Assembly: GCA_030656575.1 (NCBI GenBank)
Contig: JAUSPO010000083.1
Coordinates: forward strand, 1 to 37,678
Origin: Bacillota bacterium
GTDB taxonomy: Bacteria; Bacillota; Dethiobacteria; DTU022; UBA8154
Direction: 5' to 3'
Length of the DNA stretch: 37,678 nt
Shown here: piece by piece, positions 1 to 37,678 of the stretch
Numbering within the stretch: the stretch's first letter is position 1
Layout of the letters: each line of letters opens with the position of its first letter
Notes under the pieces: generated by a model
The model's database searches: none
Seen by the model: only the letters and a program-made list of their open reading frames with translations
What the model was told of the DNA's origin: nothing
Position numbers and translations under genes: made by a program

Positions 1-45
1 AAAGAGGTATTATTGCTTAAGGCTAGTATTTTAACTAAAAACGAG

Positions 46-122
46 TGACGGCTGAATTCTCACCATGCTTGCAGGTTGTCGTTCAAGCTGCAACGCCATT
101 GTCGGTGAGAATTCCGCCGTCA
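46..122. repeat. Imperfect inverted repeat, 19-bp arms
   Basis: Positions 46-64 pair with 104-122 with a single mismatch (53 against 115). The core is GAATTCTCACC facing GGTGAGAATTC. The 39-nt loop contains a further GCAG/CTGC pairing. A related GAATTC-containing stretch follows at about 126-140. No open frame covers it. It could be a small mobile-element remnant or a structured RNA; nothing in the sequence decides between these. Confidence 0.6.
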
Positions 123-194
123 GAATTCGTGAGCGGTGACAGAATATAAGGAAAGGCATTGAAAAAGGAAAGTAAACCGGTGATACTTAACTAC

Positions 195-224
195 AAAAAA
201 ATCATCCCTTCTTTTCGAAGGGAT
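195..224 (-). terminator. Rho-independent terminator, minus strand
   Basis: An 8-bp perfect stem (204-211 with 217-224, ATCCCTTC/GAAGGGAT) has a 5-nt loop. On the minus strand it is followed, after GA, by seven T residues (195-201). It directly abuts the left inverted repeat of the insertion sequence, so it would stop transcription running leftwards out of the transposase gene. It may instead be an older host terminator next to which the element landed. Confidence 0.6.
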
Positions 225-2479
225 CCCATATTCAGCACCCCTGAGGATATCTTTAAATATTTTTATAAATCATGATAGAATTGTAGGAATCAGCAAAACG
301 TTGGATCTAAAAATGGCAAGACAGAAGTAGCTTCTCAGGTAAGACCGGTATTTTTGTTGCCTTGTGTATGATCGGTCCCGTAAAAATAGGATAGCAAAGC
401 TACCTGTCGGTCAGATCATATATATAAATACCGTACAGCAACAAGTCGTTGCGGCCGTGTTTGGGTATTAATACTCTATTAGCTCTTCCACGGTCATCCC
501 CAGAAATTCAAGAAATGTGGTCATTTGCAGCCTACGAAACTGATTGATAAAAATTAACTGGTACGTTCCCGCTTCGTTCTCAATAAAACCTTGGTGTCGG
601 AATTCCTCTATTAAGAATCTGGTCGTAATGTTTTGCTGGATTTTCCGTCCGTCGCGTCCTACACGTGGAAGCTTATCCGCTGGGTATTCTTTAATGCCTT
701 TGCGTAGCTTGTATTGGATCATGGCACGTACCAGTAAGGACACATGCAGCAGCATGGCTAAACTTTGGATCCTCTCCGGTGTCTTCAGATAAATTACCGA
801 AGCGACACACGGTTCCTTCAAAAGACGGAAGTCGATCTCAACGACCATCTGGTTTTTGTAGATACCCAAAACCTCTCGCATATCAAATTCTTCTGGGCTA
901 ACATTGGTAATGAGGACGAAACATTCCTCAGCATGCCGAAACTTCGCCATCGCTGTGGGATCTTCACCGCTTACCTGAATCTGAAGGGACCACTGATTAA
1001 TAATTTGAGGCGCTTTCGGGTTCTTACCCGGATTGCCGCGTGGGCGTTTTTCTTGTGTGGTTTCGACAAACGTCACATCATAGAGATAAAGGCTTTTTTT
1101 GTGTGATTTGCAGAATCGTTTCCATTCTTCCTGCGCATCCGCTTCACAGACAAACACTTTCTTGTTCGTGTTTGCGATATCTTGCTCAAGTGCTTGCCGT
1201 GCCTTCTCCTTCTTCGTTTGGAACCGGGATTCACCCTCACTGCTGCATAGCACTATCAGTTGGACCTCACGGTTATCAACCGCCTTGGTGTATGCTTTCC
1301 CTTTGTAAGAGCATGCTTTTTTCCCACTGCCAAACGTCCCGAGTTCCACCCACGCCTCTCCATCCGCATAGGCTTCTGCGACGGTCTTCTCTTCCAGTTT
1401 GCCGCCAAAATTGGCCGGGCAACGGGAAACAAACCGGATGAGATAGTCAGGATTCATCAGGGTTCGAAACAGATTGATGGTCATCAGTTTCGCATCGGCC
1501 ACATAAATACCTTCGGCTAATTGGTCCGCGTACAATTGACCAACCAATTCCAGCGCTTTTTGATTCCACTCTACATCGGACGTGTTTCCATCCATGCTCA
1601 GACTGACCAGCGGCATGCCGTGTTCATTGACGACCTTCCCGACTACTACTTGCTTGCATTCCGGTCGATGGTCCTTGTTGTACCCCCGGACAATTTGCAG
1701 CACTTCTTCGGCCTCTTCTTCACTAATCTCCGGGTCATACTCCCCATAAAAAGACAGGCTGGTCGTATCGGAATGAAGTCGTTTAAAGGCAATTTTATAA
1801 ATAGCATAGGTACTCAGGCATATCGTGCTAAATAAACGATCTGGATTTGCTTCAGCTATTTTGTCGAGAGTTCGTCCAACTGCATAGTCGTTCAAATCTT
1901 TAGCGGTAATACCTTCCCCAAAGAAAAACTCTGTATCAATCCCAATGAAGCGTCCCTTAATAAGGCTCAATGGCGCGCGGATATCAAAAAAGGTAGCCAG
2001 AATTACTGCTTTTGCCAAGTGACCAGGCGTAACTTTGCACTGCTCGTCATCCCACTCCACAGACGCATTTATGAAATCCACAAATCCTATCGTCTCTAAT
2101 ATTTTATTGGCCAGCGCCAGGATTAGCGGAATGGTGCGCCTGCGTTCCTCTACTTCAAAATGCGCATATTTTCTTTTGACTGGCCCTCGGTTACGTTTTG
2201 GTCTTGCTTTTTGCTTTTTTGATTTTCTTGCCATGATGAGACACCTCCTACCCAAAGGCAGACTTTTAATCTCATCATACTTCACGGATAAAACTTTGTC
2301 CAGCGTTAATTCCTATCCGCTCATATTTTATAAGCGTTCATATCACTCGCTGTGCTGTGTTAAAAAAGTTTGCTTTTTGTTTGTTACACAATTTGTGCGT
2401 AACGGTGTTCATTATTTCAAGCCTCGTACAGGTATGACGCAAAATATCTGTAAAATATTATGTGGGTGCCGAATATGGG
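225..2479 (-). mobile_element. IS1634/IS4-like insertion sequence, about 2.25 kb
   Basis: Position 225-241 reads CCCATATTCAGCACCCC. The reverse complement of 2463-2479 reads CCCATATTCGGCACCCA, so the two ends match at 15 of 17 bases in inverted orientation. They enclose a single transposase gene read leftwards. The 226 bases between the left end and the transposase stop hold no gene, only short inverted motifs such as GGTATTT/AAATACC. No convincing target-site duplication is visible next to either end, so the exact ends may be off by a few bases or the duplication may have decayed. Confidence 0.75.
468..2234 (-). CDS. IS1634/IS4-like DDE transposase
   Basis: The 588-residue protein cuts and joins DNA to move the surrounding insertion sequence. 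The DDE residues are recognisable: an Asp in HSDTTSLSFYGEYD, an Asp in YVADAKLMTIN, and a C-terminal Glu in the YKNQMVVEIDFRLLKEP region, which has the Y-x(2)-R/K...E...FR.LK layout of IS4-superfamily enzymes. The start at 2234 (MARKSKKQ) is chosen because AGGAGGTG lies about 7 nt upstream; an in-frame extension 17 codons longer has no such site. A basic N-terminal tail of about 25 residues precedes a DUF4277-like region. The gene is full length without internal stops, so the element may still be active. Assignment to IS1634 rather than another IS4-superfamily branch rests on overall resemblance. Confidence 0.85.
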   Translation of the reverse strand: MARKSKKQKARPKRNRGPVKRKYAHFEVEERRRTIPLILALANKILETIGFVDFINASVEWDDEQCKVTPGHLAKAVILATFFDIRAPLSLIKGRFIGIDTEFFFGEGITAKDLNDYAVGRTLDKIAEANPDRLFSTICLSTYAIYKIAFKRLHSDTTSLSFYGEYDPEISEEEAEEVLQIVRGYNKDHRPECKQVVVGKVVNEHGMPLVSLSMDGNTSDVEWNQKALELVGQLYADQLAEGIYVADAKLMTINLFRTLMNPDYLIRFVSRCPANFGGKLEEKTVAEAYADGEAWVELGTFGSGKKACSYKGKAYTKAVDNREVQLIVLCSSEGESRFQTKKEKARQALEQDIANTNKKVFVCEADAQEEWKRFCKSHKKSLYLYDVTFVETTQEKRPRGNPGKNPKAPQIINQWSLQIQVSGEDPTAMAKFRHAEECFVLITNVSPEEFDMREVLGIYKNQMVVEIDFRLLKEPCVASVIYLKTPERIQSLAMLLHVSLLVRAMIQYKLRKGIKEYPADKLPRVGRDGRKIQQNITTRFLIEEFRHQGFIENEAGTYQLIFINQFRRLQMTTFLEFLGMTVEELIEY

Positions 2480-2531
2480 TTGTACATTAAAAAAAAGATA
2501 AATACATTTCCACGATGCGGAAATTTATCTA

Positions 2532-2560
2532 TTGACAGAGATATTATGAGCTTTTATAAT
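2532..2560 (+). promoter_or_regulatory. Sigma-A promoter upstream of the iclR-like gene
   Basis: TTGACA at 2532-2537, a 17-nt spacer and TATAAT at 2555-2560 match the housekeeping consensus exactly. Transcription would begin near 2567, giving a leader of about 100 nt before the regulator gene. The promoter lies 53 bp outside the right end of the insertion sequence and so belongs to the host, not the element. Confidence 0.75.
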
Positions 2561-2667
2561 TAAGAATAGCAACAAAACAGAAAGATATTTCATAATATGG
2601 AATAATAATAGTCGCTATGAACCCTGAATATTTGTCTTGACACAAATTTTTAAAAGGGGTGTTTTTG

Positions 2668-3438
2668 TTGGTAGAGACTGCAATAAGTCATACGAGGGAA
2701 AGGCCCGTACAATCGGTGGAGAGAACTCTCAGGATATTGGAGATCATGGCTGAATGGGGGTATCCCATGACCTTAAGCGAGATTAGCAATAATCTTGATT
2801 TAAAGAACAGTACAACTCATCGCCTGCTTAAGACATTAATCATGAAAAGTTTTGCCCAGCAGGATCCATCTTCGGGAAAATACCTACTGGGAATAAAAAC
2901 CTTCAGTATAGGAAATACAGCTCTGTATGCGCTGGATATACGTTCTGTGGCGAGACCTTATCTGAAGCAGCTGGAAACAAGATATAAGGAGACTGCCAAT
3001 CTGGCTATTTTGGACCAAGGAGACGTGATCTACATAGATCAGGTTGAGTCGGAAAGAATGGTTAAAATGAGTGCTAATTTGGGAGGTAGGGCCCCTTCTC
3101 ATTCAAATGCTGTGGGCAAGGTCCTTTTGGCGGGGTTAACTGAATCTGAATTGGAACGCTATTTCAAAGGAAGAAAATTTGAAAGGTACACATCAAATAC
3201 CATTACTTCCCATGAGGCACTGCGAATGGAATTGGAGAAGGTCAGCCAACTGGGTTATGGCCTCGACGCAGAAGAGACAGAGGAAGGAATTCGCTGTGTA
3301 GCATCGGCCATCTATAACCACCTGGGGAAAGCTACTGCTGCTATCGGTATCTCCGGTCCGGGTAACCGCATCAGTATGAGCTATCTGAAAGGAGAGCTGG
3401 CCACTGCTGAAAAAAAACAGCTGATGACATTTCTTTAA
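2668..3438 (+). CDS. IclR-family transcriptional regulator
   Basis: About 256 residues. The N-terminal part (roughly 5-70) is a winged helix-turn-helix: ERTLRILEIMAEWG, then SEISNNLDLKNSTTHRLLKTL as recognition helix. The rest is the IclR effector domain, with typical HSNAVGKVLLAG and the C-terminal stretch around GIRCVASAIYNHLGKATAAIGISGP. IclR proteins bind a small metabolite and control adjacent operons. TTG at 2668 is chosen because AAGGGGTG sits 6 nt upstream; GTG at 2659 in the same frame overlaps that site. It lies just upstream of and co-oriented with the redox cluster starting at 3522 (83-nt gap), so it probably regulates that cluster. The ligand is unknown. Confidence 0.85.
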   Translation: MVETAISHTRERPVQSVERTLRILEIMAEWGYPMTLSEISNNLDLKNSTTHRLLKTLIMKSFAQQDPSSGKYLLGIKTFSIGNTALYALDIRSVARPYLKQLETRYKETANLAILDQGDVIYIDQVESERMVKMSANLGGRAPSHSNAVGKVLLAGLTESELERYFKGRKFERYTSNTITSHEALRMELEKVSQLGYGLDAEETEEGIRCVASAIYNHLGKATAAIGISGPGNRISMSYLKGELATAEKKQLMTFL

Positions 3439-3521
3439 AACTGGGCTTTTCCCCACAGGTTAATAAATAGCATGTGGTTAAAAGAAGATGGAATACTATT
3501 TTAAATGTTAGGGGTGAGATG

Positions 3522-4049
3522 ATGAAAGCTCTAGAAGAGAATTTGAGGTTAGGCCAAAAGGATCCCCATATTCAGCAAAATGGCTCCATAATTTCCCTGC
3601 TGCAGGAGATTCAGGAAAGATACAATTACCTGCCGGAAGATGTCTTAAGAGACTTGGCAAAAAAAAGAAATGTTTCACTCATGGAAATTTTCAGTATCGC
3701 AACATTTTATAAATCTTTCAGCCTGACCCCAAAAGGCAAACACAAGATTGTTACCTGCTCGGGTACTGCTTGTCATGTGCGGGGAAGTGAAAAAGTCACC
3801 AGAGAGATTTCGCGCAAACTTGGAATAGAGCCAGGCAGTACCACAGAGGATGGGGAGTATTCACTGGAGAGCGTCAACTGCTTAGGTGCATGCGCTCTTG
3901 CGCCGCTGGTGGTAATTGATGATCAATATTTTGGCAGTATGTCCTCCGCTAAAATTCTGGAAATTATAAATGGTTATGCGACGAAAGATGCTGCATGCAG
4001 CTGTCATGCACAGACAGAAGAAGAAACACCAGAGGCAAAAACTGCATAA
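3522..4049 (+). CDS. NuoE/HydC-like [2Fe-2S] subunit
   Basis: A 175-residue member of the 24-kDa complex I subunit family (NuoE, HoxE, HydC). A helical N-terminal domain includes SIATFYKSFSLTPKGKH. A thioredoxin-like fold follows with the four cluster cysteines at 79 and 84 (CSGTAC) and 120 and 124 (CLGAC). The start at 3522 has GGGGTG 5 nt upstream; an adjacent ATG at 3519 is too close to it. The tail (from about 155) adds a CSC motif and an acidic end not typical of NuoE. It is 34 nt from the NuoF-like gene. In such pairs this subunit passes electrons between the FMN subunit and downstream partners. Confidence 0.9.
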   Translation: MKALEENLRLGQKDPHIQQNGSIISLLQEIQERYNYLPEDVLRDLAKKRNVSLMEIFSIATFYKSFSLTPKGKHKIVTCSGTACHVRGSEKVTREISRKLGIEPGSTTEDGEYSLESVNCLGACALAPLVVIDDQYFGSMSSAKILEIINGYATKDAACSCHAQTEEETPEAKTA

Positions 4050-4083
4050 GAAATATAAGGGGTTGTGGGAGGAGAATTTGCCT

Positions 4084-5949
4084 ATGAGCGTTATAAATGC
4101 CGGATTAAAAACAAGAGGTGATTTTAGTAAGCTTCAGGAACAGCTCAAAAAAAGCAGACAGGATAAGAGTTCGTACATTGCAGTTTGTGGTGATACAGGT
4201 TGTACTGTCTGGGGTTCAAAAAAGGTTAAAAACATTGTTCAGGATTACCTGGAGAAAAAGGGTCTTGGGCAAAAAGTTGGCTTGAAATTTACAGGGTGTT
4301 TAGGCCTTTGTGAAAGCGGGCCAGATGTTATGGTTTTTCCCCAAGGAATAATTTACCAGAAAGTCATGGAGTCTGATGTTGAAGAAATCATTGACAAAAC
4401 GGTTTTAAGAGGCGAGGTTATTGAGCGTCTCCTTTACCAGGATCCGTTAACCGGGCAAAAATATGTTTATGCCGATGATATCCCGTTTTATAAAAAGCAG
4501 GAGAGGAGATTAATTGGTAATAACTGGACAAATGATCCCACCAGTATAGAAGATTACCTCTCTCTGAATGGATATGAAGCCCTCGTCAAAGTTCTCACAA
4601 GCATGTCAGGCCGCGAAGTCATTGAAGAGGTATTAAAAACCCGCCTGAGGGGACGGGGAGGCGCAGGTTTTCCTACAGGCCTCAAGTGGGAAGAGTGTTA
4701 TGAAGCTGTTTCAGACCGGAAGTTTATAATTTGTAATGCTGACGAGGGTGATCCGGGAGCTTTTATGGACAGGAGCCTCCTTGAAGGAAATCCCCATTCC
4801 GTCCTGGAAGGGCTGATTATTGGTGGTTATGCTATTGGCGCTGCAGAGGGTATCATCTATATCAGGGCGGAGTATCCTACGGCAGTTGCCAAAGTAAGAC
4901 TGGCAATCGCCCAGGCGGAAGAAATGGGACTTTTGGGCGAGAATATCCTGGGTTCTAATTTTAATTTTCGTGTTTCTGTAAGTATTGGTGCAGGGGCGTT
5001 TGTCTGTGGGGAAACTTCGGCGCTGGTAGCTTCTGTTGAAGGGCGAACAGGAGAGCCACGGCAAAAACCCCCTCATCTGGCCGAGAGGGGATATTTGAAT
5101 AAGCCTACGGTGATTAACAATGTTGAGACCCTTGCAAATGTCCCGTTTATTATTCGTTACGGTGCGGATCATTATGGCCTTACAGGGACGGAAAGATCCA
5201 AAGGGACGAAGATTTTTTCACTGGTAGGAAAAATTGTAAATACCGGCCTGGTAGAGGTTCCCCTGGGAATGACACTGAGGGAGATAATTTTTGATATAGG
5301 CGGCGGTATTAAGGATGGTAAAGAGTTTAAGGCAGTACAAACGGGAGGCCCTTCAGGAGGATGTCTGCCAGCTTCATTGCTGGATAGCCCTACCGATTTT
5401 GAAGAGCTGAGTGCTGCCGGGTCAATGATGGGTTCCGGCGGTATGATCGTTATGGATGAAGATACCTGTATGGTAGATATCGCCCGCTACTTTTTATCAT
5501 TTCTTGAAGATGAGTCCTGCGGATCTTGTTTTACCTGCAGGGAAGGAATCAGTCGGATGCTTGAAATGGTGGAGGATATCACCAGAGGGAACAGTTCCCT
5601 TGAGCAGTTGGAGCTTCTTAAAGAGTTGGCACAGGTAGTAAAGGATTCTACCATGTGTGGGCTTGGGCAGACATCTGCTAACCCTGTGTTTGCCACCTTG
5701 CGGTATTTTGAGGATGAGTATATGGCCCATATCATAGAAAAAAGATGCCCCGCTGGCGTATGCCGTGATTTGATCACTTTAAGTATTAACGGAGAACTCT
5801 GTGAGGGATGCGGAGCTTGTTTAAAAAAATGTCCGGGTGAAGCTATCCAGGGAGAAAAAAAAGAATCACATACTATCATGCAGGATAAATGTACCAAATG
5901 CGGTATCTGCCTGGAGACATGTAAATTCGATGCGGTAATTAAACAGTAA
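4084..5949 (+). CDS. NuoF/HydB-like NADH-binding FMN iron-sulfur subunit
   Basis: A 621-residue diaphorase subunit that should oxidise or reduce NAD(P)(H) through FMN. Domains in order: an N-terminal thioredoxin-like [2Fe-2S] domain (C35, C40, C72, C76); the 51-kDa NADH/FMN domain with RGRGGAGFPTG near 189-199 and CNADEGDPG at 217-225; an SLBB-type region (about 375-460); the NuoF [4Fe-4S] motif SCGSCFTCREG (478-488) with C525; and two C-terminal ferredoxin motifs, CEGCGACLKKC (573-583) and CTKCGICLETC (603-613). This layout is that of HydB of bifurcating hydrogenases and related formate dehydrogenase or transhydrogenase subunits. The start at 4084 has GGAGGAG about 8 nt upstream. No hydrogenase or formate dehydrogenase catalytic gene is in the window, so its partner is probably the GltB-like protein downstream. 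Confidence 0.92.
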   Translation: MSVINAGLKTRGDFSKLQEQLKKSRQDKSSYIAVCGDTGCTVWGSKKVKNIVQDYLEKKGLGQKVGLKFTGCLGLCESGPDVMVFPQGIIYQKVMESDVEEIIDKTVLRGEVIERLLYQDPLTGQKYVYADDIPFYKKQERRLIGNNWTNDPTSIEDYLSLNGYEALVKVLTSMSGREVIEEVLKTRLRGRGGAGFPTGLKWEECYEAVSDRKFIICNADEGDPGAFMDRSLLEGNPHSVLEGLIIGGYAIGAAEGIIYIRAEYPTAVAKVRLAIAQAEEMGLLGENILGSNFNFRVSVSIGAGAFVCGETSALVASVEGRTGEPRQKPPHLAERGYLNKPTVINNVETLANVPFIIRYGADHYGLTGTERSKGTKIFSLVGKIVNTGLVEVPLGMTLREIIFDIGGGIKDGKEFKAVQTGGPSGGCLPASLLDSPTDFEELSAAGSMMGSGGMIVMDEDTCMVDIARYFLSFLEDESCGSCFTCREGISRMLEMVEDITRGNSSLEQLELLKELAQVVKDSTMCGLGQTSANPVFATLRYFEDEYMAHIIEKRCPAGVCRDLITLSINGELCEGCGACLKKCPGEAIQGEKKESHTIMQDKCTKCGICLETCKFDAVIKQ

Positions 5950-5992
5950 ATTATTCCCCTTTTTAAGCCTTTACCTGAGGAGGTGTTGAGAT

Positions 5993-6663
5993 TTGGTTAA
6001 TTTAACCCTGAACGGGTTGGAAATTACTGTGGAAAAAGGAACAACGCTACTGGAAGCAGCAAAATTTTATGGTATTGAAATTCCAACTCTTTGTTATGAT
6101 GAAGCGTTAAGCCCTTACGGAGCCTGCAGGCTCTGCCTCGTGGAAATAGGTTCACCGGGACGTTCAAAATTAGTAACATCGTGTACTTATCCTGTGGTGG
6201 AAGGTCTGATTGTAAGAACGCATACGGATAAGGTTATAAAAACAAGGAAGTTGATCCTGGAGCTGTATCTGGCTACCTGCCCCTCTTCCAAAACTATTCA
6301 GGAAAACATAATGTAACGTCTGTGCGTTTTAAGCAGAAGCATGAGGAGTGTATCCTTTGTGGCCTCTGTGTGAGGATGTGTGCTGAACAGATGCAGGGTA
6401 ATGGTATAGGGTTTATCAACAGGGGAGCGAAACGCGCCATAAGCACCCCTTTTAACAAAAAATCAGAAGAGTGCCGTTTTTGTGGGGGGTGTATGTATAT
6501 TTGCCCAGTATGCGGGGTGAGGTGCCAGGGGCCAGAGGAAAAAAGCGCTGTTTGTAACGCTTGCCTGAATCTTTCCCCTCCCTGCCTGGACAATTATGAA
6601 GAGGCGATGTGTTATATGGATCCCTGCGTTGCCTGTGAGCTGAGTAAAACGACACCAGAATAG
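5993..6663 (+). pseudogene. HoxU/NuoG-N-like ferredoxin subunit, frameshifted
   Basis: The first frame (TTG at 5993, SD GGAGGTG) encodes a plant-type [2Fe-2S] domain with CYDEALSPYGACRLC and a later SC, then stops at 6314-6316. The next frame resumes without a gap of meaning (KHNVTSVRFKQKHEEC) and carries CILCGLCVRMC and CRFCGGCMYICPVC cluster motifs plus an unusual Cys-rich tail (CNACLNLSPPC, CYMDPCVAC) to 6663. Adding one base in the A-run at 6303-6306 gives one protein of 223 residues, the size of a HoxU-type subunit. The joint is a few residues shorter than I would expect for the family, so a 10-nt loss is as possible as a 1-nt loss. It lies between the NuoF-like and GltB-like genes and is presumably the electron conduit between them. 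It could also be intact in the cell and broken only in the assembly. Confidence 0.8.
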
Positions 6664-6740
6664 CACCATGCTCGTTAGCGCAGTGGCTCTGCCAACCGCG
6701 TGTAGTTTTATATATTTAAAGAACAGAGAGGAGAATAAAT

Positions 6741-8323
6741 ATGACTTTATCCAGGCTAAACGCCTCTGCAGCCACCTTAACAAAAAACCGTACTGAGGGT
6801 TCCGTCAGTCCCTTTAGCGGAATGTGTACTACATGTGTCGATGGCTGTGTAGGAATGTGTGAAATAGGAAAATCTGCTTATCGTGGTCATGAGACCATTT
6901 ATCCCCAACCTTTTGGCATTATTACTACTGCTTCAGAAAAAAATTATCCGTTGGATTATTCCAGTTTTTCCATAATGGGAACAGCTGTAGGAGCTGTAGG
7001 TATAGAAGCCGACAGCGACAAGGCTATTTTCCCGGCAGTTAATTTAGAAACAAAAGTAGGGCATGGAGAGGAGTAAAGGTTAAATTGCCTTTCATTATCC
7101 CGGGAATTGGCTCTACTGATGTGGCTAAGAATAACTGGGATGGCTTAGCGATCGGTTCAGCTCTGGCTGGTGCAATTCTTACTATCGGTGAAAACGTATG
7201 CGGTATGGATGAACAGGCTGTATTTAAAAACGGAAAAATTGTTAGCACGGTTGACCTGGACAGAAGGGTGAAGCTTTTTCAGGATTGGCAGCGGGACGGT
7301 TATGGTGCTATTGTAGTTCAGGCCAATGTTGAGGACACCAGGCTGGGAGTCCAGGAGTATGCTATCAGCGAGTTAGGTGTTGAGGTAGTTGAGTTAAAAT
7401 GGGGCCAGGGAGCAAAGGATATTGGTGGAGAAGTAAAGATCAGAAGCCTTGAAAAAGCACAAACACTGAAAAAAAGAGGGTATATTGTGCTTCCCGATCC
7501 GGAAAACCCTGCCGTTATAGATGCTTTTCAGAAGGGGTCTTTTAAAGAGTTCGAAAGGCATTCCAGAATCGGTATGGTGGAATTAGAATCGTTTTTAGAA
7601 AGAGTTGAAGTGCTGAGAAAAGCTGGAGCTAAGTATGTATTTCTGAAAACGGGAGCTTACAGGCCGGCAGATTTAGCCCGTGCTGTGAAGTTTGCTTCCC
7701 TGGCGAAGATTGATCTGCTTACCGTAGACGGTGCAGGAGGCGGGACCGGCATGAGTCCCTGGAGGATGATGAATGAGTGGGGCGTGCCTTCTGTAGAACT
7801 TCATTCCTTGCTCTACCAGTACTGTCATAAGCTCAAGCAAAAAGGGGAATTTGTTCCCGACCTGTCGCTTGCAGGAGGTTTTACCCTGGAAGACCAGATT
7901 TTTAAAGGCCTGGCCATTGCTGCTCCCTATGTCAAACTTATCGGTATGGCCCGGGGTCCCATAGCTGCGGCAATGGTAGGTAAGACAATTGGAAGGCGAA
8001 TTAATGAGGATAAACTGCCTGTTTACGTTGAACGTTTTGGCCGGAGTGTGGAAGAAGTTTTTGTTACTGCTTCAGACCTTAAAGATGAACTGGGAGAGGA
8101 AACCTTTAATAAAGTCCCCCCGGGCGCGCTTGGCCTTTATACCTATTATGAAAGACTGGCTCAGGGTTTGAGGCAGATGATGTGCGGAAGCCGGAAATTT
8201 GCTCTCGAGCACATTTCAAGGGATGACATTGCCGCATTAACCAGGGAAGCTTCAGATGTAAGCGGAATAAGTTATATAATGGAAACAGATCAGGAAGAAG
8301 TGGAAAAAATCCTGGATATGTAG
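6741..8323 (+). pseudogene. Glutamate-synthase-like (GltB FMN domain) protein, frameshifted
   Basis: The first frame (ATG 6741, SD GAGAGGAG) gives 111 residues with a Cys cluster at C29, C32, C36 and C40 and ends at TAA 7074-7076. The second frame (TTG 7085) gives 412 residues of the FMN-binding glutamate synthase barrel: FIIPGIGSTD, DGAGGGTGMSPWRMM, LAGGFTLEDQIFKGLAIAAP. One base inserted near 7072 fuses them into 527 residues. There is no glutaminase domain. The [3Fe-4S] cysteines that follow the MAR motif in true GltB are absent (GMARGPIAAAMVG instead), so ordinary glutamate synthesis is doubtful. GGAGAGGAG precedes TTG 7085 by about 12 nt, so the second part could be translated on its own. 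It ends the operon with the NuoE/NuoF/HoxU-like genes and is probably reduced by, or reduces, that diaphorase. Confidence 0.8.
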
Positions 8324-8404
8324 TGAAAGTAAATAGGAGTCAGAAGTCAGGAGATAGTAGTCTAAATAAGAGAAGAGAACCGGCGAAAACTGCTGTGAGC
8401 GGTG

Positions 8405-8477
8405 CCATGGGGACGGTTCGATCGTCACCGGAGCAAAGCGAAGGTCCAACGGGAAGACGATGGAACTGTCCCCGTGG
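8405..8477. repeat. GGGGAC-type inverted repeat
   Basis: Arms 8405-8426 and 8456-8477 pair at 19 of 22 positions (core GGGGACGGTTC against GGAACTGTCCCC) around a 29-nt loop. The core GGGGACGGTTC recurs at 13761 and, reversed, at 17015-17025, so it belongs to a dispersed repeat family. The 316-nt gap 8324-8639 otherwise holds only a terminator. An 85-codon open frame runs through the repeat and terminator and is not credible as a gene. Confidence 0.7.
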
Positions 8478-8537
8478 CTTAGCGGTGGAGCAAAATAAGC
8501 AATCTTTCGCCCAAACTGTAGAGCGTGTTGTTTTCAG

Positions 8538-8564
8538 TCCCGTCTTAAGACGGGATTTTTTTTT
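8538..8564 (+). terminator. Rho-independent terminator after the redox operon
   Basis: A perfect 7-bp stem TCCCGTC/GACGGGA (8538-8544 with 8549-8555) has loop TTAA and is followed by nine T residues (8556-8564). It closes the transcript of the 3522-8323 cluster before cinA. Confidence 0.85.
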
Positions 8565-8639
8565 AGGAGTCCTATTTTAATAAATGTGATAATATTATAC
8601 TGTATTTAGAATTTCCGTGAAGGTGAGGGAGAAATTATT

Positions 8640-9902
8640 ATGAAATGTGAAATAATTGCCGTCGGGACTGAGCTTCTTATGGGTCAGATTATTAACACAA
8701 ATGCCAGGGATATAGCTAAAGAACTTTTATCTTTGGGAGTTGGTGTTTATTACCAGACGGTCGTGGGCGATAATGAAGAGAGGCTTAGCAATGTTTTCAA
8801 GGATGCGTTGGGTAGGGCGGATTTGATTATCCTGACAGGAGGATTGGGCCCTACTGATGATGATATAACCCGTGAAACAGCAGCAAAGGTTCTGGGACTT
8901 CCTCTTGAAAAAAGTCTAATCTGGGAGAAACGGCTGGAGGAATTTTTTAGCCGTTTTAACAGGCCGATGGTTGAAATAAATTTCAGGCAGGCCATGGTTC
9001 CCCGGGGCGGAAAGCTTCTCCTCAATGACAGGGGCACGGCGCCGGGAATCTATCTTGAAGCAGAGGGCAGAGTTATTATCTTACTGCCCGGGCCTCCCAA
9101 GGAGATGCTGCCTATGTTTAAGGAGCAGGCCATTCCCCTGCTTCGTGATAAACTGCAGGGAAATGAAAATTTGGCTGTACTGCAGTCCAAAACATTACGC
9201 GTTATGGGCCTTGGTGAATCGGCTATGGTGGAAATGATCAGGCCGTTACTGGAAAACCAGGGGAATCCCACTATTGCTCCCCTTGCAAAAGGCGCAGAGG
9301 CGCACCTGCGCATTACAGCAAGGAGCAGTTCTCCACAGGAAGCTGAAGAATTAATTTCAACTGTGGCGGCTGAGATCAGGAATGTTTTGGGAGATTATGT
9401 CTACGGAGAAGATGAGGAAAACCTGGAGTTTGTTGTAGCAAAGCTTCTTTGGAAAAATGGTAAAACACTTGCTTTGGCAGAGTCATGCAGTGGAGGGCTT
9501 TTAAGTCATCGTCTTACCAATATTCCTGACAGTTCCAGGTTTCTGTTGGCAGGATTGGTTACTTACAGTAATGAAGCCAAAATAAATCTTCTTGGTATAG
9601 AGCCCGGTGTTATTGATGCTGTGGGCGCTGTCAGCGCTGAAGTCGCGGAAAAAATGGCTGCGGGAGTACGCCGTCTTTGTAATGCTGATATTGGCCTTAG
9701 TATAACCGGGATAGCGGGACCGGGAGGGGCTGTTCCAGGAAAGCCTCTAGGACTGACCTATCTGTCACTGGATGCGGATAATCTGAAGTTTACCAACAGG
9801 TATGAATTTTGGGGGAGCCGTCTCGAGATTAAAGAGAGAGCTTCGCAGGTAGCGCTTAATCTTTTAAGGCTCTACCTCCTTGGAATGTTGAAATCAACTT
9901 AA
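8640..9902 (+). CDS. cinA: CinA, competence/damage-inducible protein, NMN amidohydrolase
   Basis: A 420-residue two-domain CinA. The N-terminal molybdopterin-binding-like domain (about 1-170) starts KCEIIAVGTELLMGQIINTN and has LTGGLGPTDDDITRE and LLPGPPKEM. The C-terminal nicotinamide mononucleotide deamidase domain (about 255-415) has LALAESCSGGLLSHRLT, VTYSNEAK and GLSITGIAGPGG. The C-terminal domain of this family converts NMN to NaMN to recycle pyridine nucleotides; the N-terminal domain is linked to ADP-ribose pyrophosphatase activity in some members. Length is normal for the family. GGTGAGGGAG lies just upstream of the ATG. Its last 4 bases overlap the convergent sigI gene. Confidence 0.93.
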   Translation: MKCEIIAVGTELLMGQIINTNARDIAKELLSLGVGVYYQTVVGDNEERLSNVFKDALGRADLIILTGGLGPTDDDITRETAAKVLGLPLEKSLIWEKRLEEFFSRFNRPMVEINFRQAMVPRGGKLLLNDRGTAPGIYLEAEGRVIILLPGPPKEMLPMFKEQAIPLLRDKLQGNENLAVLQSKTLRVMGLGESAMVEMIRPLLENQGNPTIAPLAKGAEAHLRITARSSSPQEAEELISTVAAEIRNVLGDYVYGEDEENLEFVVAKLLWKNGKTLALAESCSGGLLSHRLTNIPDSSRFLLAGLVTYSNEAKINLLGIEPGVIDAVGAVSAEVAEKMAAGVRRLCNADIGLSITGIAGPGGAVPGKPLGLTYLSLDADNLKFTNRYEFWGSRLEIKERASQVALNLLRLYLLGMLKST

Positions 9903-10612
9903 TCATCCCAAACAGTTGAATCCCAGATGTATTCTACCAAGCCTGCCGTTTCTTCCTGGGTTAATATTATCAATAATGAGAGGATGTATTTGCGCCATTT
10001 TTCAAGTATTTTGCTGCCGGTTTGTGTAAGAAGCTGAATTCTTTTTGCCGGCAGTTTCTTATTCTTATAAATATCTTCCATGATCTCTGGGTCATGTGCA
10101 ATTTTAAGGGCTATCTTTTTTAAATTATCCCTTGTGTCTTTATGACTGGGTGAATTCCTGGCCAGATCATCAAGAGTCAGACCAAATTGAGCGATAATAT
10201 CTTTAAAGTGATCAATTTCAAAGGCTCTGTCTCTGTTTTCCACTTCCTGAAGGTAGCTGTTCCATGATGCTGCAATTTCTCCGGGGGCATAAGTTTCCCC
10301 CCGGTTTTCCTTAATGAGGGGAAGTGCATTGTGCCTCTCCTCGTGTCTGAAATAATCTATTAAACTGTTTTTCATTAGAACCCTGGCGTAGCTGAGGAAT
10401 TTTGAATCAGCGTCAGGATCGTAGTTATTTATTGCCTTATTAAAGGCGATTAAAGCAATACTTAATTCATCATCATTTTCCCAGTTTAGTAGGGCTTTAC
10501 AGATAAATGAAGCATATTTATGTATAAAATTTTTCTGAGATGATAGAAGGTCTTCTCTCAGCTGCCGGTTTCCCTGCTGTATTTCCCTTATGGCAGCTTC
10601 AATATTCAGCAA
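9899..10612 (-). CDS. sigI: SigI-type RNA polymerase sigma factor
   Basis: About 237 residues resembling SigI of Bacillus and Clostridium. Region 2 includes NDDELSIALIAFNKAINNYDP and FLSYARVLMKNSLIDYFRHEERH, where the core-binding and -10-recognition helices lie. The C-terminal part (LPAKRIQLLTQTGSKILEKWRKYILSL) is the SigI-specific DNA-binding region. SigI factors serve heat or cell-envelope stress, and in cellulolytic clostridia polysaccharide sensing, usually beside a membrane anti-sigma gene rsgI. No rsgI is present here; the next genes are a gamma-carbonic anhydrase and cinA. The start is TTG at 10612 with GGAGTGATGGG immediately upstream. The gene lies 39 nt downstream of the carbonic anhydrase on the same strand, so the two may share a transcript. 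Confidence 0.85.
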   Translation of the reverse strand: MLNIEAAIREIQQGNRQLREDLLSSQKNFIHKYASFICKALLNWENDDELSIALIAFNKAINNYDPDADSKFLSYARVLMKNSLIDYFRHEERHNALPLIKENRGETYAPGEIAASWNSYLQEVENRDRAFEIDHFKDIIAQFGLTLDDLARNSPSHKDTRDNLKKIALKIAHDPEIMEDIYKNKKLPAKRIQLLTQTGSKILEKWRKYILSLLIILTQEETAGLVEYIWDSTVWDD

Positions 10613-10651
10613 TTCCCATCACTCCAGTCGTAATATACAGGACAACTGCTA

Positions 10652-11221
10652 TTAATCGCTTTCATTTTCCTCTTCCTCTTCCTCTTCCTCTTCCTCTACT
10701 ACACCAATACCCTCTTTTAAATACTCATCCCGTAAAAGGTGGTATATTTCGGCTCCTTGCTTCACATACCAAAGTGCGGTGCCGGAGATTTCCTTTTTAA
10801 CTTCTGCAGGTGTTCCTGCGGCTAAATGCCGTGGGGGTATTACGGCATTATCTCCTACCACGCTTCCGGCCGCAACAATCGATTCTTCACCCACCTGGGC
10901 AAAATCCAGAACTACGGAGTTAATACCTACAATTGCTCCTTTTCCGATTGTGCAGTCGTGCAGGATGGCACCATGACCAATCGTTGCGTTCTCCCCGATA
11001 ACAGCCTGGCTGCCGAATAGTTTCAGGTGGACAACGCAGTTATCCTGTACATTGGCGCCTTTTTTTACCAATATTGAACCCATATCTGCCCGTAAAACTG
11101 CGCCGAACCAGATACTTGCCCCGTCTTCCACAATAACATCACCCACAAGTACTGCAGTTGGTGCTACAAAAGCTTTGCTGGAGACACGCGGTTTTTTATT
11201 ATTATACGGTACCAAAATCAT
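10652..11221 (-). CDS. Gamma-carbonic anhydrase family protein
   Basis: A 189-residue left-handed beta-helix protein built of hexapeptide repeats. Three probable zinc histidines fit the family pattern: one in NCVVHLKLFG, and two in GHGAILHDC (GHxxxxH). Family members either hydrate CO2 or have unknown acyl/CO2-related roles (YrdA, PaaY, CamH types), so catalytic activity is likely but not certain. The C terminus is odd: after about residue 174 it becomes almost pure glutamate, encoded by a GAAGAG microsatellite (about 10663-10698 on the plus strand). That tail is not part of the fold and may vary in length between strains. Confidence 0.88.
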   Translation of the reverse strand: MILVPYNNKKPRVSSKAFVAPTAVLVGDVIVEDGASIWFGAVLRADMGSILVKKGANVQDNCVVHLKLFGSQAVIGENATIGHGAILHDCTIGKGAIVGINSVVLDFAQVGEESIVAAGSVVGDNAVIPPRHLAAGTPAEVKKEISGTALWYVKQGAEIYHLLRDEYLKEGIGVVEEEEEEEEEENESD

Positions 11222-11491
11222 TTTTCCCGGCCATTACTCTACAGCAATGGCCTAACCTCCCCTCAGACTATCTTTCTAGATAATATTTCCGCTCATTTAC
11301 ATAATACTAATTCGCTTTTGATTCTTTAATTCCTTTTGAACGGCTTCTAAAAGACTTAAAGAATGAAAGGAGCCCAAAAAGTGAAAAAATCTTTTATTTA
11401 GCAGGAAAAATGTTCTCGAAGGAAGAATTAATATACAGAAAGATCCGGAGGTTAGTGTTTATATGAGAATAAATAAAAAGGAGCTGGAAAG

Positions 11492-13564
11492 ATGTCTAAC
11501 AACGGCAGCGAATTAAAAGAGGGTTCTCTCGGCTTACCCCCTTGTCAGGCGGCTTGCCCTATTCATCAGGAAGTACGGGAATATTTACGTTTGATTGCTA
11601 TAGGAGATTTTGATCGTTCACTGGAGGTTATCAAAAGAACAAGCCCTCTTTCCTCGGTATGCGGAACCATCTGTGCCCACCATTGTGAAGATGAGTGCAG
11701 GCGTCAAAACGTGGATGAACCTCTTTCTATTAGAGGCTTGAAGAGGACTGCGGTGGAGTTTGGCCAGGCAGATTTTGCAGCCCCTGCTGTGGTAGATCCC
11801 AATAAAAAGGTGGCTGTGATCGGTTCAGGACCTGCAGGCCTTATTGCGGCTTTCGACCTGATTAGCCAGGGCTGTCCTGTTACTATTTTTGAACGTGAGG
11901 ATTACCTGGGTGGTGCACCCCGTAATTTTATTCCCACTTATCGGCTTCCCGATGAAACTGTTGATCGGGACATTGACAACCTTAAGAAAATTGGTGTGGA
12001 GTTTAAAACGGGGATGGAATTCGGCACTGACTTCGGTTTGGAAGATCTTCGAAAAGAAGGTTTTAAGGCTATACTTATTGCCGTAGGGCTTACAGCAAGC
12101 CGCGGTTTACCTATTCCCGGGGCGGATCATGGTGATGTGCTTTTAGCCCTGGAGTTTTTAAAAGCTGCCAAGAGAGACAACTTCAGGCTTGACGGGCGTG
12201 AAGTGGTTGTCATTGGAGGCGGTAACGTGGCTATGGACGTAGCCCGCTCTGCAGTTCGCTGTGGTGCGGCCAAGGTAAGGCTTGTCTGCCTTGAGTCGGA
12301 CGAAGAAATGCCTGCTTTTTCCTGGGAGATTGAAGAGGCCAAGGAAGAAGGAGTTGAGTTTAACTGTTCATGGGGCCCCAATGCTATTAGAATTGAGAAC
12401 GGCGGTATTGCCGGGCTCGAGGTAAAAGAATGTTCCTGCGTTTTTGACGATTCGGGAAGATTTAACCCTTCCTATAATGAAAATAATGTAACTCTTGTCC
12501 CTGGAAATACGGTTATTTTTGCCATCGGTCAGGGTTCTGATTTGGATGCGGTTAAGAAAACTGAGGTTCCGTGTGATGGAGGGCGCCTGGTCTTTGACCC
12601 CACCACAATGAAAACTCCGTTGGATGGAGTCTTTGCATGTGGAGAAATAGTTGCAGGGCCCAGCACCGCCGTAAAGGCTATGGCTAATGCCAGGATAGCG
12701 GCTATGGCCATCTTTAACTACCTTGAAGGGAAGCCTTTCCTCAGCTCCATGGTAGAAAATGAGCAGGCTCTTCCTGAACTGGCTTCTGATGTTGCAGAAA
12801 ACGTGAAGAAAATTGCCCGTTATGAAATTCCTATCTTGAATCCTGAAGAGCGGTCAAACAATTTCCTTCCCGTGGAAAAAGGCTATACCATGGCCATGGC
12901 TGTCTGGGAAAGCCGCCGCTGCCTGGGCTGCGCCGCCGGCGCACAGAGGATAGTGGAAAAATGTGCCGACTGTCTTACCTGTTTGCGCACATGCCCTTAC
13001 AATGTGCCTGTGGTAAGTGAGCAGGGCGACCTCATGATCCGCGATCACCAGTGCCAGGCCTGCGGCCTTTGCGTTACTGTATGCCCCAACCTGGCTATTG
13101 AATTCAGAGCCCCATATATCGCAGAGGCAGAAGCACAGCTCGAGCCTGTGGTTAATAAATTAATGGCTTCCAGGAATGGGGCACCTGCAGTTCTGGTTTT
13201 ATCCTGCGGCCTGGGCGCTTATGCTCTGCCGGAGTTTCTCAAGAGTAAACCTGCAAACGTGGAAGTTGTTAAGTTTCCCTGTATTTCCAAGATAGATACA
13301 ACCCATATTCTTAAAGCTTTCCAGTTGGGAGCTGACGGAGTGGTTCTGGCGGGCTGTGCAGAAGGTGAAACAGAGGACTGCCCCTTCCAGAAAACCATGT
13401 TCTGGGCAGGCAATCGTGTAAACCGTGTCAAGTCAATACTCAAGGATGTTGGTATTGAAGAGGACCGCCTTGCCCTTTGCAGTTTTACACCGGATCAAGT
13501 CGCTAATTTTGGCGAAGCTGCCGGTGAGGTTCTTGCAAAAATGAAAGAACTCGGCAAACGCTAA
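11492..13564 (+). CDS. GltD-like flavoprotein fused to ferredoxin and FlpD/MvhD domains
   Basis: A 690-residue multidomain electron-transfer protein. Order: an N-terminal Cys-rich domain of the glutamate synthase small subunit type (CQAACP at about 19; CGTICAHHCEDEC at about 56-68); an FAD Rossmann motif VIGSGPAGL (near 110); an NAD(P)H Rossmann motif VIGGGNVAMD (near 247); a second FAD segment DGVFACGEI; two ferredoxin motifs CADCLTCLRTCP (near 491) and CQACGLCVTVCP (near 521); and a C-terminal FlpD/MvhD-like domain (about 565-690) with LSCGLGAYALPE, FPCISKID and GCAEGETEDC. MvhD proteins pass electrons to heterodisulfide-reductase-like complexes, so this fusion could couple NAD(P)H to an Hdr-type or diaphorase partner. 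No hdr gene lies nearby. ATG at 11492 has AAAGGAG upstream. It is the only gene of its transcript. Confidence 0.88.
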   Translation: MSNNGSELKEGSLGLPPCQAACPIHQEVREYLRLIAIGDFDRSLEVIKRTSPLSSVCGTICAHHCEDECRRQNVDEPLSIRGLKRTAVEFGQADFAAPAVVDPNKKVAVIGSGPAGLIAAFDLISQGCPVTIFEREDYLGGAPRNFIPTYRLPDETVDRDIDNLKKIGVEFKTGMEFGTDFGLEDLRKEGFKAILIAVGLTASRGLPIPGADHGDVLLALEFLKAAKRDNFRLDGREVVVIGGGNVAMDVARSAVRCGAAKVRLVCLESDEEMPAFSWEIEEAKEEGVEFNCSWGPNAIRIENGGIAGLEVKECSCVFDDSGRFNPSYNENNVTLVPGNTVIFAIGQGSDLDAVKKTEVPCDGGRLVFDPTTMKTPLDGVFACGEIVAGPSTAVKAMANARIAAMAIFNYLEGKPFLSSMVENEQALPELASDVAENVKKIARYEIPILNPEERSNNFLPVEKGYTMAMAVWESRRCLGCAAGAQRIVEKCADCLTCLRTCPYNVPVVSEQGDLMIRDHQCQACGLCVTVCPNLAIEFRAPYIAEAEAQLEPVVNKLMASRNGAPAVLVLSCGLGAYALPEFLKSKPANVEVVKFPCISKIDTTHILKAFQLGADGVVLAGCAEGETEDCPFQKTMFWAGNRVNRVKSILKDVGIEEDRLALCSFTPDQVANFGEAAGEVLAKMKELGKR

Positions 13565-13567
13565 GAT

Positions 13568-13620
13568 CAGTAACATCAGTAACATCGTAACATCAGTAAC
13601 ATCAGTAACATCAGTAACAT
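13568..13620. repeat. Six tandem copies of a 9-bp unit
   Basis: The unit CAGTAACAT is repeated six times, starting 3 nt after the stop codon of the flavoprotein gene. The third copy (13586-13593) lacks one base. The array lies between the stop codon and the terminator, so copy number could change without harming the protein. Confidence 0.9.
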
Positions 13621-13680
13621 TAGCAAACCTGTTTAAGTATAAAAAAGCTTACCAGCTGTCCTTTGATTGTCTGATTGTAA

Positions 13681-13712
13681 AACCGGAAGGAATAACCGCC
13701 TTCCGGTTTTTT
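13681..13712 (+). terminator. Rho-independent terminator after the GltD-FlpD gene
   Basis: A perfect 10-bp stem AACCGGAAGG/CCTTCCGGTT (13681-13690 with 13699-13708) with an 8-nt loop runs into TTTT and TTG. It lies 117 nt beyond the stop codon, past the tandem repeat. Confidence 0.85.
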
Positions 13713-13753
13713 GCTGTGCTTCCCCGGGCATGGCCAAGGCACACACAGACACA

Positions 13754-13779
13754 CAGACACGGGGACGGTTCTTCTGTCT
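13754..13779 (+). repeat. Dispersed GGGGACGGTTC repeat, copy 1
   Basis: This 26-bp segment (core ACACGGGGACGGTTCTTC) is matched base for base, in reverse orientation, at 17008-17033. It is flanked by CA-rich sequence (ACACACAGACACACAGAC). CAGAC at the left and GTCTG at the right can pair, giving a weak hairpin. The same core occurs in the inverted repeat at 8405-8477. Confidence 0.85.
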
Positions 13780-13935
13780 GCACGACACACACAGGCATAG
13801 CAATTAATAGGAAACAATATTAATAAATAATCAATAGTTCGTTAATTCACTAACAAACGATAAAAATTAACAGTTGATAATCGTAACTAATAAGTTGAAG
13901 TAAATATTCTTTTAGGCAGGGTTGTAGCTGTTGCT

Positions 13936-14133
13936 ATGACCGAGTACGGCGGAGACGGCACTGCAAAGACCAGGGAAGATTATGACTTTGAGCCATGGCA
14001 TACAGCTTTGGATGAACTGCCCGCTTCAGTAATAGAAAAACAATCAGCTGACGTGGATGTTATAACAGGAGCTACCGGTACCAGCAACAAATTCATTCAA
14101 GCTGTGGAAAGAGCCCTGGAGCAGGCATTATAG
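13936..14133 (+). pseudogene. FMN-binding domain protein, C-terminal remnant
   Basis: Only 65 residues from an ATG at 13936; the frame is open from 13894 but has no earlier usable start. The end, DVITGATGTSNKFIQAVERAL, is the hallmark of FMN-binding (FMN_bind/NqrC-like) domains, where FMN is attached to a Thr of the SGATxTS motif. The upstream in-frame codons RVVAVAMTEYGGDG look like the strand that normally precedes this region, but the first half of the domain is missing and no clear ribosome site is present. It is most likely a decayed gene. A short expressed FMN-carrier is a weaker alternative. Confidence 0.6.
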
Positions 14134-14202
14134 TACTGGTTAATAGAATCTGCATATAAGCATAAATATTTAGATAGAGAAGGAATAACTTAATAATTGT
14201 TA

Positions 14203-14286
14203 GAATAATTAAGGAAGACAGTAGAACCTTCCCTGTGGCGCAGTTTTCATAGGGGAAGGGGCTTCCCTGTTCTTCCTTAATTATTC
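14203..14286. repeat. 84-bp inverted repeat upstream of ccdA
   Basis: Arms 14203-14221 and 14267-14286 pair over 19 bp with one bulged base (core AATAATTAAGGAAGA). The 45-nt interior contains a second hairpin GGGAAG/CTTCCC (about 14253-14267). It ends 30 nt before the ccdA start codon. It has no T-run, so it is not a standard terminator. A miniature inverted-repeat element or a structured 5' leader are both possible. Confidence 0.7.
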
Positions 14287-14316
14287 AACGACTTGCTTTG
14301 GTTTGGAGGAGCACAA

Positions 14317-15024
14317 ATGTCCATAACGGATCTTAATATGGGTATCGCCTTTGTGGCAGGCCTTATTTCTTTCTTTTCACCCTGTGTTCTTCCCCTGGTT
14401 CCTGCCTATCTAGCCTCAATGGGTGCCCAGTTAGGCGTTCAGGAGAAAGGGCAAGAGGTAGTATTAAAAGGGCGTATTTTACTGATGACGCTTGCTTTTA
14501 TCATCGGGTTCACCGTTGTGTTTATTTTACTGGGAGTCTCCTTTGGCCTGATTGGAAATTTTTTATATGAATACAGGGTTCTTCTGAACCGCATTGGAGG
14601 AGTTGTGGTATTTGCTTTTGGCCTCAAACAGCTTGGAGTCCTCAGGATTTCGTTTTTGGAACGCAGTTTTGGCGGGATATGGAAAGCGCCTTCAAGCAGA
14701 GGTTTCTTTAGTCTATTTATATTGGGGATGATTTTTTCCCTGGGTTGGAGCCCCTGTGCAGGACCAGTCCTGGCCAGTATCCTGCTCCTGGCTATGGGGT
14801 CCGGAAGCCCATCTGCTGCGGCATTTTATCTTTTTGCCTACTCCATGGGATTGGCCCTGCCTTTTATAATGATGGCTGTTTTTTGGGAAAGGATTCTTGT
14901 CAGATTAAAGAAACTGCACCGCTATTTACCTCTTTTTACAGCCTTAAGCGCAGTACTATTATTAATTTTGGGGGTTATGCTCTTCAGCGGATTGTTTTTG
15001 AAGATAGCAGCCCTTCTAGTTTAG
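14317..15024 (+). CDS. ccdA: CcdA/DsbD-type thiol-disulfide transmembrane protein
   Basis: A 235-residue membrane protein with six hydrophobic segments that carries reducing equivalents from cytoplasmic thioredoxin across the membrane. The two redox cysteines sit in the family motifs FFSPCVLPLVP (C23) and GWSPCAGP (about C148). ATG at 14317 is preferred over an in-frame TTG 24 nt earlier because GGAGGAG lies 7 nt upstream of it. The next gene, 58 nt on, is a secreted thioredoxin-like lipoprotein, the natural partner of CcdA. Such pairs serve cytochrome c maturation or extracytoplasmic protein reduction; no cytochrome gene is visible here. Confidence 0.9.
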   Translation: MSITDLNMGIAFVAGLISFFSPCVLPLVPAYLASMGAQLGVQEKGQEVVLKGRILLMTLAFIIGFTVVFILLGVSFGLIGNFLYEYRVLLNRIGGVVVFAFGLKQLGVLRISFLERSFGGIWKAPSSRGFFSLFILGMIFSLGWSPCAGPVLASILLLAMGSGSPSAAAFYLFAYSMGLALPFIMMAVFWERILVRLKKLHRYLPLFTALSAVLLLILGVMLFSGLFLKIAALLV

Positions 15025-15082
15025 ATGCTGAGGCCGTGGAGGTTGGTTGAGGGTAATAAGAATACTTATATGAGGTGACATT

Positions 15083-15625
15083 GTGTTTATAAAAAAGAAC
15101 AAGTCTATTATTATACCAGTTTTTTTCGTTTTCCTGTTGGTTTTGGCTTTTTTGATTCCGGGTTGTTCAAAACCAAAACCGGATGGTAATTTGGCAGAGG
15201 ATACTGCTCCAAATATAGGTGCGCTGGCTCCTGAGTTTGTATTAAAAGATCTTGAAGGGAATGAGCATAAACTAAGCGATTTTAAGGGTAATGTGGTAAT
15301 TGTTAATTTCTGGACAACATGGTGCCGTTACTGTTTAGTTGAGATGCCATACCTTGAAAATCTCCATATATCGCAGGAAGATGTGACTGTTATTGCGGTA
15401 AATGTGAATGAAAGCAGAAGCGATGTTCAAGCATTTATAGTGGAGCAAGGATTTTCTTTTCCCGTTTTACTGGATCTCGAAGGGGAAGTATCTTCAAATT
15501 ACAGGATCCGAGCATATCCTACCACTTTTGCCATCAGCCCGGAGGGGATCATCTCTTCCATTAAGGTTGGCGCTTTTGATGCCGCTGGCCTGAAGCAGCT
15601 CGTAGAAAGTGCCCGTAACAACTAG
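15083..15625 (+). CDS. TlpA/ResA-like thioredoxin-fold lipoprotein
   Basis: A 180-residue extracytoplasmic thiol-disulfide oxidoreductase. A basic start and hydrophobic helix (about 8-25) lead to the lipobox IPGC with Cys28, so the protein should be lipid-anchored to the outer face of the membrane. The AhpC/TSA-type thioredoxin domain covers about 43-178. The active site is WTTWCRYC (C81, C84) and the cis-Pro loop is AYPTTF. The start is GTG at 15083 with GAGGTGAC upstream. It probably receives electrons from the CcdA protein encoded just upstream and reduces secreted or heme-binding substrates. Confidence 0.9.
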   Translation: MFIKKNKSIIIPVFFVFLLVLAFLIPGCSKPKPDGNLAEDTAPNIGALAPEFVLKDLEGNEHKLSDFKGNVVIVNFWTTWCRYCLVEMPYLENLHISQEDVTVIAVNVNESRSDVQAFIVEQGFSFPVLLDLEGEVSSNYRIRAYPTTFAISPEGIISSIKVGAFDAAGLKQLVESARNN

Positions 15626-15652
15626 AAAAAAGATAAAGGACAGGTAAGTATC

Positions 15653-16882
15653 ATGGACTTAGGAAAGAGAAAAATAATCGTGCAGAAGTATGGGGGCACA
15701 TCTGTTGGATCGGTGGAGAGAATTAAAGAGGTGGCCCGCCGGATCGCAGAGCGAAAAAAAGAGTATGATGCCATAGCAGTGGTAGTTTCCGCCATGGGCA
15801 AGGAGACAGACCGACTTATCTCCCTGGCAGGGGAGTTGACCGGTTCCCCGTCTCTGCGGGAAATAGATGTACTATTGTCCAGCGGTGAACAGGTAAGTGC
15901 AGCACTTCTGGTGATGGCGCTGGAGGAAAGAGGAGTTAATGCCCGATCTTTTCTCTCTTTTCAAATACCCATTCTCACTGATGAAAGACATGCAGCGGCC
16001 CTTATTAGGGAAATCAGGGTGGAAAAGCTGCTCCAATGTTTTCAGGAAGGATGCGTAGCAGTGGTGGCCGGTTTCCAGGGTATTACCCAAACCGGAGAGA
16101 TTACAACCCTGGGGCGGGGCGGCTCCGATACCACGGCTGTGGCCCTGGCCGCTGCCCTGAATGCTGATTTTTGCGAGATCTATACCGATGTGAATGGAGT
16201 CTATACCTGTGATCCGCAGATACATGCGGCGCGCAAGTTAGCCAGGATATCCTATGAAGGGATGATGGAACTGGCGGGCCTGGGAGCAAAGGTCCTTCAT
16301 AATCGCTGTGTTGAACTGGCTCGTAAATTCAATGTGAAGATCCATGTGCGTTCCTCTTTTAATAATGAAGAGGGGACATGGGTTAACGGGAGGGAAGAAG
16401 AAATGGAAGGTGCACTCATATCAAGCGTGACTTACAGCCGAGAGGAGGCGAAAATATCCGTACTTGGCGTACCTGACAAGCCCGGAATTGCTTCCATGAT
16501 TTTTATACCCCTGGCGGAGATGGGTATAAACGTAGATATGATTATCCAAAACATCGGACGTCAAAATGCTGCAGATCTTACCTTTACCGTGCATGAAGAA
16601 GATTTGGAAAAGGCCCTGCAGGTAGTAAAGAAGGTGGCCGTGGAAATCGGGGCTGAAGGAGTACATTCTGACCGAAATATTGCCAAGATATCCATAGTGG
16701 GAGGTGGGATGCACAGTAACCCCGGTGTGGCTTCATTGATGTTTCAGGTTCTTGCCCGGGAGGGCATCAACATTATGATGATCAGCACCTCCGAGATAAA
16801 GATATCCTGCATTATTGATTCCCGTTACACGGAACTTGCGGTAAGAATTCTGCACGATGCCTTTAAACTGGGCGAAAGCTAA
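15653..16882 (+). CDS. lysC: Aspartate kinase
   Basis: 409 residues; phosphorylates aspartate, the first step towards lysine, diaminopimelate, methionine and threonine. The kinase domain (about 6-245) has VQKYGGTSVGS, SSGEQVSAALL, TLGRGGSDTTAVALA and the aspartate-binding region EIYTDVNGVYTCDP. Two C-terminal ACT domains (about 265-409) with VLGVPDKPGIAS and IVGGGMHSNPGVAS bind allosteric amino acids. Length fits a monofunctional lysC-type enzyme. It begins 27 nt after the thioredoxin-like gene, so it may be cotranscribed with ccdA, though the functions are unrelated. Which end product inhibits it cannot be read from the sequence. Confidence 0.95.
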   Translation: MDLGKRKIIVQKYGGTSVGSVERIKEVARRIAERKKEYDAIAVVVSAMGKETDRLISLAGELTGSPSLREIDVLLSSGEQVSAALLVMALEERGVNARSFLSFQIPILTDERHAAALIREIRVEKLLQCFQEGCVAVVAGFQGITQTGEITTLGRGGSDTTAVALAAALNADFCEIYTDVNGVYTCDPQIHAARKLARISYEGMMELAGLGAKVLHNRCVELARKFNVKIHVRSSFNNEEGTWVNGREEEMEGALISSVTYSREEAKISVLGVPDKPGIASMIFIPLAEMGINVDMIIQNIGRQNAADLTFTVHEEDLEKALQVVKKVAVEIGAEGVHSDRNIAKISIVGGGMHSNPGVASLMFQVLAREGINIMMISTSEIKISCIIDSRYTELAVRILHDAFKLGES

Positions 16883-17007
16883 TCAATATTCGGCATCGTT
16901 GCGGTCTGCTCCACGTGGTTTTGCGGAACATACTCTTTTTCATTTGCTCTCTGATGTAATGGTCCTGCTACTCTTACATAGTAATGTCTCCTTAAGAATA
17001 TTTCGTT

Positions 17008-17033
17008 AGACAGAAGAACCGTCCCCGTGTCTG
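17008..17033 (-). repeat. Dispersed GGGGACGGTTC repeat, copy 2
   Basis: This is the exact 26-bp reverse complement of 13754-13779, lying in the gap between lysC and the DUF4349 gene. Flanking bases differ from those of copy 1, so only the core is shared. CCCGGGTCTG follows it and could pair with the CAGAC inside. Confidence 0.85.
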
Positions 17034-17084
17034 TGCCCGGGTCTGCCTAATGTTCTGGTTTTTTTAAAGAAATGAAAAAAATAT

Positions 17085-17113
17085 GGGAACCTTTTCAGGA
17101 TTCAAACGTTTTA
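17085..17113 (+). promoter_or_regulatory. Possible ECF-sigma promoter before the DUF4349 gene
   Basis: GGGAACCTTTT (17085-17095) resembles the GGAAC -35 box of extracytoplasmic-function sigma factors, and AAACGTTTTA (17104-17113) could hold the matching -10. The sequence lies about 60 nt before the start codon of a surface lipoprotein, a usual target of such sigma factors. No ECF sigma gene is in the window, so the assignment is by motif only. Confidence 0.35.
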
Positions 17114-17174
17114 CTAGTAAACTTAAAAAAAGAGGGGGGAACTCTTACTCACGATCAAGGGGAGTGAGAGGAAC

Positions 17175-18179
17175 ATGATGAAATTCGGAAAAAGAAAGCT
17201 TATTTTTTATGCAGCAGCACTGCTCGTGACAGCCTTGCTTTTTGGGATAGCCGGCTGCGGTGCAGCGAACAAATCTGCAGCGGATACCATGATTGCTCCC
17301 GCGGCAGCTGATGAGGCAAGGTATAGTATGGCCGAAGGGAAAGCAGCAGAAATGGGGTATAGTCCAACTGCTGTAAGCCCTGCTGAACCAAGAGAGGAAC
17401 CCGGGGCCCTATCAGCAGATACTGCCGTTAAACGCTATATTATCCGCAATGCCCAGCTGACTCTTGTAATTGAGGATATTGAGGAGGCAGCCAAAGATAT
17501 ACAATCCATGGTAAATCAATATGGTGGCTATGTCGCCTCTCTGGAATTCTACGACCTTACCCAGGAGCGAAGGGCAGGCTACATTTCCATGCGTGTTCCT
17601 GAGCATAAGTATGATGAGGCCCTCCAGAGTCTGGATGAGCTGGGGAAAACAAAAAATAAAAGGGAATATACCGATGATGTTACTTTGCAATATATTGACC
17701 TTGAAGCACGCATAAAAAACCTGGAAGCCCAGGAGATTAGATTGCGTGAGCTGCTGGAGAGGGCGGATACTATCGAAGATATTCTTAAGATTGAAAGTGA
17801 GCTTGGAAGAATTCGGGGTAATCTTGAAGCGATGATTGCAGAATTTACATTTTTAAAAGACCGGGTTATTTATTCTTCCGTTAATATTAATTTGGAGGAA
17901 AAAGACCCGCGCACCCATACTGTAGTGGATGGATTTGGGAGCTTTGGAGAAAGAATAAGCGATCTTCTTGCCCTCAATACGAACAGATTCCTTAAGGGGT
18001 TTTCAAATTTTCTTATTGTCTCTATTGGTTCCCTGCCCATTATTTTGCCCTTGGCGCTGGCATTTTTTCTCTTCTTGAAAATAGTCACTGCCATTCGGGA
18101 AAAAAAACGAAAGGTTCGTGATCAAAAGGACTTACATTCAACGAACACTCATATAGCAGGTGGACCAAACCAGAAGTGA
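17175..18179 (+). CDS. DUF4349 family lipoprotein
   Basis: 334 residues. A signal peptide with lipobox IAGC (Cys28) anchors the N terminus outside the membrane. A low-complexity Ala/Glu/Pro linker runs to about residue 85. The DUF4349 domain (about 87-310) starts YIIRNAQLTLVIEDIEEAA. It contains a coiled-coil segment around LEARIKNLEAQEIRLRELLE and IESELGRIRGNLEAM, and closes with a transmembrane helix (about 278-308) and a basic cytoplasmic tail. The function of the family is unknown; members are often controlled by ECF sigma/anti-sigma pairs. The start ATG has GGGGAGTGAGAGG upstream. A hairpin at 18186-18203 ends the transcript. Confidence 0.88.
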   Translation: MMKFGKRKLIFYAAALLVTALLFGIAGCGAANKSAADTMIAPAAADEARYSMAEGKAAEMGYSPTAVSPAEPREEPGALSADTAVKRYIIRNAQLTLVIEDIEEAAKDIQSMVNQYGGYVASLEFYDLTQERRAGYISMRVPEHKYDEALQSLDELGKTKNKREYTDDVTLQYIDLEARIKNLEAQEIRLRELLERADTIEDILKIESELGRIRGNLEAMIAEFTFLKDRVIYSSVNINLEEKDPRTHTVVDGFGSFGERISDLLALNTNRFLKGFSNFLIVSIGSLPIILPLALAFFLFLKIVTAIREKKRKVRDQKDLHSTNTHIAGGPNQK

Positions 18180-18185
18180 ACTAGG

Positions 18186-18208
18186 GCGGCCTTAACGGGC
18201 CGCTTTAT
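18186..18208 (+). terminator. Probable terminator after the DUF4349 gene
   Basis: Perfect 6-bp stem GCGGCC/GGCCGC (18186-18191 with 18198-18203), loop TTAACG, then TTTATT. The T-run is short, so termination may be partial. Confidence 0.6.
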
Positions 18209-18238
18209 TATCCTGATTATTCTTTTAGGTATAAGATC

Positions 18239-18340
18239 CCCACCTCTAAGCATGGCGTAGGTGGGACTTTTCAATCAAGTGGAGTAGACTCTCCACCTGA
18301 TTCCCCGATGTTTCAGCTTTGATGAAACGAGTTCACTTGA
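18239..18340. repeat. Cluster of three hairpins, possible IS605-type end remnant
   Basis: Three perfect hairpins follow each other: CCCACCT/AGGTGGG (18239-18265), GTGGAG/CTCCAC (18279-18296) and GTTTCA/TGAAAC (18310-18328). In addition TCAAGTG (18275-18281) can pair with CACTTGA (18334-18340), closing the last two. The cluster lies between convergent genes and overlaps the last codons of the YheC/YheD gene. Subterminal hairpins of this kind occur at IS200/IS605 ends and in the RNA they encode, but no tnpA or tnpB sequence is adjacent. Resemblance to such ends is my impression only. Confidence 0.45.
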
Positions 18341-19702
18341 ATTTCTCCGGAAAGACCATAACTGGTTCACCAAGATTAAGCAGGCAGAGGCAGTAGCCCA
18401 GTAGATGTTCAGCCACCTTCTCTTCCAGGGGATTCTCATCTATTCCGGCAGGAAGGCTCCAGTTAGGTTTAGGATTTACCTCGATCATCCAAATTTCCTT
18501 TTTTTCATCTACGGCAATATCGAAGCCTAATTCCCCAAAAGGTTTTTCATGTAATTCATCTAGGACTTTTGCAATTTGGATGACAGCTTCTTCTATTTTA
18601 TTAAGGATTCGTTCACCTTGAAACGTAGAGAAAACATCCGAGAGTATTTCGTCTGCAGAAAACCTGCACCCTCCCCATATTCGACTCGTAATAATACCTG
18701 ATACAGGCCCTACTCTTGCATTTGCCACAAGAATGTCCCATTCTCCCTGCTTATTTTTGAAAAGGTGGATTCGAAAGTCTACAGGCCTGTTTTGATAATG
18801 TATTAACTTTACCGTTTCCTGAACCAAATAAGGCTGGCGTGTAATGATTTTTTTAAATACTTCAGATAACTTTTTTCTGTTTTTAATGGTTTTTTTTATT
18901 TTTTCTGATTGTGACAGATGATGTTCAACCGTATATTCTTTATTGCCATAAACGCTTACTTTATAAACACCTAGACCGAGAGAGGAAACAATGGGTTTAA
19001 GATACACAGAATGGTGTTTTTTCAAGAAATCGTAAAAGCTTTCAAAGGAAACGCAGTTTTGTGTGTCGGGCAGGTATTTGCTGATTGCCGTATAACTGCT
19101 TAGTAGATCATGGTTTTGCATTTTATCACGGAGAGCGAGAAAAGGGTTTATTAATTTTATTCTCTCATTTTTTTTTAGATAATCCAGAAACAGCCTGCTG
19201 TAGAAAGGTCTAAGTTCTTCACTGATATATCCTGTCTGATTATAAATGATGTCAGGCATTGGAAATTCTCCGGTAATCCAGTTTTTTTGACTGTATTTAA
19301 AGCCTGTAACAGTTTCTTTTTCAAAATTAATTAAATCTGGAGTAAAAAAAAGCAGATCATACCCCTCTTTGAGGCATTCTCTGCGATGCTTTCGTAAAGG
19401 GACACAATTTGTTTTCCCAGCATGATGGGCGGAACTCCGCTTAGTATTCCCAAAACCGGCCCAATTCTTAGTTCATTTTTCTTATCGTTTGAAAAAAACC
19501 CCAGGGGTTGGCGGGCACGGCTTAAAAAAAGTTCTGTTATTGTGTCCGGCCTGATTATGTACTTTTTACCTAAAGTTGCATCTATTTCAAATCTAACTTT
19601 CTCTTTCTTTACGCCAACCCCCAAGTATGTCTCCGTATTACAATTAATATTGAGACTTTTTGCCAGATCTTCAGAGAGCCGAATCAAACTGTTCCCCCCC
19701 AA
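18333..19702 (-). pseudogene. YheC/YheD-type spore-coat ATP-grasp protein, frameshifted
   Basis: Two frames make up one protein. The upstream part (TTG at 19702 down to 19331) has the family N-terminal region ending RIGPVLGILSG, then GKQIVSLYESIAENASKRGM. The downstream part (continuing to 18333) carries the ATP-grasp domain: YLKPIVSSLGLGVYKV, LVQETVKLIHYQNRPVDFRIHLF, GELGFDIAVDEKKEIWMIEVNPKPN. The break is in an 8-A run (19344-19351, plus strand). One extra base gives a single frame of 456 residues, close to Bacillus YheD. Residues between the two parts (TPDLINFEKETVTGFKYS) are read across the junction without further stops. Family members are associated with the endospore coat. The N terminus may lack a few residues, because a stop lies 7 codons above the TTG and a 7-C run adjoins it. 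Confidence 0.8.
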
Positions 19703-19902
19703 ATGCTTTTTCCCATCTACATTTTATGATTAGGCACTTCTTTCTGTTCAAAGAGGATAAGCATTGTAGGTTGGTGATTTTCGAGTACGACCCTGCAGAT
19801 TACATTAAAATAGCTGGAACAAGATCAACTTACCCTTGTATCATTTCTGTAGTTCAAAGAATAAGCATTTTGGGTTGATAACTCTCAAAGCATAGCCAGA
19901 TT

Positions 19903-20188
19903 CATACTATGCAATCCGCCCGGGTGGTGAATGCTGAGCCGGAAATAACGGTTTCCTGCGGAAAGCTCTAAGGCTCAACTCCAGGCCCTAGGGGACATTC
20001 CTCTGCAAGAGGTGTGTCCCCAGACCTTGAAAAATGACTCCTCCGGCGGAACTCCCTTCCAGGTCGTCGCCGGGCCTGCTGACGTCCTGTCAGCAGGGTC
20101 ACCTCCGGCCCTACGTCTCGCCAAGAGCTTTTTGCCGCAGGAAACAAAGTTATTTCCGGCAACAGCATTCACCACCCCATACTAGGCA
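19903..20188. repeat. Long branched inverted repeat, candidate structured RNA or MITE
   Basis: Left arm 19922-19970 (GGGTGGTGAATGCT, CCGGAAATAAC, TTTCCTGCGG, AAGCTCT) pairs in order with right arm 20125-20177 (AGAGCTT, CCGCAGGAAA, GTTATTTCCGG, AGCATTCACCACCC), giving four helices of 7 to 14 bp separated by small bulges. The interior adds three more hairpins: GGGGACA/TGTCCCC (19991-20021), CCGGCG/CGCCGG (20043-20073) and a perfect 9-bp CCTGCTGAC/GTCAGCAGG (20075-20097). CATACTATGCA (19903-19913) and CATACTAGGCA (20178-20188) flank it as near-identical direct repeats, as expected of an inserted element, although 8 nt separate the left one from the arm. No plausible protein is encoded. Confidence 0.8.
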
Positions 20189-20656
20189 TATCCCTGTGGA
20201 GCACCAACAAAGAACGAAATTAACGGTTACCAGTAACACATTTTCCATAGTTGGCGCAGGACTGTAGGCTTACGACTTGTGCAGCGAAGCAAAAAGTTTA
20301 GGTGAAGCGAGGGTTGGAGTTGGCCCAGTTGACTGGATGTCAGCTTCAAGGCAGAGGACCATGGATGGAAGTTCTGCCCAGAAGGTCTTCGGATCCCCGA
20401 GCTGAGCAGTAGAACTTTTGAGCGGAACTTGGGAGTGAACCCCAGCCATTGATATTCTATGCCTTGACTCTAGGAACCCAACAAAGTATGGAAATGGTCT
20501 TCCACCTGTCTACCACCCGCTTACATACTAACCCCCACTACACGACCAGATCACACTATAATGACGGTTGACAATACTCTATGTTTTCCGCAGATAGCGT
20601 AGAACTTATCTTCTCGCGGAACTACTTGGTGCGAACTCTGCGACAGCCCGCAATAC
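20189..20656. other. Gene-free stretch with diverged direct repeats
   Basis: No credible gene on either strand. GTAGAACTT followed by GCGGAACT occurs at 20409-20430 and again at 20599-20623; each copy is followed by a GTGAAC or GCGAAC and a CAGCC, so a unit of about 45-50 nt appears duplicated 190 nt apart. AAGTTCT (about 20369) can also pair with AGAACTT (20411-20417). Base composition is richer in GC than neighbouring gaps. Together with the adjacent 19903-20188 element it forms a non-coding island running from 19703 to 20656; 19703-19902 itself shows nothing recognisable. Confidence 0.5.
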
Positions 20657-22486
20657 CTATACTTTAGCGGACTCTTTCACAGTAAAGAGAACATGGGCAC
20701 GGCGCTCTTTAACCATTTTTTCAATTACCTGTTCCAACTGCTTGGGGTTGCTTACGGGTTCGAAACAATGTTTTCCCAGGCATGCATAAGCTGTGGCTTT
20801 CTGAACTTTTGAATATTCTTCTTTTCCCATCTCCATTGCTGTCGCCGGGTCAATCAGCCTGACAACTTTAGGATGCACTAACGCTGCAAGCGCTGTACTG
20901 TGAAGGGGCAGTAAAGCAGGATCGCCTTCATGGCCCACAACATCAATTACAACACCCCGTTCCCTGACGCCCAGAGAAGCCAGGGCAAGGCCTGCACTGA
21001 AAAGAGTATGTTCGCGGTATTCATCCATAAAGGCATGAATGATATCAGCAGCTTTTTCCAGATACGCTTCTTCACCTGTCAGGGCTGCCATTTCTACGAA
21101 CCAGTTTGCACAAAGAGAATTGTTTTGAATATCAAAGAGAGGCTGGGCAAGTTTCCCCTGTTCTTCTTTCTGCATGGGTCGATCTCTAAAAGCTCCCCCT
21201 GCTTCTGATAAATTATCAAGGCAGTAGTCCGCCAGTTCCCTTGCCATGTCCAGGTGCTCAATTTTTGCGGTATGCTGGTAAGCTGACGTAAGCGCAAGAC
21301 CCACAGCAGCCTGATCTTCAAGCAATCCCCAAACCTGGCTTTCCTTTTCTCCCGGTGCCAGGTAATGGGCCATTCCTTTATGCGGCATAAAACAACTCTG
21401 TCTGAGGAATTTCAGCGTGGCGAGAGCATGATCATGCCATTTTGCTTCTCCTAAAATTACAGACGCGAAAAAAAGAGAACGGACCAGAGCTGCATTCCAG
21501 TTCACATAGACAGTCAGGTCTACCCTTGGCTTTTCTCTTTGCTTTCTTTCGTTTAGCGGTAAAGAGTAGTACTCCTCATCAGCGTCCTGTGAGCCTGCCC
21601 AACCACTCGTTTCAGGAAGATAAAGGTAATTTTCCAGATAGCGGAGAACATCCCGTGAAGCCTCGGCAAAAAACATATCCCCTGTTATCTTGCAGCTGTT
21701 TAACAGTAAAGAAAGCAGCCGGGCGTTATCCTCCAGCATCTTCTCATAATGGGGCACGCTCCAGTCTCTTGTGGTACTGTAGCGGAAAAAGCCTCCCTCT
21801 ACTGAATCATAGATTCCTCCGCTGTACATGGAACGAAGTGAGTGGGTAAATATATCCTTCCACTCTTTATCACCCTGGTAAATATAGGCTGTCTGGGTCA
21901 ACTCAAGGGATTCAAACATGGGAAATTTGGGGAAATTTCCAAAGCCCCCATATTCTGAGTCATAACTTTTCTTAACCTGACTGGACGCAAAGCCAAGAAG
22001 ATCTGCAAAAGTTTCTGTTTCCCAGATACCTTTTCCTTTTGGATAAGTTCCTTTACTTGGTGGAACTTTTTCCACTTCATCTCTGGTGTTTTTACGCGCT
22101 TCCTTTTTAATTCCTTCCGGATCTTCCCGGTAATTTTGGCTAACACCGTTCATAATTTCCATCATGTTTTCCGGTGGTATATAAGTTCCTCCCGTGATAA
22201 TATCGCCTTCTGGAGTGAGGAAGGCTGTTGTGGGCCAACCTCCAAGATTGTAGCGGCCATTAATATCCGGCCTTCGGTCAGTATTTACCCTAATAGGGAT
22301 AAATTGTTCGCCGATACCTTGAATAATTTGACCATCAGCATAAGTGGTATTGTCCATTACATGGCACCAGTGGCACCAGGAACCACTTATACTCAGAAGA
22401 ATAGGCTTATCCTCTTTTTGTGCTTTCTTAAAAGCCTCTTCTCCCCATTCGTACCATTTAATCAAGCTTCCTTCTTCCTTATTCAT
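20657..22486 (-). CDS. DUF255 thioredoxin-domain protein (YyaL/SSP411 family)
   Basis: About 609 residues. The N-terminal thioredoxin-like domain has the family signature WYEWGEEAFKKAQKEDKPI and the active site GSWCHWCHVM (C38, C41). The remainder is an (alpha/alpha)6-barrel like N-acylglucosamine epimerases and glycosidases, with YGGFGNFPKFP, GGFFRYSTTRDWSVPHYEKML and ASQDADEEYY-like AGSQDADEEY. The biochemical role of the family is not established. Compared with relatives it lacks most of the usual N-terminal SPYLLQHxxNPVxW stretch. ATG at 22486 is preferred; an ATG 5 codons earlier (22501) is possible, and neither has a strong ribosome site. It stands alone, divergent from the MATE gene. 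Confidence 0.88.
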   Translation of the reverse strand: MNKEEGSLIKWYEWGEEAFKKAQKEDKPILLSISGSWCHWCHVMDNTTYADGQIIQGIGEQFIPIRVNTDRRPDINGRYNLGGWPTTAFLTPEGDIITGGTYIPPENMMEIMNGVSQNYREDPEGIKKEARKNTRDEVEKVPPSKGTYPKGKGIWETETFADLLGFASSQVKKSYDSEYGGFGNFPKFPMFESLELTQTAYIYQGDKEWKDIFTHSLRSMYSGGIYDSVEGGFFRYSTTRDWSVPHYEKMLEDNARLLSLLLNSCKITGDMFFAEASRDVLRYLENYLYLPETSGWAGSQDADEEYYSLPLNERKQREKPRVDLTVYVNWNAALVRSLFFASVILGEAKWHDHALATLKFLRQSCFMPHKGMAHYLAPGEKESQVWGLLEDQAAVGLALTSAYQHTAKIEHLDMARELADYCLDNLSEAGGAFRDRPMQKEEQGKLAQPLFDIQNNSLCANWFVEMAALTGEEAYLEKAADIIHAFMDEYREHTLFSAGLALASLGVRERGVVIDVVGHEGDPALLPLHSTALAALVHPKVVRLIDPATAMEMGKEEYSKVQKATAYACLGKHCFEPVSNPKQLEQVIEKMVKERRAHVLFTVKESAKV

Positions 22487-22607
22487 ATTGCAAGCCCCCA
22501 TTAACTATTTTTTATATCTTCCCCCCTAATATTTATTTTCATAACATAAGAAATTCGGCGAAATTTGTATTTCCTGGGAAATAATATTGTGGCCAAAACT
22601 AAAAAAG

Positions 22608-22636
22608 TGGACAAGACTATGGAATAAAGGTATATT
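22608..22636 (+). promoter_or_regulatory. Sigma-A-type promoter for the MATE gene
   Basis: TGGACA (22608-22613), a 17-nt spacer and TATATT (22631-22636), each one mismatch from consensus. The predicted start, near 22643, gives a leader of about 23 nt with AAGGAGAG before the TTG start codon. Confidence 0.6.
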
Positions 22637-22665
22637 CATATAGTATAAATAAGGAGAGTAAAGAC

Positions 22666-24027
22666 TTGTCAAATAAAAATAATAACGCTGCAGGTATGGG
22701 CGAAGAAGATATTTCTAAATTATTATTTCGTTTTTCTATGCCGGCTATATTGGCTATGGCCGTGATGGCTTCCTACAATATTGTAGATACAATTTTTGTA
22801 GGGCGCCTTGGAAGTGAGGCCATTGCGGCATTATCTGTCTCTTTTCCGATTCAGATGCTCCTGGGAGCAGTAGCTATCGGCACCGGGGTTGGCGCTGCTT
22901 CACTGATTTCCCGTTCTCTTGGGGCAGAAAAGGAAGAAGATGCTGCTATTGCCGTTGGCCAGATCTTCCTTCTGGCGATGGCGCTTGGTCTCGGAGCTAT
23001 GCTCCTTGGCTTTTTCAAGCTGCGTCCAATGCTTATACTTTTTGGGGCAACACCGGAGATTTTAGAACTTACTGTGGATTATATGTCAGTGATTGTCAAT
23101 GGGGCAGTTCTGCTATTTCTAATTTTGATGCTTAATCATGTGGTTCGCGCTGAAGGAAATTCCATATTGCCCATGAAGGTCATGATTATTTCCGCGCTTA
23201 CCAATATTGTCTTAGATCCTATTTTTATCTTTGTATTGGATATGGGTGTCCGGGGTGCAGCGGTGGCTACAGTTTTAGCAAAGGTAGTGGGAGTTTTCTT
23301 ATTGCTCAGGTATTACCTTTCCGGCAAAAGTAACCTGACTGTCCGTTTTAGGCATCTCCGTCCTGACTGGAGAATTATTTATGATATCTATCGCGTGGGC
23401 CTTCCGTCCCTGATCATTCAAATGTCTGCCAATATTTCTATAATTATTGTCAATCGTATTCTTGGCGGTTTCGGTTATATTCCCATTGCCATTATGGGCC
23501 TCGTTGTTCGTTTTCAAATGTTTGGATTCATGCCTGTCATAGGTATTGCCCAGGGACTGCTTCCAATTATCGGGTTTAATTTTGGTGCCGGCAAATATCC
23601 TCGTATACGTGAAGCCCTGCTGAAAGCAGCAGGGGCAGGGACTGTATTTGTTACTATTACCGGTCTTGCTTTCTTCATTTTTCCAGAGTTTTTTCTGAGA
23701 ATTTTTAGTTCAGACGAACAACTAATCTCTACCGCAGTGCCTGCAGTGCGCATCATGGTGCTCATGTATCCTCTCCTCGGAGCGCAGACCATTTCCATTA
23801 TCTTTTTCCAGGCAGTGGGAAAAGGTATGTCATCTCTTGTGCTCTCCCTGCTTCGCCAGTTTCTTCTGTATATTCCTTTTATTATCGTGCTGCCATATTA
23901 CTTTGGCCTGACCGGTATCTGGGTGGCGACACCATTGGCTGACATGCTTGCTTTTATTGTAACAATTATGCTTGTTTTGCGGGAATTAAACCGAATGGGT
24001 ATTCCTTTATATAGAAATAAAATATAA
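22666..24027 (+). CDS. MATE family efflux transporter
   Basis: A 453-residue integral membrane protein of twelve hydrophobic segments in two similar halves. It starts MGEEDISKLLFRFSMPAILAM, continues YNIVDTIFVGRLG and GAASLISRSLG, and has the second-half equivalent GLPSLIIQMSANISIIIVN. MATE proteins expel cationic drugs or metabolites in exchange for sodium or protons. The start is TTG at 22666 with AAGGAGAG 7 nt upstream. The ABC-F gene follows after 15 nt, so both are probably cotranscribed from the promoter at 22608. The substrate cannot be predicted. Confidence 0.92.
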   Translation: MSNKNNNAAGMGEEDISKLLFRFSMPAILAMAVMASYNIVDTIFVGRLGSEAIAALSVSFPIQMLLGAVAIGTGVGAASLISRSLGAEKEEDAAIAVGQIFLLAMALGLGAMLLGFFKLRPMLILFGATPEILELTVDYMSVIVNGAVLLFLILMLNHVVRAEGNSILPMKVMIISALTNIVLDPIFIFVLDMGVRGAAVATVLAKVVGVFLLLRYYLSGKSNLTVRFRHLRPDWRIIYDIYRVGLPSLIIQMSANISIIIVNRILGGFGYIPIAIMGLVVRFQMFGFMPVIGIAQGLLPIIGFNFGAGKYPRIREALLKAAGAGTVFVTITGLAFFIFPEFFLRIFSSDEQLISTAVPAVRIMVLMYPLLGAQTISIIFFQAVGKGMSSLVLSLLRQFLLYIPFIIVLPYYFGLTGIWVATPLADMLAFIVTIMLVLRELNRMGIPLYRNKI

Positions 24028-24042
24028 AGTGTAGGTGGAAAA

Positions 24043-26004
24043 GTGTCCTTAATTAATTGTCAAAATATCCACAAATATTATGGTGATCACAAGGTTCTGG
24101 CAGGGGTTTTTATGCAGCTGAACCCTGGTGAAAAGCTGGGTCTTGTTGGAGCTAACGGTTCGGGGAAAACGACCCTTTTGAATTTGATTATGGGTGAAGA
24201 AGCAGCTGATGAGGGACAAATTTTCCTGGCTAAGGGAATTTCTCCCGGATATCTAAGCCAGAAGCCCGGGGGTTTACCCCAAGCTACACTTCAAGATCAT
24301 CTGAATGATGCCGTCAGGGATCTTCTTTTCCTTAAAAAGGAGTTAACTGCCCTGGAGCGGGAAATGGCTCTGCCCCATTTGAAAAAAGAGGACGATGCTC
24401 TTGCCGCGCTTGTAAAGAAATATGGTCAAATACGTCAGCTGTTTGAAGATAAAGGGGGCTATGCTCTGGAAAAACGCCAGAGAGAAGTGAGCCGGGGATT
24501 AGGTTTTAATGAAGAAGATCTGAATCGCCCCGTTGCAGAATTTAGTGGGGGTGAAAAAACGAGAGTTCAACTTGTATCCCTTCTCCTGCAGGAACCGGAC
24601 CTCCTGCTTCTCGACGAGCCAACAAACTACCTGGATACGGATGCCCTGGAATGGCTTGAGAATTACCTTCGTGATTGGCCCGGGGCGCTTTTAGTGGTTT
24701 CTCATGACCGTTATTTCCTGGACAGGGTCGTGACGAGAATTATAGCATTGAAAGGCGGGGAACTTAAAAGTTACCGGGGCAATTATTCTGCATATAATTC
24801 CCAAAGGGAGATCCAAGAAATTAGCGATGATAAAGCGCACAAAAAACAACAGGCAGCTGTGAAGAAAGATCTGGATTTTATCAGGACAGCTTCAGCGGGC
24901 GAGAGAATGAAAAAGCAGGCGCGCAGCAGAGAGATACGCCTGAGTAAGCTTAAGCCTGCTGCAGGGACTGTTAAGGAAAGGACGATGAATCTGGATTTTG
25001 GCTATGCCGGCCGCCGTGGCCAGGTTGTGTTGGAATTTAAGAATGTATCCAAAGCTTTTGAAAAGACGAAGCTTTTTGAGAACGCAAGTTTTGAAATAAA
25101 ATGGGGAGACAGGGTAGCTCTTGTGGGGCCTAATGGGGCTGGAAAAACAACTCTACTGCGAATTGTAACGGGAGAAGAGATGCAGAGCACTGGCACTATA
25201 AAGATTGGAAACAGTGTTAAAATAGCATATTTTGATCAGGAACAGGAACAATTAAAATTATCCGGAACCCCGTTGGAAACTATTATAAATGCATCAGGAC
25301 TATTAGAGTCCGAAGCCCGCAAACATCTTGGCCGTTATCTTTTCCGGGGTGATGAGGTTTTCAAGAAAAATGCAGAGTTAAGCGGAGGAGAAAAAAGTCG
25401 TCTCGCCCTGGCAAAAGTTGCCCTCACAGAAGGGAACTGCCTGATCCTGGATGAACCTACCAACCACCTTGATATTACGGGAGTAGAAGAACTGGAAGAC
25501 GCTCTTGCTGATTACCCGGGAACCTTACTTGTCGTTTCTCATGACAGATATTTTATAGCAAGGATGGCGACAAGAATTCTGGAGATCAGGGATGGACGGG
25601 TAAGGTTTTTTAAAGGAACTTATCCGGAGTATGAAGAGAAGAAGGCGTGGGAAAGGGAGAATAACCCTCCTACTGCTCAAAAAGATGAAAAACTGATTTC
25701 ACGTCAGGAACAGCGGGAGAAAGAAAAAAAAGAACGGGAAAAAACCCTTGCCCTTCGTCGGGAGAAACGCATACTTGAAAAACGCATCAGTGAACTGGAA
25801 GAAGATATCCACGGAGAGGAAAAGAAAGCCGCTCTGCTGGAGAAGCAGCTTGCAGATCCTGATTTATATAAAAATTTTGATGAGGCACGCATGATCTCAG
25901 AGGAATTTAAATCAGTCCGGGAACGTATCCACGTCTTGACTGAAGAATGGGAAAAAGTTCTCAGCCAGCTGGACGAGTTTCCAGAGTCAGATGAAAAATC
26001 CTGA
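24043..26004 (+). CDS. ABC-F family ATPase
   Basis: 653 residues with two ATP-binding cassettes and no membrane segment. Walker A motifs are GANGSGKTT (36-44) and GPNGAGKTT (about 361). Signature motifs are FSGGEKTRV (about 166) and LSGGEKSRL (about 446). Walker B stretches LLLLDEPTNYLD and LILDEPTNHLD are complete. The inter-domain linker (about 255-315) is basic, as in ribosome-acting ABC-F proteins, and a long charged coiled coil forms the C terminus (about 545-650). ABC-F proteins act on the ribosome in translation control or antibiotic protection. The position after a MATE pump might hint at resistance but is not proof. GTG start with AGGTGG upstream. Confidence 0.92.
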   Translation: MSLINCQNIHKYYGDHKVLAGVFMQLNPGEKLGLVGANGSGKTTLLNLIMGEEAADEGQIFLAKGISPGYLSQKPGGLPQATLQDHLNDAVRDLLFLKKELTALEREMALPHLKKEDDALAALVKKYGQIRQLFEDKGGYALEKRQREVSRGLGFNEEDLNRPVAEFSGGEKTRVQLVSLLLQEPDLLLLDEPTNYLDTDALEWLENYLRDWPGALLVVSHDRYFLDRVVTRIIALKGGELKSYRGNYSAYNSQREIQEISDDKAHKKQQAAVKKDLDFIRTASAGERMKKQARSREIRLSKLKPAAGTVKERTMNLDFGYAGRRGQVVLEFKNVSKAFEKTKLFENASFEIKWGDRVALVGPNGAGKTTLLRIVTGEEMQSTGTIKIGNSVKIAYFDQEQEQLKLSGTPLETIINASGLLESEARKHLGRYLFRGDEVFKKNAELSGGEKSRLALAKVALTEGNCLILDEPTNHLDITGVEELEDALADYPGTLLVVSHDRYFIARMATRILEIRDGRVRFFKGTYPEYEEKKAWERENNPPTAQKDEKLISRQEQREKEKKEREKTLALRREKRILEKRISELEEDIHGEEKKAALLEKQLADPDLYKNFDEARMISEEFKSVRERIHVLTEEWEKVLSQLDEFPESDEKS

Positions 26005-26054
26005 CAAGCCGCATATTGAATCCTGTCGGGAGCTGCACTGAGACAATATTGTTT

Positions 26055-26083
26055 TTGGAAAAAGATGGTAAACAGGCTATAAT
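26055..26083 (+). promoter_or_regulatory. Possible promoter of the 2-oxoacid oxidoreductase operon
   Basis: TTGGAA (26055-26060), a 17-nt spacer and a perfect TATAAT (26078-26083). It would leave a leader of about 190 nt before the first gene, with a weak GCACA/TGTGC hairpin near 26104-26117. A second, weaker candidate lies nearer the gene (TATGAT around 26248). Confidence 0.45.
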
Positions 26084-26279
26084 GCATTCTTTGCATACTG
26101 CGTGCACATTTTTGTGCTTGATTTTTATCCATTAAAGAGGTATTATGGAAAAAATTTGACTTCAAATATTACTTTATTTTTCTGTTGGCATAACGAAATA
26201 AGCATTATTACGCTGTAGTGTTAAGGTTTACTGAAAATTGTATCAATTATGATATTCAGTATTCATGAGGAGGAAATTT

Positions 26280-26870
26280 ATGTACACAAAAGACATGGTA
26301 GAAGTTAGAATTCACGGCAGAGGTGGGCAAGGAGCAGTTCTTGCTGCATCTCTCGCTGCGGAGGTTGCTTTTCGAAGCGGCTATTACCCTCAGGCCTTTC
26401 CTTTTTTCGGAGCGGAAAAACGAGGTGCTCCGGTCGCAGCTTTTCTACGATATAGCAGTTCTTTACTGATGCCGCGCTGCCGTATCTACGAACCGTTTTG
26501 TGTTGTTCTATTTGACACAAAATCACTCCCTCCGGAAATTGTTCTTGATGGCCTTAAAGAGAAAGGAAAACTTCTTCTTAATACTGCAGGGGAAAATGTT
26601 TCCTATTGGCGTAAGGCCGCCGGTGAAAGAAAACTTTATGTTGTTGATGCTTCTCATATTGCAGTGGATTGTGGACTTATATCTTCAGGAATGCCGCTTG
26701 TAAGCAGCGTTATGCTTGGGGCACTAGTAAAAATTCTTGATCTGACTTCCCTTGAAGTGCTTCAGGAAACCCTGCAAGGTAAAATATCCCAATTTGAAAA
26801 GGAGAATATAGAGTGTGCGCGGCAGGGTTATGAAGAGGTGAAGGAGGTCTTTCAGGATGCTGTATTCTAA
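26280..26870 (+). CDS. 2-oxoacid:acceptor oxidoreductase, gamma subunit
   Basis: A 196-residue PorC/VorC-type subunit, beginning VEVRIHGRGGQGAVLAASLAAE, the family's nucleotide-fold signature (GRGGQG at 13-18). AFPFFGAEKRGAPVAAFLR and GMPLVSSVMLGAL follow as in related proteins. The gamma subunit helps bind CoA and structures the complex. The start at 26280 is set by GAGGAGG 6 nt upstream; an ATG 15 nt earlier lies ahead of that site. Its end overlaps the next gene by 14 nt, implying translational coupling. Confidence 0.92.
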   Translation: MYTKDMVEVRIHGRGGQGAVLAASLAAEVAFRSGYYPQAFPFFGAEKRGAPVAAFLRYSSSLLMPRCRIYEPFCVVLFDTKSLPPEIVLDGLKEKGKLLLNTAGENVSYWRKAAGERKLYVVDASHIAVDCGLISSGMPLVSSVMLGALVKILDLTSLEVLQETLQGKISQFEKENIECARQGYEEVKEVFQDAVF

Positions 26871-28437
26871 TGAAAATAAAAATTTTCCGCCGCCGATTTC
26901 CGTGGAAACGGTTTCGACCCGGGTAAATAAAACAGGCCTCTGGAGATTTTTAACGCCTGTCCGAAAAGAGAAGATCTCACCATGCAGGTCTCACTGTCCC
27001 CTTGAAAGCGGCATACCGCGATGGATGAATAAAGTTAAAGAAGGAAACTGGGAAGAAGCCTGGCAAATTATGAGGGAATATAACCCTTTTCCCGCTATCA
27101 TAGGCTATGTTTGTTATCAGTTTTGTGTTGAAAAATGCAGCAGGGCTTTATACGATGAGCCAATAGCTATCGGTGAGGTAGAAAAGGAGATCGGCCTCTG
27201 GCGTCATAAGAATTACGAGCATAAAAACTCAATCCCAGAAAGAGAGAAGAGCAAAAAAGTTGTTATTGTGGGCTCTGGTCCTGCTGGGCTGAGCTGTGCT
27301 TTTTATCTGAACATGCTTGGTGTAAGCGTTACAATTTTAGAGAAACTACCGGTCGCTGGAGGACTCTTAGCCACAGGTATTCCAGAATATCGTCTTCCCA
27401 GGGATATTCTGAAAAAGGAATTGGAGATTTTAAAGGCGGAAGGAATTGTAATCAAAACTGATTATGAAGTTGGGAAAGATGATCTTCCCAATTTACAGGA
27501 TAATTTCGATGCTGTTTTACTCGCAGTGGGAGCTCAGGAGAGCAAACCACTTCGCATAAAGGGCGAAGATCTGTCGGGGGTTACAGGTGGGGTAGAATTT
27601 TTAAGGGATCTGCATTTGGGTAAACTTAAGGAAGTGGAAGGGCGGGTTATCGTCATAGGCGGCGGAAACGCTGCTGTTGATGCCGCCTGCGCTGCTAAGA
27701 GAAATGGCGCAGAGGAAGTTACCCTTCTTTACCGTCGCGGCGAGGAAGAGATGCCCGCTCATCCCCATGAGATTAAGGCGGCAGTTGAAGCTGGAGTGAA
27801 CTTTATCTTTCAAACGGTTGTTGAAGAGATTATCGGTGAGAGTAAAGTACAAAAAGTTCGGGCTGGAAAGACTGCGCTATCCTGCCGAGGTGAAGAAATA
27901 AATGTTTTAGCAGGAACTGAATTTTATCTTGATTGTAATTTGATTATTGCTGCTGCAGGGCAGGAAAGCAAATTATCAGAGGTAGCCCCCTCGTTTCCCG
28001 GGGAGCCACTTATTTTTGCCGCCGGGGATGCCGTCTCTGGCCCTTCCACCGTGGCCGGTGCCATATTTAGCGGAAGGGAAGCTGCCCTTAATCTTTTTAG
28101 TATGTTAGAGCATGGGAAAGAGAGTAACGAGAGCTTCCAGATTGCTTCCCCCCTGAACGGAAAAGAAGAAATTGTAAGCTTTGAATCTTTGAACAGCACC
28201 CTATATTCCAGACAGAAAAGGTTCGATCAACCACAGGAAGAAGCAGGTCGGTGCTTTAATTGTGGGTTGTGCAGCAAGTGCGGCGTTTGCTGGATTTTTT
28301 GTCCCGATTTGTCTGTGGACGGGCTTTCAGGAGACTTCGAGTTTCTGCTGGATTACTGCAAGGGATGCGGAATATGTGTTACAGAGTGCCCTACAGGTGT
28401 CCTGACGATGGAGGAGGTGGTTTCAGATGAAGCGTAA
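26857..28437 (+). CDS. GltD-like NAD(P)H/FAD oxidoreductase fused to a 2x[4Fe-4S] delta subunit
   Basis: 526 residues. An N-terminal Cys-rich domain of GltD type (CRSHCP at about 43; CYQFCVEKC at about 87-95) is followed by the FAD motif VIVGSGPAGLS (about 128), the NAD(P)H motif VIVIGGGNAAVDAA (about 265), and a second FAD segment IFAAGDAVSGPSTV. The C-terminal 65 residues are a PorD-like ferredoxin with CGLCSKCGVCWIFCP (about 466-480) and CKGCGICVTECP (about 502-513). Sitting between gamma and alpha subunit genes, with overlaps on both sides, it is surely part of the complex. It would let the enzyme use NAD(P)(H) directly, as the PadF/PadH-type subunits do in phenylglyoxylate:NAD oxidoreductase. 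That parallel is from domain content only. Confidence 0.9.
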   Translation: MLYSNENKNFPPPISVETVSTRVNKTGLWRFLTPVRKEKISPCRSHCPLESGIPRWMNKVKEGNWEEAWQIMREYNPFPAIIGYVCYQFCVEKCSRALYDEPIAIGEVEKEIGLWRHKNYEHKNSIPEREKSKKVVIVGSGPAGLSCAFYLNMLGVSVTILEKLPVAGGLLATGIPEYRLPRDILKKELEILKAEGIVIKTDYEVGKDDLPNLQDNFDAVLLAVGAQESKPLRIKGEDLSGVTGGVEFLRDLHLGKLKEVEGRVIVIGGGNAAVDAACAAKRNGAEEVTLLYRRGEEEMPAHPHEIKAAVEAGVNFIFQTVVEEIIGESKVQKVRAGKTALSCRGEEINVLAGTEFYLDCNLIIAAAGQESKLSEVAPSFPGEPLIFAAGDAVSGPSTVAGAIFSGREAALNLFSMLEHGKESNESFQIASPLNGKEEIVSFESLNSTLYSRQKRFDQPQEEAGRCFNCGLCSKCGVCWIFCPDLSVDGLSGDFEFLLDYCKGCGICVTECPTGVLTMEEVVSDEA

Positions 28438-29584
28438 ACTTATGAACGGCAACCAGGCAGCTGCGTTGGCGGTTAAATTAGCACGTGTCCAGGTAGTCTC
28501 TGCTTATCCCATTACTCCACAGACAACGATAGTGGAAGATCTCGCCGATATGTGGGCAAGGGGTACTTTCCCCGGAGAATATGTGAGTGTGGAGTCGGAG
28601 TACTCGGCTATGGCATATCTTATAGGGGCAGCTTATGCTGGAGCCCGTTCTTTTACAGCTACTTCCTGCCAGGGCCTTGCATATATGCATGAGCTGCTGC
28701 ACTGGGCTTCCGGGGCCCGCTTGCCCATTGTAATGGTTAATGTAAACCGGTCTATGGGCGCACCCTGGAGTCTTGAACCGGATCAGACGGACAGCCTCTC
28801 CCAGCGTGATACAGGATGGATCCAGATTTATTGCGCAGATGTGCAGGAGATACTGGATACAATACTCCTTTCCTTTCGTCTGGCCGAAGAATCGAGAATT
28901 CCCTGCATGGTCGTCTATGATGGTTTTTCCCTTTCTCATACCTACGAAGCGGTAGAGCCACCTGAACAGGAGCAGGTGGATGCATTTTTACCTCTGCCCC
29001 CCGGCGAAGCAGCGATTAATCCTTCAAACCCGCAAAATATACAGGCAGTAACAGATTCCAGGTATTTATCCCGCGTCCGACAGGAACTTCATTTAACAAT
29101 GGAAAAAGTGCCGGAAGCAATAAAGAAGATGGAGAATGAATTTTATAAAATTTTTGGCAGAAGTTATCCACTCGTGGAATCTATAGGGCTTGATGATGCT
29201 GAAACAGTGATAGTAACTGCAGGATCTATGGGACAGACTGTGAAAAGCGTCCTGCCTTCTCTTAGCAGCGTCCATTCAAAGAAAGGGTTTCTTCGCTTCA
29301 GGCTTTTCCGGCCCCTTCCCGATGAGGATATTGCTGCACTATTGGGTAATGCACAAATAAAGAAAGTCCTTGTCATAGACCGTAATTTATCAGCCGGTGC
29401 AGGGGGGATTTTTGCTCAGGAACTTAGTGCTCTGCTTCAGGGTACATCTTTTCAGGGCGAAATTTTTCAGTTAAACCTCTCTGGTGGGGTGGACCTGACA
29501 CCAGACCTGCTTAATAAAGCACTTGAAAAGATTGAGGGAGCCGAAAAAAGCAGAGATAAAATTATCTGGGGGGTAGACCTTTAA
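28427..29584 (+). CDS. 2-oxoacid:acceptor oxidoreductase, alpha subunit
   Basis: A 385-residue PorA/VorB-type subunit: GNQAAALAVKLARVQVVSAYPITPQ at the start of the pyrimidine-binding domain, VESEYSAMAYLIGAAYAGARS, and SQGLAYMHELLHW-like CQGLAYMHELLHW. The C-terminal transketolase-like domain includes TVIVTAGSMGQTVKS and LRLFRPLPDEDI-type FRLFRPLPDEDI. With the beta subunit it binds thiamine diphosphate and decarboxylates a 2-oxoacid to its acyl-CoA. The start overlaps the preceding gene by 11 nt and GGAGGAGG lies upstream. The 2-oxoacid used (pyruvate, branched or aromatic) cannot be told from sequence alone. Confidence 0.93.
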   Translation: MKRKLMNGNQAAALAVKLARVQVVSAYPITPQTTIVEDLADMWARGTFPGEYVSVESEYSAMAYLIGAAYAGARSFTATSCQGLAYMHELLHWASGARLPIVMVNVNRSMGAPWSLEPDQTDSLSQRDTGWIQIYCADVQEILDTILLSFRLAEESRIPCMVVYDGFSLSHTYEAVEPPEQEQVDAFLPLPPGEAAINPSNPQNIQAVTDSRYLSRVRQELHLTMEKVPEAIKKMENEFYKIFGRSYPLVESIGLDDAETVIVTAGSMGQTVKSVLPSLSSVHSKKGFLRFRLFRPLPDEDIAALLGNAQIKKVLVIDRNLSAGAGGIFAQELSALLQGTSFQGEIFQLNLSGGVDLTPDLLNKALEKIEGAEKSRDKIIWGVDL

Positions 29585-30474
29585 TGTTTAATACTCAAGT
29601 AGGGGATTTTTCCCGGGAGGAGTTTATGTCAAGCGGCCATAACGCCTGTGCGGGGTGTGGGCCAGCCTTAGCCGTACGCTTTCTGATGAAGGCAATGGGA
29701 CCCAGGGTGGTTGTTGTAATTACTGCATCCTGCTGGAGTATTATTTCAGGAGTGGTTCCCTTACGCAGTTTGGAAACTGTTGTGATGCATTGTCCGTTCC
29801 CATCAGCGGCTGCTACAGGGAGCGGGGTCAAGAAAGGACTTGAAGCACTGGGAGATTTGCAGACTCAGGTAGTAGTCCTTGCTGGGGATGGAGGCACCTT
29901 TGATATCGGTTTACAGGGACTTTCCGGTGCTGCTGAACGAAATGAGGATATTTTGTTTGTCTGCTATGATAATGAAGCATATATGAACACAGGAATGCAA
30001 AAAAGTTCGGCTACTCCATACGGTTCCCGTTCCACAACAACACCCGATCCCATGCTAAAAACAAATCCCAAAAAGGATATTATGAAAATTATGGCCGCTC
30101 ACCGCATTCCTTATGCTGCTACGGCAACGATTGCTTTCCCAGAAGATTTAATCTCAAAGTTCAAACGAGCGCTGGAGACAAAGGGTTTACGTTTCTTACA
30201 TCTTTTCACTCCCTGCCCTCAGGGTTGGGGCAGTCCAACAGATAAAACGGTGGAATTATCCCGTCTGGCAGTTATGACCAGGCTTTTTCCTCTCATTGAG
30301 GTAGAAGATGGGGAAAAGTACACGATCAATTATCTGCCCGAGGAGCATGTTCCTATAGAAAAATATCTTAATCCGCAGCGCCGTTTTAGATCTCTTGATC
30401 AGGAAGAGGTCGCTTTAATCCAAGAGCAAGTGAACCGCGATTGGGAAAAAATGTGCAAATTGACTGCTCAGTAG
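29584..30474 (+). CDS. 2-oxoacid:acceptor oxidoreductase, beta subunit
   Basis: A 296-residue PorB-type subunit. SGHNACAGCGPALAVRF supplies cluster cysteines, and GDGGTFDIGLQGLSGAAERN through CYDNEAYMNTG is the thiamine-diphosphate/Mg motif (GDG...N). HLFTPCPQGW lies near the C terminus, as in pyruvate and related oxidoreductases. Start and previous stop share one base (TAATG). The four genes from 26280 therefore form one tightly coupled operon (gamma, GltD-delta, alpha, beta). The gene ends 9 nt before the convergent thiolase. Confidence 0.93.
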   Translation: MFNTQVGDFSREEFMSSGHNACAGCGPALAVRFLMKAMGPRVVVVITASCWSIISGVVPLRSLETVVMHCPFPSAAATGSGVKKGLEALGDLQTQVVVLAGDGGTFDIGLQGLSGAAERNEDILFVCYDNEAYMNTGMQKSSATPYGSRSTTTPDPMLKTNPKKDIMKIMAAHRIPYAATATIAFPEDLISKFKRALETKGLRFLHLFTPCPQGWGSPTDKTVELSRLAVMTRLFPLIEVEDGEKYTINYLPEEHVPIEKYLNPQRRFRSLDQEEVALIQEQVNRDWEKMCKLTAQ

Positions 30475-30483
30475 TCACCGTAA

Positions 30484-31656
30484 CTAATAATTTTCTATAA
30501 GCATGGACATTCCCATGCCGCCTGCAACACATAAAGAAGCCAAGCCTATCTTTAGATCTCTTCTCTTAAGTTCATGAATAAGTGATACAACAATTCTTGC
30601 CCCTGTGCAGCCGCCCGGATGCCCAAGGCCTATTCCACTTCCGTTTACGTTCACGATCTCACGGTTCAGGTCAAGGAGTTTTTCACAGGCCAGGTATTGT
30701 GCAGAAAATGCCTCATTTAATTCGATCAGCTGGATATTCGCTAAAGAAAGGTTCGCCTTTTTCAGTACTTTCTTCGTGGCGGGAACGGGTCCGTATCCCA
30801 TTAACCAAGGCTCTACGGCCGCCCAGGAATAAGCTATAATGCGGGCCATTGGCTTTATTCCCAGTTCTATTGCTTTGGATTCCTTCATTAGTACCAGTGC
30901 TGCTGCCCCATCATTTATTCCTGAGGAGTTTCCTGCTGTAACTGTCCCCCCTTTTTTAAAAAGAGGGGGTAATTTTTTAAGGGTTTCCATGTTGATATCA
31001 GGCCTTGGGTGTTCATCAGTATCAATCTGGCATTCTCTCTTTTTTGATGAACCTACTGGAACAATCTGGCTCTCAAAGTAACCGTTTTTGATGGCTGCGG
31101 CAGCATTTTTATGACTGCGGCAGGCAATTGTATCCTGTTCTTCCCTGCTGATATCATATTTTTCTACAAGGTTTTCTGCTGTTTGCCCCATCATAATGTG
31201 GTAGTTGGGGTCGTGAAGGATCTCCCAGAGAGAGTCCGTCATTTCTCCATGCTGCAGGCGATTACCCCAGCGGACTGTTTTTAAAACGTAAGGGGCACTG
31301 CTCATACTCTCTACCCCTCCAGCCACAACGATCTCACTGTCACCGATCAGTAGCTCCTGCATACCGCTGACTAAGGCCTGCATTCCTGAGCTGCACTGCC
31401 GCTGGACGGTAAAAGCCGGAACTTCCAGGGGGATACCCGCTTTCAGTGCGGCAACACGGGCTACGTTCGCTTCGTCCGTTCTCATGATGGCGTTTCCCAG
31501 GATAACCTCTTCTACCTGTGCCGGTTTCAGGTTAGATCTTTTTACAGCCTCTTTAATTACTGTCGAGGCGAGTTTATAGGGTGCAACATTGCGAAAGATA
31601 CCCCCGAAACTGCCGATAGGAGTACGAACAGCAGATGTTATTACAATATTTTCCAT
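30484..31656 (-). CDS. Acetyl-CoA acetyltransferase (thiolase)
   Basis: 390 residues of a biosynthetic/degradative type II thiolase that condenses or cleaves acetoacetyl-CoA. All catalytic features are present: nucleophile C88 in [29 protein letters not shown] with the active-site His, and the second Cys in [11 protein letters not shown]. Length matches AtoB/ThlA enzymes. ATG at 31656 has AGGAGG upstream. It lies 47 nt downstream of carB on the same strand, so read-through from the PyrR-controlled transcript is possible although the pathways are unrelated. Its convergent neighbour is the 2-oxoacid oxidoreductase, which could supply acyl-CoA. Confidence 0.95.
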
Positions 31657-31703
31657 AAATGAAGCCTCCTAATACTAATCCATAACAATCTATCTTTATC
31701 TTT

Positions 31704-34700
31704 CTATTTCATCTGCAGGTATTCCTGCAGGGACAATACGCCGGGGTCTTCGCCCAGAGTCAGTTCTTCCAGTATTTCCCCTGCGGCAAGAGCAGTGTCT
31801 AAGGATGTAAAACAGGGGACATTATGTTCAACCGCTGCACGACGAATACGGAAACCATCGGTTTTCGGCATCTTCCCTTTAGTAAGGGTATTGATCACCA
31901 GGTCAACCTTTCCTGATTGTATAATGTCCACAACATGTGGGGAGCCTTCCCGTATTTTATTGATGCGTTCCACCTTGAGTCCGGCTTCCTCAAGATATAA
32001 TGCTGTCCCTCGCGTGGCAAAGAGATTGAATCCAAGGGAGAAGAGTTTTCTGATTAAGGGAAGAGCTTCATCTTTATCTTTGTCGGCAATTGTGATGAGG
32101 ACATTATCGCCGCTTTTTGGAAGTTGAAATCCTGATGCTAAGAGGGCTTTGTAAAGTGCTCTGGGCAGATGCGTGTTTATACCCATGACCTCGCCCGTTG
32201 ATTTCATCTCCGGTCCCAGAGAGGTTTCCAGCAGGAATAGTTTAGAAAAGGAGAAGACTGGTGCTTTTATGCTTACGAAGGGTGGTGATTTTATAAGCCC
32301 CCCCTGATAGCCAAGTTCCGCGAGGGTTTTACCCAAAGCTATTTTTGTGGCCAGGTTTATGATTGGAATGTTAGTTACTTTACTAAGGAAGGGAACTGTC
32401 CTGCTCGACCGGGGGTTAACCTCAATCACGTAAAGGTTTTCATTATGGTAGACATATTGAATATTAAAGCTCCCCTTAATATTAAGTGCCACGGCCAGCT
32501 GGCAGGTGTATGAAATTATTTTTTCCTGCAGTTCCGAAGATACATTTACAGGAGGATAAACTGCAATACTGTCGCCGGAATGGATCCCTGCTTTTTCAAT
32601 ATGTTCCATGATGCCGGGGATAAGACAATCTTTTCCATCAGCGATTCCGTCAACCTCAAGTTCAATGCCTTTCAGATATTTATCAACTAATACGGGGTGG
32701 TTGGGAGAGACTCTCACTGCTGAGACCATATATTCTCTGAGATCCCTCGTATCATAAACGATTTCCATAGCCCTGCCTCCTAAAACGTAAGACGGGCGTA
32801 CAAGGACGGGGTATCCGATTCTTTCCGCAATCGTTTCAGCCTGTTCAGTGGTTACGGCTGTACCTCCTGCGGGGCGGGGGATCTTCAGTGCTTCAAGGAG
32901 ATCGTCGAAACTTTGACGGTTTTCAGCTGCATCAATATCTTCCACAGTTGTTCCGATAATCCTGTACCCGGCGCTGGCCAGTGGTTCGGCCAGGTTGATT
33001 GCTGTCTGCCCTCCGAACTGTACAATTGTTCCAGACGGTTTTTCCAGATCAAGAATATTGAAGACATCTTCAGGGAGAAGAGGCTCAAAATAAAGGCGAT
33101 CGGAAGTATCGAAGTCTGTACTTACTGTTTCCGGATTGTTGTTGATAATGATAGATTCAATGCCTTCTGATTTCAGGGCCCACGATGCATGAACAGAGCA
33201 ATAATCAAATTCGATTCCCTGCCCAATGCGGATGGGGCCAGCCCCCAGGACCACCATTTTTTTATTGTCAGAAGGAATGGATTCATTTTCCTGGTCGTAA
33301 GTGGAGTAATAGTAGGGTGTTTCGGCGTCAAACTCTGCAGCGCAGGTATCAACCATCTTATAGACAGGGTTAATATTGTACTTTTGCCGCAGGGAACGCA
33401 CTTCTTTTTCTTCAACCCCAATCAACCCTGCAATGGCAGCGTCGGCAAAACCATAATACTTGGCAGAAAAGAGCAGTTCTTTGGTCAATCCTTCTTCGCG
33501 GCAGGTTTTCAGCTTTTCTTCCAGCTGGACGATCTGCTCTAATTTATGCAGGAAAAAGAAGTCGATCCGGGAAAGGAAGTTTATTTCCACAAGAGGAATT
33601 CCCCTGCGTATTGCTTCGGCAACTGCGAAAAGGCGGCAATCTGTGGGAGTGGAAAGCTCACTTCTTAACGCGGAATAAGAAAGGGTTTTTATTTCGGGAA
33701 TTTCCAGATGAACTACTCCTATTTCCAGGGAACGGACTGCCTTGAGCAGGGCTTCCTGAAATGAACGGCCAAGTGACATCACTTCTCCTGTAGCTTTCAT
33801 TTGCGTCCCCAGCGTACGGTCGGCAGTGGCAAACTTGTCGAAAGGCCAGCGGGGAAACTTCACTACACAATAATCGATAGTAGGTTCAAAGCAGGCCCAT
33901 GTTTTGCCTGTGATGGCATTTTTAATTTCATCAAGCCTCAGGCCGACAGCTATCTTACTGGCCACCTTGGCGATGGGATAACCTGTAGCCTTGGAAGCCA
34001 GAGCACTGGAACGGCTCACCCTCGGATTTACTTCTATGACATAATAGTTATAACTTGAATGGTCCATGGCAAATTGAATATTACAGCCGCCTTCGATACC
34101 CAGGGCACGAATAATTTTCAAGGAGGCGGTGCGCAGCATCTGGAACTCCCGGTCAGTAAGGGTCAGGGCGGGGACCACAACAATGCTGTCCCCGGTGTGA
34201 ACTCCCATGGGGTCAATATTCTCCATACTGCAGATTGCAATGCAGTTATCGGCACTGTCGCGCATAACTTCAAATTCTATTTCTTTCCACCCGCTGACGC
34301 TTTTCTCGATGAGGAGCTGCTGGATAGGGCTGTACTTTAAACCTCTTCTGGATACTTCCTGAAGCTCTTCCGCGTCTTTGGCCATGCCCCCTCCCGATCC
34401 GCCCATAGTATATGCAGGCCTGACGATAACAGGGTAGCCGATTTCATGGGCAAGCTCCAGGGCATCTTCTATGGAAGAGACAATGCCGCTGTGGGGGATT
34501 GGTTCACCAATTTCCTCCAGCATTTCTTTAAATTTTTCCCGATCTTCCGCTTTTTCTATGGTTTCCAGGGGAGTTCCAAGCAGACGGACACCAAGGCGAT
34601 CAAGAACTCCCTGTCGTGCTATTTCTTCGGCTATATTCAACCCTACCTGTCCGCCAAGGGTTGGTAAAAGCCCGTCGGGTTTTTCTTTTTCCAGAATGCG

Positions 34701-34925
34701 GGTAATGAACTCTGCAGTTAATGGTTCCAGGTAAACGCGATCAGCCATGTTTGTGTCGGTCATAATTGTTGCCGGGTTGCTGTTTACCAGTACAACCTGA
34801 ACACCCTCTTCTTTGAGAGAGCGGCAGGCCTGGGAACCGGCGTAGTCAAATTCCGCCGCCTGACCGATCACGATGGGGCCTGAACCTATTACCATCACTT
34901 TCTTTATGGTGGGGTCTTTAGGCAT
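31704..34925 (-). CDS. carB: Carbamoyl-phosphate synthase large subunit
   Basis: 1073 residues with the standard duplicated layout: the first ATP-grasp half ([39 protein letters not shown]), an oligomerisation region, the second ATP-grasp half ([36 protein letters not shown]) and a C-terminal MGS-like allosteric domain (about 930-1073; [13 protein letters not shown]). It makes carbamoyl phosphate from bicarbonate, ATP and ammonia supplied by CarA, for pyrimidine and arginine synthesis. The start is ATG 34925, since AGGAGGTG lies 9 nt upstream; an in-frame GTG at 34937 falls inside that site. It follows carA by 49 nt. Confidence 0.96.
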
Positions 34926-34974
34926 TTTTGAGGGCACCTCCTGAATATATTCTTTTAATTCTTAAATTATCCTA

Positions 34975-36042
34975 TCAAACTGTTACCTGCTCCAAGAAGC
35001 GATCAAAGAGATAGTGTGAATCTGATGGGCCGGGAAATGCCTCCGGATGATACTGGATGGTTGTTATTCTTAACTTATTATCCTGAAGGCCTTCCACAGT
35101 ATCATCGTTGAGGTTGCGCTGGGTAACAGAAAGTCCATGGGGGAGGCTGTCTTCGTCTACGGCGAATCCGTGATTTTGGGAGGAAATATAGACCTTATCT
35201 CTGATCAGATCTTTAACCGGATGGTTAGCCCCCCGGTGGCCGAATTTAAGTTTGTAAGTTTTTCCTCCCAGGGCCAGAGCGATAATCTGGTGCCCCAGGC
35301 AGATCCCCATGATGGGAATTTTACCTGCAAGCTCCTGGATTACTTTTACAACTTCCTTAGTATTCTGTGGATCTCCAGGTCCGTTTGAGATCATCAGCCC
35401 GTCTGGTTTTAAATCCATAATATCACCGGCATTCAGCGAAGCGGGTACTACTGTAATACGACAGCCTGTCTTATGCAGCGAGCGAGCAATGGATAGCTTT
35501 AGGCCAACATCAATCACGACGATGTGAGGGTCGCTGTTTTCCCATGAGTAAATCTCTTCAGTTGTGACTTCCGGAATTAAGTCCATTTCTGAGATGCCGG
35601 GGAGCTTTTTTACCTTTTCCCGGAGGGCTTCAAGGGGTGTATCTTCTGTAGTTATAATTCCTTTCATAGCCCCTTTTTCCCTGATATGCCGTGTTATGGC
35701 TCTAGTGTCGATGCCATCCATGGCTATAATATTGTTTTCTTTTAGGAAGTCACCCACAGTCATCACAGAGCGCCAGTTGCTTGGATTGGTGCAAAACTCA
35801 CGCGCAATAAAGCCCCTTAAAAAGGGGCGTCTTGATTCAAAGTCTTCCGAATTAATACCGTAGTTACCGATGAGAGGAAAAGTCATTGTAAGTATCTGAC
35901 CGCAATAAGACGGATCCGTCAAAATCTCCTGATAACCGGTCATGCTTGTATTAAAAACAACTTCACCCCATGCTTCACCTTTAGCCCCCTGCGCGCTGCC
36001 CGTGAAAAGAGAGCCATCTTCCAAGACGAGTCGAGCCTGCAT
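34975..36042 (-). CDS. carA: Carbamoyl-phosphate synthase small subunit
   Basis: 355 residues. The N-terminal CPSase small-chain domain starts ARLVLEDGSLFTGSAQGA and has FNTSMTGYQEILTDPSY. The C-terminal class I glutamine amidotransferase domain (about 170-355) has the nucleophile in IMGICLGHQ and the His/Glu pair in YHPEAFPGP. It hydrolyses glutamine and channels ammonia to CarB. GGAGGTAAACGC precedes the ATG. It is the first gene behind the PyrR-type leader at 36087-36205, so its transcription should fall when uridine nucleotides are plentiful. Confidence 0.96.
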   Translation of the reverse strand: MQARLVLEDGSLFTGSAQGAKGEAWGEVVFNTSMTGYQEILTDPSYCGQILTMTFPLIGNYGINSEDFESRRPFLRGFIAREFCTNPSNWRSVMTVGDFLKENNIIAMDGIDTRAITRHIREKGAMKGIITTEDTPLEALREKVKKLPGISEMDLIPEVTTEEIYSWENSDPHIVVIDVGLKLSIARSLHKTGCRITVVPASLNAGDIMDLKPDGLMISNGPGDPQNTKEVVKVIQELAGKIPIMGICLGHQIIALALGGKTYKLKFGHRGANHPVKDLIRDKVYISSQNHGFAVDEDSLPHGLSVTQRNLNDDTVEGLQDNKLRITTIQYHPEAFPGPSDSHYLFDRFLEQVTV

Positions 36043-36086
36043 GCGTTTACCTCCTTTGTAATTTTCAGGTAAGAAACTTAGATACT

Positions 36087-36119
36087 AAAAAACCTCCCAG
36101 CCGGACGGCTCAGGAGGTT
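36087..36119 (-). terminator. Attenuator terminator of the carAB leader
   Basis: On the minus strand AACCTCC pairs with GGAGGTT (36119-36113 with 36097-36091), with an inner AGCCG/CGGCT helix, followed by a run of six T (36092-36087). It stands about 45 nt before the carA start codon. In PyrR-controlled operons this hairpin forms when PyrR-UMP holds the upstream anti-antiterminator. A separate perfect 9-bp palindrome TAATCTATC/GATAGATTA (36121-36141) precedes it. Confidence 0.85.
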
Positions 36120-36155
36120 ATAATCTATCGCAGATAGATTAAGTAGATCGTAACT

Positions 36156-36186
36156 CCTTTCCAGCCTCTCCGGACTGGTTTAAAGG
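36156..36186 (-). promoter_or_regulatory. PyrR-binding loop of the carAB leader
   Basis: On the minus strand CCTTTAAACCAGTCCGGAGA, followed by GGCTGGAAAGG, forms a CCTTT...CCAG/CTGG...AAAGG hairpin. Its loop AGTCCGGAGAGGCT matches the known PyrR-binding consensus ARUCCAGNGAGGYU with one change in the loop. It lies between the promoter and the attenuator terminator. PyrR bound with UMP stabilises this hairpin and promotes termination. No pyrR gene is in the window. Confidence 0.85.
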
Positions 36187-36205
36187 CACTTTAAGTTTTC
36201 ATCCT

Positions 36206-36234
36206 ATTGTAGCAACTGCTATCAGCTATGTCAA
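36206..36234 (-). promoter_or_regulatory. Sigma-A promoter of carAB
   Basis: On the minus strand TTGACA (36234-36229), a 17-nt spacer and TACAAT (36211-36206). Transcription should start near 36199, about 155 nt before the carA ATG, leaving room for the PyrR loop and the attenuator. Confidence 0.85.
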
Positions 36235-36473
36235 GAGGGAAAAATAAAAAGTTCACGGCGAATTCATGAACCCATATATTTCCATAGCGTTTTAGAGAAG
36301 ATTTACAAAAAAATGAATATAAGGAAGCTGAAGTAAATTTACTGTTGTCTTTTTACACTTTCAGCCCTGTTTTTAGTTCTACTACTCATTTCATCTGTTC
36401 TTAAAGCATCAGGAAACCAGCCGTCCCATTGTGGAAACAGACGGTAATCATCCATACCCCTTTTTCAAAAAAG

Positions 36474-37667
36474 TTAGCTTTGATTCAAAATCATGTTGAT
36501 CAAGACATCACGATATTCAGAATCCGTTGCTGCTACGATCCTTTTGTTGGGCTTACTCATTTTCGGCTTGATTTTAGTTTCGTTTTTAAGAACGTTGAAT
36601 ACCATTCGTTTTGCAATCGCTAAATTTTGTGATGCCGCAGCTTCCCGCGTTCGATTTTGGTCGTCTTTAAATGTAACATCAAGGCTCCAATGCATGCTTT
36701 CCACGCCCCAATGGTTTCGAGCAGCCGAAGCAAAGTCAGTTACATTGTCGACACTCCCGATATAATGAGCGGTTTCCATGGTTTTTTTGATTGGTTCAGA
36801 GATAAATTCAACTTCGCGGATAACCATTCCAATCCCCGTAAGTTTCGTCCAGTCGCGTTTAGCATCAATCATCCAATCGAGATCTGTTGAATAGAAATAG
36901 GTTCGTCTTTCGATTCGTCCATGCCCTTTTTCAAGTGTAGTATAAACACCAATTTTGCTTTCTGTTTCGGTTTGTTTCTGAAGATTGGGCAACTCTCCGG
37001 ACTGCGTCAACTCTTCAAAGTACTCTTTCACTTCATTATGAAGCGTTTCTTGGTTTCCTTTGAGGTTGATGACATAATCCGCTTCTTTTTCCACAACAAT
37101 CTTTTTCACGATCTTTTTCTGCGCACCCATCGCATCGATGGATACAATACAGCCTTTGATCATCAATTGATCCAGTAGCTCAGGGATGGCTGTGATTTCA
37201 TTGCTTTTCTCATCTGTCCTCGTTTGCCCAACGATCAGACCATGCGAATGACAAAAAGCGCTGACGATATGTAGAGCTTTTTGCTCTTTACTCTTATCCT
37301 TGGAGCCACGCGATGTTTTTCCGTCCACAGAAATAATATCTTTGACCGGCAAGTTGATCGCTGCCGCCATCCATTCAATAAACCGGCTTGAAAATTCCTT
37401 GGATTCAATCACAGCAAACCCTCGTTTGAGCGTAGATAAGGACGGGATCCCATTCGCTACAGCAATGTATTTTTTTAACCATGCTTGACTTGTCGATGCA
37501 CTCGCCCATGTACAAATATCATCCCATTCATCGTGTCCACAAAGGATTCCACAGACCACAATAAATAGAATATCCGTTAATTTGTGGTGGACTTTACCTT
37601 CTTGTCTTGTATCGTTCAATTCGCCAAAATACTCAAAAAACTTTCCTTGGTATCTTTCATTGCTCAT
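36474..37667 (-). CDS. ISAs1-family transposase
   Basis: 397 residues, complete. N-terminal DDE_Tnp_1-associated domain: FFEYFGELNDTRQEGKVHHKLTDILFIVVCGILCGHDEW is the classic ISAs1/H-repeat start. The catalytic acidic residues lie in ISVDGKTSRGS, VSIDAMGAQKKI and RNHWGVESMHWSLDVTFKDD. The start ATG at 37667 lies 11 nt from the window edge, so its ribosome site and the element's right end cannot be seen. No stop or shift interrupts it, so the transposase may be functional. Confidence 0.93.
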   Translation of the reverse strand: MSNERYQGKFFEYFGELNDTRQEGKVHHKLTDILFIVVCGILCGHDEWDDICTWASASTSQAWLKKYIAVANGIPSLSTLKRGFAVIESKEFSSRFIEWMAAAINLPVKDIISVDGKTSRGSKDKSKEQKALHIVSAFCHSHGLIVGQTRTDEKSNEITAIPELLDQLMIKGCIVSIDAMGAQKKIVKKIVVEKEADYVINLKGNQETLHNEVKEYFEELTQSGELPNLQKQTETESKIGVYTTLEKGHGRIERRTYFYSTDLDWMIDAKRDWTKLTGIGMVIREVEFISEPIKKTMETAHYIGSVDNVTDFASAARNHWGVESMHWSLDVTFKDDQNRTREAAASQNLAIAKRMVFNVLKNETKIKPKMSKPNKRIVAATDSEYRDVLINMILNQS

Positions 37668-37678
37668 TATGTACCCCC
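36474..37678 (-). mobile_element. ISAs1-family insertion sequence, truncated by window edge
   Basis: The element must extend at least from the transposase stop to the end of the window. Its left end is not fixed: CAGCCCTGTTTTTAG at about 36363 has the CAG start common among ISAs1 elements, but the other end needed for comparison is outside. The stretch 36235-36473 shows no gene and no other clear signal. Confidence 0.6.

Follow-up and report, generated by a model that had tools for sequence, protein, structure and literature searches.

A dispersed, structured repeat family in Dethiobacteria with a covarying core and twin GGA-loop hairpins

The window, meaning the whole 37,678-nucleotide stretch of DNA analysed here, belongs to a genome of 3.0 Mb in 195 contigs (G000). 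It holds a large palindrome, element A, which runs from GGGTGGTGAATGCTG to CAGCATTCACCACCC at 19922-20177 and is defined by its copies, its fold and its match to R1, a covariance model of the core built from nine sequences. The structured core reads 5' to 3' on the minus strand, where R1 matches it at 19965-20122 (E 9.8e-15). Bulged arms of about 50 nt enclosing three hairpins, one with a perfect 9-bp stem, had been described in the first-pass annotation of this DNA, and both the sequence and the folds bear the description out. As RNA, the plus strand of element A folds at -147.7 kcal/mol (z -11.4) and the minus strand at -163.2 kcal/mol (z -10.0), and for neither strand did any of 200 shuffles fold as well. 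Hairpin H1, at 20075-20097 on the minus strand, has the perfect 9-bp stem CCTGCTGAC/GTCAGCAGG and GGA in its loop (complement at 20085-20087). Hairpin H2 (CCGGCGACGACCTGGAAGGGAGTTCCGCCGG, with the stem CCGGCG...CGCCGG) lies beside it at 20043-20073 on the same strand and also bears GGA in its loop (complement at 20058-20060). The third hairpin, H3 (GGGGACATTCCTCTGCAAGAGGTGTGTCCCC, GGGGACA...TGTCCCC, 19991-20021), is a REP-like repeat within element A; a stretch of about 40 nt matches dispersed copies in its own genome and in relatives, and H3 is missing from otherwise similar elements, such as loci L056 and L058. Two 11-mers stand where the annotation had placed them as flanking repeats, CATACTATGCA at 19903-19913, which fits the motif CATAYTAA, and CATACTAGGCA at 20178-20188, at the start of a linker, and both lie outside the unit that is conserved between copies.

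Element A is followed by related units. The linker at 20179-20247 (plus strand) resembles linkers beside copies on contigs C170, C103, C44 and elsewhere, and joins element A to element C, a second structured unit on the plus strand at 20248-20456, with its core at 20301-20415. Element C is 85% identical to C136:11336-11545, and R1 scores it at 105 bits (E 6.6e-34), this copy having belonged to the training set of the model. Further along, at 20505-20600 on the plus strand, lies what appears to be the remnant right end and linker of another unit (TACCACCC...CATACTAAC at 20524-20532...GTTTTCC), judged by its resemblance to the linkers of other copies. A mini-ORF in the linker (MYENGS...) was rejected by inspection, as it is not conserved between copies, and an integron attC array was set aside after an informal inspection in which the linker core did not fit GTTRRRY. 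A search of the window against Rfam gave a single match at threshold, far from the palindrome, and a search of plasmid DNA gave no match. The Rfam match is a PyrR binding site (RF00515, 36084-36190, minus strand, 63.2 bits), an ordinary regulator of a pyrimidine operon.

The unit is one of many in its own genome. Element A has five full-length copies there, counting that of the window, to which the other four are 89-93% identical, and the span conserved among them (about 41-301 of the query) is the palindrome without its CATACTA flanks. Subfamily B, which has the 3' half of the unit in common with element A at 72-77%, contributes 11 near-complete copies at 88-95% identity to the query copy, and type C is present in one other copy near full length and several partial ones. 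The first-pass annotation had held that the lack of any second copy would count against its reading; since many copies exist, that objection falls away. Units are frequently arranged in short arrays, spaced by a linker of about 70-85 nt that starts with CATACTAAC. B and C units and one A copy, on C125, have the core in one orientation to the linker, and the other four A copies (C85, C170, C103 and C44) have it in the opposite one, which suggests inversion through the long arms. The A copy on C125 (L030, G000:C125:22490-22744) lies between spoIIIAB and spoIIIAC and begins at the spoIIIAB stop codon. At L033:6190-6640 a type-C unit stands within a broken type-A unit, as a nested insertion or a rearrangement.

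Comparison with relatives reveals that the family is mobile and inserts into intergenic DNA, with units at sites that are empty in close relatives. Between mcsB and clpC, genomes G019 and G021 carry a single TATATTAA or CATATTAA ahead of the ribosome-binding site. The same place is occupied in G001 by a linker and an element, flanked by CATATTAA and CATACTAA, and in G010 by another member of the family. The window's genome has an insertion between spoIIIAB and spoIIIAC that all ten relatives listed in the comparison lack. A MITE-like mobile unit, one of three identities first proposed for the palindrome, is thus upheld by the many copies, by the empty and filled sites and, in one lineage, by target-site duplications (TSDs). 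A second proposal was a chromosomal protein-binding site, which here would mean a dispersed functional DNA motif for a protein of the nucleoid or of segregation. Dispersed intergenic palindromes would be expected of such a site, but copy number varies widely between close relatives, empty sites and nested and truncated copies occur, and conservation tracks a branched fold and not a duplex site; we regard this explanation as very improbable indeed.

The ends of the units differ from lineage to lineage. A complete unit of the window's family would be bounded by YTAA|CCGCCACGACCC and CATTTTCATA|YTAA. Among units in the genus of G001, host DNA at the left end usually reads YTAA, and the right end is CATTTTCATAYTAA. 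The palindrome of the window's lineage is long, yet its linker ends are not simple inverted repeats. The only common direct repeat in this lineage is the YTAA-type motif, and a statistical test on a noisy automatic set found no significant longer TSD (z at most 2.1). The CATACTA repeats around element A are real, but a simple TSD of this copy is not the best reading of them. The motif of CATACTATGCA and CATACTAGGCA opens the linker beside many copies and is met again where elements end within arrays, which makes it a feature of the family, better described as the terminal or target motif CATAYTAA. The picture is different in the G279 lineage, where the units have inverted terminal repeats (CTGGCGTATCCCC.../...GGGGATACGCCAG). 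Exact direct repeats, of 11, 10, 9 and 11 bp, stand at fixed positions around four of the seven copies. Inverted termini with TSDs of 9-11 bp are what a DDE-type transposase leaves, and the two occur together in the G279 lineage only. Units of G319 end in CAGGTGTCTTTTGCC and its complement, which are clear terminal inverted repeats. G279 and G319 are examples of other families of the phylum, in which the core lies within dispersed repeats of about 210-330 bp with different, lineage-specific ends. In the window's lineage some short derivatives have lost the core and retain both ends, so the core is probably not needed for movement. There are also units with the same ends around a divergent interior. 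In G010, loci L317, L326 and L327 share their ends and have very different structured interiors.

Neither an autonomous partner with the same ends nor a mobilising transposase was found among the left-end loci or near the inspected Y1 genes, in a search that was not exhaustive. A non-autonomous, PATE-like derivative of IS200/IS605, moved by a Y1 transposase at AYTAA targets, could be considered, as the left host flank usually ends in YTAA, the right end bears the same motif and hairpins lie close to both ends. However, the Y1 tnpA copies inspected have other ends, and Y1 genes are scarce in G001 and absent in G021, the two relatives richest in copies. The TSDs of the G279 lineage also speak against this origin, as the IS200/IS605 family is not known to make any. 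With no partner Y1 tnpA of matching ends among the copies inspected, we set it down as a poor candidate, with little probability.

The core itself is shared by lineages with different ends. Searches with R1, both run with Infernal's stricter filters so that weak matches may be missed, gave hits in 25 of the 98 genomes searched in the class (presumably Dethiobacteria), with at least 38 matches each in G001 and G021, and in 29 of 399 sampled genomes of the phylum, across 17 families. The nearest named relatives are Dethiobacter sp. SURF_39 (G010), Dethiobacter being a member of Dethiobacteria in Bacillota, and a metagenome-assembled genome labelled Desulfovibrio sp. DeMMO6_36 (G001). The latter (JAGVAS01 contigs) groups with the Dethiobacter family, and its label therefore looks wrong.

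Across this range the fold of the core is under selection. In the 107 class-level cores, whose alignment was fitted to the model and so leans towards structure, standard pairs make up 93.1% of pair cells, and double-sided changes are seen in 25 of 27 pairs. Covariation scores 0.455 in this set, compared with 0.185 for shuffled alignments and at most 0.054 for slid pairings. R1 was built without any of the 32 remote cores, and these score 0.464, compared with 0.144 for shuffles and at most 0.076 for slid pairings; double changes occur in 23 of the 27 pairs. These double-sided changes bear out the first-pass statement that paired segments are conserved and bulges vary, the covariance search proposed earlier yields strong covariation at both class and phylum level, and the third identity first suggested, a large structured RNA, describes how the core behaves. 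The strand is harder to read. Counts of G-U against A-C were 144:49 on the model-fitted alignment and 23:18 in H1 when anchored neutrally, and on the neutral count this test does not prove an RNA on the strand of the core.

This leaves room for the core as a DNA structure needed for transposition, a folded single strand or a cruciform that the transposase would recognise, with the GGA loops as its contacts and not as sites for the regulator CsrA. The whole unit folds back strongly, the left end has a small hairpin beside YTAA, as IS200/605-type ends do, and the strand test is not decisive. However, the same core is found between unrelated ends, one type of which has inverted repeats and TSDs of 9-11 bp, core-less derivatives still have both ends, and Y1 transposases are rare in copy-rich genomes. 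We consider the DNA-structure explanation unlikely, and we favour an RNA core.

Within the core, the most telling features are the two loops. H1 and H2 occur in all types as adjacent hairpins inside the closing stem. GGA occupies the H1 loop in 100 of 107 class-level cores and the H2 loop in 90 of 99, and both loops in all 32 phylum-level remote cores, while the closing pairs vary; the GGA columns remain among the most conserved after thinning at 80% identity. The strict form AYGGAY is found only in part of them. Paired GGA motifs in hairpin loops are a feature by which CsrA-binding RNAs are recognised, and the core has them. At first no known family was recognised in the palindrome, which is nearly right: no copy tested reaches an Rfam threshold, although a weak pointer to TwoAYGGAY (RF01731) comes from remote members. 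This is the best Rfam match of the G319 copies (31-36 bits, E 0.014-0.17, aligned over H1 and H2), whose seven loci are copies of one another and not independent, and in a second lineage, L350, it ranks first among 4227 families (24.5 bits, E 0.094). The gathering threshold of RF01731 is 43 bits, against a best score of 36 here; the window's copy has no match to the family up to E 5, and the remote locus L348 none up to E 10. The matches being weak, they are a lead to homology and not a sign of membership.

TwoAYGGAY was first listed by Weinberg and colleagues (PMC2864571) and has been reported in Clostridiales and others (PMC2864571, PMC4333381). Gardner and Eldai proposed that it binds CsrA, because of its GGA hairpins (PMC4333381). 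It belongs to Rfam clan CL00106, as does CsrB. The architecture is like that of our core, two adjacent hairpins with AYGGAY or GGA loops closed by a common stem, but here the core belongs to mobile repeats of high copy number that have long arms in addition, whereas Rfam labels TwoAYGGAY as cis-regulatory.

The repeats could likewise be cis-acting RNA devices, such as terminators, insulators or mRNA stabilisers, tolerated or selected between genes and having no role in trans. They are intergenic, several stand within a single operon (spoIIIA, mcsB-clpC, hisD-hisB), and their hairpins are strong. A terminator, however, needs neither conserved GGA loops nor a multibranch core. With neighbouring genes taken roughly as the longest open frames, the core has no preferred orientation towards them (71 of 157, p 0.26; 35 of 58, p 0.15), as random insertion would give; this counts against a leader or terminator that acts purely in cis. 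A purely cis-acting device is, in our judgement, improbable.

Our preferred reading is a non-autonomous, MITE-like element that carries a TwoAYGGAY-like twin-GGA RNA, which would be transcribed and bind a CsrA-type protein; we place the combination at even chances, and rate its mobile, structured part, taken alone, as the more probable. The interior is the common part of these repeats and the ends differ, and this is the main reason to think that the core has a job of its own. The interior would be a structured RNA module of about 200 nt with two adjacent GGA-loop hairpins, in a unit moved in trans by a transposase that recognises lineage-specific ends. The core may be transcribed on its own or by read-through. 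The GGA hairpins of CsrB-type RNAs are known to bind CsrA. By analogy with them, and on the proposal made for TwoAYGGAY, the paired hairpins could bind CsrA or a similar dimeric GGA-binding protein, which the many copies would then titrate or anchor. A further step, which we offer tentatively and think somewhat unlikely, is a mobile regulator sponge: a phylum-wide RNA with twin CsrA-type sites, riding on unrelated transposon ends in tens of copies or more per genome, would set the level of free regulator, by a logic comparable to that of SINEs built from host RNAs.

The family shares features with several known systems. Like bacterial MITEs, the repeats are short, non-coding, multiple, dispersed and foldback-forming, with lineage-specific ends and, in the G279 lineage, TSDs and inverted termini. 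Bacterial MITE-like repeats are normally viewed as ends around decaying filler; here, in contrast, what different families of bacteria have in common is the interior and not the ends, and it shows RNA-like covariation. REP, BIME and REPIN sequences, associated with TnpA_REP (RAYT), are likewise dispersed extragenic palindromes, RAYT-type Y1 genes are common in these genomes, and element A has a short REP-like hairpin, H3, within it. REP and REPIN palindromes, however, measure 20-40 nt, and the present unit is far larger, at 200-330 nt with a multibranch core. The sponge RNAs CsrB, CsrC, RsmY and RsmZ sequester a dimeric regulator through multiple GGA hairpins, as may happen here, but they are single-copy sRNA genes with many sites, whereas these repeats have two sites per unit and many units per genome. 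The BOX elements of Streptococcus pneumoniae are also modular, intergenic, structured repeats. Our literature search, mostly outside subscription journals, found nothing that links CsrA sponges to transposable elements or describes these repeats.

Such a family joins two things that are usually kept apart, MITE-like repeats and a covarying RNA core that persists through changes of the ends. Should the core bind CsrA, each transposition would alter the dose of a global post-transcriptional regulator and place new CsrA sites beside genes such as spoIIIA, clpC and hisB. The repeats also bear on the unexplained TwoAYGGAY family, and provide a testable candidate for a CsrA-sequestering RNA in Bacillota, where such RNAs were proposed. 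The gene csrA was not found in the sampled portion of about 0.66 Mb of the window's genome, in which flagellin and flhA are present, and in the remote host G350, whose type carries at least 6 copies of the repeat, it lies near flagellar genes (flagellin). Two to three small gene pairs resembling toxin-antitoxin systems, recognised by eye from their translations, flank the flagellin region at L410:13150-15022 and 19068-19926 (G000:C156).
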